Assembly: GCF_014855495.1 (NCBI RefSeq)
Contig: NZ_JACYFJ010000001.1
Coordinates: forward strand, 310,001 to 374,000
Length of the DNA stretch: 64,000 nt
Direction of reading: 5' to 3'
Source: Euzebyella saccharophila
Lineage (GTDB): Bacteria > Bacteroidota > Bacteroidia > Flavobacteriales > Flavobacteriaceae
A program made the position numbers and the translations under genes. The notes beneath the pieces were generated by a model. It saw only the letters and a program-made list of their open reading frames with translations. It made no database searches and was not told the origin of the DNA. This document shows positions 1 through 64,000 of this stretch, piece by piece; positions within the stretch are counted from its first letter, which is position 1, and each line of letters opens with the position of its first letter.

Positions 1-570
1 AGGTGGCGTTTTTGGCAAGGTAAAACTGAACAATCCCAGAATAGCCGAGGAGACAGCAGCCATTAAAAATGTATTGCGTAACAGCCCTTCTGAAATTCCT
101 CCTTGGGAATCCCAATTCAATAAACTGATCAATAGGCCTGCCGTAATCCATCCAGCGGTACCAAAAACCCGTACAAAGGAGAACTCTTTTGCGGGATCCT
201 TCATTTGCCCAAAAGAAACAGAATTGACCAATGCCAAGGTAGACATGTACAAAATCATGTAAACCAACAAATAAGGAAAAAAGCCTTCAAAGCTATCGGC
301 TCTGTATAGCATGAACATTAATATGGCCCCCACCAGATGGACCAGCCCCAAGATTCTTTCGGCATTAAAAAACCGGTCTGCAATCAACCCAATAATAAAA
401 GGTGAAAGAATGGCTCCCCAGGATTGGGTAGAATAGGCCAATGCTATTTGGGACCCATTCGAGTCCAAAGTATTGGGTAAATAGATTCCCAAGGTTACGA
501 ACCAACTTCCCCAGATGAAGAATTCAAGAAACATCATCAAGGAAAGTTGGATGCGTATGTTTGTACCCAT
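1..570 (-). CDS. Nucleoside/sugar MFS permease (NupG-like), C-terminus cut by window
   Basis: Reading leftwards from an ATG at 570, 190 codons stay open to the window edge, so only the N-terminal half of a roughly 400-residue transporter is present. It starts MGTNIRIQLSLMMFLEFF and contains WGSWFV and about five or six hydrophobic helices, with a short GLIADRFF loop after the second helix typical of MFS carriers. This matches the nucleoside:H+ symporter branch of the major facilitator superfamily (inner-membrane uptake by proton symport). The DinB gene stop lies 3 bases upstream, so the two are probably co-transcribed. Flavobacterial relatives often sit beside sugar isomerase and oxidoreductase genes, as here, so the substrate may be a sugar derivative rather than a nucleoside (inference). 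Confidence 0.75.
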   Translation of the reverse strand, partial: MGTNIRIQLSLMMFLEFFIWGSWFVTLGIYLPNTLDSNGSQIALAYSTQSWGAILSPFIIGLIADRFFNAERILGLVHLVGAILMFMLYRADSFEGFFPYLLVYMILYMSTLALVNSVSFGQMKDPAKEFSFVRVFGTAGWITAGLLISLLNWDSQGGISEGLLRNTFLMAAVSSAILGLFSFTLPKTPP

Positions 571-573
571 GGG

Positions 574-1017
574 TTATCGCTTATAGAAAATATAATCCAA
601 GGCCAAAGGCTCTAAACCATTTTGCCTTAAATCCATCATGATTTGACCGCGATGATGGGCAGAATGGTTAATAATGTGAAATAATATATCCTGAACTGTA
701 TTCGCAAACAACCTGCCCTCAGAACTTTCATAGCTTATGCGCTTCTCAAAGTTATACGTATGGGAGGTGATATCAAAAGTGGCGCGTTGATTTTCGTAAT
801 GAATTTCTTCCCATGTATTGGGGTCATGAATATCAAATACATTAAAAGCACTTTTTTCTTCCCTCAATCTAGCATTCCAAATGTGGTGTGCGTTCAGTAC
901 ATGGCTAAACAATTCCTTGCTTTTTACGGGCACGGAATCAAGCTCATCACAATAGGCAATGAGTTTTTTGTTACAAAAGAAATTGTAATCAAAAAGTTGG
1001 TTGAAAAAAGTTTTCAC
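574..1017 (-). CDS. DinB-family protein
   Basis: This 147-residue protein has the DinB/YfiT four-helix-bundle pattern: a histidine pair in the second helix (NAHHIWNAR, about residue 43-51) and the C-terminal HSAHHRGQI motif near residue 118-126. Together these normally hold a divalent metal. DinB-like proteins are metal-binding, and some are thiol-dependent transferases or detoxification enzymes; the substrate here is unknown. Length is normal for the family. It lies between a TIM-barrel sugar protein and an MFS permease on the same strand, with short gaps (35 and 3 bases), so it is likely part of that transcript. Confidence 0.75.
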   Translation of the reverse strand: MKTFFNQLFDYNFFCNKKLIAYCDELDSVPVKSKELFSHVLNAHHIWNARLREEKSAFNVFDIHDPNTWEEIHYENQRATFDITSHTYNFEKRISYESSEGRLFANTVQDILFHIINHSAHHRGQIMMDLRQNGLEPLALDYIFYKR

Positions 1018-1052
1018 TTTGTTAGGTCAATGCGATTTATTACAAATGGGAA

Positions 1053-2048
1053 CTAGCCTAATTTTTTGGAGGCTTCGATCAACAATTCCTTTGTAGCCAA
1101 AATACCGGCCTCCTCATCCAATTCGCTACCCTCGTACTCAACTCCTATATAACCGGTATAGCCATGATCCTTTACGATTTTGAGCATTTTCACATAGTCT
1201 ATTTCGGTTTCGTTGCCCTCGGCATCAAAATCATGGGATTTGGCACTTACCGCCTTTGCATGTGGCATAAGCTCTTCCACACCTTTATATATATCATACA
1301 TTTCGGCGCAATCCCAAGTGCCTTCTTTACGCTTAATACAGAAATTTCCAAAATCTGGAAGGGTACCACAGTTATCCAATTCAACTTTCTCCATTACCTG
1401 GGCGTGAAGTGCCCCATTAGATGAAAGTCCGCCGTGGTTCTCCACCAAGACATTTATATTCTTTGTTTTTGCATACGTACTCAATTTGGTGAGTCCGTCT
1501 ACAGAATTGGCTATCCATTCTTCAGGATCATTGCTACCGTTAAGGTTTACCCGTATCGCGTGGCAGCCCATGGCAGCAGCAGCATCTACCCACTTTTTAT
1601 GTTTTTCTATCGTCTCGTTTCTTTCTGTTTCATCAGTTACTGCCAGATTTCCTTGACCATCGATCATGATCAACACATTTTCCATTCCATGTTTTTCGGC
1701 CTCTGCATTGCACTTCTCCACAAAAGCAGCCATAGCCTCCTCGGAATAGCCGGCTTCTTCCAATTCAGGGTTGTACAATTGCGACACATACTCCAGACCG
1801 GTAAAGCCCCAATTCTTTGCTTTTTCTGCAAACGTATAAGGGTCTACGCCATCTTCACGGATCATTTTATGTATGGACCATTGGGCTAAAGAAAGCTTGA
1901 AAAAAGGTTCGGCCGCTGTTTCGGCTACCTCAGCGGTATCAGCAGCACCTTCTTCTTTTTTCTTGGTTTCCTTACAGGCATAAATACCCATAATCGATAA
2001 TGCAGCACCTGCTTTAGAACTATTGGCAATAAACTTACGTCTTTTCAT
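1053..2048 (-). CDS. Tat-exported sugar phosphate isomerase/epimerase-like TIM-barrel protein
   Basis: A 331-residue protein with a twin-arginine leader (MKRRKFIANSS) followed by a hydrophobic stretch ending GIYAC, so it is probably a Tat-exported lipoprotein. The rest is an AP-endonuclease-family-2/xylose-isomerase-like barrel: LAQWSIHKMI at the first strand, GFTGLEYVS, a metal-ligand-like LVENHGG near residue 200, a later DFGNFC segment and GYIGVEYEGSE near the end. Family members isomerise or epimerise sugars, or cleave modified glycosides, using a divalent metal. The divergent GMC dehydrogenase (140 bases away) and a second Tat barrel protein at 4.6 kb suggest a shared periplasmic sugar-oxidation route. 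Exact substrate not known. Confidence 0.8.
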   Translation of the reverse strand: MKRRKFIANSSKAGAALSIMGIYACKETKKKEEGAADTAEVAETAAEPFFKLSLAQWSIHKMIREDGVDPYTFAEKAKNWGFTGLEYVSQLYNPELEEAGYSEEAMAAFVEKCNAEAEKHGMENVLIMIDGQGNLAVTDETERNETIEKHKKWVDAAAAMGCHAIRVNLNGSNDPEEWIANSVDGLTKLSTYAKTKNINVLVENHGGLSSNGALHAQVMEKVELDNCGTLPDFGNFCIKRKEGTWDCAEMYDIYKGVEELMPHAKAVSAKSHDFDAEGNETEIDYVKMLKIVKDHGYTGYIGVEYEGSELDEEAGILATKELLIEASKKLG

Positions 2049-2188
2049 TAATTTGGATTAGTTTGTTGTTTTAGAAGTATTTGGAGTTAATTTACGCACG
2101 AATATGCGATTCCATTAAGGTATACGGCGAATAAATGTAGAAAATTAATTTAATATTTAATAAATTTAGGGACTAAACAATTCTGTAG

Positions 2189-3901
2189 ATGAGTAAATTT
2201 TATTACAACGAAGAAAGCGATTCGTACGATGCCATTGTGGTAGGTACCGGAATCAGTGGTGGTTGGGCCGCAAAGGAACTTTGTGAAAACGGACTCAAGA
2301 CGCTGGTTTTGGAACGTGGTAGGATGGTAAAGCATATTGAAGACTACGAAACCGCGAACAAAGACCCCTGGGATTTTCCTAATGCCGGAAAGGCAACACA
2401 GGAAATCATTGCAAAACAGCAAAAGCAACATAGAACGGGCTATACCACAAGCCAAGCGAGCCATATGTGGTTTGTGAACGATTTGGAACACCCTTATAAT
2501 GAAATAAGACGCTTTGATTGGATGCGTGGGTACCATGTGGGTGGTAGATCGTTGCAATGGGGGCGTCAAAGTTACCGTTGGAGCGACATTGATTTTTCTG
2601 CCAACCAGAGAGAAGGCATTGCCGTAGATTGGCCGGTAAGGTATAAGGATATTGCTCCTTGGTACTCCAAAGTAGAAAATTACATTGGTGTAAGTGGGGA
2701 GGCACTTAACCTACCACAATTACCGGATAGTGATTTTCTTCCAGCAATGGACCTTAACTGCGTTGAGGAACATTTTAAGAGCAAGGTAACCGAATCTTTT
2801 GACGGACGTGCCGTGACCGTTGGCCGTGTAGCTCATATTACCGGAGATAAAACATTTGACGGTAGAACCAAATGCCAGTTTAGGAACAGATGTATTAGAG
2901 GTTGTCCTTTTGGTGGGTATTTCAGTAGTTTATCCTCTACCCTTCCTGCAGCGGAAGCTACCGGAAATATGACTTTAAGACCAGATTCTATCGTCCACGA
3001 AGTGATGTACGACCCAGATACAAAAAAAGCTACGGGCGTAAAAGTGATAGACAGGGTAACCAAGGAACATTATGAATTTAAGGCCAAGGTAATATTCCTT
3101 TGTGCTTCTGCTATTGCGTCCACTTCTATATTAATGCAATCCAAGTCCGACCGTTTCCCAAATGGAATGGGCAATGATTCCGATCAGTTAGGACGTAATA
3201 TCATGGACCACCACTTAGGTGTGGGGGCCAGCGGTAGTTTTGAAGGTTTTGATGACAAATACTATAAAGGTAGAAGACCCAATGGTGTTTATATTCCTAG
3301 GTTCAGAAACCTTGGTGGAGCTTCGGACAGAAAGGACTATAAGCGCGGCTTTGGGTACCAGGGTGGTGCCAGCAGGGGAGACTGGGAAGAAACCGTTGCG
3401 GAACTAGCTTATGGTAAAGATTTAAAGGAAAGTATCCTTAAACCAGGCGGTTGGAGAATGGGAATAGGTGGTTTTGGAGAGGTTCTTCCTTACCAAGACA
3501 ACAGGTTCACCTTGGATTATGAAAAATTGGACCAATGGGGTCTTCCTACCGTAACCTTTGATGCCGATTTACAAGAAAACGAATTCAACATGCGTAAGGA
3601 CATGCAGGCTTCTGCGGTAGAGATGTTGGAAAAAGCAGGCTTCAAAGATGTAAAAGGCCACGATGGCCCTACAGGATTAGGTCTTGGAATTCACGAAATG
3701 GGAACTGCCCGTATGGGACGCGATAGAAAAACATCCGTCCTAAACGGAAACAATCAATTACATGACGTACCAAACGTTTATGTAACAGATGGTTCTTTTA
3801 TGACCTCGGCCAGTTGTGTGAACCCATCTTTAACCTATATGGCTTTCACCGCCAGAGCCGCCAACCATGCGGTAAGCGAACTTAAAAAAGGAAACATATA
3901 A
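2189..3901 (+). CDS. GMC family FAD-dependent oxidoreductase (large subunit)
   Basis: A 570-residue glucose-methanol-choline oxidoreductase. The ADP-binding fold sits near residue 11-35 (VVGTGISGGWAAKEL, then LVLERG). The C-terminal GMC domain has the catalytic-histidine segment GIHEMGTARMG near residue 500, and the closing VTDGSFMTSASCVNPSLTYM block carries the second catalytic position (Asn). It oxidises a sugar or alcohol hydroxyl with FAD and passes electrons on rather than to oxygen. It has no leader of its own. The next gene encodes the small Tat-exported subunit and overlaps it by one base (TAATG), which suggests a complex exported by a hitch-hiker mechanism, as in glucoside 3-dehydrogenase and gluconate 2-dehydrogenase. 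Substrate is inferred only as a sugar or glycoside. Confidence 0.88.
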   Translation: MSKFYYNEESDSYDAIVVGTGISGGWAAKELCENGLKTLVLERGRMVKHIEDYETANKDPWDFPNAGKATQEIIAKQQKQHRTGYTTSQASHMWFVNDLEHPYNEIRRFDWMRGYHVGGRSLQWGRQSYRWSDIDFSANQREGIAVDWPVRYKDIAPWYSKVENYIGVSGEALNLPQLPDSDFLPAMDLNCVEEHFKSKVTESFDGRAVTVGRVAHITGDKTFDGRTKCQFRNRCIRGCPFGGYFSSLSSTLPAAEATGNMTLRPDSIVHEVMYDPDTKKATGVKVIDRVTKEHYEFKAKVIFLCASAIASTSILMQSKSDRFPNGMGNDSDQLGRNIMDHHLGVGASGSFEGFDDKYYKGRRPNGVYIPRFRNLGGASDRKDYKRGFGYQGGASRGDWEETVAELAYGKDLKESILKPGGWRMGIGGFGEVLPYQDNRFTLDYEKLDQWGLPTVTFDADLQENEFNMRKDMQASAVEMLEKAGFKDVKGHDGPTGLGLGIHEMGTARMGRDRKTSVLNGNNQLHDVPNVYVTDGSFMTSASCVNPSLTYMAFTARAANHAVSELKKGNI

Positions 3902-4548
3902 TGGATAGAAGAAAAGCACTTAGAAACATGGGGTTGGCCCTTGGGTATACCGTTGCCACCCCAACACTTATAAGTATAGTTGAAAGCTGTAAGCAAGAGC
4001 CATCATTTGAATGGACTCCAGACTTCTTCTCCAAGGATGAGGGGGCCGTTCTAACCAAATTGGTGGATATTATTTTGCCGAAGACGGACACTCCATCGGC
4101 ATCAGAAACACAGGTACACCTTTTCATTGATCGGTTTGCACTGGAGGTGATGGATGAGAAGCAGCAGAATTTTGTAAAGATGTCTATTGGCAGATTTATA
4201 GAAAAAGCGCTGAAGGATTCCGGAAAAGAAAAAGGTGGCGAGCTATCTGCAGAAGAACTGGAACCCGTACTTGCCGAAGCACTAAGCGTAAGCAAAGAGG
4301 ATGAAGCCAAAAATTTTGAAGCCATTAAACAATACCATGAGGCCGTTGCCGAAGGCAAGGAACCTTTGTTGGACGATGGAATTTCAAGATTCGCTTTTGC
4401 CAATAATTTAAGGGGACTAACCATTATGGGATATAAGACCTCAGAATATGTAGGAGAAAATGTATTGGCTTATTTACCTGTTCCAGGAGAATTTATAGCC
4501 TGCGGAGATCTGCAGGAACTTACTGGCGGTAAGGCTTGGTCCTTATAA
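3901..4548 (+). CDS. Gluconate 2-dehydrogenase subunit 3 family protein
   Basis: A 215-residue small subunit starting MDRRKALRNMGLALGY, a twin-arginine-type signal, then a largely helical domain typical of the Gluconate_2-dh3 family (segment EWTPDFFSKDEGAVLTKLVD, TDTPSASE, and a closing GYKTSEYVGEN with LPVPGEFIACGD). It pairs with the upstream GMC flavoprotein; the start codon overlaps the upstream stop. The family role is to carry the flavoprotein through the Tat system and stabilise it. No heme motif (CxxCH) is seen, so electrons must leave through a cytochrome encoded elsewhere. Confidence 0.85.
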   Translation: MDRRKALRNMGLALGYTVATPTLISIVESCKQEPSFEWTPDFFSKDEGAVLTKLVDIILPKTDTPSASETQVHLFIDRFALEVMDEKQQNFVKMSIGRFIEKALKDSGKEKGGELSAEELEPVLAEALSVSKEDEAKNFEAIKQYHEAVAEGKEPLLDDGISRFAFANNLRGLTIMGYKTSEYVGENVLAYLPVPGEFIACGDLQELTGGKAWSL

Positions 4549-4566
4549 ACATTACAAAATCAATTT

Positions 4567-4610
4567 AAAAGGGTTAAGGTCCTATAACAACTAGCCTTGA
4601 CCCTTTTTTT
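4567..4610 (+). terminator. Intrinsic terminator after the GMC operon
   Basis: Nine-base stem GGGTTAAGG / CCTTGACCC with one G-U pair, preceded by AAAA and followed by seven T. It lies 18 bases after the small-subunit stop and before the next gene, so the following Tat barrel gene may have its own promoter or be reached by read-through. Confidence 0.75.
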
Positions 4611-4644
4611 CATCTCAACTTAAAACAGAACCGAACAAACACCA

Positions 4645-5565
4645 ATGAAACGAAGAAATTTTATCCAAAAAACCGCAATAACAGGAAGTGCCCTTTCCAT
4701 GGGAGGCTCTTTGGCCTTTGCCAACAATTCCATGCAACCGGCCACAAAACCCCATAACTTCAATCTCAAATACGCCCCTCATTTAGGCATGTTCAAAGAA
4801 CTGGCAGGAGAAGACCCTATAGACCAAATTAATTTCATGGCGGATCAAGGGTTTACCGCATTTGAAGATAACGGTATGATGAAAAGGGAGGTCTCCATGC
4901 AGACCAAAATGGGCGAAACCTTGGCCAAAAGGGGCATGACCATGGGTGTTTTTGTTGTAGATAAAGGGGGCAACATGGCCAACACCCTGGCAGCAGGCAA
5001 ACAAGAGCATCTAGACATTTTTTTAGACGGATGTAAAAGAGCCGTTGAAGTGGCCAAAAGGGTAAATGCCAAATGGATGACCGTTGTACCTGGCGGATAC
5101 CAAAGAAATCTGCCTATTGGGGTGCAGGACGGAAACGTTATTGAAGCCCTAAAACGAGGAGCGGAGATTTTGGAACCACACGGTTTAGTTATGGTATTGG
5201 AGCCACTTAGTGATTCTCCTGACCTCTATTTGCAAAACTCCGATCAGACCTATATGATCTGTAAAGGCGTAGATAGCCCTGCCTGTAAAATTTTATACGA
5301 TATATACCACCTACAGAAAACCGAAGGTCACTTGATTCATAATATGGACCTAACTTGGGATGAGATAGCCTATATACAAGTGGGGGACAACCCCGGAAGA
5401 AAAGAACCTACCACGGGTGAAATCAACTACAAAAACGTCTTTAAATGGATCCACGAAAAAGGTTTTGATGGCGTGTTAGGTATGGAGCATGGCAACTCTA
5501 AATCCGGGAAAGCTGGTGAACAAGCCGTAATTGATGCATACAAGGAAGTAGATAGTTTTATGTAG
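4645..5565 (+). CDS. Tat-exported hydroxypyruvate isomerase-like TIM-barrel protein
   Basis: A 306-residue protein with a twin-arginine leader (MKRRNFIQKTAITGSALSMG, cleavage probably after LAFA). The mature part resembles hydroxypyruvate isomerase (Hyi) within the xylose-isomerase-like superfamily: the first strand carries APHLGMFKEL, then GFTAFEDN, MTVVPGG, a metal-binding LEPLSDSPDLY near residue 187-197, ILYDIYHLQ near 218, and a closing GVLGMEHGNSKSG. Hyi interconverts hydroxypyruvate and tartronate semialdehyde in the cytoplasm. The exported leader makes that reaction doubtful here, and a periplasmic ketose or keto-glycoside substrate is more likely (inference). Confidence 0.8.
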   Translation: MKRRNFIQKTAITGSALSMGGSLAFANNSMQPATKPHNFNLKYAPHLGMFKELAGEDPIDQINFMADQGFTAFEDNGMMKREVSMQTKMGETLAKRGMTMGVFVVDKGGNMANTLAAGKQEHLDIFLDGCKRAVEVAKRVNAKWMTVVPGGYQRNLPIGVQDGNVIEALKRGAEILEPHGLVMVLEPLSDSPDLYLQNSDQTYMICKGVDSPACKILYDIYHLQKTEGHLIHNMDLTWDEIAYIQVGDNPGRKEPTTGEINYKNVFKWIHEKGFDGVLGMEHGNSKSGKAGEQAVIDAYKEVDSFM

Positions 5566-5585
5566 CCAAGGCAATTTGAAAACTG

Positions 5586-5620
5586 AAAAGCAGCTAATTA
5601 ACAAATAGCTGCTTTTTTTT
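5586..5620 (+). terminator. Intrinsic terminator
   Basis: Perfect inverted repeat AGCAGCTA / TAGCTGCT with a short AT loop, followed by eight T. It sits 20 bases after the Hyi-like gene and separates it from the restriction gene. Confidence 0.85.
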
Positions 5621-5706
5621 GTCTCCTACTGTTGTTTTTCATGAAGATGAATATTGTATTTTTAAGATTTTCCCCACAAGATTTTTAAAAAATAAAAACC
5701 GGTCAA

Positions 5707-8691
5707 ATGAGCTTATTCCAGAACTCTGTTCTAAAGAATTATTTAAAAGGATTGGAGTCCGAAAAAGTTACCCAAGCATACGAGCGATTTACAAGTCATT
5801 TCCATAATCCGGCTATTCAAGAAAACATTCGAAACTCGAAAGAGGAACAATATCAAGGCGAATTTCTGATTGACCTTTTTGTGAATGTTTTGGGCTACAC
5901 GAAAAACCCAACGCCTGACTTTAATCTCACAACGGAATTAAAAAACATAAAAGGCTCAAAAAAGACAGATGGTGCAATTCTAAAAGGCGATAAAGCACTT
6001 GCAGTTATTGAACTGAAAGGAACAAACACAACCGATTTAAGCAAAGTAGAAACCCAAGCTTTTGGATATAAAAACAACCAGCCAGGTTGTAATTATGTTA
6101 TTACTTCCAACTTTGAAAAGTTGCGTTTTTACATTGACAACGCAGTTGACTTTGAGGAATTTAATTTGTTTCAACTTTCAAAAGAGCGTTTTGATATTCT
6201 TTGGCTTTGTCTTTCATCAGAATATCTTATAAAAGACATTCCGAAAAAAATAAAAGATGAATCTTTAACACAAGAGGAAAACGTCACCAAAAAATTATAC
6301 AAAGATTACGCTTCATTTAGAAACGAGATTTTTGATGCCATCCAAAAAGAAAACCCTGAATACGACAAACTAACGTTATTTAAGAAAACACAGAAATTAC
6401 TCGACCGTTTTCTATTTATCTTTTTTGCAGAAGATAGATTGTTATTGCCTCCAAACTCTATTCGTTCTATCGTAAACCAATGGACTGAATTACGTGATAA
6501 ATATGATGAGTATTTTCCTTTGTACGACCGATTTAAAAAGTATTTCGGTTATATGAACACAGGACACAAAGGACAACAACACGATATTTTTGCCTACAAT
6601 GGTGGACTTTTTGCGCCAGACGATATTTTAGACAACATTAAAATCAATGACGATTTACTTTACAAACACACAGTAAATTTAAGTAACTACGATTTTGAAA
6701 GTGAAGTAAGCGTAAATATACTCGGACACATCTTTGAACATTCGTTAAACGACATTGACGAAATACAAGCAGAAATTCAGGGAGTTGCGCCCGAACAAAG
6801 CAAAACGAAGCGTAAAAAAGATGGAGTTTTTTACACACCAAAATACATTACCAAATACATTGTAGATAATACAGTTGGTAAACTTTGTGAGGAAAAGAAA
6901 ACTGAACTTGACATACAAGAAGCCGAATACGAAAAAGAACGTAAAGGAAGACAAAAAACTACTTTAAAAAAGTTATCTCAAAAATTAGAAAATTACAGAA
7001 AATGGTTACTGCAAATTACCATTTGCGACCCAGCGTGTGGAAGTGGTGCTTTCTTAAACCAAGCATTGGAATTTCTAATTGCGGAACATCAATACATTGA
7101 CGAATTGCAAGCCAAATTGTTTGGAGATGCAATGGTATTGAGCGAAGTAGAAAATTCCATTTTAGAAAACAATTTGTTCGGTGTAGATATAAATGAAGAA
7201 AGTGTAGAAATCGCAAAACTCTCGCTTTGGTTAAGAACTGCACAAAAAGGCAGAAAACTAACTTCATTGAATGATAATATAAAATGTGGTAACAGTTTAA
7301 TTAACGACCCAATTGTTGCAGGAGATAAGGCATTTAATTGGGAAACTGAATTTCAAGAAATATTTGAAAAGGGTGGATTTGATGTTGTAATTGGGAATCC
7401 TCCATATGTTAACATTGTTAACATAGAAAACAAACTACATAGAGATTTCTTTCAGAGTTCTTTTAAAACATATAAGAACAAATCTGATTTATACAGTTTC
7501 TTCGTAGAAAAAGAAATCCAAATTCTGAAAAAGGATGGAATCTTTGGCAACATTTTTCCAAACAGTTGGATGGGGACAAGTAGTTTCTCAAAATTTAGGA
7601 ATCACCTATTAGAAGAAACAGAACTCTTAAGTCTTGTAAAGCTACCCTCAAATGTATTTGTTGATGCTGTTGTGACAACAATTATAATGACATTTACTAA
7701 AAACAACAATACTGATGGCAATCACAAAATAGTCCTAAAAGAGTATGAAGATCATAGTTTCAAAATAATGCCTCATTATCTCTCATATGCAGACATAAAT
7801 AAAATTGAGTCAAAAACATTTTCATTTGAAGCAAGAATAGATTTAGAATCAAATATTAAGTTAGGGGATGTGGCTGAATTCTCACTTGGAGTTAAAACAA
7901 GTGATGATAAAAGATTTGTATTCCAATCTAAAGAATCAGAAAATCATCTGCCATTTTTAAGAGGTAAGAATATTTCAAAATATTTTTCATCATTTCAAAA
8001 CGAGTACATATGGTACATGCCAGACTTGATGAAAGAGAAGCCAGGTGGCAGACCTCGAATTCTTGAGCACTTTTTAAAAGATAAAATCATCATCCAAGAT
8101 GTTGCTAAGACTATTAATGCAACTATTGATAGAAACAAGTATTTAGTAAATGATACGTTGAATGTGATTCATAATATTGTTCATGAAAATATAAGTTTAG
8201 AATTTATCTTAGGAATCCTTAATTCAAAACTTATCAACATCTGGTTCGATAGAACGTTTCCTGAAGGTTTACATATCAAGATCAATCAGCTACAACAAAT
8301 ACCAATTGTGATTCCTAACAAGGATGAACTCAAATGTTGTGAAGATTTAGTAGAGGAAATCCTTAAGTTAAATAAAACTCTTGAAACCAAATCATCTAAA
8401 TATATAAACAGGGTTAAAAGTAATTTAGGTTTAGATAGGATAAGTAATAAATTGAATCAATTTTACGAATACGATTTTAAAACGTTCTTGTCCGAACTAA
8501 AAAAGAAAAAAATTAAACTTTCTCTATCTGACCAAGATGAATGGGAAGATTACTTTGATGATTACACCAAAGAAATAAACCAACTTCTAAGCCAAATAAA
8601 TACAGTTGATAATGAAATTGATAAAATGGTTTATGAATTATACGGATTAACAGAAGAAGAAATAAACATTGTGGAAGAAGCAACCTTTTAA
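5707..8691 (+). CDS. Type IIG restriction enzyme / N6-adenine DNA methyltransferase (Eco57I-like)
   Basis: A 994-residue single-chain restriction-modification enzyme. An N-terminal nuclease-like domain has E52, D88 (TDGAIL) and the E-x-K pair in IELKG (E102, K104), fitting a PD-(D/E)xK fold. The methylase part has SAM motif I DPACGSG (441-447) and the catalytic NPPY (564-567) of gamma-class adenine methylases. The C-terminal 350 residues resemble a TaqI/Eco57I target-recognition region, with coiled-coil ends. It would methylate one recognition site and cut unmodified DNA, so no partner gene is needed. It is visibly more AT-rich than its neighbours and lies alone between two unrelated genes, which suggests horizontal gain. 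The recognition site cannot be predicted. Confidence 0.88.
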   Translation: MSLFQNSVLKNYLKGLESEKVTQAYERFTSHFHNPAIQENIRNSKEEQYQGEFLIDLFVNVLGYTKNPTPDFNLTTELKNIKGSKKTDGAILKGDKALAVIELKGTNTTDLSKVETQAFGYKNNQPGCNYVITSNFEKLRFYIDNAVDFEEFNLFQLSKERFDILWLCLSSEYLIKDIPKKIKDESLTQEENVTKKLYKDYASFRNEIFDAIQKENPEYDKLTLFKKTQKLLDRFLFIFFAEDRLLLPPNSIRSIVNQWTELRDKYDEYFPLYDRFKKYFGYMNTGHKGQQHDIFAYNGGLFAPDDILDNIKINDDLLYKHTVNLSNYDFESEVSVNILGHIFEHSLNDIDEIQAEIQGVAPEQSKTKRKKDGVFYTPKYITKYIVDNTVGKLCEEKKTELDIQEAEYEKERKGRQKTTLKKLSQKLENYRKWLLQITICDPACGSGAFLNQALEFLIAEHQYIDELQAKLFGDAMVLSEVENSILENNLFGVDINEESVEIAKLSLWLRTAQKGRKLTSLNDNIKCGNSLINDPIVAGDKAFNWETEFQEIFEKGGFDVVIGNPPYVNIVNIENKLHRDFFQSSFKTYKNKSDLYSFFVEKEIQILKKDGIFGNIFPNSWMGTSSFSKFRNHLLEETELLSLVKLPSNVFVDAVVTTIIMTFTKNNNTDGNHKIVLKEYEDHSFKIMPHYLSYADINKIESKTFSFEARIDLESNIKLGDVAEFSLGVKTSDDKRFVFQSKESENHLPFLRGKNISKYFSSFQNEYIWYMPDLMKEKPGGRPRILEHFLKDKIIIQDVAKTINATIDRNKYLVNDTLNVIHNIVHENISLEFILGILNSKLINIWFDRTFPEGLHIKINQLQQIPIVIPNKDELKCCEDLVEEILKLNKTLETKSSKYINRVKSNLGLDRISNKLNQFYEYDFKTFLSELKKKKIKLSLSDQDEWEDYFDDYTKEINQLLSQINTVDNEIDKMVYELYGLTEEEINIVEEATF

Positions 8692-8820
8692 TAGCAAACC
8701 GTCTTTGAAATCTGAGTACGGAGTAACTGGTTTTTTACTGAACACTGCCCCCAAAATGTATACGGTTATTACCAAAAAGTGTTCAAGAATAATGGATGCT
8801 TACCTTACTTTTGCCAAGGT

Positions 8821-9954
8821 ATGAATCGAACCTTCAAATTCATAAAAAGAATGTTAGCAACCATAGGCATCCTAATTGGCTTAGTAATACTTCTAGTTGT
8901 ACTGTTTGTAAACTTTAGTCCGCAATTTGGTGGTAAGGCAACTAAGGAACAATTGGCATCCTACGCCAAATCTGCACACTTTAAAGAGGGGAAGTTCTTT
9001 AACTTGGGCGGTGTAAAAAATGAAATGAGTGCCGGTGACATGGCCAAGGCCATTGGCGGCATGTTCAAAAAGATACCCAATGCCAAACCTGATAGCCCCT
9101 TAGCAGTACATGCGATAGATTCTACGGCCATTGCCAATTATTCTGGAGAAACCCGCTTTATCTGGTTTGGCCATTCAACTTTCCTTTTACAAATAAAGGG
9201 AAAAAACATTTTATTGGACCCTATGTTTGGTGATGTTCCCGCACCTCATCCTATGCTAGGTAGCAAAAGATTCAGTAACGGTCTCCCCATTGCTATAGAA
9301 AAATTACCCCGTATAGATGCGGTAATCCTTTCCCATGACCATTATGACCATTTAGATTACGAGAGCATTAAAAAGCTAAAGCACAAGGTTGACCATTTCT
9401 ATATGCCGCTTGGCCTGGGCAATCACCTAAGGGAATGGGATGTGGAGGCAAAGCGTATTACAGAATTGGATTGGTGGCAAGAAGCCACTATGGGAGATTT
9501 CACCTTTACCAGCACCCCTGCCCAACATTTTTCTGGTAGAGGTCTTACGGACAGGGATAAAACACTTTGGAGCTCATGGGTCATACAAACGACCAAGGAA
9601 AAAATCTTCTTTAGTGGCGATAGTGGATACGGTCCCCACTTTAAAACCATTGGGGAAAAGTTTGGGGCATTCGATTTTGCGATGATCGAATGCGGACAAT
9701 ACAATGAACTTTGGTCAGAAATTCACATGTTTCCCGAAGAAACGGCACAAGTGGGTCTGGACATCAACGCCAAAGCTATTATGCCCATTCACTGGGGTGC
9801 CTTTAAATTGGCACAACATTCTTGGACCGACCCTGTGGAAAGGGCCGTTAAAAAAGCCAAAGAAATCAATGTTTCAATAATTACACCGCAAATTGGGATT
9901 CCTACCAGCATCCATCAAGAGCTACCCGCCCCAGAAATTTGGTGGGAGAATTAA
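8821..9954 (+). CDS. MBL-fold metallo-hydrolase (UlaG/NAPE-PLD-like)
   Basis: The start at 8821 (MNRTFKFIKRM) is preferred over an upstream GTG at 8779 because it opens directly onto a membrane segment (about residues 11-33). The rest is a metallo-beta-lactamase fold: WFGHSTFLL, LLDPMFG, the zinc motif SHDHYDHLD, the second ligand region PAQHFSGRG, FFSGDSGYG and PIHWGAF. The order matches the UlaG and N-acyl-phosphatidylethanolamine phospholipase D branch, so a membrane-anchored hydrolase acting on a phosphoester or lipid is likely; the side of the membrane and the substrate are not clear. It follows the restriction gene by 129 bases and faces TrpB2. Confidence 0.82.
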   Translation: MNRTFKFIKRMLATIGILIGLVILLVVLFVNFSPQFGGKATKEQLASYAKSAHFKEGKFFNLGGVKNEMSAGDMAKAIGGMFKKIPNAKPDSPLAVHAIDSTAIANYSGETRFIWFGHSTFLLQIKGKNILLDPMFGDVPAPHPMLGSKRFSNGLPIAIEKLPRIDAVILSHDHYDHLDYESIKKLKHKVDHFYMPLGLGNHLREWDVEAKRITELDWWQEATMGDFTFTSTPAQHFSGRGLTDRDKTLWSSWVIQTTKEKIFFSGDSGYGPHFKTIGEKFGAFDFAMIECGQYNELWSEIHMFPEETAQVGLDINAKAIMPIHWGAFKLAQHSWTDPVERAVKKAKEINVSIITPQIGIPTSIHQELPAPEIWWEN

Positions 9955-10023
9955 AAGGTATGGTGCATTTTATCTGTAACTATCATTTTATCAAATAGAT
10001 ACACCTAAAATTAATTACAAAAC

Positions 10024-10061
10024 AGCTGATGACCTTAACCCTTAAGCCAAGGTCATAAGCT
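10024..10061. terminator. Hairpin between convergent genes
   Basis: Thirteen-base stem with one mismatch (AGCTgATGACCTT / AAGGTCATaAGCT) midway between the convergent MBL and TrpB2 genes. The T-run is weak on either side (TGTTTTG on the minus strand), so it is only a probable bidirectional terminator. Confidence 0.5.
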
Positions 10062-10080
10062 ATATCACATACCTAAAATC

Positions 10081-11448
10081 CTAGAGAGGAATTTCAGGGG
10101 TGTTTAGTTTAGCAATTGACTTGTTGATTTCTTCCTGCGTGAGTTCATGCCTTACAATGTTCCCTTCAAAATAGTCATCATACGCTTTCATATCAAAATT
10201 TCCATGTCCGCAAAGATTAAAAAGAATAGTCTTGGAGACTCCTTCCTCCTTGCATTTTTTGGCCTCTGCCACCACGGTAGCAATTCCGTGGGTAGCTTCC
10301 GGTGCCGGAATAATTCCCTCAGACCGCGCAAAAAGCACACCGGCATCAAAAACCTCTAAGTTATCATGTGCAACGGCTTCAATTAAGTTATCTTTTAACA
10401 ACTGACTTACGATGACACCTGCACCGTGATAACGCAATCCGCCTGCATGAATGGGCGCAGGAACAAAATCATGCCCCAAGGTATACATTGGAAGTAAGGG
10501 GGTCATGCCTCCCGTATCACCAAAATCATATCTAAAGACGCCCCGGGTCAATTTGGGACATGAAGTAGGTTCACTCGCTATACAACGAATCTTCTTTCCT
10601 TCTTCCATATTCAATCTTAGAAAAGGAAAGGCCAGACCTGCAAAATTAGACCCGCCACCAAAGGGCGCCACTACAATATCTGGCATATCACCCGCTTTTT
10701 CCATTTGTTTAATAGCTTCTTGGCCTATTATGGTCTGATGCAGTTTTACATGGTTCAAGACGCTTCCCAAGGCATATTTGGTATCCTCCCGTTGTGCGGC
10801 CATTTCAACGGCTTCGCTTATGGCAATACCAAGAGAACCCGGACTATCCGGATTTTCCGCCAATATTTTTCTACCTGCTTCCGTCAGGTTAGTGGGCGAG
10901 GCAAATACATTGGCCCCCCAAGCATTCATCATAGATTTTCTATAAGGTTTGTGATGGTAGGACAATTTTACCATATACACATCACAATCGATACCAAAAT
11001 GCTGGCATGCAAAGCTAAGGGCACTACCCCATTGGCCAGCTCCGGTTTCTGTAGTAATGCGTTTAACACCTTCCATTTTATTATAATATGCCTGTGGTAC
11101 GGCCGTATTGGGTTTGTGCGATCCGGACGGGCTTACACCTTCATATTTGTAGTAGATTTTTGCCGGAGTATCCAATGCTTTTTCCAAGCCGTATGCCCGG
11201 TATAATGGGGTGGGTCTCCATAGGGAGTATATATTTCTTACCTCATCAGGGATGGGTATCCATTTGTCCGTACTGACCTCTTGCTCGATCAACGCCATTG
11301 GAAATAAGGGGGCTAAGGCCTCCGGACCAATAGGCTCTAGGGTAGCAGGATTTAGGGGAGGTAACGGTTTATTGGGCATATCTGCCACAATATTGTACCA
11401 GTTTTCAGGAATTTCTTGCTCGCTGAGGGTAAATTTTCTAGTTTTCAT
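10081..11448 (-). CDS. trpB: Tryptophan synthase beta chain, TrpB2 type
   Basis: A 455-residue PLP enzyme of the TrpB2 subfamily, which is longer than the ordinary TrpB (about 400) because of an N-terminal extension (PLPPLNPATLEPI). The PLP lysine is K112 in SGSHKPNTA, and the phosphate-binding loop is GGGSNFAGLAF near residue 265. TrpB converts indole and serine to tryptophan. TrpB2 often works without TrpA, salvaging free indole, and no trpA or other trp gene is nearby, which fits that role. Transcription probably starts from the promoter-like pair at 11473-11502. Confidence 0.9.
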   Translation of the reverse strand: MKTRKFTLSEQEIPENWYNIVADMPNKPLPPLNPATLEPIGPEALAPLFPMALIEQEVSTDKWIPIPDEVRNIYSLWRPTPLYRAYGLEKALDTPAKIYYKYEGVSPSGSHKPNTAVPQAYYNKMEGVKRITTETGAGQWGSALSFACQHFGIDCDVYMVKLSYHHKPYRKSMMNAWGANVFASPTNLTEAGRKILAENPDSPGSLGIAISEAVEMAAQREDTKYALGSVLNHVKLHQTIIGQEAIKQMEKAGDMPDIVVAPFGGGSNFAGLAFPFLRLNMEEGKKIRCIASEPTSCPKLTRGVFRYDFGDTGGMTPLLPMYTLGHDFVPAPIHAGGLRYHGAGVIVSQLLKDNLIEAVAHDNLEVFDAGVLFARSEGIIPAPEATHGIATVVAEAKKCKEEGVSKTILFNLCGHGNFDMKAYDDYFEGNIVRHELTQEEINKSIAKLNTPEIPL

Positions 11449-11472
11449 TTAATGAGTTATTGGTATACCCAT

Positions 11473-11502
11473 TAAAGATATGAAATAGGTCCCAACCTCA
11501 AA
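11473..11502 (-). promoter_or_regulatory. Promoter of trpB2 (Bacteroidota -33/-7)
   Basis: On the minus strand TTTG is followed after 18 bases by TATCTTTA, one mismatch from the Bacteroidota -7 consensus TAnnTTTG. It lies 25 bases before the trpB2 start. Confidence 0.6.
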
Positions 11503-11640
11503 ATGACTTTTGCGATACCCAAAAATTTAAATATCCATAATTTTTAAAAAGTGCTAAAATTATGTCAAATTGTTCATTTTTAACGATTTAATGTAATCCA
11601 AGCAGTATTTTAGCAACGTACGTAGAATATTATTGGGGCC

Positions 11641-11724
11641 ATGGACAAATACATTACTATCTTAATCATTTATATACTAGCTTATCTCTTCTCTGTCATA
11701 GCTAGGCCCTATATTGAAAAATAA
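11641..11724 (+). CDS. Possible 27-residue membrane peptide
   Basis: An isolated short frame, ATG to TAA, encodes MDKYITILIIYILAYLFSVI followed by ARPYIEK: one charged N-terminus, an unbroken hydrophobic helix of about 18 residues and a basic/aromatic tail, which is the pattern of a single-pass small membrane protein. It lies in a 395-base space between two minus-strand genes and ends 60 bases before a terminator hairpin that could serve both strands. There is no family match that I recognise and no clear promoter, so it may be chance. Confidence 0.35.
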   Translation: MDKYITILIIYILAYLFSVIARPYIEK

Positions 11725-11784
11725 TTCCAAAAACATATCGTTTCCGAAGACCAAGTACTTCAAAAAAACCTCTTATTAAAAGCA

Positions 11785-11822
11785 AAAACCAAAAAGCATT
11801 TAGGAAATACTTTTTGGTTTTA
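11785..11822 (-). terminator. Intrinsic terminator of the fiber-protein operon
   Basis: Stem AAAACCAAAAAG / CTTTTTGGTTTT around a 13-base loop. On the minus strand it is followed by TTGCTTTT and lies 22 bases after the fiber-protein stop. It could also stop plus-strand transcription of the small frame at 11641. Confidence 0.7.
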
Positions 11823-11843
11823 GACAACTACACTCAACTCACA

Positions 11844-14474
11844 CTATTTGGAAATATTTTTTTCTAAGCGCAATAGCCGAGCCTCTAAAGAGGCAATTCT
11901 TTCGGATTGTTTTTCAATTAATGATTGCTGTTCTTGAATGGCCTTTATTGCCACAATTGCGAAGGCGCTATAGTTCAGACCCAGTAATTCATCCTCATTA
12001 TCTGAAGATACCAAATCTGGAAAAATGCTTTGAACGTCCTGTGCTATAAGACCAATAGTCCTTTTCCTTTCGATGTCGGATTTGTAATAATAGGTACTGG
12101 GTTTTAGCTCTTTGACCTTCCCCAGTACATTGGTAAGGGGTCGAATTTCAGATTTCAAACGCTTATCCGAACTTTGAACGTATGCTCCATTATTTGCATT
12201 AATAAATCCTCGTAAAGCTCCTCCGTAATGAAACCTTAATCCAAAACCATGGGTAATATCCCAATCTTCATTACCAGTTCCATCAGTAAATCGCAGTCCT
12301 GTACCAACTGTTTGACCTCCTTGATAAATATGGAGTTTAGCAGAAGGCGTAGTTGTACCTATACCAACATTACCATCGGCAGTGACCGTTAATTTTGGGC
12401 TCGCTTTGGTAACCAAATGAACTTTTCCATCATTATTAGAATCACCGGTTCCAAAATCCATATCCTTATTCCCTGTATATACCCCGGAATATCCTATGTA
12501 TCCTACAGAAGTAAAGTAGGAAGCCCATGTATCGCTTGTAGAAGTTTCAAGTCTCATCACATGACCAGTGGCTGCATTTACATGCAATTTAGTAAGCGGA
12601 CTTCCTGTGCCAACACCAACGTCACCACTATCAAAATAAATATCACTTTCATTTTCTTCCCAAAGAGAACTGCCTCCACCAGAGCTGCCAATCATTAAAT
12701 TACCATCGGCATCAGCTACCACGTTTCTTTGACCAGCACCCGCTAAATCTCTTGACTTGATCGTACCGTCTACATCTAATTTTGAAGTGGGATCCTCCAC
12801 TCCTAGACCCAAATTTCCAGAAAAATAATTTTTATCCTCCCCTTTGGAATAGACGCCATACTTTTCTCCTGCGGTGCCTCCATGGAATATTAGGTCCAAC
12901 CCGTACTTTCTACCCGTTCCTGAGCCACCAAGATCACCTCTAAAGGCCCAGGCAGTAGCTGTTGTTTGGGACCTTGCATCCGATCGTATGCCGAAGGTGT
13001 TATTATTATCACCACTCCTAGCTTCGGCAGAAGCGGTAATAGCAGATTTATATCCATTATTAAAAACCGACACCCCGATTCCGTTTCTCACATCGGCCAA
13101 GGTATTCTGAATAAATAATCTAGCATCTCCAGAGGATTGATGCCCAATTCCTACATGCCCTGTCATTCTCGAAATTCCACTAGCATCTTCAGACCACAAC
13201 GAACTCCCTCCGCCACCACCAACTTCATCCGTACCGGCAACCCACTGACCCAAACCAGCATCCCATTTGGCCACTTGACCGTCTGCAGTACCTTCCAACC
13301 CGGAAATATTGGCACCATCTCCCATGAGCAGTCCGCTTTCGCCTGTTACATCCACAAAATTTCCTAAATCTACCGAACCGGCGCCATCTTCAATGCTAAG
13401 TACATCGCCTGTCAGAATTAAATCTTGGTCATCAGTTCCACCAGGGGGAATAATTCCTGAAAGATCTACCCCCGTACCATTGGTAATATTTAAAACCGTT
13501 CCTGTTAGCGACAGATCTTGATCATCAGTATCCACCAAACCTCCTGTAGCGAGTTCTTCCAAGGCTGCTTGCGTATCGGTAGCAGCAAGGCCTGTACCTG
13601 CATTGTTGAAAGGAACTTCTGCTGCAGTTTGGTCATCGGTTCCGCCCGGTGGGATGATTCCTGAAAGATCCACACCCGTACCATCTGAAATCTCCAAGTT
13701 GGTACCCGTAAGGGTCAAATTCTGAAGTTCATTGGTCGGGTCGGCATCCGCATCTGCCCCTCCCGCCCCAGCGGCCAATTCATCAATAGCGTCTTGGGCA
13801 TTATTGGCTGCTAAACCAGATGCGGTATTGTCATAAGGTACTTCACCGGCATTCTGCTCTACCCCACCCCCACCAGCGAAAAATTTATTATCAACATACG
13901 TTTTTACCGCACGCTGGGTAGGCAAAATTCCATTACTATTTTCTGAAAGTGTACCGTTATCCGAAATCTCGTTCACTTGATTTCCGGTACTTAAATTCAA
14001 TGCGCCTTCCACTTTAAAATTTTGACGCACCACTACATCGCCTTCATTGAGGTTTTCAATAACATCTCCCGTTTTTACCCACTGTTTATCACCGGACGCC
14101 AAAGCATAGGGAACAGCAGATAATTCCGTAGTGCCTATCTCAACCCCATTTAGAAAAATGGTTAAGAACGAAGTGCTTCCCCAAGGTAAATTGGAAAAAC
14201 TACCGTTGGCTACCGTTCCATTTCCAATTTTTAGGCTAAAGACACCATTGGCATCCGTTTCTACCATATGTGTTTCTTCGTAAACAAGCGTGGCATTGGC
14301 AGCACCAAAACGCAAACCTATGCCCACCGTTAACTCTTCCTGCTCCAATAGATTATTTTCCGCATCACGGGCAACCCCTTGATAATTGATAAAATCTGCT
14401 TGTGCCCACATTTTTGTTGATAGTAGCAATAGAACAATCAACATTAAGACCGTTAAATAGTAATTCTTTCCCAT
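11844..14474 (-). CDS. Secreted tail-fiber-like protein with C-terminal S74 chaperone domain
   Basis: An 876-residue protein with a signal peptide (cleavage probably after KMWAQA). An N-terminal domain (FINYQGVARDAENN, about 27-120) is common in flavobacterial surface proteins. Then comes a low-complexity stalk with two copies of an EVP(Y/F)-NNAxxGLAA-xxAQxAxxELA unit and repeated LTGTxLxIxxGTGVDLSGIIPPGGTDDQ-like blocks. Several 'LHVxxxTGxVGIGTxxPxxKL' beta-prism repeats follow. The end is an intramolecular chaperone (peptidase S74) with the SSDKRLKSEI self-cleavage signature near residue 768, IGLIAQDV, and a coiled coil. S74 domains trimerise phage fibers and then cut themselves off. The T9SS-tagged partner lies 5 bases upstream. 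Likely a trimeric surface fiber; not part of a prophage. Confidence 0.82.
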   Translation of the reverse strand: MGKNYYLTVLMLIVLLLLSTKMWAQADFINYQGVARDAENNLLEQEELTVGIGLRFGAANATLVYEETHMVETDANGVFSLKIGNGTVANGSFSNLPWGSTSFLTIFLNGVEIGTTELSAVPYALASGDKQWVKTGDVIENLNEGDVVVRQNFKVEGALNLSTGNQVNEISDNGTLSENSNGILPTQRAVKTYVDNKFFAGGGGVEQNAGEVPYDNTASGLAANNAQDAIDELAAGAGGADADADPTNELQNLTLTGTNLEISDGTGVDLSGIIPPGGTDDQTAAEVPFNNAGTGLAATDTQAALEELATGGLVDTDDQDLSLTGTVLNITNGTGVDLSGIIPPGGTDDQDLILTGDVLSIEDGAGSVDLGNFVDVTGESGLLMGDGANISGLEGTADGQVAKWDAGLGQWVAGTDEVGGGGGSSLWSEDASGISRMTGHVGIGHQSSGDARLFIQNTLADVRNGIGVSVFNNGYKSAITASAEARSGDNNNTFGIRSDARSQTTATAWAFRGDLGGSGTGRKYGLDLIFHGGTAGEKYGVYSKGEDKNYFSGNLGLGVEDPTSKLDVDGTIKSRDLAGAGQRNVVADADGNLMIGSSGGGSSLWEENESDIYFDSGDVGVGTGSPLTKLHVNAATGHVMRLETSTSDTWASYFTSVGYIGYSGVYTGNKDMDFGTGDSNNDGKVHLVTKASPKLTVTADGNVGIGTTTPSAKLHIYQGGQTVGTGLRFTDGTGNEDWDITHGFGLRFHYGGALRGFINANNGAYVQSSDKRLKSEIRPLTNVLGKVKELKPSTYYYKSDIERKRTIGLIAQDVQSIFPDLVSSDNEDELLGLNYSAFAIVAIKAIQEQQSLIEKQSERIASLEARLLRLEKNISK

Positions 14475-14479
14475 GATTA

Positions 14480-14962
14480 TTAGTTCTTTATAATTTTATA
14501 TTCTTTTAATCCTACAGTACCCTTTAACAAAAGTTGAAGTATATAGACCCCTTTTGCCATGGAGCGCATATCTATGACATGTTCTACTCGATCATCCTCC
14601 ACAGACTTCATAAAAACACGTTGTGAATTAACCGAAAACACTTGCATGGCTAGAACCTCACTCTCTCCAGAAAAAATGGTAAGCTCGTCCATAACAGGGT
14701 TTGGGTAGACAACAATCTCAACTTCCTCCTCATTACCTACTCCCAACGGTATGACCAGAATTCCCTTTTTACCCCAAAAGCCTTGATGAACGGAATAATC
14801 GTCTTTTATAAAACCCACCACACTTTCACCAATCGTAAAATTGAGATTGTGGCCCGAAGAAACCATTAAAGTCCCGCCACTTCCAATCACGCTTCTATCA
14901 ATAGTCTGGGCAGATGCACTTAGAGCCAATAATAGTACGGGTATGGTAAAATTTACTTTCAT
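14480..14962 (-). CDS. Small T9SS-sorted secreted protein
   Basis: The start at 14962 gives a clean signal peptide (MKVNFTIPVLLLALSASAQ); the ORF could open 16 codons earlier but that would precede the signal. The 160-residue product has a short N-terminal domain (SGGTLMVSSGHNLNFTIGES, HQGFWGK) and a C-terminal type A sorting domain of the type IX system: VYPNPVMDELTI, a GVYILQL strand and the final YKIIKN. Such domains direct export across the outer membrane and attachment to the surface. It is the first gene of an apparent pair with the fiber protein (5-base gap), so the two may form one surface structure (inference). Confidence 0.8.
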   Translation of the reverse strand: MKVNFTIPVLLLALSASAQTIDRSVIGSGGTLMVSSGHNLNFTIGESVVGFIKDDYSVHQGFWGKKGILVIPLGVGNEEEVEIVVYPNPVMDELTIFSGESEVLAMQVFSVNSQRVFMKSVEDDRVEHVIDMRSMAKGVYILQLLLKGTVGLKEYKIIKN

Positions 14963-15043
14963 AAGGTTCTTACTTTTAAATTGATGTTTAACGGGATAAA
15001 AGGTTAACACACAAAGACAATTATTTGCGGCCTAGCCTAATTT

Positions 15044-15277
15044 TTATCTTCTCTTCTTATAAACAAAGACCTCAATAGAATCAAAACTAATTTCCATGGC
15101 TTTGGAAAAATCCCCTAAAAAACGATTAGGGGAATACCCAGCAATAAGAATACCTTCCACGGCAAACAGAATTGCGGGATGTACAGCTTGTACAAACGAA
15201 AGAAGGGACTCTGCAAAAATTAAGGTAGTATTGAAAAGCAGTGCGAGCAATAGAATCAAGGAAGTTTTCATCATCAT
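15044..15277 (-). CDS. Small exported protein, function unknown
   Basis: A 77-residue frame that begins MMMKTSLILLLALLFNTTLIFA, a typical signal peptide, followed by a short mature part with a hydrophobic patch (AILFAVEGILIAGY) and a basic end (VYKKRR). I recognise no family. It lies upstream of the T9SS/fiber pair on the same strand with an 81-base gap. The signal peptide makes it credible as a gene, but the plus strand also carries an open frame here. Confidence 0.5.
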   Translation of the reverse strand: MMMKTSLILLLALLFNTTLIFAESLLSFVQAVHPAILFAVEGILIAGYSPNRFLGDFSKAMEISFDSIEVFVYKKRR

Positions 15278-15505
15278 AATTTTAAGTGTTGCTATATATT
15301 TATATGGACAGGATATTATGTCCAGAAATGTGTTTTTTGAAATAAAAAAGGGGGAGTTTTGGCGTAATTAATTTGTAAAAAATTAACCTACAGACAGTTG
15401 AAGTTACTTAATGAAGAGAAAAATAGAAGCGATTTTGTATGTATGGTAACAGCTTATGTAAGAATGGATTCTATATTCTTATTGTTTGAAAAATTGACCG
15501 TAAAA

Positions 15506-15537
15506 GAAAAAAGTCTCCCAAAAACGGAAGACTTTTG
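15506..15537 (-). terminator. Intrinsic terminator after the DUF4870 gene
   Basis: Stem AAAAGTCTcCC / GGaAGACTTTT with a CAAAAAC loop, followed on the minus strand by TTTTTTCTTTT. It lies 25 bases after the DUF4870 stop and marks the end of the lipoprotein operon that begins at 16910. Confidence 0.8.
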
Positions 15538-15562
15538 TAATTTTTGCGCTGTAATTTGTCCG

Positions 15563-15928
15563 TTACAGTCCCTTAAACCACTCATTAAATTTACTTCCCA
15601 AGAAAGGAGCTGGTTTGGTCCTTCCGTTAAGAGCATTCATAAGGGCCATAATCCACATATAGAGTAGTACAAAAATACCCAGCAAGTTAATGATCCAACC
15701 TAAAATGGGAATAAGGCCAATAATTCCCAGTCCAAAACCTGTTACGCAAAGACCTAAGGATTGGCGTATGTGGTATTTTGCAAAGTCAAGTTGCTTTTCA
15801 TTGTTCATCACAAAAGCTATAACCAAACCAATAATGGTTATGTAGCTTATAATGGCTATTCTTTTTGCTTCCTCGTTCACCAAATCCGAAGTATTTTCGG
15901 CCCCTGCCGCTGTGTTTGTAGTTTCCAT
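15563..15928 (-). CDS. DUF4870/Tic20-like membrane protein
   Basis: A 121-residue inner-membrane protein with three hydrophobic helices: about residues 24-42 (IAIISYITIIGLVIAFVMN), 60-80 (LGLCVTGFGLGIIGLIPIL) and 84-100. The signature between the first two is KQLDFAKYHIRQSLGL, which recurs in the DUF4870 family. Function is unknown in the family. It is the last gene of a three-gene run with two lipoproteins (18-base gap to the upstream stop). Confidence 0.75.
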   Translation of the reverse strand: METTNTAAGAENTSDLVNEEAKRIAIISYITIIGLVIAFVMNNEKQLDFAKYHIRQSLGLCVTGFGLGIIGLIPILGWIINLLGIFVLLYMWIMALMNALNGRTKPAPFLGSKFNEWFKGL

Positions 15929-15946
15929 AAAAAAGATTTTAATTTA

Positions 15947-16570
15947 TTATTTTGTCATTTTTACCAAATCATTCAATTCTAGGTCTTCCACTGCTTCCCA
16001 GGCTTCAGCAGGGTTCATTTCGTTTCCCGTAAAAGTTACAAGAAAACGCTCTGAGTGTGCAAACATTAGGTGGGTACGATTGGTCTTTTTATAGTAGGTT
16101 TGTTGTGCCTTTGTACCTTCTACCTCCACGGTCTTTTTGTGTTTTTCCTCATTTTCCTCTTCCATTTCCAGATTACCCAACATGCCGTATCCTGCAGCCA
16201 TCATACTACCCGTAGGCCCAGCCCCGTCAATCACCTGTATCTTCACAAATGTATCGCCATTCTCTTCCTTAAAAGTTCCTTCTACGGAATTCACCTGGTA
16301 CATTCCCGCTTGACCAATTTTAAATCCGGTACGGTGCATATTGCCCAATTTTGTAGGCAACCAAGATTTTAATTGTTCGTTGGTTAGCGGAACGGCTTCT
16401 TTTAACTTTTCAATTCTACCTTCCACCTTTTTAGCTTCCTTAACAATGGAGGAAGTATTTGCCACAGTACTTTTTGCCTGCTTTAGTTTTTCTTTGACCT
16501 CGCCAACACACGAAATACTAATCACTGCCAAAATCAAATACATAAGTCCTTTTATAAATTTCATTTTCAT
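15947..16570 (-). CDS. Lipoprotein with N-terminal coiled coil, function unknown
   Basis: The start at 16570 (MKMKFIKGLMYLILAVISISC) puts a lipoprotein signal at the N-terminus with the modified Cys near residue 21; an ORF extension to 16600 runs into the upstream gene. A helical segment rich in Lys and Glu (KEKLKQAKSTVANTSSIVKEAKK) follows, then a mixed domain (LPTKLGNMHRTGFKIGQAG, IQVIDGAGPTGSMMAAGYGM) with a run of acidic residues. It has 207 residues and no family I recognise. It is tightly placed between the 111-residue lipoprotein and DUF4870, so the three probably act together at the envelope. Confidence 0.68.
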   Translation of the reverse strand: MKMKFIKGLMYLILAVISISCVGEVKEKLKQAKSTVANTSSIVKEAKKVEGRIEKLKEAVPLTNEQLKSWLPTKLGNMHRTGFKIGQAGMYQVNSVEGTFKEENGDTFVKIQVIDGAGPTGSMMAAGYGMLGNLEMEEENEEKHKKTVEVEGTKAQQTYYKKTNRTHLMFAHSERFLVTFTGNEMNPAEAWEAVEDLELNDLVKMTK

Positions 16571-16574
16571 TAGT

Positions 16575-16910
16575 TTACTGGGTGTTACATTCTTCGGCAT
16601 CTACATCGGCCTTTGCCTCTTTTACCGCATCATCAAACTCTTTTCGGTTAGCTGTAGGTACACAATCATAAACATCGTTAAGGGCATCCAGATAATCTTT
16701 GGCCGCTGCCTTATACTTATTGCAGTTAGCAGTGGTGGGGTTGTTTGAATATTCTTGAGTAGCAGTGGACCAAGCTTCAAGCTCATCGGCATATTGCGCA
16801 GACCAATTACCTCCAAAACAGGCGCCATCGGGATTTAAAGGGTTCGATTTATCGCAGGAGCCCAGGGAAACGGCTAAAAGTGAGACATATATTACAATTT
16901 TCGATTTCAT
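16575..16910 (-). CDS. Small Cys-containing lipoprotein
   Basis: A 111-residue lipoprotein: signal MKSKIVIYVSLLAVSLGSC with the acylated Cys at 19. The mature part is helical, with four further cysteines (DGACFGG, TTANCNKY, VYDCVP, EECNTQ) that could form disulfides in the periplasm. First gene of the operon with the next lipoprotein (4-base gap) and divergent from the ECF sigma gene. Its leader contains ACCTTTAAAA 10 bases before the ATG, shared with two other lipoprotein genes in this region (21848 and 22281). Confidence 0.68.
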   Translation of the reverse strand: MKSKIVIYVSLLAVSLGSCDKSNPLNPDGACFGGNWSAQYADELEAWSTATQEYSNNPTTANCNKYKAAAKDYLDALNDVYDCVPTANRKEFDDAVKEAKADVDAEECNTQ

Positions 16911-17019
16911 AATCTTATGGTTTTAAAGGTTATACACTCTTTAATACCATATTTGACAAAAGGTAAACATCATGGACCCATTTTTTTTTACTTTTAAGAT
17001 GTTTACCTCTATAAATTAT

Positions 17020-17574
17020 ATGGTACCAATGACTGACGAGCAGCTAATTGCCGATATGAAAAACCGAAACAGGAATGCCCTAAAAGTGGTATATAAAGAC
17101 TACAGGGAAGAGTTTTTTAGGTTTGCCCATAGGTATGACACCCAGCAAAGCTATCTGGAAGATATTTTTCAAGATGCTATATTGGCGCTTTATGAAAATG
17201 CTCAAAACGGAAAGTTAGATACCCTAAAAAGTTCTGTAAAGACGTATCTGTTTAGTATTGGCAAGTTTATGCTCTTTAAAACGTTTAGGGATACTAAAGA
17301 GTTTACCACGGATGAGGATTTTGTTTTTGACCAGCGAGAGGAAATTGTCTTTAATGAAATAATGGAAGATCAAGAACCAACCGAGAAACAATTAAAGTTG
17401 GTTGCCAATTTTAAAAAACTCGGCGAAAAATGCCGTCAAATTTTGGAATTGTTTTATCTACGGGGTTTGAAAATAGAGGAAATTATGACCGTGCAGGGAT
17501 ATGAAAACAAAAACGTGGTAAAAAGTCAAAAATCTAGATGTCTCAAATCTTTAAAAGACTTAATACAGCAGTAA
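17020..17574 (+). CDS. ECF-type RNA polymerase sigma factor
   Basis: A sigma-70 family protein of 184 residues from the ATG at 17020 (MVPMTDEQLIADMKN); the ORF could open at 16972, but the residues before MTDEQ look unlike the family. Region 2 is seen in ALKVVYKDYREEFFRFA and DIFQDAILALYENA. Region 4 has the helix-turn-helix GLKIEEIMTVQGYENKNVVKSQKSRCLKSL. It ends one base before the anti-sigma start. It would direct transcription in response to an envelope signal, and the facing lipoprotein operon and the CHAT gene are possible targets (inference). Confidence 0.85.
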   Translation: MVPMTDEQLIADMKNRNRNALKVVYKDYREEFFRFAHRYDTQQSYLEDIFQDAILALYENAQNGKLDTLKSSVKTYLFSIGKFMLFKTFRDTKEFTTDEDFVFDQREEIVFNEIMEDQEPTEKQLKLVANFKKLGEKCRQILELFYLRGLKIEEIMTVQGYENKNVVKSQKSRCLKSLKDLIQQ

Positions 17575-17575
17575 A

Positions 17576-18313
17576 ATGGACAAGGAAGAATTGATAAACG
17601 GCTATTTTGAAAATTCCCTCACTTCCGAACAAACACAGGAACTTGAGCGTCTTTACCGTACAGATTTGGATTTTGCACAGCAGTTGGACTACGAAAAGGA
17701 GTTAAGTAAAGCCCTTAAATCCAACGAACGAAATGAAATACGGAACATGTTCAATGAACTTAAACCAAGTAAAGAGGCAAATGGGAAAAAGAAATCCTTG
17801 GTTGTACAGCTAAGGCCTTGGATGATGGCCGCTTCCATTGCGCTATTGGTTGGTGTTAGCTCTTGGCTATTATTCTTCAACACGCCAAACCAAAGTCCGG
17901 AAGAGCTTTATAAAATCCATTTTGCCCCGTACGAAAATGTGGTACACCCTATTGAACGAGGTGTTGAAATTGAAGATTTAAAAACTAGGGCCTTTTCGGC
18001 TTATGAAAATGAAGAATTTGAGAAAGCCCTTGCCCTATTCAAAGAACTTAATACTAAAAGTACTGATAGCTATCTTCAATTTTATGAGGCCATCGTACTT
18101 ATGCAACTTGAAAAACATGATGAGGCCATACCCTTACTGGAAAATTATATAGCTGCCGATGGAGAGCTTAAAGAAAGGGCCCAGTGGTATCTTTCGTTAA
18201 GTTACCTCAAAACGAAACAGTTTGAGAAAAGTAAATCTTTATTTGGGGAAATAGCCGATCAAAATGGATTTAAATCCAAGGAAGCTTCAAACCTATTAAA
18301 AGAACTAAACTGA
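17576..18313 (+). CDS. TPR-containing anti-sigma factor
   Basis: A 245-residue membrane protein. Residues 1-75 are cytoplasmic, with a short ELINGYFENSLTSEQTQELE segment typical of anti-sigma N-termini; one transmembrane helix spans about 83-102 (MMAASIALLVGVSSWLLFF); the remainder (about 125-245) holds two or three tetratricopeptide-like repeats (AFSAYENEEFEKALALF, QLEKHDEAIPLLE, ERAQWYLSLSYLKTKQFEKSKSLF) on the periplasmic side. It follows the sigma gene with a one-base gap and ends 3 bases from the convergent CHAT stop. The likely role is to hold the sigma factor at the membrane until a periplasmic event releases it. Confidence 0.78.
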   Translation: MDKEELINGYFENSLTSEQTQELERLYRTDLDFAQQLDYEKELSKALKSNERNEIRNMFNELKPSKEANGKKKSLVVQLRPWMMAASIALLVGVSSWLLFFNTPNQSPEELYKIHFAPYENVVHPIERGVEIEDLKTRAFSAYENEEFEKALALFKELNTKSTDSYLQFYEAIVLMQLEKHDEAIPLLENYIAADGELKERAQWYLSLSYLKTKQFEKSKSLFGEIADQNGFKSKEASNLLKELN

Positions 18314-18316
18314 TTT

Positions 18317-21148
18317 TTAACCTCCCCTTCTTTTCTTCTTGACCAAAAACCAAATCGAAAAAAAGCTTACCAAAACTACTATCAAGGTTACATACCAAAA
18401 GCTGCTATCAGTGGAAACAGGAGCGTTATTGCCCGAAACGGCATATGCCGCCCAATAGTAAGGATGTTTAAGTAAACTATCGTCCGTATTTTGTAAATAG
18501 GCAAGTTTGGCTTTACGCAACGCTTCACTTTTTGTTGCTCCCTCACTAAGAAATTTGTAGAAGGAATCCATGAGTTGTACACTGCTCTTATCGTTAATTT
18601 TCCATTGGGTATGGACCAAAGCTTTGGCTCCGGCATAATGAAATCCTTTTGAGAGACTCAACATTCCTTGCCCCTTTTTTAAGCTTCCAATACCGGTTTG
18701 ACATGCACTCAATGTTACCAATTCAGCTTTGAGGTTTGTTTCGTACAAATCCCTGATGTATAAAACATTGTTTTCACTTTTATTGTTCTCGCTAAATGCC
18801 AAATACGAATAATCCGGATATGCGTCATTTGCAGAAGCATGGGTTGCTAGGTGCACCATTTTATAATTGGCCACACTTTCTCTAAAATTGGTAAGAGTAG
18901 CATTATCGGCCATAAGGGAATCTAATGGAAAATGAGCATTAATAGCCCTAATTTCATCATCGTTGTAAAGCAATTTCCCAAACTGCCTTTCTTCTTCTTC
19001 AGCTGGAGTATTAAAAGATGGAGCAATAGCCAAAAGCTTATTTTCATCTGCAGACGGACGGTTTTTTAATTCTGCCCAGGTGGTGATGGAATTGGCGTAG
19101 ACAATGTTCTTGGTTTCCAAAAGATATTGGCCATCCCTAATCAATAAATCAAAGGGTAGATAATGAAGTATATCATCTCGAACAATAGTCAAATTAGTCG
19201 TTTCCAATGAATTTAAAACATCGGAAAGCAACGGTTCGTACAGCAAGGTCGCCAATTGTTCAATTTCCTTTTGTTCTTGCCCCAGGCCAGGCTGAGAAAT
19301 CAATCTATAGAGCTGACTAACTTTTTCCCTTTCACTACTTGAAAACGGAATCTTTAAAAATTGTGTTTCCGCAGAAGAGAAAACCAGTACAAACAATCCG
19401 TCTTTCACGACCGTATAGGAAATAATCCCCTGGTCCACTTTTTGAATCTCTTTTTTTAGATCGGTCAATAGAATTGGCTCGGCACCATATTTAAGCGAAT
19501 GGTATTTGGGGTAAGCGAACTTAAGGGAATCTAAAAACGAGTAATACCGTTCTTTCGCGTTAAAAAGTTGGTTGGAAAACTTTTGAGAAGTGCCCGATTC
19601 AAATTGATTTTTCTCAAGTTGAGAGATTTGCACTCTCAATTGAGATTCCTTTTCAAGAATCTCTTTAGGCACTCCGCCAAACTTGGTAGCATGCGCATTT
19701 CTTAAGGCCTCTAAAAGAATAAAATCTTTGTTGGTTTCGGTTATATCTAAGGCCAACTGTAAAATCTTGCCCGATGCAGCTTTTTGATAGGCCAGAAAAG
19801 TGGTAGCTAACATTCTTTCGAAAATGGGATATGCCTTATCCGTTAGAAATTGTTTATCCGCTTTACTCTCAAATTCCATTTTTAGTAGCTGAAAGGTTTC
19901 GAGTAAGTTTTGATTGGTCTGCAAAAGGGATTGCAAATAATCAGGCTTATTGGATTTTTTAAATAGACCTTCTAAAGCCCTAAGTTTTATTTCTAATAAA
20001 TCCAAAAATTGCAATTTGGAAAACACCTTGTTTGGATCGGGATTTATATGGTAAGAATCAGACGTAACCTCCAACCCAGAATTGTCAAAAGCGAATCCAA
20101 GCATTTCCAAGGCTTTTAAAAATTCTCCTTTTTCCAAGGATAATTGCGCCAATTTACCGTAGCTAGCAGCAATATCTTTATGGGGTTTATTTTCTCGATA
20201 TGCCTTATAGGCCTTTAAAGACTTATGATAATACCTTTCCGCATAATCAAAATCTTTCATGCCTAAATAGGCATCTCCAAGAACAGCGAACATTTCTTTT
20301 TGGAAGGTATTTTCGGCCTTAAAATCGGCCAAGCCTTCATTTAATGTAGAAATAGTCTCCTTATAATTCTTTTGTTCCAGAAAATTTTCCGCTAAAAGAA
20401 TGAGGGAAGACAAATAATTGTTCTTGTGGCGAGGATTGTTCACTTTTTCCTGATAAAAGTCTACCGCTTCAACCAATAAAGAATTGGCAGCTGCCAACCT
20501 ACCTTTAGCTTCATAGGTCTGTGACAATAGCTTTTTAGTATTGAAGGAAACGGATTGCCACTCGGGTATACTATCTTGATAGGTGGCTACCCATGCCAAA
20601 TCTTTCTGAAAATAAAACTCGGCCTCCTCATACTTGGCCATATGATGATGGGTGAGTCCTAAGTAGCTGAAAATTGCGGACATCATATCAATTTCAACGG
20701 TGGTCAAGCTTTCTACAGGTAAGTCCTTTAATAAACTATAATATTCATAGAAGTAACTTTCCGCATTGGAATAGTCCTTAAGTTTATAATGATACGCACC
20801 CTTTTCAAACAACAAATTCTGTTTGAAATAGGAACCCATGTAAACCGTATCCAACTGCGGAGTAGTATTAATTAGGTGCTCTGCCTTACCAATATTTTTA
20901 CCATAGGAAGGCAAATCATAAAAATTACTATTGGCGTTCAAAAGATAGCTCAAGACCAGTACCTGGGTCTCGATGTCCTTTACCTCTCCGGCATGATTCA
21001 AAGCTTTCTCGTAGTAAAAATAGGCGCTGTCCTTATCTTTATAATGATATTGAAGCCCTTTATCAAAGGCCGCTTGCATATCATCGGCCTGCGGCCACAT
21101 CTTGCAACCACAAAAAAACAATAGTATGTACAGCCTAATTTTTAACAT
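18317..21148 (-). CDS. TPR-CHAT domain protein, membrane-anchored
   Basis: A 943-residue protein with an N-terminal signal (MLKIRLYILLFFCGCKMWPQ), many tetratricopeptide repeats (about 25-370), a helical linker with coiled coil (about 480-540) and a caspase-like CHAT domain (about 580-905). The CHAT catalytic residues appear as H766-LAT-H770 and the SAC816QTG cysteine, both intact. A single C-terminal transmembrane helix (about 918-936) ends in KKKRRGG. Topology therefore places TPRs and protease in the periplasm. It converges with the sigma/anti-sigma pair. CHAT proteases cut specific partner proteins after activation; the periplasmic TPRs of the anti-sigma are an attractive but unproven partner. 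Confidence 0.85.
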   Translation of the reverse strand: MLKIRLYILLFFCGCKMWPQADDMQAAFDKGLQYHYKDKDSAYFYYEKALNHAGEVKDIETQVLVLSYLLNANSNFYDLPSYGKNIGKAEHLINTTPQLDTVYMGSYFKQNLLFEKGAYHYKLKDYSNAESYFYEYYSLLKDLPVESLTTVEIDMMSAIFSYLGLTHHHMAKYEEAEFYFQKDLAWVATYQDSIPEWQSVSFNTKKLLSQTYEAKGRLAAANSLLVEAVDFYQEKVNNPRHKNNYLSSLILLAENFLEQKNYKETISTLNEGLADFKAENTFQKEMFAVLGDAYLGMKDFDYAERYYHKSLKAYKAYRENKPHKDIAASYGKLAQLSLEKGEFLKALEMLGFAFDNSGLEVTSDSYHINPDPNKVFSKLQFLDLLEIKLRALEGLFKKSNKPDYLQSLLQTNQNLLETFQLLKMEFESKADKQFLTDKAYPIFERMLATTFLAYQKAASGKILQLALDITETNKDFILLEALRNAHATKFGGVPKEILEKESQLRVQISQLEKNQFESGTSQKFSNQLFNAKERYYSFLDSLKFAYPKYHSLKYGAEPILLTDLKKEIQKVDQGIISYTVVKDGLFVLVFSSAETQFLKIPFSSSEREKVSQLYRLISQPGLGQEQKEIEQLATLLYEPLLSDVLNSLETTNLTIVRDDILHYLPFDLLIRDGQYLLETKNIVYANSITTWAELKNRPSADENKLLAIAPSFNTPAEEEERQFGKLLYNDDEIRAINAHFPLDSLMADNATLTNFRESVANYKMVHLATHASANDAYPDYSYLAFSENNKSENNVLYIRDLYETNLKAELVTLSACQTGIGSLKKGQGMLSLSKGFHYAGAKALVHTQWKINDKSSVQLMDSFYKFLSEGATKSEALRKAKLAYLQNTDDSLLKHPYYWAAYAVSGNNAPVSTDSSFWYVTLIVVLVSFFSIWFLVKKKRRGG

Positions 21149-21153
21149 GCAAA

Positions 21154-21186
21154 AAAGTCCTGAGGGAATTACCCATCAGGACTTTA
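21154..21186 (-). terminator. Intrinsic terminator after the 213-residue lipoprotein gene
   Basis: Perfect inverted repeat AAAGTCCTGA-GGG / CCC-A-TCAGGACTTT followed on the minus strand by six T, 20 bases after the lipoprotein stop and directly before the CHAT start. The CHAT gene therefore probably has its own promoter. Confidence 0.85.
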
Positions 21187-21206
21187 ATTTATTTAAATAA
21201 ATCTAA

Positions 21207-21848
21207 TTATTTGGCATAAACAGGAATATCTAAAAATAGGCCTTCATCTACTACCTTACTTTGAGGTTTTATTTTAAGCGTTCCTTCTCCGTTAAGTTCT
21301 GATTTAATATACATAAGAATAGAACCATCTTTAGATTTTGTTAGGCTACTCCCCCTACCTACTAATTGATTTTTTGCATTATAAATTTCTACCTGAATAT
21401 GCTCAAGACCTCTTGCCAATTCAATACTCGGATATTCTTTTAAATTGATTTTTGGAATACCACAATTAGCCTGTGGATCATTAAAACAACCCCTGGGTGG
21501 CCTAGGGGGATACGGCGCCTTAGGTCTTACAATCATGGTCAAACTTTCTTTGTAGATTTCAATATCCGCTTCCTTTTGCTGAGCCGCCTCTAATTGAGGA
21601 AGTAAATGTCTCTTACCGGCACGTATGGCCTCTTTTAGTTTACTTATAGTTCTTCTCGTTTTTAACTGCTCTGCAATTACTGCGTGTTTCACTAGCTCAA
21701 GACCATTTAAAGATGTACTTTCTTGCTCCAATCTAAACGAAAAGTTGGTGGCCTCCGTTTGAATCTCTTCTTCGGGCAAATCAGTATGGGAACACGCCCA
21801 AGTCATGATTAAAAAACTACATATGGCAATTAAATTCATTGTTTTCAT
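21207..21848 (-). CDS. Lipoprotein of unknown function
   Basis: A 213-residue protein starting MKTMNLIAICSFLIMTWAC, a lipoprotein signal with Cys 19 as the likely acylation site. The first half is helical (residues 50-105, LVKHAVIAEQLKTRRTISKL); a proline-rich hinge YPPRPPRGCFND with two cysteines follows; the rest is beta-strand-like (IEIYNAKNQLVGRGSSL). I recognise no family. It precedes the CHAT gene on the same strand with a strong terminator between. The leader AAACCTTTTAAAG lies 7 to 8 bases before the ATG and resembles the one at 22281 and 16910. Confidence 0.65.
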   Translation of the reverse strand: MKTMNLIAICSFLIMTWACSHTDLPEEEIQTEATNFSFRLEQESTSLNGLELVKHAVIAEQLKTRRTISKLKEAIRAGKRHLLPQLEAAQQKEADIEIYKESLTMIVRPKAPYPPRPPRGCFNDPQANCGIPKINLKEYPSIELARGLEHIQVEIYNAKNQLVGRGSSLTKSKDGSILMYIKSELNGEGTLKIKPQSKVVDEGLFLDIPVYAK

Positions 21849-22104
21849 TTTTTAGCTTTAAAAGGTTTAGTTATTTATTATTGTAAAATCTTCTTTTCTA
21901 TGTTAGCAGGCAAATAGAAATGTATCAAATGGGTATTCTACTGTATAATTGGAGAATCCTATATTTATTTACCTTTCTTCTATACACGTTTGCTCTAGAG
22001 CTATTTGATTGGCTTTTTCTGTAGGATATCCTATTTTCCCTAGGCAGGGGGAATTTATATTTTATCCTATAGATAAAATTAAAGTTCTGCCTAATAGGAA
22101 TATT

Positions 22105-22281
22105 TTATTGCTTTTCGGCAATTATCGGCCCCTCTTCTGGGTTGATAGCATTTTCTTCCTCTTCTGGACAATCTTGGTATAAAACACAATTGGCAAAAAC
22201 TTCTTCTTCACCAGTGCAGGAATAAAAGCTAATACATAAAACAATTAGTGCCAAAAATCTACTTAGTCCTTTTGCTTTCAT
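22105..22281 (-). CDS. 58-residue lipoprotein
   Basis: A short complete frame on the minus strand: MKAKGLSRFLALIVLCISFY then SCTGEEEVFANC, and a very acidic tail with EEEEN and NPEEG. The N-terminus is a lipoprotein signal with Cys 22 as the probable acylation site; two more cysteines (ANCVLYQDCPE) could pair in the periplasm. It is too short for usual ORF thresholds, but the signal, the stop placed right after a folded-length acidic tail, and the ACCTTTAAAA leader shared with other lipoprotein genes support it. Function unknown. Confidence 0.6.
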   Translation of the reverse strand: MKAKGLSRFLALIVLCISFYSCTGEEEVFANCVLYQDCPEEEENAINPEEGPIIAEKQ

Positions 22282-22286
22282 GATTT

Positions 22287-22382
22287 CTAATTTTTAAAGG
22301 TTTGTATTCTTTTTTTATGATCAATTTTAAAACTGACTACACCTATTAGTGCAAAAAGAACAATCATGGTAAACATGAACAT
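22287..22382 (-). CDS. Possible 31-residue single-pass membrane peptide
   Basis: A frame from ATG at 22382 (or 22376) to TAG encodes MFMFTMIVLFALIGVVSF followed by KIDHKKRIQTFKN: one hydrophobic helix and a basic tail. It stops 5 bases before the 58-residue lipoprotein start, which fits a translationally coupled pair. Its TAG overlaps the leader region of that lipoprotein. No family is recognised; chance cannot be excluded. Confidence 0.35.
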   Translation of the reverse strand: MFMFTMIVLFALIGVVSFKIDHKKRIQTFKN

Positions 22383-22610
22383 CAAATTTTTTATAGGTTC
22401 TAAATGAAAAATAAGGCGTTACAAATGGAGTAAAACAATCTTCCGGGAAGCGTTTAAAGCTTTTCAATATGCTCTTTCAGGTAATTTGGACTATGAATCG
22501 GACAAAATTTGACTGTCCAAGTAGTAAACTCTTTTTTTGAGATTTTCAATTAAAAAGTGAGGCATAAAAACAGTCTTGTATATAAAACAAGACCAAAGGG
22601 GCGTAAAGCA

Positions 22611-22641
22611 AAAAAAAGCCGGAAGTAAATCTTCCGGCCTT
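22611..22641 (-). terminator. Terminator of the candidate RNA
   Basis: Perfect eight-base stem GCCGGAAG / CTTCCGGC with a five-base loop, followed on the minus strand by eight T. This is the strongest terminator in the window and has no protein gene immediately upstream of it, which is a main argument for an RNA gene. Confidence 0.88.
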
Positions 22642-22914
22642 TCCCACATTTAAAACTGAAAATATGATACTGTCAAACCGTACGGCCCCTGATATATCAA
22701 AATCGATTTTACCAAAAGGATGCTGATTTAGGTAGTTCCCCCGAAACCTATATATCGAGCATGATCACCGGTATGGTGCCCTCAAGGTTACATCAGAACA
22801 AAAAAGTGCAATAGGTTGCTACTTTATTTTGAGCCGTACCTTTTTTGGATTGACAGTTTCATAAAATTTTTGACGATTTCCCCCATGGGAAGGTTCACCG
22901 TATTTATTTTTATA
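22611..22914 (-). ncRNA. Candidate structured non-coding RNA, about 300 nt
   Basis: The minus strand carries a promoter-like pair (22921-22951), then about 270 bases with nested inverted repeats, then a strong terminator (22611-22641). The closing stem is built from 22847-22863 with 22663-22679 (15 of 17 positions pair), 22833-22839 with 22680-22686 (GTACGGC, perfect) and 22826-22832 with 22697-22703 (TCAAAAT, perfect), a nearly continuous rod of about 30 pairs. Inside it are the hairpin CACC-GGTG at 22766-22778 and an AGGT/ACCT hairpin near 22728-22750. It does not show the conserved cores of tmRNA, RNase P, SRP RNA or common riboswitches. A rod with a large apical region recalls 6S-type RNAs, but that is only an impression. 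A 20-codon frame lies in its 5' part. Confidence 0.6.
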
Positions 22915-22920
22915 TTCTAT

Positions 22921-22951
22921 ATAAATTAGCATTCAGCTAAAGTATTTCAAA
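22921..22951 (-). promoter_or_regulatory. Promoter-like pair for the candidate RNA
   Basis: Minus-strand TTTG, exactly 19 bases, then TAATTTAT. The -33 box and spacing match the Bacteroidota consensus; the -7 box differs from TAnnTTTG at two positions. Transcription would start near 22914. Confidence 0.45.
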
Positions 22952-23085
22952 AACTCTACTGATCGGGGGGCCGTAAAAATAAATATTTTCTTGAAACCGA
23001 CCATCTTTACAAAAGATATTAATGGCCCTAAAATCAACATTCACATAATATTAACCCAATCTATTTAAAGATTTGATTATTCTTT

Positions 23086-23649
23086 TTATTCAATGGAAGA
23101 AGCCTCCTTAAGGGTAGCAATAAAATTACCGGTTACCTTTAAATTGCCTTCTTGAAAATTTTCTAAACTTAAATTAATGATACCATGCAGTACTTTTTCA
23201 TTTGCATGGGTAATATTAATTGTTCCTGATTTTGTGTAATAAGGCTGCTCACCTAAAATGGAAACATCAGCATAGCCAAAAGCTCCATTATTATCAGGTA
23301 TGAATCCCAACGTTTTGGAGTCAATCTTGTAATAACCAATAGGTCCCTGATTTGTGCGGTCCTCCTTTTTCAATGTAAGTCCCATTTTATAACCTTTATG
23401 GTCCAATACATCCTCAAAAACTATTTCTATTGAATGAAAACCTTTACTGGAACTAGCCTCCCTATAAAAGAAATTAGCTTTGCCCTCCATTTGGTCTAGT
23501 TGAACTTGGTTTGTCTTGAAAACAAAACCTCCATTTTCCAAACTTGAAAATAGGGCAGCATCCCTTCCTTCCATACTGGCGCCTGTAATAAAAATCATAG
23601 GTAAAAACACCCATAGGCACATCTTTGCTGTTTTCATTACTGTTTCCAT
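23086..23649 (-). CDS. Exported protein of unknown function
   Basis: A 187-residue protein. The start may be at 23649 (METVMKTAK) or, with a shorter leader, at 23637 (MKTAKMCLWVFLPMIFITGA); either gives a signal peptide. The mature part is beta-rich: YREASSSKGFHSIEIVFEDVL, KMGLTLKKED, YADVSILGEQPYYTKSGTINI and a closing LKVTGNFIATL. This resembles the small lipid- or ligand-binding beta-sandwich proteins common in flavobacteria, but I cannot name a family. It follows a 58-residue membrane protein with an 11-base gap, so the two are probably one operon. Confidence 0.6.
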   Translation of the reverse strand: METVMKTAKMCLWVFLPMIFITGASMEGRDAALFSSLENGGFVFKTNQVQLDQMEGKANFFYREASSSKGFHSIEIVFEDVLDHKGYKMGLTLKKEDRTNQGPIGYYKIDSKTLGFIPDNNGAFGYADVSILGEQPYYTKSGTINITHANEKVLHGIINLSLENFQEGNLKVTGNFIATLKEASSIE

Positions 23650-23660
23650 ATTTCTTAAGG

Positions 23661-23837
23661 TTACTTTTGAGCCAATTCCATTGAATCGGATTGAGATTTA
23701 TCAAATGACATCTTCTCTATTTCGCTATCCATACTTATAAACTCCTCAACCTCCATTTTTGGTTCTTTGTCGTTAGTAACAATTGCCAAGACTAGCGTAA
23801 GAACTAAAAGACCAAACATTATCAGACACTTTTTCAT
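23661..23837 (-). CDS. 58-residue membrane or exported small protein
   Basis: A complete short frame, missed by common length cut-offs: MKKCLIMFGLLVLTLVLAIV, one hydrophobic helix, then an acidic, charged tail (TNDKEPKMEVEEFISMDSEI, EKMSFDKSQSDSMELAQK). It ends 11 bases before the start of the exported protein at 23649, so the two frames look co-transcribed. It could be a signal-anchored small protein or a short secreted peptide. No family recognised. Confidence 0.5.
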   Translation of the reverse strand: MKKCLIMFGLLVLTLVLAIVTNDKEPKMEVEEFISMDSEIEKMSFDKSQSDSMELAQK

Positions 23838-24158
23838 TACTCGTAGTTTTGTTCATATTCCGTTATCAAACATATCTTGAATGGGAGAACAGGTGCAGTC
23901 AATTTGTGAAATCTAATGTAGTGGAGAATAAGGGTGACACCTATTACGGATGTATAACTGGGCACTTTTTGTGTGTAATCTGCAATAAAAAATGGTTCAC
24001 GAAATGCAAAATGGTCTCTATTACAAAATATTGTAGGTTTTTTCTTTATATTTAATACGAATAAGATTGCTTTTTTCGATTTTAATTCATTTTTTACCAT
24101 TTATACGGTTATTACGTCCATTGGCACATCTTTTCAAAATGTATTGGTTACATACAAC
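23838..24158. other. Intergenic stretch, no gene supported
   Basis: About 320 AT-rich bases between divergent genes. Open frames exist on both strands (for example 23849-24055 and 23837-24100), but they overlap each other, lack promoters or signal sequences, and have compositions unlike the neighbouring proteins. I see no repeat or strong hairpin. It probably holds the two divergent promoters. Confidence 0.5.
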
Positions 24159-24166
24159 TAAATTTG
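24159..24166 (+). promoter_or_regulatory. -7 element before the LytTR regulator
   Basis: TAAATTTG matches the Bacteroidota -7 consensus TAnnTTTG exactly and lies 21 bases before the chosen ATG. No matching TTTG is found at -33. This also argues against the TTG start at 24164, which would lie within it. Confidence 0.5.
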
Positions 24167-24187
24167 ATTAATTTACACTTAAAGCTT

Positions 24188-24928
24188 ATGGTTATGTTAG
24201 ACGCTGTCATTGTAGATGATGAAATAAAGGCCTTGCAAAGCCTTTCTTGGGAATTGACAAATTTTAGTGATGAAATAAATGTAAACGCCTCTTTCACGGA
24301 CCCGTTTGAAGCATTGACCTATTTGGAAAAGAACACTCCAGATTGTCTTTTTCTGGATATTGAAATGCCCACCATGGACGGTTTTCAATTTATACAAAAA
24401 CTGACCAATAAAAATTTCCCGGTGGTCATTACAACAGCGTACAACCAATACGCTATTAAAGCGCTAAAGAACGAGGCAATTGATTATCTTTTAAAACCCA
24501 TAGACTCAGATGATTTAAAGGATACTATTATTAAAATAAGAAAGTTTAATTCTAAAAACTATACTGCAGAACGTTTGGAAAAAATCTTGCTTAGCTTCAA
24601 TGATAGCGCCAATCATAAGAAAATTACTTTCAATACGGATGGCAAGCTGGTCTTTTTAAATAGTGATGAAATCCTATATGCAGAATCTGATGGAAACTAC
24701 AGCACTATTTATCTTGCGGATGGTCAAAAAATTGTTCTCACAAAAAAATTGAAGGAAGTAAATGAGCTTTTACCCAACAGTTCCTTTTTTAGAATACATA
24801 ATTCATACATTATCAACCTGAACAAAATAAAAGAGTTTTTAAAGACTGACGGTTACGTTGTTTTGGAATCCAACCATAAAATACCTGTATCTAGGCAGAA
24901 AAAATCAGACTTTTTGGATATGCTCTAA
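24188..24928 (+). CDS. LytTR-family response regulator
   Basis: The ATG at 24188 (or 24194) is chosen because MLDAVIVDDE is the usual receiver start. The receiver domain (about 1-120) has the acidic pair VDDE, the phospho-acceptor Asp in FLDIEMP (residue 57 from this start), TTAYNQYAI and the lysine in LLKPI. The C-terminal LytTR DNA-binding domain (about 145-245) shows LYAESDGNYSTIYL, FFRIHNSYIINLNKIKEF and IPVSRQKK. It binds DNA as a phosphorylated dimer. The partner kinase gene starts 7 bases after its stop. Confidence 0.9.
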   Translation: MVMLDAVIVDDEIKALQSLSWELTNFSDEINVNASFTDPFEALTYLEKNTPDCLFLDIEMPTMDGFQFIQKLTNKNFPVVITTAYNQYAIKALKNEAIDYLLKPIDSDDLKDTIIKIRKFNSKNYTAERLEKILLSFNDSANHKKITFNTDGKLVFLNSDEILYAESDGNYSTIYLADGQKIVLTKKLKEVNELLPNSSFFRIHNSYIINLNKIKEFLKTDGYVVLESNHKIPVSRQKKSDFLDML

Positions 24929-24935
24929 AATTTAA

Positions 24936-26882
24936 ATGCAGTCCCAAATAACATATGCTTTTAGTTCCCCACTTTCGCTTATCCCGCGCTTAGTGCGTCT
25001 TGCCATATACCTATTCTTATCGTTGATTTCCGGCCATGTTTCGGGTCAAAATATTGATGCATCGGTAAAGAGGACTATAGATAGTTTAATTTCTAAGGGA
25101 ACTACCTCCATCAAGGAAATTGAAAAAGTCATAAAGCCCTTTGAGATGGACACCTTACAAATGGACTACTTTGTAAAGGCTTCCGCGTTAAAAAATTATA
25201 TGCCCGGGCAAGTAGTAGGGCTTAACAAACTGGGTGTCAGGTACCGTCTTGTTTCAAAATTCAACAAATCCATTGAAAAGCACAAGCAGGCGCTGGAGTC
25301 TGCACAAATTTCCAAAAATGTAGACTTGGAAATTTACTCCCTTAATATGCTTGGTGTCATCTATGAAAGAATAGATGCGATAACTGCGGCTCTTGATTAT
25401 ACCTATGAGGCTTTAGACCTTGCCCAAAAGCAACCAAAACCTTCCATCAACATTCAACAGAGCATAAGTCATTCCTACCATAATATTGGGCAAATAAACC
25501 GTATTTTAGGCCAGTATGACTTGGCCACCCAACAATTTAAAAAGGCTCTAGAAATTGAAGAATCCCTAAAGAATAAGTTAGGTCTTGCCATCAATTATCA
25601 AAATATTGGTGAGTGTCAAGAAGCACAGGGCATGCTTGAAGACGCCCTCCAAACCTACGACAAGGCAATGACCTTGAACAACGAACTTCATTATCTACGG
25701 GGCAAAATAATTTGTAATAACGGAATTGCACACATATATGTGCACCAGAAGGAAACCCAAAAAGCGGTAAATCTGCTCCAAAACACTCTTTTGGATGCAA
25801 AGAAACATGGAGAACATACCTTAATTGCCGCCGTACATTTAACGTTAGGTTGGGCTCTTACTGAATTAAAAGAATTTGATAAAGCCGAAGAAAACTTGCG
25901 CTTGGGACTCGAACTTTCCAGCACGTACAATTTACAACGAACAAGAGCTGATGCCTATGATCTTCTTTCCGATTTATGGGCAAAAAAGGGGGATTACGAG
26001 AAGGCCCTTAAGTACTTTAGGACCTCCTTGGATGTAAAGTCCCAAATTAAGAACAATAACAACGTACGTTATGTTTATAGCTCCATAATTAAAAGGGACA
26101 ATGAGAAGAGCTTAAACAGTATGAACCAGCAACTGCGAAAAAATAATACAAGACTGCTGGTATCTGGAATTGTGATTGCCTTACTTTCCGGTATTTTTTA
26201 CATTCTCTACCGTCAATATCAACTTAAAAATGACAAAAAGTTATTGACTTTAGAGCAAAGTATGTTGCGCAGCCAAATGAATCCGCATTTCCTGTTTAAC
26301 TCCCTTAATTCTATAAAACTTTATATAATTAATAACGAACAGAAAAATGCCGTTCATTACCTCAACAAATTCTCTAAACTCGTCCGAAAAATTTTAGAAT
26401 CCTCCTCAATGCGGGAAATCCCCCTAGCCGAAGAATTGGAAACGGTTGAACTATATATGAACATTGAAAACATTCGTTTTTCCAATGAAATTGATTTTAA
26501 CGTGCATGTGGAAGAAGATATTGAGGTTCATACCATTAGAATTCCATCCTTAATTCTGCAACCCTTCCTTGAAAATGCCTTATGGCACGGGCTCTCCTCC
26601 AAAAAGGGTGAAAAGAAAATAGAATTGCATATCTACAAAAAAACAAAAGACTACCTAGATATTTCCATTACCGATAATGGTATAGGACGGGAGGCCGCAG
26701 AGCGTATTAAACAGAACAAAGTACTAAAGCGCAAATCTGTAGGAATAGAAATTACCAAAGAGCGACTCGCCAATTTTTCTAAAGACCTATTGAATACTTT
26801 TGACGTAGAATTTGTGGACCTCTATGATGAAAACAATGAACCAAGTGGCACAAAGGTTATTCTACACATCCCTATGACGTAG
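24936..26882 (+). CDS. TPR sensor histidine kinase (LytS/YehU type)
   Basis: A 648-residue kinase. A signal or first membrane segment at about 17-38 (LVRLAIYLFLSLISG) is followed by periplasmic tetratricopeptide repeats (about 80-370, for example ISHSYHNIGQINRILGQYDLATQQF), a transmembrane helix near 405-425 (LLVSGIVIALLSGIFYILY), a short coiled coil and the His_kinase domain with H451 in MNPHFLFNSLNSIK. The ATPase part has the N-box FLENALWHGLSS and G-box DNGIGRE. It phosphorylates the LytTR regulator encoded just upstream. The signal is unknown; the TPRs suggest a protein or peptide. Its last 21 bases overlap the convergent DUF3109 gene. Confidence 0.9.
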   Translation: MQSQITYAFSSPLSLIPRLVRLAIYLFLSLISGHVSGQNIDASVKRTIDSLISKGTTSIKEIEKVIKPFEMDTLQMDYFVKASALKNYMPGQVVGLNKLGVRYRLVSKFNKSIEKHKQALESAQISKNVDLEIYSLNMLGVIYERIDAITAALDYTYEALDLAQKQPKPSINIQQSISHSYHNIGQINRILGQYDLATQQFKKALEIEESLKNKLGLAINYQNIGECQEAQGMLEDALQTYDKAMTLNNELHYLRGKIICNNGIAHIYVHQKETQKAVNLLQNTLLDAKKHGEHTLIAAVHLTLGWALTELKEFDKAEENLRLGLELSSTYNLQRTRADAYDLLSDLWAKKGDYEKALKYFRTSLDVKSQIKNNNNVRYVYSSIIKRDNEKSLNSMNQQLRKNNTRLLVSGIVIALLSGIFYILYRQYQLKNDKKLLTLEQSMLRSQMNPHFLFNSLNSIKLYIINNEQKNAVHYLNKFSKLVRKILESSSMREIPLAEELETVELYMNIENIRFSNEIDFNVHVEEDIEVHTIRIPSLILQPFLENALWHGLSSKKGEKKIELHIYKKTKDYLDISITDNGIGREAAERIKQNKVLKRKSVGIEITKERLANFSKDLLNTFDVEFVDLYDENNEPSGTKVILHIPMT

Positions 26883-27443
26883 ATGTTGATCCGCAACCGT
26901 TTCTAACTCTTGGTACCAGGCTTCCCCAAATTTTCTGATCAAAGCCTCCTTTACAAATTTATAAATAGGAACTTTTAGCTCTTCTCCCAAAGAACAAGCC
27001 GGGTCACAAATAGACCATTTATGATAATTAACGGCCGTGAGCTGGGTATACTCACGTACTCTAACGGGGTACATGTGGCATGAAACAGGTTTTTTCCATT
27101 CAACGGCACCTTTATTATAAGCCTCTTCTATTCCACACAAGGCAGTGCCATTTTCAGAAAAAGTAACGTAAGCGCATTCACTATCATTAACAAGCGGGGT
27201 TTCCCACTCCCCGTCTTCTCCTTTTATAAAAGTTCCCTGCTCCTCAATGGCTTGCACACCTTCTTTTCTCAAAAAGGGCTTTACTTTTTCGAAGATATTA
27301 TCAAGGATTCGGGTTTCCTCATCGTCCAAAGGAGCGCCGGCATTACCATCAACACAACAAGCACCTTTACAAGCGGTAAGGTTACACACAAAATCGTTCT
27401 CTATTATTTCTTCTGATACGATGGTTTTTCCCAGCTGAAACAT
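26862..27443 (-). CDS. DUF3109 family cysteine-cluster protein
   Basis: A 193-residue protein of the DUF3109 family. Cysteine groups likely to bind a metal or Fe-S cluster are at CNLTACKGACCVDG (about 20-33), ECAYVTF, ALCGIEEAY, CHMYPVR (about 127) and ICDPACSLG (about 148). The pattern recalls YkgJ-type zinc or iron clusters. The biochemical role is unknown. Widespread single-copy gene in Bacteroidota. It converges with the histidine kinase and overlaps its end by 21 bases. Confidence 0.85.
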   Translation of the reverse strand: MFQLGKTIVSEEIIENDFVCNLTACKGACCVDGNAGAPLDDEETRILDNIFEKVKPFLRKEGVQAIEEQGTFIKGEDGEWETPLVNDSECAYVTFSENGTALCGIEEAYNKGAVEWKKPVSCHMYPVRVREYTQLTAVNYHKWSICDPACSLGEELKVPIYKFVKEALIRKFGEAWYQELETVADQHLRHRDV

Positions 27444-27461
27444 GGCATAAATTTATGAGGA

Positions 27462-27469
27462 CAAAGATA
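27462..27469 (-). promoter_or_regulatory. -7 element before the DUF3109 gene
   Basis: Minus-strand TATCTTTG is a perfect TAnnTTTG match, 18 bases before the start codon. Confidence 0.5.
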
Positions 27470-27536
27470 CCTTTTAAACCACATCATTTAACAGTAATTT
27501 TCAATAGTTAACTTGCACGGGCTCTTTTAATAAATG

Positions 27537-27544
27537 TACTTTTG
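27537..27544 (+). promoter_or_regulatory. -7 element before marC-like gene
   Basis: TACTTTTG matches TAnnTTTG, 15 bases before the ATG. An upstream TTG lies 21 bases away, slightly more than the usual spacing. Confidence 0.45.
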
Positions 27545-27559
27545 CCGAAATTTTAGCGC

Positions 27560-28138
27560 ATGGAACTTCATTTTGATTTTCGGGAAATAGCGACCGCAAC
27601 AATGGTACTTTTTGCTGTAATTGATATTTTGGGAAGTGTACCGATTATCATTGGTCTTCGCAAAAAAGTGGGGCATATTGAATCTGAGAAGGCCTCTATT
27701 GTTTCTTCCGCCATTATGGTAGCCTTTCTATTTGTTGGGGAAGAAATACTTAACCTTATAGGCATAGATGTATATTCCTTTGCCGTGGCAGGTTCTTTTA
27801 TTCTCTTTTTTCTGGCTTTGGAAATGATTTTAGGTATTACGCTTTATAAGGAAGACGAGCCAGAAAGTGCGTCCATTGTACCTATTGCCTTTCCTTTAAT
27901 TGCGGGCGCCGGTACTCTAACCGCCTTACTTTCCTTACGTGCAGAATACTATGTTGAAAATATAATCGTTGCCATTCTGGTCAACACCATATTTGTTTTC
28001 ATTGTATTAAAATCCTCAAAAAGAATAGAAAAGGTATTGGGTAAAAATGGCCTTAACATTATTAGAAAAGTTTTTGGCGTAATTTTATTGGCCATTGCCG
28101 TTAAGTTATTTGCCGCCAATGTGAATCAGTTGTTTTAA
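27560..28138 (+). CDS. MarC family integral membrane protein
   Basis: A 192-residue protein with about six hydrophobic helices. Family-typical segments are FAVIDILGSVPIIIGL in the first helix and the PIAFPLIAGAGTLTALLSL motif in the fourth (about 112-131). MarC/UPF0056 proteins are inner-membrane and distantly related to LysE-type carriers; the transported substrate is not known and an early link to antibiotic resistance did not hold up. The next small gene follows by 13 bases. Confidence 0.88.
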   Translation: MELHFDFREIATATMVLFAVIDILGSVPIIIGLRKKVGHIESEKASIVSSAIMVAFLFVGEEILNLIGIDVYSFAVAGSFILFFLALEMILGITLYKEDEPESASIVPIAFPLIAGAGTLTALLSLRAEYYVENIIVAILVNTIFVFIVLKSSKRIEKVLGKNGLNIIRKVFGVILLAIAVKLFAANVNQLF

Positions 28139-28151
28139 AACAGAAACCTTT

Positions 28152-28355
28152 ATGAACAAAACTGTAACCATTATTCTGGTACTTGTCTCCATAGCCCTTA
28201 TGGCCTATAATGCCACTATGATTGACTTTGAGCAACCTCTTAAGGGAGATAGTAGCGTTGCGGTCATTGGAATTATTGCTCCACTGTGCGCCATCTTATT
28301 GATTCTTATTTACCGCACCAGTAAAAAAATACAAAAAGAGGTAGAAAAGCATTAA
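28152..28355 (+). CDS. Small two-helix membrane protein
   Basis: A 67-residue protein with two hydrophobic helices (about 4-20 VTIILVLVSIALMAYNA and 36-54 VAVIGIIAPLCAILLILIY) and a basic tail (RTSKKIQKEVEKH). It follows the MarC gene by 13 bases and its stop overlaps the convergent S41 protease stop by four bases. It recurs in flavobacteria as a hypothetical protein; function unknown. Confidence 0.68.
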   Translation: MNKTVTIILVLVSIALMAYNATMIDFEQPLKGDSSVAVIGIIAPLCAILLILIYRTSKKIQKEVEKH

Positions 28356-29977
28356 TTGTTGCTTTCAATGGCGGAAGCTTCCTTTTGACGTACAAGAGGA
28401 TTGTCCAATTCCAGAACTTCCTGAAGCATGGCATCTTCAGAACTTTTAATCTTTGCATGTACATTGGCCCCGAACAACTGCTCGGCCAAGGCTGCTTTTA
28501 GATACGTTTTTATGCTAGACTCGTATTGATAGAAATCCATTTTTAAATTTCTGGAAAGGGAGTAGTCCACAAATTTTTGAAAAAGGATATCATCGGCCTT
28601 AAAATTTTCTACAAAATCCGCTTCGGTATACTGTTCGTACCTGCTCCGGTCTTCATCCAAATGCTCAAAAATAAAATAGGACAGCCAGCCGTAACTATCC
28701 ATACTTTCTACGGCTTCTTCCTCATTGGTTCCTATAGGAACGAATACATCAGGAATGATACCACCGCCCCCATAGACCACTTTACCTTTTGGAGTGGTGA
28801 ATTTAAGTGAATCTGCAACCTTAATGCTATCAACGGACACCAATTCCCCACTATGATAGCGTTCCGTAAATCTTTTGTAATAATCCTCGGAACCGTTTTC
28901 ATATGACTTTTGAATACTTCTACCCGTGGGGGTGTAGTATCTGGATACGGTCAATCTTACCGCAGACCCATCTCCCAGGGCCATTTCTCTTTGCACCAAG
29001 CCTTTACCAAATGATCTTCGGCCTACAATAGTTCCTATATCATTATCTTGCAAGGCCCCTGCTACAATTTCGCTTGCAGAGGCAGATCGTTCATTGATCA
29101 AGACGTAGACTGGTTTATCCTCAAAGTTCCCTCTGCTTGTAGCATAAGTCTTATCAATTTTCCCTTTCTTGTTTTTTGTAAAAAGTATCAATTTCCCATC
29201 TTCCAAAAACTCATCGGCCATTTTTTCCGCCACTCCTAAATAGCCACCTGGATTGTCCCTTAAGTCCAATGTTAGTTTCGTAGCGCCCTGTTTTCTTAGG
29301 GCACTCAAAGCTTTTTTAAATTCTTTATAGGTAGATTCCGCAAAGCGATTCACTTTTATATAACCCATTTCGTCAGTGAGCATAAAATAGGCTTCCACGC
29401 TTTTAATAGGCACTATTCCACGACGAACATTAACATTAAATGTTTTGTTCCCTTCCTTGCGAAAGACTTTTAGCTGTACCGAACTACCTTCCTCCCCTTT
29501 TAGCTTTTCAACGATGGCGTCATTTTTAAGGTTTTTGCCAAACAATGTATCGGCTCCCGCCATAAGTATACGATCACCGGCCTTTATACCTTTTATTTCA
29601 CTAGGACCATCAGGAATGGTTTTAATGACCGCAATGGTATCATTATAGGCATAGAAGTTAATACCGATACCTACAAAATCGCCCTTCATATTTTCGGACA
29701 CATGCTCCATTTGGTTTTTTGGAATGTAAACGGAATGCGGGTCTAACTTTTCGAGAATTTGATTGACGGTAACATCTACGATACTATCCGTATTTATTTC
29801 ATCAACATATTCATAGTCAATATAATCGATCAGTCTATTAAGTTTGTCCTTCTTGGAATTGGTAGAAAAAAGTTTTTCCGGAGAATCATGAAAGTTCAGT
29901 TTACCGCCCATGAAAATACCCAGGGCAAGCGCCGCTGCGATGATGGTTGGTAAGATGTAACTATTTTTTCCTTTCAT
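28352..29977 (-). CDS. S41 family C-terminal processing protease
   Basis: A 541-residue protease anchored by an N-terminal hydrophobic segment (ILPTIIAAALALGIFMGG). Order: N-terminal helical part, PDZ domain (about 95-185, GIGINFYAYND, GIKAGDRILMAG), then the tail-specific protease core with DLRDNPGGYL and the Ser-Lys dyad S300 in SASASE and K325 in FGKGLVQ. A long C-terminal extension (about 400-541) is usual in Bacteroidota. It cuts C-terminal ends of periplasmic proteins or matures envelope proteins. It lies 18 bases after the dCMP deaminase gene on the same strand. Confidence 0.92.
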   Translation of the reverse strand: MKGKNSYILPTIIAAALALGIFMGGKLNFHDSPEKLFSTNSKKDKLNRLIDYIDYEYVDEINTDSIVDVTVNQILEKLDPHSVYIPKNQMEHVSENMKGDFVGIGINFYAYNDTIAVIKTIPDGPSEIKGIKAGDRILMAGADTLFGKNLKNDAIVEKLKGEEGSSVQLKVFRKEGNKTFNVNVRRGIVPIKSVEAYFMLTDEMGYIKVNRFAESTYKEFKKALSALRKQGATKLTLDLRDNPGGYLGVAEKMADEFLEDGKLILFTKNKKGKIDKTYATSRGNFEDKPVYVLINERSASASEIVAGALQDNDIGTIVGRRSFGKGLVQREMALGDGSAVRLTVSRYYTPTGRSIQKSYENGSEDYYKRFTERYHSGELVSVDSIKVADSLKFTTPKGKVVYGGGGIIPDVFVPIGTNEEEAVESMDSYGWLSYFIFEHLDEDRSRYEQYTEADFVENFKADDILFQKFVDYSLSRNLKMDFYQYESSIKTYLKAALAEQLFGANVHAKIKSSEDAMLQEVLELDNPLVRQKEASAIESNN

Positions 29978-29995
29978 TATTCTACAGATAATTTC

Positions 29996-30433
29996 CTAGA
30001 CCAATGCCTCAATTTCTGGCATGTGAACCAGATCTACTCCGGCTTTTCGCAAAAAAGTTAGACCAGAATCGTCCTTATATGCGGTTTGATACACCACACG
30101 TTTAATGCCAGACTGGTGAATGAGCTTACTGCATTCCCTACAAGGCGATAAGGTAATATACAGAGTAGCACCCTCACAGGACTGGGTTGAAGAAGCTACT
30201 TTACTAATGGCATTAGCCTCCGCGTGCAAAACATACCATTTGGTATACCCCCCCTCATCTTCACAATGGTTTTCAAATCCCGTGGGCGTACCATTATAAC
30301 CGTCGCTAATGATCATTCGATCCTTCACAATAATTGCACCAACTTGTTTGCGCTTGCAGTAAGAAAGTTTGCCCCATTCCTTGGCCATACGCAAATACGC
30401 ACGGTCATATTTTTCTTGCTTGCTGTCTTTCAT
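29996..30433 (-). CDS. dCMP deaminase
   Basis: A 145-residue cytidine/deoxycytidylate deaminase. Zinc ligands and catalytic Glu are H70 and E72 (HAEAN) and C98, C101 (PCREC); DGYNGTPTGF near 44-53 is the loop typical of dCMP deaminases (ComEB-like), and CEDEGGYTKW precedes the active site. It makes dUMP for thymidylate synthesis. Located just upstream of the S41 protease, likely co-transcribed. Confidence 0.88.
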   Translation of the reverse strand: MKDSKQEKYDRAYLRMAKEWGKLSYCKRKQVGAIIVKDRMIISDGYNGTPTGFENHCEDEGGYTKWYVLHAEANAISKVASSTQSCEGATLYITLSPCRECSKLIHQSGIKRVVYQTAYKDDSGLTFLRKAGVDLVHMPEIEALV

Positions 30434-30516
30434 TCAATTAGAAAATCACTAAGATACCCGCTTTCACAAAGCATCACAATTATTTGGGGTTAATTTTAAG
30501 TGAAAGCAAAAGAGTG

Positions 30517-31101
30517 TTACAAGGGAAACGTTTCTATCAACATAGGTATTGTAATAAGAAGAATTAAAGTTGACCCTATGGTGATATAAAGACGCTGATT
30601 CAACTTCAAAATATTGATAATCAAAAACGAGATACAAAGCACCACCAACACAATAATTACTTGAGAAACCTCAATACCAGCGGCAAAGCCTAAAAGCGGA
30701 ACAATCTTATTATCCTGCTCTGCCATTAGCATTTTAAAATAATTGCTAAAACCAAAACCGTGTATCAATCCAAAAAATGCCGTTGCCACCATATGAAGGC
30801 CTATATTCTTTTTACCTGTGGGCATTTTGGTATAAAGTATATTGAATATGGCCGTCATTGCTATGGTTACCGGTATTAAAAATTCTATAAGTCCCACATC
30901 TACCAAAACAATTTCATAGGTGCTCAGGGCCAACGACAAACAATGGGTAATGGCAAACACTGTGGCCAGCAGTACTACGTTCTTCCAGCTTTTAAAGGTA
31001 AAGGGCAATGCCAATGCCGCTAAGAATAGAATATGATCGTAGGCGTTAAAGTCAAGCACGTGCTCCAGGCCTAATTTTAGATAGAACCAAATATCTGACA
31101 T
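30517..31101 (-). CDS. HupE/UreJ-like membrane protein
   Basis: A 194-residue protein with about six transmembrane helices. Family signature: HVLDFNAYDHILFL near the N-terminus and FGLIHGFGFSNYF near 115-127. HupE/UreJ proteins are thought to move nickel or cobalt for hydrogenase and urease, but no hydrogenase, urease or nickel-chaperone gene is in the window. In flavobacteria this variant is often found alone, so metal transport is only a family-based guess. Confidence 0.8.
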   Translation of the reverse strand: MSDIWFYLKLGLEHVLDFNAYDHILFLAALALPFTFKSWKNVVLLATVFAITHCLSLALSTYEIVLVDVGLIEFLIPVTIAMTAIFNILYTKMPTGKKNIGLHMVATAFFGLIHGFGFSNYFKMLMAEQDNKIVPLLGFAAGIEVSQVIIVLVVLCISFLIINILKLNQRLYITIGSTLILLITIPMLIETFPL

Positions 31102-31156
31102 GGGTTCGTTTTATGAGTTAGGTTGATACAATGACAAGTAAAAATAAACCTTGTTT

Positions 31157-31894
31157 TTAACTTAGCCCTCTCTCCGCTTGAATTTCTTCATAAGCTTTTT
31201 GGACCTGTTTAAATTTTTCTTCGGCACCTTTTTTAATCGCTTCGTTCTCAGTGTTTACGCGGTCTGGATGGTATTTTTTGGCCATATTCCGGTACGCTTT
31301 TTTAACTTCATCATTGGTGGCGGACTTTTCTATTTCAAGAATTTTATAAGCGTTGTTGGCAGATTTGATGAACATTGCCTTGATGCTCTCAAAATCCTGA
31401 AGCCCCACCCTAAGGTAACCCGCAATTTCCTTGATTTTATTGATTTCTGGCGTACTAACGGATCCATCGGCTTGAGCTATCCCGAACAAAAAATGAAGTA
31501 ATTGCAGCCGAACCTCATACCGTGTTCTTTGATTGAGGTACGCACAAATTCTCTCCGCAGAAATTTGGTGTTTCTTATTTATTTCATTGAATGTGCGAAA
31601 AGTGGCATTCGCCCTATCCTTTCCGTAGGTGCTTACAAAATACTGGCGCACATAGTCCATTTCGCGTTGACTCACCTTCCCGTCTGCCTTAATAACTATG
31701 GAACAAAGCGAAAGCAAATTGAGTTCAAAATCTGCCGGAGAAACATTCTGCCGTGTCATATCTTGAAAAATAGTCTGCGCATTTCTACCTCCCCCACTTA
31801 AGTTATCGATAAAACTACCTACTACAAAACCTAATATAGCCCCAGGAAAGCGATACAGAAAATACCCTAAAATGGCAGCAAACCATTTGATCAT
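31157..31894 (-). CDS. Membrane-tethered TerB-DnaJ co-chaperone (DjlA-like)
   Basis: A 245-residue protein laid out like DjlA: an N-terminal membrane segment ([25 protein letters not shown], with glycines), a central TerB-like helical domain (about 50-165, [20 protein letters not shown] and [18 protein letters not shown]) and a C-terminal J domain (about 180-242) with the HPD motif in KKYHPDRV. It would stimulate Hsp70 ATPase near the membrane. It has a good promoter at 31914-31942. Confidence 0.87.
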
Positions 31895-31913
31895 GACTTT
31901 AAAAAAATTTTGG

Positions 31914-31942
31914 CAAAGATATTAAAAGGTCACTGAAACAAA
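31914..31942 (-). promoter_or_regulatory. Promoter of the TerB-DnaJ gene
   Basis: Minus-strand TTTG, 17 bases, then TATCTTTG, a perfect -7 match. It lies 20 bases before the start codon. Confidence 0.6.
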
Positions 31943-31975
31943 GGGGTAAGACAAAATACCTTTTTAAGAAGTACT

Positions 31976-32572
31976 TTAATCATTAAGACCTACCACTATT
32001 CTAAAAGTGGCCAACGACTTGAATCTCTCTAAATTTTGGGCAATATGCTCAATTATTTCGGCATCTGAAATTGAAGAAATATCGTCTGTCCCATAATTGT
32101 CTGATTTAAGCATTTCGCCCTGCCCCGTCAAAAACCATCTTTCATCAATCTCAGGAAATGCTCTAATGATAATTTCCATTTTTTCGGCATCAGGTTTTTG
32201 TTTCCCCTTTATATAGTTAGATACCGTTTGTTCCAAAAGACCGGTCACTTTTGAAAATTGCGAATATTGTTGAAATCCCTTAAAATCATAAATCATTCTA
32301 ATGCGATCGCAAATAGAAGATTTTTTTAAAGAGTTAAAGGCTTCCGGTGTATTTTTATTGACTAACATATCGCCATTACCAGTCAACAACCAAATTGGAT
32401 TTATTTGCGGATAACTGTCAAGTATTTTATTGAGAGTATCGTCTTTAAGACTTGTATTTCTTCTTAAGGCTGCCCCGATACTATTGTTACTCAAATCGCA
32501 ACGTTTTTCAAATGCACTAATATTGGTTTTAAAATATTGAATTATAAGTTCAACTCGCTTAATTGGCTTCAT
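31976..32572 (-). CDS. Regulator with two tandem XRE-type HTH domains
   Basis: A 198-residue protein from the ATG at 32572 (MKPIKRVELII); the longer frame to 32680 adds a non-helical stretch. It is built from two similar halves. Residues about 5-75 (RVELIIQYFKTNISAFEKRC ... WLLTGNGDML) and about 85-160 (RIRMIYDFKGFQQYSQFSKV ... WFLTGQGEML) both look like lambda-Cro/CI-type helix-turn-helix domains, and each ends in W(L/F)LTGxGxML. The second keeps the clearer helix-turn-helix (LLEQTVSNYIKGKQ). The tail has no LexA-type peptidase. It may bind a two-part operator as a monomer. Divergent from the bacilliredoxin gene. Confidence 0.75.
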   Translation of the reverse strand: MKPIKRVELIIQYFKTNISAFEKRCDLSNNSIGAALRRNTSLKDDTLNKILDSYPQINPIWLLTGNGDMLVNKNTPEAFNSLKKSSICDRIRMIYDFKGFQQYSQFSKVTGLLEQTVSNYIKGKQKPDAEKMEIIIRAFPEIDERWFLTGQGEMLKSDNYGTDDISSISDAEIIEHIAQNLERFKSLATFRIVVGLND

Positions 32573-32698
32573 ATTGATGTAGTTCCTTAAAAATAAATAA
32601 GATAATACTATTTTCGGATTTTTTTTCTTCAACCTCAAAAGTTCAAGAACCCTAACATAAGGTAATGTTAAGTACTTCAACTAAATGCGACAAATTAG

Positions 32699-32706
32699 TA
32701 TCTTTG
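32699..32706 (+). promoter_or_regulatory. -7 element before the bacilliredoxin gene
   Basis: TATCTTTG is a perfect TAnnTTTG match, 23 bases before the ATG; the -33 region (ACTTCA) is poor. Confidence 0.5.
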
Positions 32707-32729
32707 TTATCTAAATAAAATTGATATTT

Positions 32730-33140
32730 ATGTATCCTGAAGAATTGGTAAAACCCATGAGACAAGACTTGGCTTCTGCCGGGTTTGAAGAACTATATAC
32801 AGCAGATGCGGTCGAAAAGGCCATTAGCAAACCAGGTACTACCTTAGTGGTGGTCAACTCCGTTTGCGGGTGTGCCGCTGCCAATGCCAGACCTGCCGCT
32901 AAATTGAGCCTTCAAAACGCAAAAAAACCGGATCATGCCGTAACTGTTTTTGCAGGTGTGGATACTGAAGCCGTGAACGCTGCTAGAAACCTTATGGTTC
33001 CTTTTCCTCCATCATCTCCAAGTATGGCCCTTTTTAAAGATGGCGAATTGGTACACATGATTGAGCGTCACCATATTGAAGGCAGACCTGCAGAGCTTAT
33101 TGCAGAAAACCTGGTTGGAGCTTACGAAGAGTTCTGTTAA
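32730..33140 (+). CDS. BrxA/BrxB family bacilliredoxin
   Basis: The ATG at 32730 (MYPEELVKPMRQ) is preferred to a TTG three codons earlier. The 136-residue protein matches the YphP/YqiW family: the redox motif is C46-G-C48 in VNSVCGCAAANARP, a thioredoxin-like fold, with the conserved PFPPSSPSMALFKDGELVHMIERH block later. Bacilliredoxins remove bacillithiol from mixed disulfides; in Bacteroidota they serve low-molecular-weight thiol repair. A terminator follows. Confidence 0.9.
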   Translation: MYPEELVKPMRQDLASAGFEELYTADAVEKAISKPGTTLVVVNSVCGCAAANARPAAKLSLQNAKKPDHAVTVFAGVDTEAVNAARNLMVPFPPSSPSMALFKDGELVHMIERHHIEGRPAELIAENLVGAYEEFC

Positions 33141-33170
33141 GCACAGATTTATAATACGAATTTCACATCA

Positions 33171-33204
33171 ACGGACCTTCCAGAGAATGGGAGGTCCGTT
33201 TTCT
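33171..33204 (+). terminator. Intrinsic terminator after the bacilliredoxin gene
   Basis: Stem ACGGACCTtCC / GGgAGGTCCGT followed by TTTCTTG, 30 bases after the stop. Confidence 0.8.
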
Positions 33205-33228
33205 TGTTCATAAATTTGAAAATCGTTC

Positions 33229-33236
33229 TATTTTTG
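33229..33236 (+). promoter_or_regulatory. -7 element before plsC-like gene
   Basis: TATTTTTG is a perfect match and lies only 4 bases before the ATG, so the transcript would be leaderless or nearly so. Confidence 0.45.
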
Positions 33237-33240
33237 CACC

Positions 33241-33984
33241 ATGCAGAAGATTTTTGCTTATCCGCTTACCTTACTATACCAATTGTTTTTTGGTCTTACG
33301 CTGTTGGTATTTCATCCTATACAATGGGTTTGCTTCAATATTTTTGGATATAATGCCCATAAGGCAAGTGTGAGCTTTCTAAACCTGTCCCTAATGCGTT
33401 GTACCCACATACTGGGCACTACCTATACATTTAACAACCCTCACAACATCCCTACGGACAGGCCTCTAATTATTGTACCCAACCACCAAAGCATGCACGA
33501 CATTCCCCCAATTATTTGGTACATGCGAAAACACCACCCTAAATTTGTGAGCAAAAAAGAGTTAGGAAAGGGCATACCCAGTGTTTCCTATAATTTAAGG
33601 CATGGTGGCTCTGTCCTTATTGACCGTAAAGACAGTAGACAATCACTTATTGAAATTGGGAGATTGGGCAGGTATATAGAAAAACACAACCGCAGTGCCG
33701 TCATTTTTCCCGAGGGTACCCGCAGCCGTACCGGCCATACCAAACCTTTTAAAGCCACCGGGCTTAAGCTACTGATGAAAAATGCCCCATCTGCTTTGGT
33801 AGTTCCTGTAACCATAGATAATTCTTGGAGAATGCTGCGTTACGGAAAATTTCCAAACGGATTGGGCAATAGAATTACTTTTACGGTCCACCCACCTATT
33901 GAAGTCAAAGATAATTTTGATTCAGTCTTGGCAGAAACCGAAAAAGCGGTAAAATCTGCCCTAACCTCTTTCCAAACATATTAA
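33241..33984 (+). CDS. 1-acyl-sn-glycerol-3-phosphate acyltransferase family protein
   Basis: A 247-residue PlsC-family enzyme. N-terminal hydrophobic stretch (about 12-33), acyltransferase motif N-H82-QSMH-D87 and the phosphate-binding FPEGTRSR near residue 157-164; a later VVPVTIDNSW is also typical. It moves an acyl chain to lysophosphatidate, giving phosphatidate, at the inner membrane. The next gene (HD hydrolase) overlaps its stop by one base, indicating translational coupling. Confidence 0.87.
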   Translation: MQKIFAYPLTLLYQLFFGLTLLVFHPIQWVCFNIFGYNAHKASVSFLNLSLMRCTHILGTTYTFNNPHNIPTDRPLIIVPNHQSMHDIPPIIWYMRKHHPKFVSKKELGKGIPSVSYNLRHGGSVLIDRKDSRQSLIEIGRLGRYIEKHNRSAVIFPEGTRSRTGHTKPFKATGLKLLMKNAPSALVVPVTIDNSWRMLRYGKFPNGLGNRITFTVHPPIEVKDNFDSVLAETEKAVKSALTSFQTY

Positions 33985-34673
33985 TGAACGACGCCGAAAT
34001 AGTAGACCAGACCATTGCCTTTGTTAAAGAAACCCTCCGTGGAGCAGAAGGAGGTCATGATTGGTTTCATATTCAAAGGGTTTTTAAGAATACCCTTTTA
34101 ATTGCCAAGGAGGAAAATGTAGATGTGCTAGTGGTAAGTCTTGGCGCACTTCTTCATGATATTGCCGATGCCAAATTTCATCAAGGTGATGAAAAAATAG
34201 GTCCACAGTTAGCCTCCTCTTTTCTAAGAGAACTGGGAGTGAAGAAAAAAATAGTCAATCACGTTGTAAAGATCATAGAGAATATTTCATTCAAGAACAA
34301 CCTTAAGAAAAAACGTGGTAGGCCATTTAAGTCCAACGAATTGCAGGTAGTACAAGATGCCGATAGATTAGATGCTATTGGTGCCATTGGAATAGCCCGT
34401 GCTTTCAATTATGGAGGTTTTAAGAACAGGGAACTCTACAATCCTAAAATAGCCCCCAATCTAAAAATGACAAAAGAGGAGTATAAAAAGTCAACCGCTC
34501 CCACTATCAATCATTTTTATGAAAAACTACTCCTTCTTAAGGATCAAATGAATACGGATACCGGTAAAAGATTAGCGCAGGAAAGACATGACTACATGAT
34601 GGGATTTCTTGAACAGTTTTACAAGGAGTGGAATCCGCTCTCGCCCTTGGCGAATCCTGACGTTACCGACTAA
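33984..34673 (+). CDS. HD domain phosphohydrolase
   Basis: A 229-residue HD-superfamily protein (YedJ-like). The metal-binding pattern is present: GHDWFHIQRV (about 24-33), the HD pair in LLHDIADAKFH (about 54-64) and QDADRLDAIGAIGIARAF (about 123-140), with a C-terminal helical part ending in ERHDYMMGF. Members hydrolyse phosphoesters of nucleotides; the substrate here is not known. Start overlaps the PlsC stop by one base. Confidence 0.85.
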   Translation: MNDAEIVDQTIAFVKETLRGAEGGHDWFHIQRVFKNTLLIAKEENVDVLVVSLGALLHDIADAKFHQGDEKIGPQLASSFLRELGVKKKIVNHVVKIIENISFKNNLKKKRGRPFKSNELQVVQDADRLDAIGAIGIARAFNYGGFKNRELYNPKIAPNLKMTKEEYKKSTAPTINHFYEKLLLLKDQMNTDTGKRLAQERHDYMMGFLEQFYKEWNPLSPLANPDVTD

Positions 34674-34736
34674 ATGGTGAGCCTTTTTTGATAATTTTCG
34701 TACCTTCCTAAGCTCAATCTAAACTCACTAAAAACT

Positions 34737-36161
34737 ATGCAAAGACGAAAGTTTATCAAGAATGCGGCAGCGGCCTCCACTGCCTTTACCATTGTTCCCA
34801 GTTTTGTAATGGGAAAAAACCACGTGCCACCAAGTGATACCCTGTATATGGGAGCCTTTGGAGTTGGTGGCAGGGGCTCCGGTGTAATGAACGGTTTAAA
34901 TGAAACCGGCAAAGTTAAATTTGTTACCCTTTGTGATGTGGATGATCGCCGTGCAGCAGACTCCTATAAAAAATATCCTAAGGCGAAACGATATAAGAAT
35001 TTCAGAGAGGTTTATGACAAACACATTGGCGAAATAGATGCTATCATGGTCGCAACCCCCGATCATATGCATGCCTCTATTGCGCTACCTTTTATGCGTG
35101 CCAAAAAGCATGCTTATGTAGAAAAGCCGTTGACCCATAATATTAATGAGGCCCGTTTAATGACCCAAGTGGCCAAAGAGAACGGTATTGTCACCCAAAT
35201 GGGAAACCAAGGAGCTTCAAGTGATGGCAGCCGTGAAGCCAAGGAGTGGATACAATCCGGGATCATTGGCAAAGTATACAAAGTAGACTGCTGGACCAAC
35301 AGGCCCGTTTGGCCACAGGGTGTACCGGTACCAACGGAAAAGCAACGAGTACCTAAAGGACTGGATTGGGACTTGTGGTTGGGTGTTGCCGAAATGCGAG
35401 ATTATAATGATGCGTATCTCCCTTTTAAATGGCGTGGTTTCTGGGATTTTGGAACAGGCGCCTTAGGAGATATGGGCTGCCACATCATGGAAACCCCTTT
35501 TGGCGTGCTTGATTTGGGATACCCCACTGAAGCTGAAGCAAGTTGTACCACAAACTGGGTAGGGGATTTTGTAGAAGCCGATTACAGCGAGTCATGTCCC
35601 GCTTCTTCTATTGTTCGACTAAAATTCAATACCGAGGAACACGGGGATATAGCCCTGAATTGGTATGATGGCGGACTCATGCCTGATTTACCAGACGAAC
35701 TTGCCGATGGAGAAACCATAGGTGACAGCGGTGGAGGTTCTGTTTTTTATGGAACGAAAGGTATTTTGGTGGCTGACACCTATTCTAGAAATGCCCGACT
35801 TTTACCTAGTAAAAACATGGAATTATTCAATGCTCCGGCTCCTTACCTAAAAAGAATAGATGGAGATGTTGGCGGCCACCAAGCCAACTTCGTGGAAGGA
35901 TGCTTGAACGGTGTTGAGACATCATCAGCCTTTGATCGTTCCGGACCTCTTACCGAAGCGGTTCTAATGGGTAATTTGGCCATTAAGGCTTTTCAATATA
36001 AAAAATTGAAACCCGGAAAGAAATTGGGTGATTGGGATCCTTTTGAATATCCAGGAAGAAGGAAAATCCTTTGGGACGGTGAAAACATGAAGGTTACCAA
36101 CTGGGATTTGGCCAATGAATGGGTCAAAGGCAGCTACCGCAAGGGGTGGGAGCTTTCATAA
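34737..36161 (+). CDS. Tat-exported Gfo/Idh/MocA family oxidoreductase
   Basis: A 474-residue protein with a twin-arginine leader (MQRRKFIKNAAAASTAFTIVPS). The dinucleotide-binding fold starts at MGAFGVGGRGSGVMNG and continues with VTLCDVDDRRAADSY; the family lysine motif is EKPLTHNINEA near residue 125-135, and the C-terminal beta-sheet domain ends before GRRKILWDGENMKV. The NAD(P) is expected to stay tightly bound because the protein is exported. Such periplasmic members act on sugars or keto-sugars, which ties it functionally to the Tat barrel and GMC genes at 1-5.6 kb, although it is not next to them. Confidence 0.87.
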   Translation: MQRRKFIKNAAAASTAFTIVPSFVMGKNHVPPSDTLYMGAFGVGGRGSGVMNGLNETGKVKFVTLCDVDDRRAADSYKKYPKAKRYKNFREVYDKHIGEIDAIMVATPDHMHASIALPFMRAKKHAYVEKPLTHNINEARLMTQVAKENGIVTQMGNQGASSDGSREAKEWIQSGIIGKVYKVDCWTNRPVWPQGVPVPTEKQRVPKGLDWDLWLGVAEMRDYNDAYLPFKWRGFWDFGTGALGDMGCHIMETPFGVLDLGYPTEAEASCTTNWVGDFVEADYSESCPASSIVRLKFNTEEHGDIALNWYDGGLMPDLPDELADGETIGDSGGGSVFYGTKGILVADTYSRNARLLPSKNMELFNAPAPYLKRIDGDVGGHQANFVEGCLNGVETSSAFDRSGPLTEAVLMGNLAIKAFQYKKLKPGKKLGDWDPFEYPGRRKILWDGENMKVTNWDLANEWVKGSYRKGWELS

Positions 36162-36185
36162 AACAATATACTTCTAAAATTAACC

Positions 36186-36230
36186 AAGGCGGTACGAAAA
36201 CAGATCAAGTTTTCTACCGCCTTTAGTTTT
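36186..36230 (+). terminator. Intrinsic terminator
   Basis: Stem AAGGCGGTA / TACCGCCTT extended by GAAAAC / GTTTTC, then TTTAGTTTT, 24 bases after the Gfo/Idh/MocA stop and 20 bases before the convergent gene. Confidence 0.8.
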
Positions 36231-36249
36231 CACCAACACTAACTAACTT

Positions 36250-36804
36250 TTAAAATGAATAGCCCGCAGATATCTGTACCACATTATTGTTGCTACTTCC
36301 GGAAAAATCCTCTCCATTGATATTTGCTATTCCTTTGTTGTATCGTAAACTGAAGAAGATATTATTTGCCAGTTGATAGGAAGCTCCTATGCCAAAACCA
36401 ATATCCAGACTTTTAAACTGATCATCATCGGCATTGGTAGACACCAAAAACCCTACTACTGGGCCTGCTTCTGCACTCAGGCCCTGTAAAATATGATACT
36501 TACCTAAAATAGGTAGGTTTACATAGTCCAGCTTTAGATTTTCGCCGTTACTTCCATAGTCCCAATTGCTCCCTTGGGATGAATACAACAATTCCGGTTG
36601 TACAGAAATTTTATCTGTGATGGGTACTTCTGCAACACCTCCCAAATGAAAAGCTACCCTAGAACCCAAACTTCCAAGCCCCACATAGTAGTCGCCTCCA
36701 AGATTAGAAATATTGACCCCGGCCTTGACCCCAAAACCAAAGTCCTGGGCGCTTAAATGAATAGATCCAAGGATTAAAAAGCAAACGAATAATAGATTTT
36801 TCAT
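36250..36804 (-). CDS. Outer-membrane beta-barrel protein
   Basis: A 184-residue protein with a signal peptide (MKNLLFVCFLILGSIHLSAQ) and alternating strands ending in aromatic residues, closing with VVQISAGYSF, the usual C-terminal Phe of outer-membrane barrels. GVKAGVNISNLGGDYYVG at the start and ISVQPELLYSSQGS are typical of the porin-family/PorT-like eight-stranded barrels in flavobacteria. Function unknown. Confidence 0.78.
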   Translation of the reverse strand: MKNLLFVCFLILGSIHLSAQDFGFGVKAGVNISNLGGDYYVGLGSLGSRVAFHLGGVAEVPITDKISVQPELLYSSQGSNWDYGSNGENLKLDYVNLPILGKYHILQGLSAEAGPVVGFLVSTNADDDQFKSLDIGFGIGASYQLANNIFFSLRYNKGIANINGEDFSGSSNNNVVQISAGYSF

Positions 36805-36879
36805 GTGTAAATTAAATTTGATTGTTTCCTATTGGTGCCAAAAGCAACAAAGAGGTTAACACCCACATGAAAAATATTC

Positions 36880-37953
36880 TTAAAACAATTTTAATTGTCC
36901 CTCTTTAAAGGTTTCGTGCATACTTGTGTTCAACTTGGGAAAGGCTTTCCCTTGAAAGTAGGTCTGTTTGGCCAATTTGACCAAATCATGGATTTGAGTA
37001 GCAATTTTTCCTTCCCCCCTACTTCGTATTCCAAATCTGCTATCATTAAGGGTACCACCATGGCATTCCTGAATTTGATGTAGTACTTTGTCCGCACGGT
37101 CTGGCAACGTTTTTCGTATCCAATCTTCAAAAATTTGCCCAATGGCACCATTCAATCTAACTACGGTAAAACCAAAAGACAGTGCGCCATTCTCGGCAAA
37201 TGCTTTCGCCAGCGCCAAAATTTCGTGACTATTTATTCCCGGAATTATGGGGGCCAACATAGCGTTTACAGGAATTTGGTTCTTAGATAGAATATTGATG
37301 GTCTCTAACCGCTTTTTGATAGTTGCGGTCCTCGGTTCCAAAATTCTACGGGTATCTTCGGAAAGGGAAGTAACCGAAACATTTACACCAACCAAACGAT
37401 GTTGGGCCAATTCTTTTAGAAGGTCAAGGTCTCTTACTACCAAAGCATTTTTGGTGATGATACCTACCGGATGCCGATACTTTAAAAAGACCTCTAAACA
37501 TTTACGGGTGATTTCATATTTCTTTTCGGCAGGTTGGTAACAGTCCGTATTGCCCGAAAGTACAATGGTTTGGGCCTTCCATGATTTACTCTTCAACTTA
37601 GCTTCCAGCAGTTGGGGAGCGTCCTTTTTTACGAGAATAGTTCGTTCAAAATCCAATCCTGGCCCATACCCCCAAAATTCATGGGTATTACGGGCATAAC
37701 AATAAATACAGCCATGTTCACAACCTTGATAGGGGTTCATGGAATATTCCATACCCACATCTGGGCTAGTAACTTTATTGATTATAGTTTTGGGAAAAAT
37801 GGGAATAAATTGGGTTTTGGATTTTTGTGCTTCCTCGCCTTCAATTCTACAGAATTCCAAAAAATCATCCCTGGTTTCATAAATATTTTCCAAGAACCTA
37901 TTGGGCACATTTTTTTGCGCACCACGCCCTTTGATCAAATGTTCATTTTTCAA
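36880..37953 (-). CDS. Radical SAM protein (PA0069 / spore photoproduct lyase-like family)
   Basis: A 357-residue radical SAM enzyme. The cluster motif is C-x3-C-x2-C in GCEHGCIYCYA near residue 79-89, followed by GPGLDFERTILVKKDAP, a signature of the PA0069-like family, then SGNTDCYQPAEK. It should bind a 4Fe-4S cluster and SAM to make a 5'-deoxyadenosyl radical. The substrate is unknown; the family is related to SplB but does not repair spore photoproduct as far as known. Confidence 0.87.
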   Translation of the reverse strand: MKNEHLIKGRGAQKNVPNRFLENIYETRDDFLEFCRIEGEEAQKSKTQFIPIFPKTIINKVTSPDVGMEYSMNPYQGCEHGCIYCYARNTHEFWGYGPGLDFERTILVKKDAPQLLEAKLKSKSWKAQTIVLSGNTDCYQPAEKKYEITRKCLEVFLKYRHPVGIITKNALVVRDLDLLKELAQHRLVGVNVSVTSLSEDTRRILEPRTATIKKRLETINILSKNQIPVNAMLAPIIPGINSHEILALAKAFAENGALSFGFTVVRLNGAIGQIFEDWIRKTLPDRADKVLHQIQECHGGTLNDSRFGIRSRGEGKIATQIHDLVKLAKQTYFQGKAFPKLNTSMHETFKEGQLKLF

Positions 37954-38010
37954 TTAAATGGATTTATTCCAAATTTATGGAATTTATCCGTTTAACAATG
38001 TAGCTTTTTA

Positions 38011-39561
38011 CTAATTAACAGTTACCTGTATCATTTGTTTTTTAGTACCTCTCTTGGCATAGAACAACAAGGTGTCCTTATTTATTTGAATAAGTGGTCT
38101 TGATACCATGATGGGAAGCCGTACCTCTTTATCATCCACTAATTTTTTATAGCTCAAATCTCCCTCCCCGTCCACTTTAATCACAAACATGTTAGGGTTT
38201 CTGCTAAAACCTTGTTTAAAAAGAATTCTTTCCTTACTTATCTTTTGTGGGTTCTCCCCAGAATTAATAAAGAAATACATATGTTCTCCATGCCCGTAAG
38301 CCGTGTAGGAAGCATAAGACGCATCGCCTTGGGTTACCTCTGTTTTATTAATATTTCGGGCCCATTTCATATTTCCCGTGGCGTCCAGTTTTGCCAGCAC
38401 TATATCATTGTAGTGATAACGATCTGTAATCTGTGTCGCGCCAGAGCTAATGTCTTCCCCCTTGGTCACAAAATATTCCTCAGCACTAAAAAGGATATTC
38501 TTTTCCGGAGTAATGTGAACACTTTTAAAAATTAAGTTTTTAATTTCAGTATCTACCTCCCGTCCAAATTTATCGATCATAAATTGCTCTGAAAACGGAT
38601 TATACTTTTTGGACTGAAGTGCCAATGTTTCGCCATTCAGATTAAAATGGACCAACCCATTGTATCTATTATCCTTTCTATCTGCATAAAAACCAACTAC
38701 TTTTAAATCTCCATCTACCAAAATGGGTTTTAAGGATTCCGGAAATCTTCCTGGATCGGCAAATTCTTGAATGGTGTGACCACCGGCACCTATACGAACC
38801 AATTCATATTGATATCTCCGCTCCTTTAAATCATTTCTTCTCTTTTTAAAGAAAGCCTTTCCCATTAAGTAAACTGAGCTTAAATCTTTGGACACTTCCA
38901 CATTCTCAAAGGCGTAGTTCTTTTCTTCAATGGCCGCTGTAAAGTCATACTCCAGCCTTTTCTTTAAGTCCGTACCATAAAGTAGTACCTTATATTTTTC
39001 ATCCCTTCCTTCACGGTAGTGCACGGTTATGGCAAAGGCATTTCTGGAATCGTTAAAATGGGTTGCTGTAGAAAATCCGTTTCCAAACTTTCTATTGTAT
39101 TTGTTAACTGCCAAAGGGTTGGCAACTTCCTTTGAAGGAATGGAAAGCAGTGGACGTTCCGTAAAACGAAAATCATCTAACGGGGTTTGATGGACCACAT
39201 AGCTATAGGCCTCGGCATCAAAATCATAGGCAAGTTCCAGTAGATAAAGTTGGCCATTTTTAACAAAGCCGTCTACCATATGTTCACCCGCATGCTTGTA
39301 ATTGAAGTCTGAAACCAAATTGAGATCCACATCGTAAATTTCAATAAAATGGCCTTTTGGCCTCAACGGGAAACCCCCATAATAAGTGCGCACAAGTACG
39401 GTTTCTCCCTTTACGGAACTTTCGATTGAAAGAACGGTAGAGTATTTATACCTATCAGAATAATTTTCTCCCAATTGATAGTCCACCGGAATGTCTTGGG
39501 CAGACACCGTAGAAGAGGCCACCATTAAAGAAAAGGCAGCCAAACATATAATTCTTCGCAT
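38011..39561 (-). CDS. Exported protein of unknown function, beta-rich
   Basis: A 516-residue protein with a signal peptide (MRRIICLAAFSLMVASSTVSAQ). The mature part has repeated strand-turn units that read like a beta-propeller (for example VSDFNYKHAGEHMVDGF, FNLNGETLALQSKKYNP, LAKLDATGNMKWARNINKTE, VIKVDGEGDLSYKKLV). No catalytic motif is evident and I cannot name the family. It lies upstream of no co-directional partner closer than the enoyl-CoA hydratase gene, which is 22 bases away on the same strand. Confidence 0.7.
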   Translation of the reverse strand: MRRIICLAAFSLMVASSTVSAQDIPVDYQLGENYSDRYKYSTVLSIESSVKGETVLVRTYYGGFPLRPKGHFIEIYDVDLNLVSDFNYKHAGEHMVDGFVKNGQLYLLELAYDFDAEAYSYVVHQTPLDDFRFTERPLLSIPSKEVANPLAVNKYNRKFGNGFSTATHFNDSRNAFAITVHYREGRDEKYKVLLYGTDLKKRLEYDFTAAIEEKNYAFENVEVSKDLSSVYLMGKAFFKKRRNDLKERRYQYELVRIGAGGHTIQEFADPGRFPESLKPILVDGDLKVVGFYADRKDNRYNGLVHFNLNGETLALQSKKYNPFSEQFMIDKFGREVDTEIKNLIFKSVHITPEKNILFSAEEYFVTKGEDISSGATQITDRYHYNDIVLAKLDATGNMKWARNINKTEVTQGDASYASYTAYGHGEHMYFFINSGENPQKISKERILFKQGFSRNPNMFVIKVDGEGDLSYKKLVDDKEVRLPIMVSRPLIQINKDTLLFYAKRGTKKQMIQVTVN

Positions 39562-39583
39562 AAGTAGGTTGTTTGAAGATATA

Positions 39584-40363
39584 CTACCTACCTGGGAAAT
39601 CTGCTTTACGTTTTTCTAAAAATGCCGTAGTTCCCTCAGTAAAATCCTCAGTACCAAAACAGGCACCAAAACCTTTAATTTCGGCAGTATATCCGTTACT
39701 ATTCTTAAAACCAGCATTTACCGCTTTTATTGCATGGCTAACAGCAACGGGCGAATTATTAGAAATTTTTCCTGCCAGCTTTTCACAATGTCCCAATAAT
39801 TCCTCCTGGGAAACTACATCGTTCACAAGACCGTAGCTCAATGCTTTTTCTACATCTATCATTCCCGCTGTCATAATCATTTCCATAGCACGGCCTTTTC
39901 CAACAAGTTGGGGCAGCCTTTGGGTACCACCATAACCGGGAATTACGCCTAAAGAAACTTCGGGCAAACCCATTCTTGCATTATGGCTGGCAATTCTAAA
40001 ATGGCATGCCATAGCCAGCTCAAGTCCGCCCCCAAGGGCAAAACCGTTGACAGCCGCTATGACCGGTTTGGATAGATTTTCAATAAAATCGAAGACCATT
40101 TCTTGACCTTGAGCGGCCAGGTCTTCGCCCTCTGATTCTGAAAAATTGGCAAATTCAGAGATATCGGCACCGGCTACAAAGGCCTTTGGACCACTTCCGG
40201 TTAGTATTATCACCTTCACCTCTTCATCTGCTTCCAAGGTTTTAAAAGCCTCATGAAGCTCTTGTAAGGTATCCCTGTTGAGGGCGTTTAATTTTTTTGG
40301 TCTGTTTATAGTAACCTTGGCAATTCCATTTTCTAAATCGACTAATAGATTATTAAAATTCAT
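39584..40363 (-). CDS. Enoyl-CoA hydratase/isomerase family protein
   Basis: A 259-residue crotonase. Oxyanion-hole segments AFVAGADISEF (about 62-72) and GFALGGGLELAMA (about 107-119) and the catalytic stretch LPEVSLGVIPGYGGTQRL (about 133-150) are intact, so hydration of short enoyl-CoA is likely. It lies 9 bases after the histidine kinase stop on the same strand. Confidence 0.9.
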   Translation of the reverse strand: MNFNNLLVDLENGIAKVTINRPKKLNALNRDTLQELHEAFKTLEADEEVKVIILTGSGPKAFVAGADISEFANFSESEGEDLAAQGQEMVFDFIENLSKPVIAAVNGFALGGGLELAMACHFRIASHNARMGLPEVSLGVIPGYGGTQRLPQLVGKGRAMEMIMTAGMIDVEKALSYGLVNDVVSQEELLGHCEKLAGKISNNSPVAVSHAIKAVNAGFKNSNGYTAEIKGFGACFGTEDFTEGTTAFLEKRKADFPGR

Positions 40364-40372
40364 ATAGTGTAA

Positions 40373-41851
40373 TTAAGTGATGTTGTCCTGCTCCTTTTTT
40401 ATTTTTTCTTTAGGTAGTTTTACGGTAAATACCGTGCCCTTACCCGGTTGTGATGTAAACGTGATATTGCCCTGATAGGTTTCCACAATGTTCTTTACCA
40501 TTCCCAATCCAAGCCCCATACCACTGGACTTTGTGGTGAATTTGGGTTCAAAAATTTTCTCCTTGAACTCATCTTCAATACCAATACCGTTATCTGCCAC
40601 ACAAATTTTCACTTTGTTCTCCTCCTCTGCCACGGAAACCAGAATTCGGGGCGCCTCTACTTCGGGTACCGCTTGTATGGCATTTTTAACTAAGTTGGTA
40701 ACCACCCTTATCAACTGGGTACGATCCATTTTTGCAATGATCTCCTCCCTATCGGATATAAAGTGAATATAATCTTCATTAAAGATATCCAGGGCCAGTT
40801 TAACAATTTTAACCACATTTAAGGTTTCGTTTTGTTGGGCAGGCATTTCGGCAAAATTGGAAAAAGCCGAAGCTATGCTGCTCATGGTATCTATCTGCTG
40901 AATAAGCGTCTTTGAAAATTCCTCTACCTTGTTTTCTATATCCGGATCTTCAGGGTCAAATTTTCGCTCAAAACTCTGAACTGTAAGCCTCATGGGCGTA
41001 AGCGGATTCTTAATTTCATGCGCTACTTGCTTGGCCATTTCCCTCCACGCCTGCTCCCTTTCACTACGAGCCAATTTTACGGCACTTTGCTCCAATTCAT
41101 CGATCATAGCATTGTAGGAGGTTATGAGCTTCTTAATTTCAAGACTAGGGTTATCTATGAGAATTTTTTTGTTCCTACGGGTAAGATGTGTTCTTCCGAG
41201 CATGTCAGATACCGTCTGTAGCGACCGGGTGATATAGGTAGAAATAAAGTAGGATAGGGCAATGGCTATAAGCAACATGAGCAGGTAGACCCCGGCCAAT
41301 CTGGTAAGAAACTCGCGCAACTCCATATTGTTAAAGGAATCATCCTCATAATAGGGCAAATTTAAAATACCAATTGGTTTAAGACTTTTATCGTTTATGT
41401 AGGTATAACTGGCCTTGTAGTTGTCGCCCGCCAAGGCTTTTTCCTCCACATATCGTTTGGTTGGACTATTCTCGAGATTTATGAGAATCTGGGTATCCAA
41501 GCAATTACTCACGGAGTCTATCACGAATTTTGGACGAGAACTTTTTAATAACTGTCCTTCTAGGTCATAAATGTTCAATCGCTGGTTTTGGGTATTGGCG
41601 ATCCTATAGATTTCCATTTGGAAAATAAGGTGCAAATTTTCGGTAGTGACGGGATAGGTGGTTTCCCTAAGTACGTATTCTACACTTTGGCGTACTTGCT
41701 CCTCTTTTCTTTCCAATCGGCCTACGTGATAGTCCTTACTTTGTTCATTGTATTGAAATACGGTTACCCCGGCAATAAGTATAGACGCAATTACCACCAG
41801 AAGAATCATGGAGACAAATATGCGTGATCGAAGAGATAATTGTGTAAGCAA
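40373..41851 (-). CDS. HAMP sensor histidine kinase (NtrY-like)
   Basis: A 492-residue kinase with two transmembrane helices (about 11-33 and 187-208), a periplasmic sensor of about 150 residues between them, a HAMP-like linker, the dimerisation domain with the H-box VAHEIKNPLTPMRL (about 278-291) and an ATPase domain with NLVKNAIQAV, DNGIGIED and GMGLGLGMV. No response regulator gene is adjacent, so it is an orphan in this window. The arrangement resembles NtrY. Confidence 0.88.
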   Translation of the reverse strand: MLTQLSLRSRIFVSMILLVVIASILIAGVTVFQYNEQSKDYHVGRLERKEEQVRQSVEYVLRETTYPVTTENLHLIFQMEIYRIANTQNQRLNIYDLEGQLLKSSRPKFVIDSVSNCLDTQILINLENSPTKRYVEEKALAGDNYKASYTYINDKSLKPIGILNLPYYEDDSFNNMELREFLTRLAGVYLLMLLIAIALSYFISTYITRSLQTVSDMLGRTHLTRRNKKILIDNPSLEIKKLITSYNAMIDELEQSAVKLARSEREQAWREMAKQVAHEIKNPLTPMRLTVQSFERKFDPEDPDIENKVEEFSKTLIQQIDTMSSIASAFSNFAEMPAQQNETLNVVKIVKLALDIFNEDYIHFISDREEIIAKMDRTQLIRVVTNLVKNAIQAVPEVEAPRILVSVAEEENKVKICVADNGIGIEDEFKEKIFEPKFTTKSSGMGLGLGMVKNIVETYQGNITFTSQPGKGTVFTVKLPKEKIKKEQDNIT

Positions 41852-41912
41852 GGCCCTGCGTTTACCCTCAAAGGTAGCAAATATCGCACCAAATAAAGAA
41901 GTAGGGAGATAC

Positions 41913-42461
41913 CTAAGCTTCTGGGTTTTTATCCCTTATTCTTTTATAAATCTTAATGCCAAGCATAAGCATGATTCCCAATAGTAGGATACCCACTACA
42001 CCAAAAATCCAATTAATGGTGCTCTTAAGAATGACAAGAAAAACAATAGCAAAAAGTATAAGGGTGGCCCCTTCGTTCCAAATTCGCATAAAGTTGGAAC
42101 TGTATTTAATTTGGTTGCGCTGCAACTGCTTAAAAAAAACATGGGTTCGTAAGTGATAGCAAATTAAAAGCACCACAAAAGCCAGTTTAATATGCATCCA
42201 ACCTTGTTGTAAAAAACTAGGGTTGAGAACTAATAACCATGTGGCAAAAATAATCGCTAAAATGGCGGAGGGCCAAGTTATTATATACCATAGACGTTTG
42301 CTCATCAACTGTAACTGCTTGCTGAGAATTTCCCTTTCTGGAGATGGTTTTTGGGATGCTTCAATATGATAGATGAAAAGCCTTGGAATATAGAACAAGC
42401 CCGCAAACCAAGTGATTACGAAAATTAAATGCAGGGACTTTATGTAATTGTAATATTCCAA
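41913..42461 (-). CDS. hemJ: Protoporphyrinogen oxidase HemJ
   Basis: A 182-residue membrane protein of the HemJ (CopD-related) family. Its start is TTG at 42461; no nearby ATG preserves the conserved N-terminus. The signature is YIKSLHLIFVITWFAGLFYIPRLFIYH (about 7-33), where His 11 and its surroundings bind heme, with four or five helices and a basic end. HemJ oxidises protoporphyrinogen IX to protoporphyrin IX at the inner membrane. A perfect -7 box lies at 42480-42487. With ferrochelatase 4 kb away and the hem operon at 53-61 kb, most late heme steps are covered. Confidence 0.85.
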   Translation of the reverse strand: MEYYNYIKSLHLIFVITWFAGLFYIPRLFIYHIEASQKPSPEREILSKQLQLMSKRLWYIITWPSAILAIIFATWLLVLNPSFLQQGWMHIKLAFVVLLICYHLRTHVFFKQLQRNQIKYSSNFMRIWNEGATLILFAIVFLVILKSTINWIFGVVGILLLGIMLMLGIKIYKRIRDKNPEA

Positions 42462-42479
42462 TACCTACTAAAACTGGCC

Positions 42480-42487
42480 CAAAGGTA
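42480..42487 (-). promoter_or_regulatory. -7 element before hemJ
   Basis: Minus-strand TACCTTTG matches TAnnTTTG, 18 bases before the TTG start, which supports that start. Confidence 0.5.
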
Positions 42488-42634
42488 GCCAATAGCCTTG
42501 AATTATGGTCCTGTTCTTGTTGATGTCAAACCAAATTGACAAAAGAGATACCTATCTTAAGAGTCAAAAATATGACTATTGAAACTTTTAGGTAACAAAT
42601 AGGCTTTCTATCTTACCCATAAATAAAACTTCCT

Positions 42635-43459
42635 ATGACCGATATAGAAAAAATTAAAACCGAGGACCTAACCGCAGAGGACCGGATGACCCTTTTTCTT
42701 GCCAAACAAAATATGGAACAAATTGGTTGGGCAATGCAAGGACTAAATCAATTAGGCAATGTCATTGAAAAAAGGCTGGACTTGCTTCCTGCTAAACAAC
42801 AGCAATGGTTGCAGAAAATATCTTATAAAGTGTTGTACAGTGTGGTTAAGTCCAATTTACTCTCCATGAAAAACAACAAGGAAAGGAAAGTGCCATTGAA
42901 TACCTTATATAAAGCGATGGTCACCTCCTCTGGGGCTATTGGTGGAGCTTTTGGCGCTACGGCCTTTGCCGTAGACCTGGGCCTTACCACCAAATTAATG
43001 ATGCGGTCCATTTTGGATATTGCGCGGAGTGAAGGCGAAAATATTGAGGAGTTGGATACCCAGTTAGCCTGTCTTCAAGTTTTTGCCTTGGGCGGAAAAA
43101 CCAAGCATGACGATAATTTGGATACAGGGTATTTTGCTACGCGAATTGCCCTAAATGCAGCGGTAAAGGGGTCTTCATCAACATTGATAGAAGGATTTTT
43201 GGTGGGTGCCAGCAGCCCAATCTTAAAGCTAATTTCCATCATTGCTTCCCGGTTTAGCATTCAAGTTTCCGAAAAATTTGTGGCCCAGGCCATCCCAGTG
43301 GTGGGCGCTGTTGGAGGCGCAGGCATTAATTTGGCATTCATACAACACTTTCAGAATATGGCTCAAGCACATTTTAGTATTCGTAGGCTGGAAAGAAAGT
43401 ATGGTGAAGCCTTGGTAAAGTTGCACTACGAAAGTCTGGTAGTAACCAAAAAGAACTAA
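42635..43459 (+). CDS. EcsC family protein
   Basis: A 274-residue protein with the EcsC signature: amphipathic glycine/alanine-rich helices (SSGAIGGAFGATAFAVDLGL about 98-117) and a second such block near 215-245 (AQAIPVVGAVGGAGINLAFI). TKLMMRSILDIARSEGENIEEL lies between them. EcsC was first found beside the EcsAB ABC transporter in Bacillus; its molecular role is unclear. No such transporter is adjacent here. Probably membrane-associated. Confidence 0.82.
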   Translation: MTDIEKIKTEDLTAEDRMTLFLAKQNMEQIGWAMQGLNQLGNVIEKRLDLLPAKQQQWLQKISYKVLYSVVKSNLLSMKNNKERKVPLNTLYKAMVTSSGAIGGAFGATAFAVDLGLTTKLMMRSILDIARSEGENIEELDTQLACLQVFALGGKTKHDDNLDTGYFATRIALNAAVKGSSSTLIEGFLVGASSPILKLISIIASRFSIQVSEKFVAQAIPVVGAVGGAGINLAFIQHFQNMAQAHFSIRRLERKYGEALVKLHYESLVVTKKN

Positions 43460-43502
43460 ACTCAAAATACTCCATCTGCAATCATCACTTTACATAATTC
43501 CG

Positions 43503-43510
43503 TACATTTG
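43503..43510 (+). promoter_or_regulatory. -7 element before the alpha/beta hydrolase gene
   Basis: TACATTTG is a perfect TAnnTTTG match, 23 bases before the ATG. Confidence 0.45.
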
Positions 43511-43533
43511 AGAACCAACTCAATGTAGTACTT

Positions 43534-44823
43534 ATGAAAACTCTTTTCTTTTTGAAAGGCAAGTTTTGCCTTTTAACCATAATCATTTTATGCAATAGTT
43601 TTGAAAGCAATGCCCAAGAATTTCGCTACGGAGACCCTCTACCTGATGCTCCCGGGCTTGCGAAGCGGGGAAAATATGCCGTAGGGGTAAATACAATGGA
43701 GTTTACTCACAAAGACCAGGTAGACATTTTGAATTCCAAGAACGGGACAGACCCTTTGTACGACAGAAACCTCAAGGTGGAGGTATGGTATCCATCCCTA
43801 CCAAAAGAGGAAAGTGAGACAGTGATTTACGAAGAAGTTATGGGAACTCGCGGTGATACCCTAAGACCATTGATTCCTTTTCAATTTAAAGGCCGGGCAT
43901 ATAGGGATGCTGCCCCGGTTAGTACTGGTAAGTTTCCGCTGGTAGTGGTTTCCCATGGCTATGTAGGCTCTAGATACTTGATGACGTATTTGACCGAGAA
44001 CCTAACTTCCAAAGGATATGTGGTAGTCGCCATAGACCATACCGATTCCACCTTTAAAGACGCTAATGCCTTTTACAGTACGCTTTTGAATAGGGCCAAG
44101 GACATTCGTTTTATCATACAGTCCATGACCAACCTGAAAAACAATGAACTTTCAAACATTATTGATAGTGATAATATAGGAATCATAGGATATTCCATGG
44201 GGGGTTACGGTGTTCTCAATGTAGGCGGAGCGGGTTATTCCGACGGCCTTACGGCATTTTTTGGCCAAATGACCGGGGGAAGCAAAGCCATTGCCGATTT
44301 GACCGCTAGCAATACGGAATATCAAAAGATGAAAGACTCCCGAATTAAAGCGGTAGTGGCTTTTGCCCCGTGGGGAATGGAGCGTGGCGTTTGGGATTTG
44401 GAAGGATTAAAAGGGCTTACCGTACCTACCTTTTTTGTTGCTGGTGACCAAGATGATATCTCCGGTTATGAAAAGGGAATCAAAGCCATTTATGACGGAA
44501 GCATTAATACTGACCGGTATTTACTAACTTATAAAAATGCCCGTCATAACGTAGCTCCCAATCCGCCCCCAGCAGAAGCCTTACAAGCAGGCCACCACTT
44601 AGATGAGTATTATCGGTACGCAGAGCCCTCATGGGACCAGCGTAAGATCAATAATGTCAACCAACATTTTGTGACCGCATTCTTGGGCACCCATCTCAAA
44701 GGGGAAGATTTTTCTAAATACCTAGACATTCCGGATAATTCCAATGACCAAGACTGGCCTGGATTTGTACCTAGATCATCAACGGGAATGGAATTACAGC
44801 ACAAAAAAAAGGCTTCTAACTAG
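43534..44823 (+). CDS. Exported alpha/beta hydrolase (PAF-acetylhydrolase-like)
   Basis: A 429-residue protein with a signal peptide (MKTLFFLKGKFCLLTIIIL, cleavage near SNAQ). The hydrolase fold shows the oxyanion region VVSHGYVGSRY, the nucleophile elbow GYSMGGYG near residue 220-227, FFVAGDQDDISG with the acid and a late NARHNVAP with the histidine. The N-terminal VWYP motif and long spacing fit the platelet-activating-factor acetylhydrolase-like/dienelactone hydrolase group; a periplasmic lipid or carboxylester esterase is likely. Its 3' end overlaps the convergent MATE gene by 8 bases. Confidence 0.82.
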   Translation: MKTLFFLKGKFCLLTIIILCNSFESNAQEFRYGDPLPDAPGLAKRGKYAVGVNTMEFTHKDQVDILNSKNGTDPLYDRNLKVEVWYPSLPKEESETVIYEEVMGTRGDTLRPLIPFQFKGRAYRDAAPVSTGKFPLVVVSHGYVGSRYLMTYLTENLTSKGYVVVAIDHTDSTFKDANAFYSTLLNRAKDIRFIIQSMTNLKNNELSNIIDSDNIGIIGYSMGGYGVLNVGGAGYSDGLTAFFGQMTGGSKAIADLTASNTEYQKMKDSRIKAVVAFAPWGMERGVWDLEGLKGLTVPTFFVAGDQDDISGYEKGIKAIYDGSINTDRYLLTYKNARHNVAPNPPPAEALQAGHHLDEYYRYAEPSWDQRKINNVNQHFVTAFLGTHLKGEDFSKYLDIPDNSNDQDWPGFVPRSSTGMELQHKKKASN

Positions 44824-46207
44824 ATTGTGGTAATTGAAGGGTATTTTTAATCTCCTTACGCAAATACAAACCGGTGACGATAGTCGCCAATACATCAGCG
44901 GCAAAAAACGACAGCCACACTCCTAATTCATCCAAGAAAAAGGGAAGTGTCAATATTAGGGGAATAAAAAAGAAGCCCTGTCTTGTCAAGGTTAGCAAAA
45001 ATGCAGGAACAGCTTTTCCAATAGCCTGAAAATAGGCCGCACCGATCAATTGAAGCGCAATGATGGGCGTGGCCCCAAAAACTAGTCTCATTGCTAAGGG
45101 AATATGGTCCAACACATAAGCGTTCACCGCTAAATTTTCTGCGTATTGGTCCGCACTGTCGCTTAGAAAGAGGGAGGCTATTTCCTGAGGAAAAACCATT
45201 AATCCTATAAATACCAAAGCGGCCAAAAGAGAGGCATACCGGATAGCGGTATTGATAGACTCACGTACCCTTTGGTATTTTTTGGCGCCGTAATTGAAGC
45301 CGGCAATGGGTAAAAAGCCTTGCGTGACCCCAAAAACGGGAAACAGGGCGAACATTTGCATCCTCCCTATAATTCCGTAAACGGCCACCAAAGATTCTCC
45401 TCCCAAACCGAAAAGAATATTGTTCATTATCAAATACACCACACTGGTAGTCGCCTGTCTCGCCAGCGTAACAACCCCTAAAGAACCTATTTCCCTTACG
45501 ATTGGGATTTGCAGTGCCAAACTCTTCCAAGATAATTTCAATTCAGAATGTCCCGAAGCGAAAAAATAGCTGATGTACAAAAAGCAAAAAATATATCCTC
45601 CGGTGGTGGCCCATGCGGCACCTTTCATTCCCCAATCGAACCAATAGATAAAAACATAATCTAGCACCAGATTTGCAATGGACGGGATAATCATAGCAAC
45701 CATGGCGAATTTTGGCTTTCCTTCCGCGCGAATAACCGTATTGCCCATCATACTAAAAGCCAAGAACGGTATTCCGTAAAGTACGATGATGTAGTACGCT
45801 TTGGCCGGTTCAAAGATGCCTCCTTTTCCACCAAAGGCAGGTATAAGCACATCCACATAATAAAGGCCCAACAGGGCCATGCTCACCGTAATAAAAAGAG
45901 TTAAGGTTATCTGGTTCCCGAAGACAAGGGTGGCTTTTTGGTAATTATTGGAACCCAAAGCCCGGGAAATAATGCTAGATCCGCCAATACCAATTGCCAT
46001 ACCCAAGGCACCAATAAAGAAGGAAACCGGAAGTACTACGTTAATGGCCGCAATGGCAATGGCACCAATCCAGTTTCCCACAAAAATGGAATCGACCAGC
46101 ACATTTAACGACATTACCAAAATACCGATGGAAGCTGGCACGGCCTGTTTTACCAGAAGCTGACCTATGGGTTCCGAACCCAGTTGTTCCGCCGACACTT
46201 TCGCCAT
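44816..46207 (-). CDS. MATE family efflux transporter
   Basis: A 463-residue protein with about twelve transmembrane helices in two homologous halves. Family features: LVKQAVPASIGILVMSLNVLVDSIFVG in the first helix and the mirrored start GSLGVVTLARQATTSVVYLIM in the second half, near residue 240. MATE pumps export cationic drugs or metabolites in exchange for Na+ or H+. It lies downstream of ferrochelatase on the same strand (93-base gap with a weak hairpin). Confidence 0.9.
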   Translation of the reverse strand: MAKVSAEQLGSEPIGQLLVKQAVPASIGILVMSLNVLVDSIFVGNWIGAIAIAAINVVLPVSFFIGALGMAIGIGGSSIISRALGSNNYQKATLVFGNQITLTLFITVSMALLGLYYVDVLIPAFGGKGGIFEPAKAYYIIVLYGIPFLAFSMMGNTVIRAEGKPKFAMVAMIIPSIANLVLDYVFIYWFDWGMKGAAWATTGGYIFCFLYISYFFASGHSELKLSWKSLALQIPIVREIGSLGVVTLARQATTSVVYLIMNNILFGLGGESLVAVYGIIGRMQMFALFPVFGVTQGFLPIAGFNYGAKKYQRVRESINTAIRYASLLAALVFIGLMVFPQEIASLFLSDSADQYAENLAVNAYVLDHIPLAMRLVFGATPIIALQLIGAAYFQAIGKAVPAFLLTLTRQGFFFIPLILTLPFFLDELGVWLSFFAADVLATIVTGLYLRKEIKNTLQLPQSS

Positions 46208-46249
46208 TTAAATGCTATTGAGAATATTAGAGGCTATCATTAATTAACA

Positions 46250-46267
46250 TTATACCTTTTGGTATAA
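46250..46267 (-). terminator. Weak hairpin between hemH and the MATE gene
   Basis: Seven-base stem TTATACC / GGTATAA with a four-base loop, 33 bases after the hemH stop. There is no clear T-run, so partial read-through is likely. Confidence 0.35.
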
Positions 46268-46300
46268 GCTGATTAGCCATTCAAGCTTCAAAATTATAAC

Positions 46301-47335
46301 TTAAGAATGAGGCAGGGTGCCTGTTCGTTCCCAATTATTGACCCATTTGGCCATTAATTCTACCCACGAATCCCTATCGTTAAGACAAGGGATATGGATA
46401 TAATCGGTTCCGCCTGCTTCCAGAAATTGCTCTTTTCCTTCCATGGCAATTTCCTCCAAGGTCTCAAGACAATCGGAAACAAAGGCCGGCGTAATGACCG
46501 CTAATTTCTTCTTTCCTTCCTTCGGAAACCTTTCAAATTCATAGTCCGTGTACGGCTTCAACCATGGGTCGCCAGCCAATCTGGACTGAAACGAAGAACT
46601 CACTTTTTCTTCTATTAATCCCAGTTCGGCTTTTACCAATTCCGTGGTATCGTACACCTGATGCCTATAACAGGTATGATGTGCTACAGAATTCGTAAAG
46701 CAGCAGCTACCGTCAATTTTACAATGGTATTTGGTAGGATCGGACTTCTTTATGTGCCTTTCAGGAATTCCGTGATAGGAAAATAAAATATGGTCATAAT
46801 CAAAGCCTTCCAAGGCCTCCGAAATGGATTCGGAAAGTACTTTGATATAATCAGGATTCTTGTAAAACGCAGGGAGCGTGGTCAATTTCATATTCGGAAA
46901 GAACTCCTTCTGAACATCCATGGCCTTTACCACTACCGTTTCAAAGGAAGACATGGCATAATGGGGATAGAGGGGGACTATCATAACATCATCCACTCCT
47001 TTATCCTTAAGCTCCTGCATGGCATTTTTGATAGTCATGCTACCGTAGCGCATTCCTAAGGCCACTGGCATGGAGGTATGTTTTTTGAGCTTTTCAGTAA
47101 ACCGCTCTGAAATAACAATCAAGGGAGAACCTTCTTCCCACCAAATTTTTGAGTATGCTTCCGCGGATTTTTTAGGCCGGGTTTGAAGAATAATTCCCCG
47201 TACCAGGATATTACGCAGAACTTTATTCACATCGATAACCCGCTCATCCATCAAAAATTCGTCAAGATATGGTTTTACGTCCTTGGGGGTGGGGCTATCA
47301 GGTGAACCCAGATTTAATAATAGAACTCCTTTCAT
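46301..47335 (-). CDS. hemH: Ferrochelatase
   Basis: The ATG at 47335 (MKGVLLLNLGSPDSP) is the family's usual start; the frame extends to 47380 but the extra 15 residues look unlike the family. The 344-residue enzyme inserts iron into protoporphyrin IX. Features: LLNLGSPDSPTPKDVKPYL, the catalytic FSYHGIPERH near residue 185, TPAFVSDCLETLEEI, and the late HIPCLNDRDSW. A cysteine-rich insert Cx5CCx9C lies just after the catalytic His (KYHCKIDGSCC ... HHTC), which could hold an internal iron-sulfur cluster. A -7 box sits at 47409-47416. Confidence 0.93.
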   Translation of the reverse strand: MKGVLLLNLGSPDSPTPKDVKPYLDEFLMDERVIDVNKVLRNILVRGIILQTRPKKSAEAYSKIWWEEGSPLIVISERFTEKLKKHTSMPVALGMRYGSMTIKNAMQELKDKGVDDVMIVPLYPHYAMSSFETVVVKAMDVQKEFFPNMKLTTLPAFYKNPDYIKVLSESISEALEGFDYDHILFSYHGIPERHIKKSDPTKYHCKIDGSCCFTNSVAHHTCYRHQVYDTTELVKAELGLIEEKVSSSFQSRLAGDPWLKPYTDYEFERFPKEGKKKLAVITPAFVSDCLETLEEIAMEGKEQFLEAGGTDYIHIPCLNDRDSWVELMAKWVNNWERTGTLPHS

Positions 47336-47408
47336 GCAATTTTTCATTATCGGCCCAAGATAAAAGCTTGAATTCCTCACTTTATATCAGGCTTTACATT
47401 TACCGATG

Positions 47409-47416
47409 CAAAAATA
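47409..47416 (-). promoter_or_regulatory. -7 element before hemH
   Basis: Minus-strand TATTTTTG is a perfect match, 73 bases before the chosen hemH start, so a leader of about 65 bases would be made. Confidence 0.4.
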
Positions 47417-47549
47417 AGGCTTGAATATAAGCATATTGTCACTTTGGGTAAATACTTTTTGATAATACTATAGTTTACATCAATTTTAAAAGCATATGGA
47501 CACCTGAGCATTCTCATTTTTAGTATAATGGAAAACAAAAACCACTGCT

Positions 47550-48632
47550 ATGCTAAACAAATACATAGATTTATCAAGCAATTCCTTTTACTATCTTTTG
47601 GGAGCTATGGCAGCCCTTTTCGCCGCGTACTTTATACTGCTCTTCTTAATTCGCAGACTTGGTAAGAATCCAAAATATGTGTTGCCCATAGAGGCGGTAA
47701 AAAAAGTAAGTGCCCCCATTGGTCTTATCTTGTTTTCCATTTTTCTTAGATTGGACTCCCTTCGCACCTTACTAAATCTCTCTGACTATTCTTATTACTT
47801 TAGAAAAGCGAGTACCCTGCTCTTTATCTTCGCCTTTACGTGGCTTATTCTCACGGCCATTAAAATTGCGAAGCACCACATCATTGGCAAATATGACTTG
47901 GAAGCCTCTGATAACTATAGGGCCCGAAAGGTGACCACCCAATTTAATATTTTAGAACGAATTGTCATTTTCATTATCATCATTCTAGCGATAGGTTTTG
48001 CCCTTATGAGTTTTGAAAGTATCAGGGAAGTAGGTGTCAGTGTTTTTGCTTCGGCGGGAGTGGCAGGTATCATCATTGGTTTTTCTGCCCAAAAATTAAT
48101 AGGAACGATTTTGGCTGGTATACAAATTGCCATTGCCCAGCCTATAAAAATTGATGACGTAGTCATTGTGGAAGGGGAATGGGGCCGTATTGAAAAAATT
48201 ATGCTCACCTACGTGGTGGTCAAAATTTGGGACAAGCGTAGGCTCATAGTACCCACCACCTATTTTATTGAAAAGCCTTTTCAAAATTGGACCAAATCTT
48301 CGGCCGATATTTTGGCCACCGTTTTTCTTTATACCGATTACAAAGTGCCTTTTGATGCCCTACGGGAAGAGCTCACCAGCATTCTTAATAATACGGATTT
48401 ATGGGACGGCGAGGTCAATGTACTTCAGGTAACCGACACTAAAGCCAATTATGTGGAAACACGTGCACTCATGAGTGCCAAGGATTCTCCCACCGCGTGG
48501 GATTTACGCGTGCACGTACGAGAAAAACTGATTGTCTTTTTACAAGAAAACTATCCTGAAAGTTTGGCACGAACCCGTGTAAGTTTTGAAAGTTCATTGG
48601 CTGTTCAACAAGAAGAACAGATTGACACCTAA
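47550..48632 (+). CDS. MscS-like mechanosensitive ion channel
   Basis: A 360-residue membrane protein with about four helices in the first 180 residues; the pore-lining helix is seen at VSVFASAGVAGIIIGFSAQKLIGTILAGIQIAIAQPIKIDD (about 168-208), followed by the beta domain VVIVEGEWGRIEKIMLTYVVV and IVPTTYFIEKPFQNWTK. These channels release solutes on hypo-osmotic shock. It stands alone, with no tightly spaced neighbours. Confidence 0.9.
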   Translation: MLNKYIDLSSNSFYYLLGAMAALFAAYFILLFLIRRLGKNPKYVLPIEAVKKVSAPIGLILFSIFLRLDSLRTLLNLSDYSYYFRKASTLLFIFAFTWLILTAIKIAKHHIIGKYDLEASDNYRARKVTTQFNILERIVIFIIIILAIGFALMSFESIREVGVSVFASAGVAGIIIGFSAQKLIGTILAGIQIAIAQPIKIDDVVIVEGEWGRIEKIMLTYVVVKIWDKRRLIVPTTYFIEKPFQNWTKSSADILATVFLYTDYKVPFDALREELTSILNNTDLWDGEVNVLQVTDTKANYVETRALMSAKDSPTAWDLRVHVREKLIVFLQENYPESLARTRVSFESSLAVQQEEQIDT

Positions 48633-48667
48633 GTGAAATCAAATTATACTTGCATTGCAGAATTCCC

Positions 48668-48675
48668 TATTTTTG
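48668..48675 (+). promoter_or_regulatory. -7 element before the DUF1460 gene
   Basis: TATTTTTG matches TAnnTTTG, 16 bases before the ATG. Confidence 0.45.
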
Positions 48676-48691
48676 AGCAAACATCTTACCC

Positions 48692-49528
48692 ATGAGGACA
48701 GTCTCCCTATTGATATTTTTCGTTATACATTTTGCGAGCGCCCAACAAATTACCTGCTCCCCAGCAGATCAAAAGGCGGTTAAAGATAAATTAACTGAGA
48801 TTGATGGGCTTCAGGAAGATGATTTTGGAAAAACCTTAACCGCAATTGGGAAGACTTTTCTAAAAACCCCCTATGTTGCCAAAACCCTCGAAATAGGTGA
48901 TACCGAAACTTTAGTCGTTAACTTACAGGGGTTGGACTGTACCACTTACGTAGAAAACGTATTAGCATTTGGAAAACTTATAAAACAGGGAAAATCGGAT
49001 TTTGATGACTTTACAGATGCTCTTGAAACCATTCGGTATAAAGATGGAGCGTTGAACGGCTATGCTTCCCGACTTCATTACTTTTCAGAATGGATTGCCA
49101 ACAACGAAAAAAAAGGCATCATCAAGGACATCACCTCTGAAATAGGAGGAACAGAAATTAAAAAGGATATCAACTTTATGAGTACCCATAGAGACTTATA
49201 TCCATTTCTCACCGATGATACTAACTTCGAAAAAATAAAAGCCTCCGAAAATTATTTAAACAACCAAAGCATTTGCATCCTGCCCCAAGACCAAATTGCC
49301 GCTAATGAGCATCTTATCAAAAGTGGAGATATTATTGCGCTTACCACCTCCATTAATGGCCTGGATATTACCCATACCGGGTTCGCTACCAGAGAAAAGG
49401 ATGGACGTATTCATTTGCTACATGCCTCCACTGGGTCCATGGAAGTAGAAGTATCTAAAAAACCGCTTGCAGAATACTTAAAAAGCATTAAAAAGAATAC
49501 CGGTATCATGGTTGCCCGGCCACTTTGA
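48692..49528 (+). CDS. DUF1460 family NlpC/P60-like amidase
   Basis: A 278-residue protein with a signal peptide (MRTVSLLIFFVIHFASAQ). The catalytic Cys is C83 in GLDCTTYVENV; a His lies in ITHTGFATREKDGRIHLLHAS near residue 230, matching the papain-like Cys-His arrangement of the family. Members are periplasmic amidases that act on peptidoglycan fragments (N-acetylmuramoyl-L-alanine amidase-like). No recycling genes are nearby. Confidence 0.88.
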   Translation: MRTVSLLIFFVIHFASAQQITCSPADQKAVKDKLTEIDGLQEDDFGKTLTAIGKTFLKTPYVAKTLEIGDTETLVVNLQGLDCTTYVENVLAFGKLIKQGKSDFDDFTDALETIRYKDGALNGYASRLHYFSEWIANNEKKGIIKDITSEIGGTEIKKDINFMSTHRDLYPFLTDDTNFEKIKASENYLNNQSICILPQDQIAANEHLIKSGDIIALTTSINGLDITHTGFATREKDGRIHLLHASTGSMEVEVSKKPLAEYLKSIKKNTGIMVARPL

Positions 49529-49703
49529 TAGCAGTTTTACAAACCATGCAGTCTTTAACTTGCCTAACAATGGCACAAACATTAATAGTTCTCGTTCCAC
49601 GCCGAGTTCAAAAGGTAATTGGTCGGCGATTTTAATAGCAATCGCCCTTTTCTTAAACGAAAAAACTGACCCACGGGTCGGTTTCATAAAATCACTTTCT
49701 AGA

Positions 49704-52526
49704 TCACCTTTCCAAACAATAAAACAATCCACCTAAGAGATGTTGCCTAAAATCAGGCTCATCATAGGCCGAGTTGGAGTGTCCGCCAGCGGTATAAAAA
49801 ACTCGGCCGCCATCATATTCTTGATACCACGAAAAAGGGTGGTACGTTCCATTGGTTCCACCTTCATAAGTGCTTTCATCAAGCATTATTAAAGGATTGA
49901 TTCCTGAGTAAATGTCTTTAAAATTATACCATTCTTCTGTGCGCGACCAATTGCCCATTAAGTGAGCAGTTGAAGAATGATTCCTGTTCACGACTTCTAA
50001 ATTAGCTTCCTGAATTTTCGGGTGCCCATTAAAATAAGCACCTACCAATTGTCCGTACCAAGGCCAATCATACTCGGTATCCGTAGCGGCATGAACACCC
50101 ATAAAACTTCCCCCAGATTGAATGTAATTTTCGAACGCGGCTTGCTGGGTATTGTTCAGTATATCTCCTGTAGTATTTAAAAACACCACGACTTTGTATT
50201 GTGAAAGGTTGGTGGTATTGAAATCCCCACTATTTTCCGTCCGTATAACTTCAAAGTCATTGGATTGAGCCAGCGCTTGAAAAGTAACAACCCCTTTTTC
50301 TATGGAACCGTGCCTAAAACCCGCTGTTTTGGTGAAAACCAAAACCTTATCGGTCTCCGGAAGTTCTTCTGGAAGGGTCATTACAGAAACTCCTAAACTT
50401 TGACCTGATTCGTTGCCCTCCGCATCATAAGCGGTTACTTTATACCGATAGGTGGTTGCCGGAACAAGGCTAGAAATATCAAAGGCAGTAGATTGTACCG
50501 AAGCTATATTCTGATTGTTCTGATATATGTGGTAACCCGTGACTGCCGTATCATCGGTTGAAGCTCCCCAACTTAAACTTATGCTGGTTTGAGTTGACTT
50601 AACAACAGTCAAATTTTGTGGAATACTAGGGGGAGTATTATCCACTATCACCTCCTCCAAGGTGGTAATTTGTATAATTTCGCTGGTGGTCGATATATTT
50701 TCAGCTGCGTCCTTAGCTTTTACTTCAAAGGAATACTCGGTACTACTAGATAAACCGGTTGCTTGAAAGGACGTTCCGGTAACATCGGCTATTTCCACCC
50801 CGTTTTGATAGATAACATAAGAGGATACCGCCACATTGTCGGTGGCTGCTTCCCAACTTAGCCCAATTGTTGTTTCGGTAACCTCATCAGCAGAGATATT
50901 TTTGGGCGATGTTGGAGGTTCTTCATCCCTTGGTGAAATTACCTCAGCCAGAGTAGTCGCCTCAACGACCACACTTAAGTCCGACTCCAGTTGGTTCTCA
51001 CCAACTGCCCTCACCGAGAATTGGTAAACGGTTTCAGGCAACAAGTCCGTCACTGTCAAAGAACTGTTGGTAACGCTCAACTTAAATTCCCCATCTTGAT
51101 ACACCTTAAAAGAACTGACGGCTACACTATCTTCTACCACGCTCCAATTTAGTTCAACAGCATTTGAAGTCACATTGGAAACAGATATATCAACCGGTGC
51201 GGATGGTGCGGATTCTTCAATTGGTTGAGATGTTCTTTCCTCTGTTAATACGGATAGAGGTGCACTTGGCGAAGACTCTTTGCCTTCTTCAGTAACCAAG
51301 GAAACGGTAAACACATACGAGGTTATAGGTGATAGGGAACTGACACCATAAGAGGTATTGGTGGTATACCCAATAAATGCATCATCTTGGAAAACCCGAA
51401 ATTCCTTCACTGACAAAGAATCCGACGGCAATTGCCATTGTAGGGAAAGGGATTCCGCTCCTATCTCATTTGCTTCTAAATTATTTGGAGGCAACGGCGC
51501 TTCTACTATTGTGTCCTTCGCTTCTTCCGGAAGCGTTGTGAGCTGTAGAACTTCGGAAAAAGAAGATTCTCTTTCTTTCGTATCCCAGGCGGTAACCGAA
51601 AAACCGTAAGTCCGCTGTGGCTGTAAATCTTTCACCTGATAAAGGTTGTCTTTTACAATACCCAACAAAATGGAATCTTGATATACCCCAAAAGCGGCAA
51701 TTTCCAAACTGTCCGCCATAGCATCCCAAGTGAGATCTATGGAATTTGAGTCGATGTTAGTGCTTCGTAATCCTACAGGTGCGGGAGGCGGCAAGGTATC
51801 ATTCATAATTTCCAATGGGAGCGTACTAACCTCCACCTTATTACTGGGCTTGGTTACCTTATCTCGCCCATCAACGGCCACAACGTAAAAGGAATAGGTG
51901 CTTTCGGGAATTAAATCATGAACGGTATAATTAGTCTCCTTTTGGGCGGTGACCATGGTGGAGTCTTGATACAACCTAAATTCGTTAACAGAAGAAAGAT
52001 TGGAGTCCGTAGACCAGCTAAGTTGCGCTTTCGTAGCACTGATGGAATCCACCTTTAACTTTGGCGTCAACAAAAGTACGCTATAGGGGTTTAAACTATC
52101 CAAACTTACGGAATCACGCACAACGGAGTCCTGAGCTTTGGTCTTCACCAATAACTCCTCACTAAATTTTGATGTATTTCCCTCCTTATCGGTGGCCTGT
52201 ACCAAAAACTGATAGGACGTTTCAGGTTCAAGACTCTTGGCCACATACCTTGTAATGGTATCTCGAAACACTTCAATACTATCTTGATAGACCACATAAT
52301 TGGCAACTTGGGAATGATCGGTAGATTTCTCCCAGGTCACTATAGCTGATGAATCCGTAACCGTATCAACCGACAACCGTTTTGGAGGTTGCGGAAGCAC
52401 AATATCTGGCAAAATAGTGTCCTCAGGAACTACTTCCTCATCTTTCTGACAAGCGACAATGATAATGGACAATAAAAGAACAACAAGGGAAAGCAGGCCA
52501 TAAAGCGGTCTTTCTTTCATTTTCAA
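49704..52526 (-). CDS. Lipoprotein with seven fibronectin III domains and a ThuA-like domain
   Basis: A 940-residue lipoprotein: signal MKMKERPLYGLLSLVVLLLS with the acylated Cys near residue 27 (IVACQKDEEV). Seven fibronectin type III repeats follow (about residues 45-700), each with the xLSWxxxxD...Y.Iyq.g..i...t...v..L.p.t.Y.f.V.A.d pattern. The end (about 705-940) is a ThuA-like domain: VLVFTKTAGFRHGSIEKG, GSFMGVHAATDTEYDWPWYG, WYQEYDGGRVFYTAGGHS. ThuA-like proteins bind or process sugars; exact reactions are mostly unknown. Likely displayed at the outer membrane, with the FnIII arm as a spacer. Confidence 0.87.
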   Translation of the reverse strand: MKMKERPLYGLLSLVVLLLSIIIVACQKDEEVVPEDTILPDIVLPQPPKRLSVDTVTDSSAIVTWEKSTDHSQVANYVVYQDSIEVFRDTITRYVAKSLEPETSYQFLVQATDKEGNTSKFSEELLVKTKAQDSVVRDSVSLDSLNPYSVLLLTPKLKVDSISATKAQLSWSTDSNLSSVNEFRLYQDSTMVTAQKETNYTVHDLIPESTYSFYVVAVDGRDKVTKPSNKVEVSTLPLEIMNDTLPPPAPVGLRSTNIDSNSIDLTWDAMADSLEIAAFGVYQDSILLGIVKDNLYQVKDLQPQRTYGFSVTAWDTKERESSFSEVLQLTTLPEEAKDTIVEAPLPPNNLEANEIGAESLSLQWQLPSDSLSVKEFRVFQDDAFIGYTTNTSYGVSSLSPITSYVFTVSLVTEEGKESSPSAPLSVLTEERTSQPIEESAPSAPVDISVSNVTSNAVELNWSVVEDSVAVSSFKVYQDGEFKLSVTNSSLTVTDLLPETVYQFSVRAVGENQLESDLSVVVEATTLAEVISPRDEEPPTSPKNISADEVTETTIGLSWEAATDNVAVSSYVIYQNGVEIADVTGTSFQATGLSSSTEYSFEVKAKDAAENISTTSEIIQITTLEEVIVDNTPPSIPQNLTVVKSTQTSISLSWGASTDDTAVTGYHIYQNNQNIASVQSTAFDISSLVPATTYRYKVTAYDAEGNESGQSLGVSVMTLPEELPETDKVLVFTKTAGFRHGSIEKGVVTFQALAQSNDFEVIRTENSGDFNTTNLSQYKVVVFLNTTGDILNNTQQAAFENYIQSGGSFMGVHAATDTEYDWPWYGQLVGAYFNGHPKIQEANLEVVNRNHSSTAHLMGNWSRTEEWYNFKDIYSGINPLIMLDESTYEGGTNGTYHPFSWYQEYDGGRVFYTAGGHSNSAYDEPDFRQHLLGGLFYCLER

Positions 52527-52702
52527 GGGAAGGATTTAGGGTAAATACCAAGCTATAGTTTCTCGGAATACGAAGTTCTGAATTTCATCGATAAAAACGA
52601 ACTTTTTATCGAATATTTTGAAAAAAACTTAGAAATACCCCTAAAACACTGCCAAATCATCATTAAAAAACTGACTATCAACAAGAAACAGTTAACAACC
52701 CA

Positions 52703-53593
52703 TTAGCTATTTGTGGAGGCCATTAGGTACTTTTTAGGAGTGGTCCCATATTTCTTTTTAAACGCAGATATAAAATGGCTGGCAGTGCTGTATCCCACTT
52801 TTAGACCAACCTCATTTACATTATGCTGACCAGTTTCCAACATTTTACGCGCATATTCCATCTTATAATCAAAAAGAAAACTAAAAACAGAATCTCCATA
52901 AATCTGCTTAAAACCTTCTTTCAATTTTTTCAGGGATAGGCCTATTTCATCGGATAATTCGTTTAACGTAGGAGGTTCGGCCATTCGTGAAATAATAATT
53001 TCTTTTGCCTTTCTAATACGCCGTACATTATCCTCATCCACCAAAAAGGGACATTGCTCAATATCCGCATCATCACTTTTGTTAAAGTAAAGTGCTATAA
53101 GCTCATAAACCTTCCCCTTAATGTATAGTTCCTTGATAGATGGGTGCAAATTATAATTCATGATTTGGCTCAGCACCACTGCTATCGCAGGATTGACCCC
53201 CTCCTGGGAATAATATTTCTTGTCCTTGTTGTCGGCACTTAAAAAAGGAATGTAATCTGCCTCCTTTGAAAAAAGAGAGTGAAACTTTCGAATGGTCATT
53301 ACCACGGAGACCATCCAAGAATTTGGATTAAGCTCCAGATTCATTGGTAAATCCAGTTGCGTATTATAGAGTAAAAGGGAATTCTCCTCAGAAACCTCTA
53401 GGGCATATCTACCATCGTTAAATATAAATTTGGCATTACCTTTTAAACAGAAGTGAAATTGAATATAAGTACTATCAATATGCCTTACTACTTTTTGTTT
53501 TTCCAAACCATCATTCTGGATTTTCAAAACAAAAAAACCGTCTTCTATAAGCACCTCCTGAAATGAACCTTCAGCGACATTTTTACCAACCAT
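52703..53593 (-). CDS. AraC-family transcriptional regulator
   Basis: A 296-residue protein with an N-terminal sensor part and a C-terminal AraC double helix-turn-helix (about 195-292): MAEPPTLNELSDEIGLSLKKLKEGFKQIYG and VNEVGLKVGYSTASHFISAFKKKYGTTPKKYL. It is divergent from hemA with a 205-base gap, a position shared by many flavobacterial hem loci, so it may control heme synthesis (inference). The effector is unknown. Confidence 0.87.
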   Translation of the reverse strand: MVGKNVAEGSFQEVLIEDGFFVLKIQNDGLEKQKVVRHIDSTYIQFHFCLKGNAKFIFNDGRYALEVSEENSLLLYNTQLDLPMNLELNPNSWMVSVVMTIRKFHSLFSKEADYIPFLSADNKDKKYYSQEGVNPAIAVVLSQIMNYNLHPSIKELYIKGKVYELIALYFNKSDDADIEQCPFLVDEDNVRRIRKAKEIIISRMAEPPTLNELSDEIGLSLKKLKEGFKQIYGDSVFSFLFDYKMEYARKMLETGQHNVNEVGLKVGYSTASHFISAFKKKYGTTPKKYLMASTNS

Positions 53594-53769
53594 ACTTGCC
53601 GTATTTAATTTTCACTTTATTTAGAAAAGTTCTAAATAAAACCGTTTACAAGGCTTTATTTTAGGGTAAAAATACTGGTTTTCAAGGTATTTATACGCAA
53701 CATCAACCAAAAAAACTTGAATCGACACTAATTGTTCTTCTAGCGTTATTTTTAACCGCAACTCCCTTT

Positions 53770-53777
53770 TATTTTTG
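53770..53777 (+). promoter_or_regulatory. -7 element before hemA
   Basis: TATTTTTG is a perfect TAnnTTTG match, 21 bases before hemA. It is the only good promoter seen for the downstream hemA-hemCD run. Confidence 0.5.
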
Positions 53778-53798
53778 TAGTCGCTTTGTAAGCATTTC

Positions 53799-55055
53799 AT
53801 GAAAGGTTACCATATTTCCAAACATAGCTCGTTTTATACCATTGGGTTAAGCTACCTTAAAGCAGATGCAGAGGTAAGAGGAAAGTTTAGCTTAGACCCG
53901 GTTGCCATTGACCGCATTCTTATGCAGGCCAAAGCGCAAGGTATTGATGGTCTTTTGGTTACCTCTACTTGTAACCGTACAGAAATACACGGTTTTGCCC
54001 AGCACCCTTTTCAACTCATCAAGTTGCTCTGCGACAATACTACAGGTTCTGTAGAGGAGTTTCAGGAAGTGGCCTATGTTTACAAGAACAACGAGGCCAT
54101 TAGCCATTTATTTAGAGTAGGCACTGGTTTGGACAGTCAGATTTTAGGTGATTTTGAAATTATAAGTCAAATCAAGCAAAGCTTTGGCAGGTCTAAAAAA
54201 TTCGGAATTGCGAATCCGTTTATAGAACGCTTGTGTAATTCGGTGATTCAGGCCAGCAAGCGCATTAAGAACGAAACGGAAATATCTTCGGGAGCAACCT
54301 CCGTGGCCTTTGCTTCGGTTCGCTACATCATGGAAAACGTAGCGGACGTTTCAGAAAAAAACATTTTACTTTTTGGTACCGGTAAAATAGGCAGAAACAC
54401 CTGTGAAAACCTCATCAAGCACACGAAGAACAACCATATAACCCTCATCAACAGGACTAAGGATAAGGCAGAGAAAATAGCCGGAAAATTCAACCTATTG
54501 GTCAAGGACTATGGCGACCTTCAAACAGAAATTAGAAATACCGATGTGTTGATCGTTGCTACGGGTGCACAATCACCCACAATTAGCAAAGAGCTCATTT
54601 ACACCAAAAAGCCTCTCTTGATATTGGACCTTTCCATTCCCAAAAATGTTTCGGACAACGTAACCGAGTTGGAAAATGTAAGTTTGGTACATTTAGACCA
54701 CCTTTCCCAAATTACAGATGAAAACCTGGAGAAGAGAAAGCGTTTTATCCCGGAAGCGGAGGAAATTATAGAGGAGGTAAAACATGATTTCATCCAATGG
54801 TTGGAAACCCGAAAATTTGCCCCTGTCATCAAAGCTTTAAAATTAAAGCTGAAGACTATGAAGGACGAAGAAATGGATTACCAATCTAAAAAGCTGAATG
54901 ATTTTAACGAAGAGCATGCAGATGTCATTTCCAATAGAATCATTCAAAAAATTACCAAGCAGTTTGCCAATCATCTTAAAGATGAAGATGTTGATGCGGA
55001 CAGTAGTCTTGAACTTATCCAAAAAGTTTTTCAACTAGAAATAGAAACTCCATGA
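53799..55055 (+). CDS. hemA: Glutamyl-tRNA reductase
   Basis: A 418-residue enzyme that reduces glutamyl-tRNA to glutamate-1-semialdehyde with NADPH, the first committed step of heme synthesis in this group. The catalytic Cys is C58 in TSTCNRTEIHGF. HLFRVGTGLDSQILGDFEI follows, the NADPH-binding fold is ILLFGTGKIGRN (about 187-198) and a helical dimerisation domain ends the protein. The start MKGYHISKHS fits the family. Its last four bases overlap the hemC start (ATGA). Confidence 0.95.
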   Translation: MKGYHISKHSSFYTIGLSYLKADAEVRGKFSLDPVAIDRILMQAKAQGIDGLLVTSTCNRTEIHGFAQHPFQLIKLLCDNTTGSVEEFQEVAYVYKNNEAISHLFRVGTGLDSQILGDFEIISQIKQSFGRSKKFGIANPFIERLCNSVIQASKRIKNETEISSGATSVAFASVRYIMENVADVSEKNILLFGTGKIGRNTCENLIKHTKNNHITLINRTKDKAEKIAGKFNLLVKDYGDLQTEIRNTDVLIVATGAQSPTISKELIYTKKPLLILDLSIPKNVSDNVTELENVSLVHLDHLSQITDENLEKRKRFIPEAEEIIEEVKHDFIQWLETRKFAPVIKALKLKLKTMKDEEMDYQSKKLNDFNEEHADVISNRIIQKITKQFANHLKDEDVDADSSLELIQKVFQLEIETP

Positions 55056-56623
55056 GTAAAGTTATCCGAATCGGTACCCGCGATAGCGAATTGGCGTTAT
55101 GGCAGGCAACTACCGTAAAGGAGCAGCTTGAGGCGCTGGGGCACGAAACCACCCTTGTTCCCGTAAAATCTACGGGAGACCTCGTGCTAGACAAACCCTT
55201 ATATGAACTGGGCATTACCGGTATTTTCACCAAAACATTGGATGTGGCCATGCTTAAAGGCGAAATAGACATTGCCGTTCATAGCATGAAAGACGTTCCC
55301 ACTGCCCTTCCTAAAGGAATTGTTCAAGCCGCAGTTTTAGAGCGTGGCAACCATTTTGATATTCTTGCTTTTAAGAACAACGAAGAGTTTTTGGCCCAAA
55401 AGGATGCTGTTATAGCAACAGGAAGTCTGCGAAGAAAAGCGCAATGGCTGAACCGCTACCCTACCCATACAGTGGTAGATTTGCGGGGCAATGTCAATAG
55501 CCGATTGGAGAAACTTAATACTAACGATTGGAACGGAGCCATTTTTGCTGCTGCGGGACTTCAACGTATTGGATTACAACCGGAACATACCATTGGACTC
55601 ACTTGGATGGTTCCCGCCCCGGCACAGGGAGCGATTATGGTAGTTGCCAAGGAAGAGGATGAATTTGTTCGGGAAGCCTGTGCAGAACTCAACCACGGGG
55701 CAACGGCTATTTGCGTGCAGTTGGAAAGAGAGTTTTTAAGAATTTTAGAAGGTGGCTGTACCGCACCCATAGGTGCTCACGCTTTTATAGATAAAAACGA
55801 CCAGGTAACTCTTAAGGGGGTTTTACTCTCCTATGACGGTAAGAGAAAACTAGAAGCTGAATATTCCGCTCCACTGGGGCTTCACAAAAACCTAGGAAGG
55901 GATTGTGCCAACAGTATTTTGGCTCGCGGAGGTAAACTCTTGGTCAACCAAACCCACGGTGGAACGCTTAAGACCCATATTTTCTCCACCAAAAACCTGT
56001 CTCAAAACCAACTACAGCTTTTTAAACAAGGGGTTACGGTCAAGAGCGAAGATTTTATAAAGATCAGTCCGAATAGATTACCCAAAACCCTGCTCACACA
56101 GGAGTTGGAGAATGTTATCATCACCAGCAAAAATGGGGTAGAGAGTTTGGCCACCCAAGCTCCGGATACATTAAAGTTTAAGAATATTTACTGCGTTGGC
56201 CGAAAGACCAAAAGGCTTATAGAAAAGCGAATAGGACCGGTAAAACATCAAGCCATAGATGCCAAAGAATTGGCGAAATATTTGGTGGAATATATGGAGG
56301 GATTGGAAGTCACATACTTCTGTAGCAACCTCAGTATGGATGATTTACCCAATATATTAGAGGAAAACAACATCACCGTACATAAGGTGGAAACCTACAC
56401 GACGAAACACGCACCTTCCGAAGTTGATAAAGAAATAGAGGGGATTCTTTTCTTTAGCCCAAGTGGGGTAGAAAGTTATTTGCTCAAAAACCGACCGGAC
56501 AAAACGGCTTACTGTATTGGAGAAACGACGGCCGAAGAAGCCCGTAAACATTTTAGAAACGTAAAAGTGGCGAAGATTCCGGTAGTGGAAAGCGTGATTG
56601 AATTGGTGAACGGGGATTATTAG
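55052..56623 (+). CDS. hemC/hemD: Fused porphobilinogen deaminase / uroporphyrinogen-III synthase
   Basis: A 523-residue protein, much longer than HemC alone (about 310). Residues 1-310 are HemC: RIGTRDSELALWQA, HSMKDVPTALP and C236 in EGGCTAPIGAHA that carries the dipyrromethane cofactor. Residues about 330-523 are a HemD domain (NVIITSKNGVESLATQ, VGRKTKRLIEK, FFSPSGVESYLL, YCIGETTAEEARKH). The fusion makes hydroxymethylbilane and closes it to uroporphyrinogen III in one chain. The stop codon runs directly into a heptamer repeat array. Confidence 0.92.
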   Translation: MSKVIRIGTRDSELALWQATTVKEQLEALGHETTLVPVKSTGDLVLDKPLYELGITGIFTKTLDVAMLKGEIDIAVHSMKDVPTALPKGIVQAAVLERGNHFDILAFKNNEEFLAQKDAVIATGSLRRKAQWLNRYPTHTVVDLRGNVNSRLEKLNTNDWNGAIFAAAGLQRIGLQPEHTIGLTWMVPAPAQGAIMVVAKEEDEFVREACAELNHGATAICVQLEREFLRILEGGCTAPIGAHAFIDKNDQVTLKGVLLSYDGKRKLEAEYSAPLGLHKNLGRDCANSILARGGKLLVNQTHGGTLKTHIFSTKNLSQNQLQLFKQGVTVKSEDFIKISPNRLPKTLLTQELENVIITSKNGVESLATQAPDTLKFKNIYCVGRKTKRLIEKRIGPVKHQAIDAKELAKYLVEYMEGLEVTYFCSNLSMDDLPNILEENNITVHKVETYTTKHAPSEVDKEIEGILFFSPSGVESYLLKNRPDKTAYCIGETTAEEARKHFRNVKVAKIPVVESVIELVNGDY

Positions 56624-56749
56624 AGTTAGGAGTTAGGAGTTAGGAGTTAGGAGTTAGGAGTTAGGAGTTAGGAGTTAGGAGTTAGGAGTTAGGAGTTAGG
56701 AGTTAGGAGTTAGGAGTTAGGAGTTAGGAGTTAGGAGTTAGGAGTTAGG
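56624..56749 (+). repeat. Tandem heptamer array, 18 copies of AGTTAGG
   Basis: Eighteen perfect, unbroken 7-base units begin the base after the hemCD stop and end at 56749 (126 bases). The unit is 7, not divisible by 3, so it is not coding. It is a simple-sequence array likely to change length by slipped replication. Confidence 0.95.
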
Positions 56750-56861
56750 AAAGTATAGAAAATGACTTAAGACGTAGGACATAAGACAAATTTCTTATCA
56801 ATCAATTTTTAACCAATCAACGAGCAACGAACAACCTATAACTATCCATAAATGACATAAA

Positions 56862-56917
56862 ACATAGGACATAGGACATAGGACATAGGACATAGGACAT
56901 AGGACATAGGACATAGG
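56862..56917 (+). repeat. Tandem heptamer array, 8 copies of ACATAGG
   Basis: Eight perfect 7-base units (56 bases). A degenerate four-unit relative (GACTTAA GACGTAG GACATAA GACAAAT) lies at 56763-56790, right after the first array, and both segments are followed within about 60 bases by a similar CAACGAGCAACGAA tract (56819-56831 and 56978-56990). The whole 56750-57019 spacer looks like a duplicated and diverged unit. Confidence 0.92.
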
Positions 56918-57019
56918 ACAAACTACTTGATTTTTGACGAATCACCATCTACCTTCAACTATTAACAAACAACCAGCAACGAGCAACGAATAACCATCAA
57001 CTAAAAAGAACATATTGCA

Positions 57020-58045
57020 ATGATAAAAAACGATTTATTTCTTAGAGCACTGAAGGGTGAAACGGTGGAAAGACCTCCGGTTTGGATGATGAGACAAGCA
57101 GGTAGGTATTTGCCGGAGTTTATGGAAATAAAAAAGAAATACGATTTCTTTACCCGTTGTCAAACACCGGAATTGGCCTCCGAAATTACGGTGCAGCCTA
57201 TACGAAGGTATGGTATGGATGCCGCTATTTTGTTTTCGGATATTTTGGTGATTCCGCAGGCCATGAATATTGAGGTACAAATGAAACCTAACTTTGGTCC
57301 CTATTTGCCCAATCCTGTTCGTACAGCTAAAGATGTGGAAGAGGTTATTGTTCCCAATGTAGACGAAGCTTTGGATTATGTGATGCAAGCCATCAAGGCC
57401 ACCAAGGAAAAATTGAACAATGAAATTCCATTGATCGGTTTTGCAGGTTCTCCATGGACCATCCTATGTTACTGCGTGCAAGGGCAAGGCAGCAAAAATT
57501 TTGACAAGGCAAAAGAATTTTGTTTCACCCAACCGGTTGCCGCCCATACCATGCTCCAAAAAATAACGGATACCACCATTGCCTATTTAAAGGCAAAAGT
57601 GAAGGCAGGTGTAAATGCCGTTCAGGTTTTTGATTCATGGGGAGGAATGCTATCTCCTGTTGATTACCAAGAATTTTCTTGGAAGTACATTCAACAAATT
57701 ATAGATGCCCTAAAGGATGAAGCCCCGGTCATCGTCTTTGGCAAGGGTTGTTGGTTCGCCTTGGGAGAAATGGCAAAATCAGGTGCTTCGGCACTAGGTG
57801 TTGACTGGACATGTTCTGCCAGAAATGCCCGTTATCTAACAGGTGGCAATATCACCTTGCAAGGAAATTTTGACCCGGCGCGTTTACTTTCATCGCCATC
57901 GGACATTAAAAAAATGGTTGCCCAAATGATCAACGAATTTGGGAAGGATAAATACATTGTTAATCTAGGTCATGGTATTTTGCCAAATATCCCCGTAGAA
58001 AATGCGAGGGCCTTTGTTGAAGCGGTCAAGGAATACCAACCTTAA
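57020..58045 (+). CDS. hemE: Uroporphyrinogen decarboxylase
   Basis: A 341-residue enzyme that removes four carboxyl groups from uroporphyrinogen III to give coproporphyrinogen III. Signatures: [17 protein letters not shown] (about 18-34) and [16 protein letters not shown] (about 139-154), with [11 protein letters not shown] and [11 protein letters not shown]. The ATG at 57020 follows the repeat spacer. It leads a tightly packed run through hemF. Confidence 0.95.
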
Positions 58046-58054
58046 GCCTTGCAA

Positions 58055-59407
58055 ATGAGCCTTTTCAAGGTTGTTTCTGGAAAATACCTCCGGTTCAAAC
58101 TGGGACTTACACCTCAGCAAAACCTTTTTTATGGTTTTCTTACCTATGTTTCCATGGGTACGCTTTTACTTTGCATTCCCTGGTTTCACAAGAGTTCTGT
58201 AGCTTTTATTGATAATTTCTTTATAGCTACCTCAGCAGTCTCAACTACCGGTTTGGCAACGGTTTCTGTCCTTGACTCCTATAATTTTTTTGGGCAGTTC
58301 ATCATTTTGGTATTGATTCAATTGGGCGGTATCGGCTATCTTACCTTTACAACCTTTATGATTCTTTCAACGACAAGGAAGATGACCCGGTGGCACAAGA
58401 ACATCTTAAAAACCGAATTCACACTTCCTAAAACCATTGAAATAAAGGACTTTTTAAAATCGGTTATTTTCTTCACACTGGCAATGGAAATAATTGGAAC
58501 CATTCTCTATTTCATAGCTTTTAAAAAACTGGAGCTCAACTTTTTTGATACTCTCTGGAATGCACTATTTCATAGCGTAAGTGCATTTTGTACCGCCGGT
58601 TTTAGCCTTTTTAGTAATGGCTTTGAATCTTTTTCGGATGATTTTTTAGTTAATACCACTACCTCCCTATTGGCCATTGCTGGCTCCCTTGGTTTTATTG
58701 TAGTTACAGATTTTGTCCTTTCGATAAAAAAGAAAGATCATCATTTGAGTTTTACTACCAAAATCATACTTGTAGGGTCGGCGGTCCTACTTCTTTTTGG
58801 CTTTATGTTCTTTTTCTTTTTTGAACCCGTAATTAAAAACCTAACGGGAGCTAAGCGTATGTGGGCGGCATTTTTCCAGAGCATGTCTGCTATGACCACC
58901 GTTGGCTTTAATACGGTTGATTTTGGAGCCTTTGTTATGCCCATGCTTTTAGTGACCATTTTTCTAATGTATATTGGAGCTTCACCTTCCGGAACTGCCG
59001 GAGGAATGAAAATTACCACACTAACAGCCGTAATCGCCATTATGAAAAGCAGGTTAAGAAATACCCAACGTATCACCTTTTTTGGTCGGATTATTCCTTA
59101 CGAAAGGTTATTTGTGGCTACTTCTTCCTTTATATTTTATACGAGCCTTATTGCCTTGGGTACCTTTTTACTGTCCTTTTTGGAAGATTTTCATCTAGAG
59201 GACTTACTGTTTGAAGTATCCTCCGCGTTGGGAACTGTGGGCTTAAGTACTGGTATTACTGGCGATTTAGGAACATGGGGCAAATTGGTCATAATTGCAT
59301 TAATGTTTATTGGCCGACTAGGTGTCCTGACTTTTGGATTGGCAATTTGGGCCAAACATCACAATAATCCTAAAAATCACCCTATCAGGGATGACATAGC
59401 GGTTTAG
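58055..59407 (+). CDS. TrkH/KtrB-family potassium uptake protein
   Basis: ATG at 58055 is chosen (9 bases after hemE) over a TTG at 58049. The 450-residue membrane protein has four pore repeats with selectivity-filter glycines: AVSTTGL (about 63-69), TAGFS, TTVGFNT and GTVGLSTG. The third transmembrane region contains the GASPSGTAGGMKITT loop. It is the pore of a TrkH/KtrB potassium system; the usual cytoplasmic TrkA/KtrA partner is not in the window. Its place between hemE and GNAT, with 3 to 9-base gaps, is unusual. Confidence 0.9.
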   Translation: MSLFKVVSGKYLRFKLGLTPQQNLFYGFLTYVSMGTLLLCIPWFHKSSVAFIDNFFIATSAVSTTGLATVSVLDSYNFFGQFIILVLIQLGGIGYLTFTTFMILSTTRKMTRWHKNILKTEFTLPKTIEIKDFLKSVIFFTLAMEIIGTILYFIAFKKLELNFFDTLWNALFHSVSAFCTAGFSLFSNGFESFSDDFLVNTTTSLLAIAGSLGFIVVTDFVLSIKKKDHHLSFTTKIILVGSAVLLLFGFMFFFFFEPVIKNLTGAKRMWAAFFQSMSAMTTVGFNTVDFGAFVMPMLLVTIFLMYIGASPSGTAGGMKITTLTAVIAIMKSRLRNTQRITFFGRIIPYERLFVATSSFIFYTSLIALGTFLLSFLEDFHLEDLLFEVSSALGTVGLSTGITGDLGTWGKLVIIALMFIGRLGVLTFGLAIWAKHHNNPKNHPIRDDIAV

Positions 59408-59410
59408 TCT

Positions 59411-59947
59411 ATGGAAGGAAACCAAGCTTTTACTTTAACGCAGCTTAATGCTGATGACGCCAAAAGCCTTTCCACTTTAATGGTTTCAAACCAAGATCGG
59501 TTCCAGCGATTTTTCCCTATGACTTTGGCACAAAATCTAACCGAAGCCGCCTCACAAGCATTTATCCTTCTAAAAAATGTAGAGTTTGATCTTGGAACGG
59601 AATTAACATTCGCCATAAGGGAACGAACTTCGGATCAAGTGGCAGGCTTGGTAATTTTAAAAAATATTGATAGAACAATTCGGCAAGCGGAGATTGCCTA
59701 TTGCATTGGCGCTAAATATGAAGGAAAGGGTTGGACCTCCAATGCAGTAGCACAAATCGCCCAACGTGCTTTTAAAACCGAAAAATTGAAGTCCCTTCAA
59801 ATTCTCGTACATGTATCCAACCTAGCAAGTATTCAAGTGGCCAAAAATTGTGGTTTTCAATTCATAAAAATAATTCCGGAAGCACATACGTCACCGAATG
59901 AAAATCCGTTGGATATGTTATTATACGAACGACATACCCACCACTAA
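59411..59947 (+). CDS. GNAT family N-acetyltransferase (RimJ/RimL-like)
   Basis: A 178-residue acetyltransferase of the RimJ/RimL type: N-terminal FTLTQLNADDAKSLSTLM, IAYCIGAKYEGKGWTSNAVAQIAQRAF with the acetyl-CoA binding loop (Q/R-x-x-G-x-G/A replaced by YEGKGWTS), then NLASIQVAKNCGFQFIK. It probably acetylates an N-terminal amine of a protein. Stop overlaps the next start by one base. Confidence 0.87.
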   Translation: MEGNQAFTLTQLNADDAKSLSTLMVSNQDRFQRFFPMTLAQNLTEAASQAFILLKNVEFDLGTELTFAIRERTSDQVAGLVILKNIDRTIRQAEIAYCIGAKYEGKGWTSNAVAQIAQRAFKTEKLKSLQILVHVSNLASIQVAKNCGFQFIKIIPEAHTSPNENPLDMLLYERHTHH

Positions 59948-60576
59948 TGCAAATTATAGAGAAATACGACCGCCAATTTGAATATGCTAGTATTCTTATG
60001 AACGTGGTCATTGCTTTTCAGTTTTTCTCTCTTTGGTACCGGCCCAGTTTTGACGATATTGGTCAATTGGGTACCTTAACTATTCTTATGGCTTTTGAAT
60101 TCGGCATGATTCACTCCGGTGTGTTTATGGCCATAATGCCAAAAAAAATATCCCTTTTTGTTTTAGTTCCTTTCTATGGGACCTTCGCATGGGGCTTTAA
60201 TTCATATCTCGAAGACAATACCATATTATATATCTACATGACGGTAGTCTTTAATCGGATGCGATTTGCGTTTTCGGATGTCCCGTTAGAAATGAAGGCT
60301 AGATCGATCATAAAATCTGTTTTGGCCGCAGTAATGTACTTTTTTATGCTTCTATTTTTTGTATTAGGAGCAGACATTATCCCGAAATTAGGCCTAACGG
60401 CAGAGTTCGTAAACATGAGCGGTTACAGGGAAAGTATGAATACTTCTGGTGCATTTATTGATTTACCGCACGCTGTCATGGCATTTGGTCTAACATACTA
60501 TTGTGGTTTGGCCCTTATGGAGGCTTTACTTTTAAAGCGTACTTTTGCGGTTAATCTTTCGCCAAAGACCACATAA
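59947..60576 (+). CDS. Six-helix membrane protein of unknown function
   Basis: A 209-residue protein with about six hydrophobic helices (residues 17-32, 40-63, 67-84, 91-105, 120-145, 172-195). It has a few potentially ligand-binding residues within helices (for example His 56 in GMIHSGVFMAIM and His 174 in DLPHAVMAF), but no motif I recognise. It overlaps the GNAT stop by one base and precedes hemF by 2 bases, so it is translated with a heme operon and might take part in porphyrin or heme handling (inference). Confidence 0.72.
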   Translation: MQIIEKYDRQFEYASILMNVVIAFQFFSLWYRPSFDDIGQLGTLTILMAFEFGMIHSGVFMAIMPKKISLFVLVPFYGTFAWGFNSYLEDNTILYIYMTVVFNRMRFAFSDVPLEMKARSIIKSVLAAVMYFFMLLFFVLGADIIPKLGLTAEFVNMSGYRESMNTSGAFIDLPHAVMAFGLTYYCGLALMEALLLKRTFAVNLSPKTT

Positions 60577-60578
60577 TA

Positions 60579-61481
60579 ATGAAGGAACCATTTTTTGCAT
60601 ACATCCAACAATTACAGGATACAATTACCTGCAAACTCACAGAAATTGACGGTCAGGCGCAATTTCTAGAAGATCAATGGGTACGGGAAGAAGGTGGCGG
60701 AGGTCGCACCAGGGTCATTGAAAATGGTGCGGTTTTTGAAAAGGGAGGTGTCAACATCTCCAAAGTCTTTGGAAAACTTCCAGAAAGCATGCAAAAGTAT
60801 TTTGGAGTACAGGATGCGGATTTTTTTGCCTGCGGTTTAAGTTTGGTACTTCATCCAAAGAATCCAATGGTGCCAACTGTTCATGCCAATTGGCGGTATT
60901 TTGAGATGTATGACAAAAAGGGTGAGATTGTAGACCAGTGGTTCGGTGGTGGGCAAGACCTAACCCCCTACTATCTTTTTGAGGAAGACGCCCAGCATTT
61001 TCATCAAGTATGCAAACACGTCTGTGATGCCCATCATCCTGAATTTTATTCCACCTACAAAAGGAAATGTGATGAATATTTCTGGAATGCCCATAGAAAC
61101 GAAGCGCGTGGCGTGGGCGGACTCTTTTTCGACTACTGCAAAGCAAAGGAGGATTTTACTATGGAGGACTGGTACAATTTTGTTACCAGCGTTGGTAACA
61201 GCTTTCTAGATTCTTATATACCGATTGTTACTAAACGCAAAGACTTCGCCTATTCGCAAGAGCAAAGGAATTGGCAAGAAATAAGAAGAGGGCGCTATGT
61301 AGAATTCAATTTGGTACATGATAAGGGCACCTTATTCGGATTGCGGACCAATGGCCGTATTGAAAGTATTTTGATGAGCCTGCCTCCGCATGTGCAATGG
61401 GTATATGACCACCATCCGAAAGAAGATAGCGAAGAAGCAAAATTATTAGAGGTACTTAAAAATCCCGTAGATTGGGTGTAA
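60579..61481 (+). CDS. hemF: Oxygen-dependent coproporphyrinogen III oxidase
   Basis: A 300-residue enzyme that oxidatively decarboxylates coproporphyrinogen III with O2. Family motifs: REEGGGGRTRVIENGAVFEKGGVN (about 34-57), HANWRYFEM, WFGGGQDLTPYYLFEEDA and ARGVGGLFFDY, with the late VEFNLVHDKGTLFGL. The oxygen-dependent form suggests an aerobe. The next gene begins 10 bases before its stop. Confidence 0.95.
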   Translation: MKEPFFAYIQQLQDTITCKLTEIDGQAQFLEDQWVREEGGGGRTRVIENGAVFEKGGVNISKVFGKLPESMQKYFGVQDADFFACGLSLVLHPKNPMVPTVHANWRYFEMYDKKGEIVDQWFGGGQDLTPYYLFEEDAQHFHQVCKHVCDAHHPEFYSTYKRKCDEYFWNAHRNEARGVGGLFFDYCKAKEDFTMEDWYNFVTSVGNSFLDSYIPIVTKRKDFAYSQEQRNWQEIRRGRYVEFNLVHDKGTLFGLRTNGRIESILMSLPPHVQWVYDHHPKEDSEEAKLLEVLKNPVDWV

Positions 61482-62080
61482 AATGCCTACATACCATAAT
61501 TTTATTCTGTTTTACTCTATTTCTTGGAAGTTGTAAGGAGAAAAGACAAAAAAGCGATTTAGAAATTACCTTTTCCCAAGATACTTTACATCTGGGCTAT
61601 ACCTATTGGTGGGATGAAAGCGGACCTTTTATTGGTTATTGTGGCACTCCCCACACGCTTATAGCCATGGGGTCTATTGTGCAAATGGACGCGCCAAATG
61701 ATGACGCCGGGCCATTATATACTTCTCAAAAAGGCAGTATTCAATTGGAAAAGGTGTTCCTTATCAATAACCCCAAAAAGAACGCTTACCATCAGCACGG
61801 CTATTTAAATACCGATTGTTTTTATAAATCTGGATTAAAAATTGGGGATAAAGTATTGGTCTTCTGCTATGAGTATGATGACGAATTGATTATACCAGGG
61901 CAGGAATCGATTATTCCCATTGGAGATTGGAATCACCCCTTAGTCAACTCTACCAAAACTTTTATTGATAAGGATGAAAATCCCCTAAAAATAGAAAAAG
62001 ACACAACACTTTGGGAAGCTTATGGGCATGGTACTTCTTTAAAACGAATCATCGAATGTAGAGAAACTACTTCCAAGTAA
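61472..62080 (+). CDS. Lipoprotein of unknown function
   Basis: A 202-residue protein starting from TTG at 61472 (MGVKCLHTIILFCFTLFLGSC), because the ATG at 61483 is out of frame and a stop precedes the TTG in frame. Lipoprotein Cys near 21. The mature part is beta-rich with aromatic and charged residues (TYWWDESGPFIGYCG, KVLVFCYEYDDE, IPIGDWNHPLVNSTKTFID). Not recognised as a family. The start overlaps hemF by 10 bases. Its last 14 bases overlap the convergent helicase. Confidence 0.62.
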   Translation: MGVKCLHTIILFCFTLFLGSCKEKRQKSDLEITFSQDTLHLGYTYWWDESGPFIGYCGTPHTLIAMGSIVQMDAPNDDAGPLYTSQKGSIQLEKVFLINNPKKNAYHQHGYLNTDCFYKSGLKIGDKVLVFCYEYDDELIIPGQESIIPIGDWNHPLVNSTKTFIDKDENPLKIEKDTTLWEAYGHGTSLKRIIECRETTSK

Positions 62081-64000
62081 CCGCCTTAGTGGCGTTATCT
62101 GAAACATGTTGCATAATATGGGCCATTCTTGCTTTTAGCAGCTCTTTTCTACCCGCTAAAGTTCTAGTATATATCAGTTTTGAGCGCCCAACATACTTTA
62201 TCCAACTACGGTGGTATAGTATGGCATCCGATTTTCTTTTGCCAAAATCCCCTGGTACCACGTAATAATTTCTAATACCCAACTTTCTTTTAAACCAGTT
62301 GGTACTTTTCACCAAATACCTAGGGTTTTCTACGGGATTAATAATTTCTTGTAAGTAATTGACAAACAGACTGCTTTCATGGTTGTTTGCTCCACTTAGA
62401 TAACAGGCGAACGAACCATTCTCAAAGCGCTCCACCTTAACGTCCTCTCTCCTAATTTTTGGATTTACCAACTTATATTCTTTTAAAACCTCCAACAAGC
62501 ATCGTCCTATTTTATAGGTCTTCTTAAAAGTGTTTCCAAAAAGCATATACAATTTTAGAGCCTTCCATGTCTTTGGCGCAAAACCCAAAAAAATCCCTGC
62601 TAGTAGCAAATAAATAAAGTACAGAGCACCTTTATTCAACAATGTGCCTATGTTCTTGAGTACAAATTCTGGCAAGAAAAAAGCGATTCCAGTAAGGACC
62701 TCAATGAGCAAAAACTTGGTAACGTTAACAGTAAGCAGCCTTTTAGCTTTGCTGTAAGGCATGTGGTCTTTGTACGCGACCTTAACTTCCTGAACCAATA
62801 CCCTACCAGAAGAAATTGCCTCTGTCCATTTCCCAGCCAATTTATTCCTTTCCTTGGCCCGTAGTAATGCTTTATCATTGTGAGCATCAATCTCTGTAAA
62901 GCCTACAGAACTTTGTATTAGATGTAAGCGTTCAATGCCATTCTCAATGTAGGTGCTATCAGAATATGAAATACCACAAAAAGCATCAAATCTTCTGTTC
63001 AAATTAAGAATATCATCTCCTCCATCTTCCCTCGAAGGATCCACACAACCTAAATGCCATATATTACCCGTTTTATTTTCGTTGGCCGGATTTATTCTAA
63101 TAGCCCTACCCCGCATTTGATTGGAAGACACAAACGAGCCAACATATGAAGCTAGAACCAGGGTATTGATGGAAGGCGCATCCCAACCTTCTCCCAGCAA
63201 GGCCTTGGTACCAATTAGCATTTTAATTAAACCCTGTTCAAAAAGTTCCGTAATGATTGCAACTATTCTATTCTTATAACTTCCTTGAATGTCTATTTTT
63301 AAAAAATCGGGATCAGTTTCAAGTTCGCTTTTAACGATTGAACCCTGCTCTAAAAGGCCTTCCAATACCTTTAAAAGCTTTTTATGAAGAATAATCAAAG
63401 AACCCGTCAAAACCGCCATATCAGCTTTATTGACATTTCCCTTTATCCTGAGAAATTGAAAAACGGGCACAACCCCTAATTGATTGATCAGGTCCGTGTC
63501 TTCATCCGAAAAACTTAAAAATTCCTTCCTAATAAAATCGGTTAAAACCACTGCCCGCAAGCCTGAGGTAAGCGAAGCACTTTCCTGTTTTAGGATTTCA
63601 TTAATGCTATTTAATTTACTAGGGCTGGTGGTCAGCGATTTATACAATTCTTGGTTACCTACAAAATCGACTTTATTTTTCTGAAATACACCAATTTTCC
63701 TTAAGGTAGACTCCAACTTGCCTAATAATTCCTCATCATTTACGAACCGTTCACGGTCTACAACCAAAATATCCTGCAGCAAGGTTTCTAACCATTGGTA
63801 ATTCAATTTGGGGAAGATGACTTTCTTTTCCTGAACACCCAACACTTCTAGTTTATCCTTTTCAATGACTATACCTACTTCATTCAAAAAAATAAGAATG
63901 GACGCAAATACTGAAGGTCGCTCATAAATTTCCTCCAAATACTTTTGTGTACTGGTATAAAAGGGATGTGCCAAGAGAAAATCTATGAAGCTTTGGTTCG
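62067..64000 (-). CDS. SF2 helicase with transmembrane segments, N-terminus beyond window
   Basis: The frame is open to the window edge (a TTG at 63974 is not the start), so about 644 C-terminal residues are seen. The C-terminal RecA-like domain shows LRAVVLTDFI (motif IV), LLGEGWDAPSINTLVL (motif V) and SNQMRGRAIR (motif VI, with its arginines). After it, about residues 420-475 from the window edge contain two hydrophobic helices (FLLIEVLTGIAFFLPEF and ALYFIYLLLAGIFLGF). A final domain has IRNYYVVPGDFGKRKSDAILYH and HIMQHVSDNATKAV. Walker A and DEAD box must lie upstream. A membrane-linked helicase of this type may be a defence protein (inference). Confidence 0.72.
   Translation of the reverse strand, partial: NQSFIDFLLAHPFYTSTQKYLEEIYERPSVFASILIFLNEVGIVIEKDKLEVLGVQEKKVIFPKLNYQWLETLLQDILVVDRERFVNDEELLGKLESTLRKIGVFQKNKVDFVGNQELYKSLTTSPSKLNSINEILKQESASLTSGLRAVVLTDFIRKEFLSFSDEDTDLINQLGVVPVFQFLRIKGNVNKADMAVLTGSLIILHKKLLKVLEGLLEQGSIVKSELETDPDFLKIDIQGSYKNRIVAIITELFEQGLIKMLIGTKALLGEGWDAPSINTLVLASYVGSFVSSNQMRGRAIRINPANENKTGNIWHLGCVDPSREDGGDDILNLNRRFDAFCGISYSDSTYIENGIERLHLIQSSVGFTEIDAHNDKALLRAKERNKLAGKWTEAISSGRVLVQEVKVAYKDHMPYSKAKRLLTVNVTKFLLIEVLTGIAFFLPEFVLKNIGTLLNKGALYFIYLLLAGIFLGFAPKTWKALKLYMLFGNTFKKTYKIGRCLLEVLKEYKLVNPKIRREDVKVERFENGSFACYLSGANNHESSLFVNYLQEIINPVENPRYLVKSTNWFKRKLGIRNYYVVPGDFGKRKSDAILYHRSWIKYVGRSKLIYTRTLAGRKELLKARMAHIMQHVSDNATKAVTWK

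Follow-up and report, generated by a model that had tools for sequence, protein, structure and literature searches.

The described system nearest in logic to the locus reported here is agr–RNAIII of Staphylococcus aureus. As set out in PMC2837412, agr consists of two divergent units, both of which are activated by AgrA; RNAIII works through C-rich loops and carries the coding sequence of delta-hemolysin as well. According to PMC4847170, AgrA is a LytTR protein, as the title of a reference there has it, and LytTR sites, those of YpdB-type promoters likewise, consist of two 9–11 nt repeats with 11–13 nt between them. The flavobacterial −7 promoter element is given as TAnnTTTG in part of PMC9723704. 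The same part newly describes other structured flavobacterial sRNAs, Rfp18 and further sRNAs of Flavobacterium psychrophilum, and mentions no LytTR link or peptide for them; our comparison with these RNAs is by description only.

The locus reported here lies in a 64,000-nt stretch of the Euzebyella saccharophila genome (contig NZ_JACYFJ010000001.1, positions 310,001–374,000; hereafter the window). Like agr–RNAIII, it has the unit of a structured RNA divergent from two-component genes, here with regulator-type repeats on both sides, a small peptide ORF upstream of the RNA, and a conserved hairpin loop rich in one base. It differs in that the loop is GGGG, whereas that of RNAIII is C-rich; in that the RNA matches no Rfam family; in its TPR-type sensor kinase, its phylum, and its membrane peptide of mostly 35–70 aa; in that peptide-maturation genes were not noticed among the neighbors; and in that action on mRNAs is only proposed for this RNA. 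The RNA is not an RNAIII homologue. That a LytTR system can have a peptide plus an RNA as its output is already known from agr; a LytTR-controlled peptide-plus-RNA transcript was not found described for Bacteroidota in the literature searched.

A conserved structured RNA with an invariant hairpin tip

An earlier note on the window had proposed a structured RNA gene on the minus strand at 22611–22914. The minus strand of 22600–22920 folds at −94.6 kcal/mol (z −3.8), which 0 of 100 shuffles equaled, and the closing rod of the fold covaries across genera. The RNA has these parts:

22656–22871, minus strand: conserved core of the structured RNA, with closing rod, variable hairpins, inner helix, and G-rich hairpin, from the covariance model match G000:C8:332656-332871 and covariation
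22847–22863, minus strand: outer rod, 5′ arm, partner 22663–22679; paired in the fold, homologous helix covaries
22663–22679, minus strand: outer rod, 3′ arm, partner 22847–22863; paired in the fold, homologous helix covaries
22833–22839, minus strand: middle rod, 5′ arm GUACGGC, partner 22680–22686 (GCCGUAC); 98.1% of cells paired
22680–22686, minus strand: middle rod, 3′ arm GCCGUAC; from the fold and the sequence-only alignment
22721–22761, minus strand: long hairpin UGCUCGAU...AAUCAGCA bearing the invariant tip; outer part covaries
22731–22748 (G000:C8:332731-332748), minus strand: invariant tip 18-mer GGUUUCGGGGGAACUACC, located by exact match
22610–22643, minus strand: intrinsic terminator after the rod, from the letters and fold pairing; missed by a simple terminator scan

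Three nested stems had been proposed for this region. The middle arms are perfectly complementary and belong to the covarying rod, as do the outer arms, which contain two mismatches and so are not perfect. The third stem, 22826–22832/22697–22703, is complementary in the window, but both the minimum free energy fold and the consensus pair the rod CUC with GGG instead, and its 5′ arm UCAAAAU is not conserved. Two of the three stems are supported. The terminator described at the end of the gene is a hairpin, GCCGGAAG-N5-CTTCCGGC followed by eight T (22638–22610), that is paired in the fold; a simple terminator scan of 22000–23500 missed it while listing four other terminator-like sites.

The consensus rod has two parts and, on its 5′ side, an A-rich internal loop; it encloses one or two hairpins of variable length. 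There follow an inner helix of the CUGAUG/CAUCAG type, with double changes in 5/6 pairs, and a hairpin of the CCAAC/GUUGG type. The tip of the long hairpin reads GGU-UUC-GGGG-GAA-CU-ACC, with GGGG as the loop, and its six inner pairs are invariant in 95/95 aligned members, all of which had been selected for having the tip. Members found by the covariance model keep the tip as well, one of them with an extra G, and in some distant members little is kept beyond the rod and the tip.

Convincing DNA homologues were present in 10 genomes among 99 relatives, counting the window's own genome (L001–L010); the tally of 14 had included short fragments (L011–L014), which were dropped, and L015 and L016 are second pieces of counted hits. 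The covariance model built from the ten homologues matched 41/299 genomes of the window's family, once per positive genome. The match in G182 is weak (31 bits) and lacks both the 18-mer and the rod, and that in G216 (30 bits) covers the hairpin region only, so the firm count may be 39–41/299.

Pairing was evaluated in two alignments. In the model-fitted alignment, which holds 95 of 100 tip-selected loci at E 1e-6 (nine of the 95 being model-building sequences), 93.5% of cells pair, against 25–44% in slid controls, with double compensatory changes in 29/40 pairs. When the 41 top-scoring members of the 95 were aligned by sequence alone, 95.3% of cells paired (slid controls 29–42%) and 21/44 pairs had double changes; these are the compensating base changes among relatives that the earlier note had proposed to look for. 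Across a locus set of 138 distinct RNA sequences with sufficient flank, taken from all fetched loci, the folds had a mean of 34 enclosing rod pairs, as compared with 16.6 in 276 shuffled-flank controls; at least 15 enclosing pairs were found in 137/138 sequences, yet also in 133/276 controls. We regard it as practically certain that the feature is a real, structured, and conserved RNA.

The exact tip 18-mer occurs in at least 120 stretches of a collection of 84,980 species. Among the matches listed, its carriers are Flavobacteriaceae genera (Zobellia, Maribacter, Arenibacter, Muricauda/Allomuricauda/Flagellimonas, Robiginitalea, Eudoraea, Croceitalea, Cellulophaga, and others, with one “Flavobacterium sp. 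ASW18X”), unclassified Bacteroidia or Bacteroidetes, and possibly mislabelled records (“Cytophaga sp. FL35” and an “Algicola sp.” MAG). The culturable strains Zobellia uliginosa DSM 2061 and Robiginitalea myxolifaciens DSM 21019 are among these carriers. In a phylum-wide sample, 6/395 genomes carry it, only in the window's own family. The RNA had no blastn match in plasmid and phage collections, and viral contigs contained 0 exact matches to the 18-mer.

Covariance models of Rfam 15, 6S-Flavo included, gave 0 matches at the gathering cut-off for the window and eight homologous loci, and all sub-threshold matches had E above 0.4 (reporting limit 10). The suggestion that the RNA might be 6S-like was not supported. 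It shares with 6S-Flavo RNA (RF01685) a flavobacterial host and an elongated fold, but the genome has a separate 6S-Flavo gene on another contig (G000:C14:29732-29841; 105 bits against a cut-off of 85), and the invariant part of the RNA described here is a G-rich terminal hairpin. Within the titles listed and the passages covered from the open literature, the RNA is not described. By Rfam 15 and that literature, the RNA family is new. The alternative suggestion, a new regulatory RNA of flavobacteria, thus stands as regards novelty, through the missing Rfam match, the compensatory changes, and the family-limited 18-mer, while a regulatory role is what we infer.

The RNA follows a small membrane peptide gene divergent from a LytTR regulator

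From LytTR/kinase leftward, the window has the peptide (23837–23661), secP (23649–23086), the RNA (22871–22656), and the terminator (to 22610). The genes are as follows:

24164–24928, plus strand: LytTR-type response regulator (PF00072 and PF04397), conserved ATG at 24194
24936–26882, plus strand: sensor histidine kinase of the TPR type (His_kinase, PF06580), which presumably partners the LytTR protein
23661–23837, minus strand: 58-aa membrane peptide MKKCLIMFGLLVLTLVLAIVT..., encoded by the first ORF in the unit
23086–23649, minus strand: secP (~187 aa), upstream of the RNA and on its strand, product probably exported

A LytTR gene lies divergent from the RNA in 117/138 loci, including 56/56 of those with flanks of 2.5 kb or more upstream and 2 kb or more downstream; the 21 LytTR-less loci have 0.3–2.1 kb stored upstream. 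Between the two, on the RNA strand, an ORF with the pattern M(K/R)KC..(L/M)F plus a hydrophobic span was found in strict form in 90/117 LytTR loci and in relaxed form in 20/27 of the rest. Codon differences among 27 of these ORFs (39 codons) numbered 7700 at third, 5430 at first, and 3403 at second positions. The peptide had no match in NCBIfam or PADLOC.

secP was detected in 58/138 loci and is confined to some lineages. Its predicted structure is an N-terminal helix followed by an all-beta part, with a middling pLDDT of 71; Pfam and NCBIfam searches gave no family, and the best PDB structure match (E 0.01) was not considered meaningful. Eight aligned members show a fast-evolving protein with an invariant G.FG...GE.P core.

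A probable LytTR-type promoter precedes the peptide gene

The control region between the divergent genes contains these elements:

23951–23983, minus strand: LytTR-type direct repeats GCAGATTACACA / CCCAGTTATACA, 21 bp apart; a weak copy (16/22)
23913–23920, minus strand: −7-type promoter box TACATTAG, 30 nt after the second repeat; putative start near 23908
24096–24128, plus strand: repeat pair on the opposite strand, ACCATTTATACG / TCCATTGGCACA, followed 30 nt later by TAAATTTG; LytTR promoter, presumed to be autoregulatory

Promoters were counted in the 90 loci with a strict-pattern peptide and a recognized LytTR start, from the LytTR ATG to the peptide ATG; repeat pairs were accepted at a score of at least 16/22, and spacings of 20–23 were tried. 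The general LytTR consensus is [TA][AC][CA]GTTN[AG][TG]. Since this consensus, scored on pairs, did not separate real from shuffled sequences, we used a data-derived repeat, ACCNTTTATACA. A pair of such repeats at exactly 21 bp was present in 89/90 loci, the same loci from which the consensus had been derived, as compared with 21/900 shuffles. The 9–11 nt repeats and 11–13 nt spacer of known LytTR sites fit this 21-bp period; YpdB-type promoters differ from ACCNTTTATACA in repeat sequence, and binding of the regulator here is predicted. In the 89 loci, a TAnnTTnG-type box followed the second repeat at 30 nt in 60 cases and at 29 nt in 17, and occurred elsewhere in the next 70 nt in 7. An opposite-strand repeat pair facing the LytTR gene was found in 73/90 loci (control, 36/900), mostly 50–70 nt before the LytTR ATG.

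The window's own peptide-side repeats score 16/22, which a Markov control reached about once per window, and we accept them on the strength of their position, of the box, and of the homologues. In four loci (L036, L038, L116, and L132, of which L116 and L132 are labelled Pricia), the repeats (17–21/22) are still accompanied by the peptide, the RNA, and a box at 30 nt; no LytTR gene was found in the 1.4–2.1 kb stored upstream of these loci, and another gene, which we take to be hflX, lies ~700–800 nt upstream. Of the 12 LytTR-less loci in which 600 nt or more are stored upstream, 10 have repeats and box, and the other two have only 777 and 856 nt stored. The retention of the repeats in such loci indicates that they belong to the peptide-RNA unit. 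On these sequence grounds, LytTR-type control of the unit is very probable, and its transcription would most probably start near 23908, ~1 kb upstream of the RNA.

Five sites in the window scored at least 16, as compared with about one in the Markov control. One of them, at 21921–21953 on the minus strand, lies ~70 nt before a gene for a 213-aa protein (21207–21848, minus strand) that looks lipoprotein-like by eye, and LytTR-like matches were also seen near the corresponding gene in G001, G002, and G013; we do not count this site as a LytTR promoter, the box being missing at the right distance. The 213-aa gene stands beside one for a large TPR protein (18317–21148, minus strand), the C-terminal part of which is presumably a CHAT protease domain.

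A probable single transcript for peptide and RNA

The earlier note had read the RNA as a gene of its own with a promoter-like pair just upstream. A TTG-N19-TAATTTAT arrangement does lie just upstream of 22911, and the ~220 nt between secP and the RNA leave room for a promoter in the window. However, a sigma-70 scan showed no promoter there on the minus strand, and over 137 loci sigma-A-type promoters of the flavobacterial form TTG/TAnnTTTG were no commoner upstream of the rod than in shuffles. What is conserved is the LytTR-type promoter ahead of the peptide gene. In addition, the rod starts within 30 nt of the secP stop codon in 31/58 loci (gaps of −41 to +29 nt) and within 30 nt of the peptide stop codon in 34/59 loci without detected secP (gaps of −11 to +40 nt in 38/59), rod starts being approximate in both counts. 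Gaps this short could hardly accommodate a further promoter in those lineages, and an independent sRNA gene, transcribed from a promoter adjoining the rod, is quite unlikely. We consider it likely, from this arrangement, that the RNA is co-transcribed with the peptide; the proposed interval 22611–22914 contains the homologous core and would be the 3′ part of a larger unit, not the whole gene.

A 3′ position also suits a purely cis-acting untranslated element that stabilizes the peptide or secP mRNA or sets its 3′ end. The rod often begins at a stop codon, a terminator-like hairpin follows it in 64/137 loci (6/685 shuffles), and each positive genome has a single match, at a largely constant position. 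A stability stem, however, needs no invariant sequence, yet the inner pairs of the tip never vary in the 95 tip-selected members, and the tip stays constant although the upstream protein content differs between lineages. Moreover, a second RNA, RNA-B, is found behind the same promoter type in other genera without such a peptide having been found. A role in cis alone is accordingly a minority reading, to which we give perhaps one chance in a handful, and a 3′ domain with a regulatory function of its own is preferred.

G-rich loops behind a shared promoter type

RNA-B is short, appears to be unrelated to the RNA described above, and has a GUGGGGAU loop in a hairpin AGUGA-UCGUGGGGAU-UCACU. It occurs in 10/299 genomes, G182 among them in place of the RNA described above, and a LytTR-type start with repeats (score 16–21) was found in 10/10; no peptide of this kind was found beside it. 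At least two apparently unrelated G-loop RNAs thus appear, by sequence, to occupy the same place behind one promoter type in different genera. That both have a G-rich loop and the promoter type in common is our best clue that the output is the loop itself. As a separate observation, L196, L199, and L200, and similarly L207, share a short stretch UUUUAGUUAGUU.AGUUAAUUAUU.GGGGAAAAAGAGAGC and a terminator near the corresponding control region, perhaps a third G-rich RNA; an Rfam scan of L196, L200, and L204 gave no match.

RNA-B also bears on whether the RNA could be a leader or attenuator of the ribonucleotide reductase genes nrdB-nrdA. nrdB follows the RNA on the same strand in 77/138 loci, some of which are cut short, mostly 210–500 nt from the hairpin. 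It is absent from the window neighborhood, where, as in several other genera, different genes follow the RNA. It also follows RNA-B (within 900 nt in 8/10) and adjoins DUF3109 with no LytTR gene detected in five genomes (G021, G008, G009, G019, and G036); among DUF3109 loci from relatives not counted as RNA carriers, 12/18 were without a LytTR gene. Since nrdB stands beside both RNA-B and DUF3109, its proximity looks like an old gene order, and a leader function for nrdBA is very improbable.

Shine-Dalgarno sequences are sparingly used in Bacteroidota. Long peptide leaders (55 nt or more), present in 46 loci, complement UUUCGGGGGAACUA beyond chance (mean z −1.22; 16/46 in the best 5%), typically through a GUUYCCCCA-like stretch ~45–60 nt before the peptide ATG. 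The 41 short leaders showed no excess complementarity to the tip (mean z +0.38; 2/41 in the best 5%), nor did control stretches, upstream and coding (mean z −0.09 and −0.12), or the LytTR leader (mean z +0.5; 3/89). The 100 nt before the rod showed a slight excess (mean z −0.32; 20/137 in the best 5%), and CCCC alone was weakly enriched in leaders (22/87 versus 266/1740 shuffles). The best tip match in the window leader, GUUCUCCC, has eight pairs, including one G-U. Because the loci are related and the signal is absent in short leaders, the complementarity is suggestive only, and with just four unpaired loop bases, pairing would need the short stem to be opened. Regulation through the G-rich tip has, in our estimation, an even chance of being correct.

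Between secP and the RNA, CCCCCCGA is kept in the window's genus. At 22961–22970 on the minus strand, CCCCCCGAUC offers a 7-base complement of UCGGGGG in the RNA, and the stretch holding it is conserved in the genus (three genomes).

A short hydrophobic peptide whose C-rich leader elements complement the RNA tip, in part of the 46 long-leader loci, also recalls a type I toxin-antitoxin pair, in which the RNA would restrain a toxic peptide. Here, however, the RNA lies downstream on the same strand and is not antisense, the 41 positive genomes have one match each, and the largely fixed position and dedicated regulator are unlike those of mobile toxin-antitoxin loci. We find such a pair scarcely credible.

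Discussion

We propose, with somewhat more confidence than doubt, that the RNA is the 3′ regulatory domain of a LytTR-controlled, RNAIII-like transcript that also encodes a small membrane peptide. The activated regulator would switch on its own gene and the peptide-RNA unit, giving a single transcript of ~0.4 kb in Muricauda-type loci and ~1.3 kb in the window. This transcript would yield the membrane peptide and a stable structured RNA, perhaps cut free from the mRNA, with the rod and terminator serving to hold the hairpin up and protect the RNA. More speculatively, the invariant G-rich hairpin could be the working end, which may pair with C-rich stretches of target mRNAs or dock an RNA-binding protein; its targets might include, in some lineages, the leader of the RNA's own mRNA. 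The fuller reading, in which the locus is a Bacteroidota counterpart of agr–RNAIII, with a LytTR system controlling its own gene and a dual transcript whose hairpin regulates C-rich mRNA leaders, is more tentative, and we put it at somewhat under an even chance.

Few regulatory RNAs of marine flavobacteria are described in the literature searched. The present family is one outside Rfam that is supported by covariation and has a known address, a predicted regulator, a conserved micropeptide partner, and one invariant site, which together make its function directly testable. If the RNAIII-like reading is true, the staphylococcal circuit would have evolved a second time, in Bacteroidota, with a loop that favors the opposite base.
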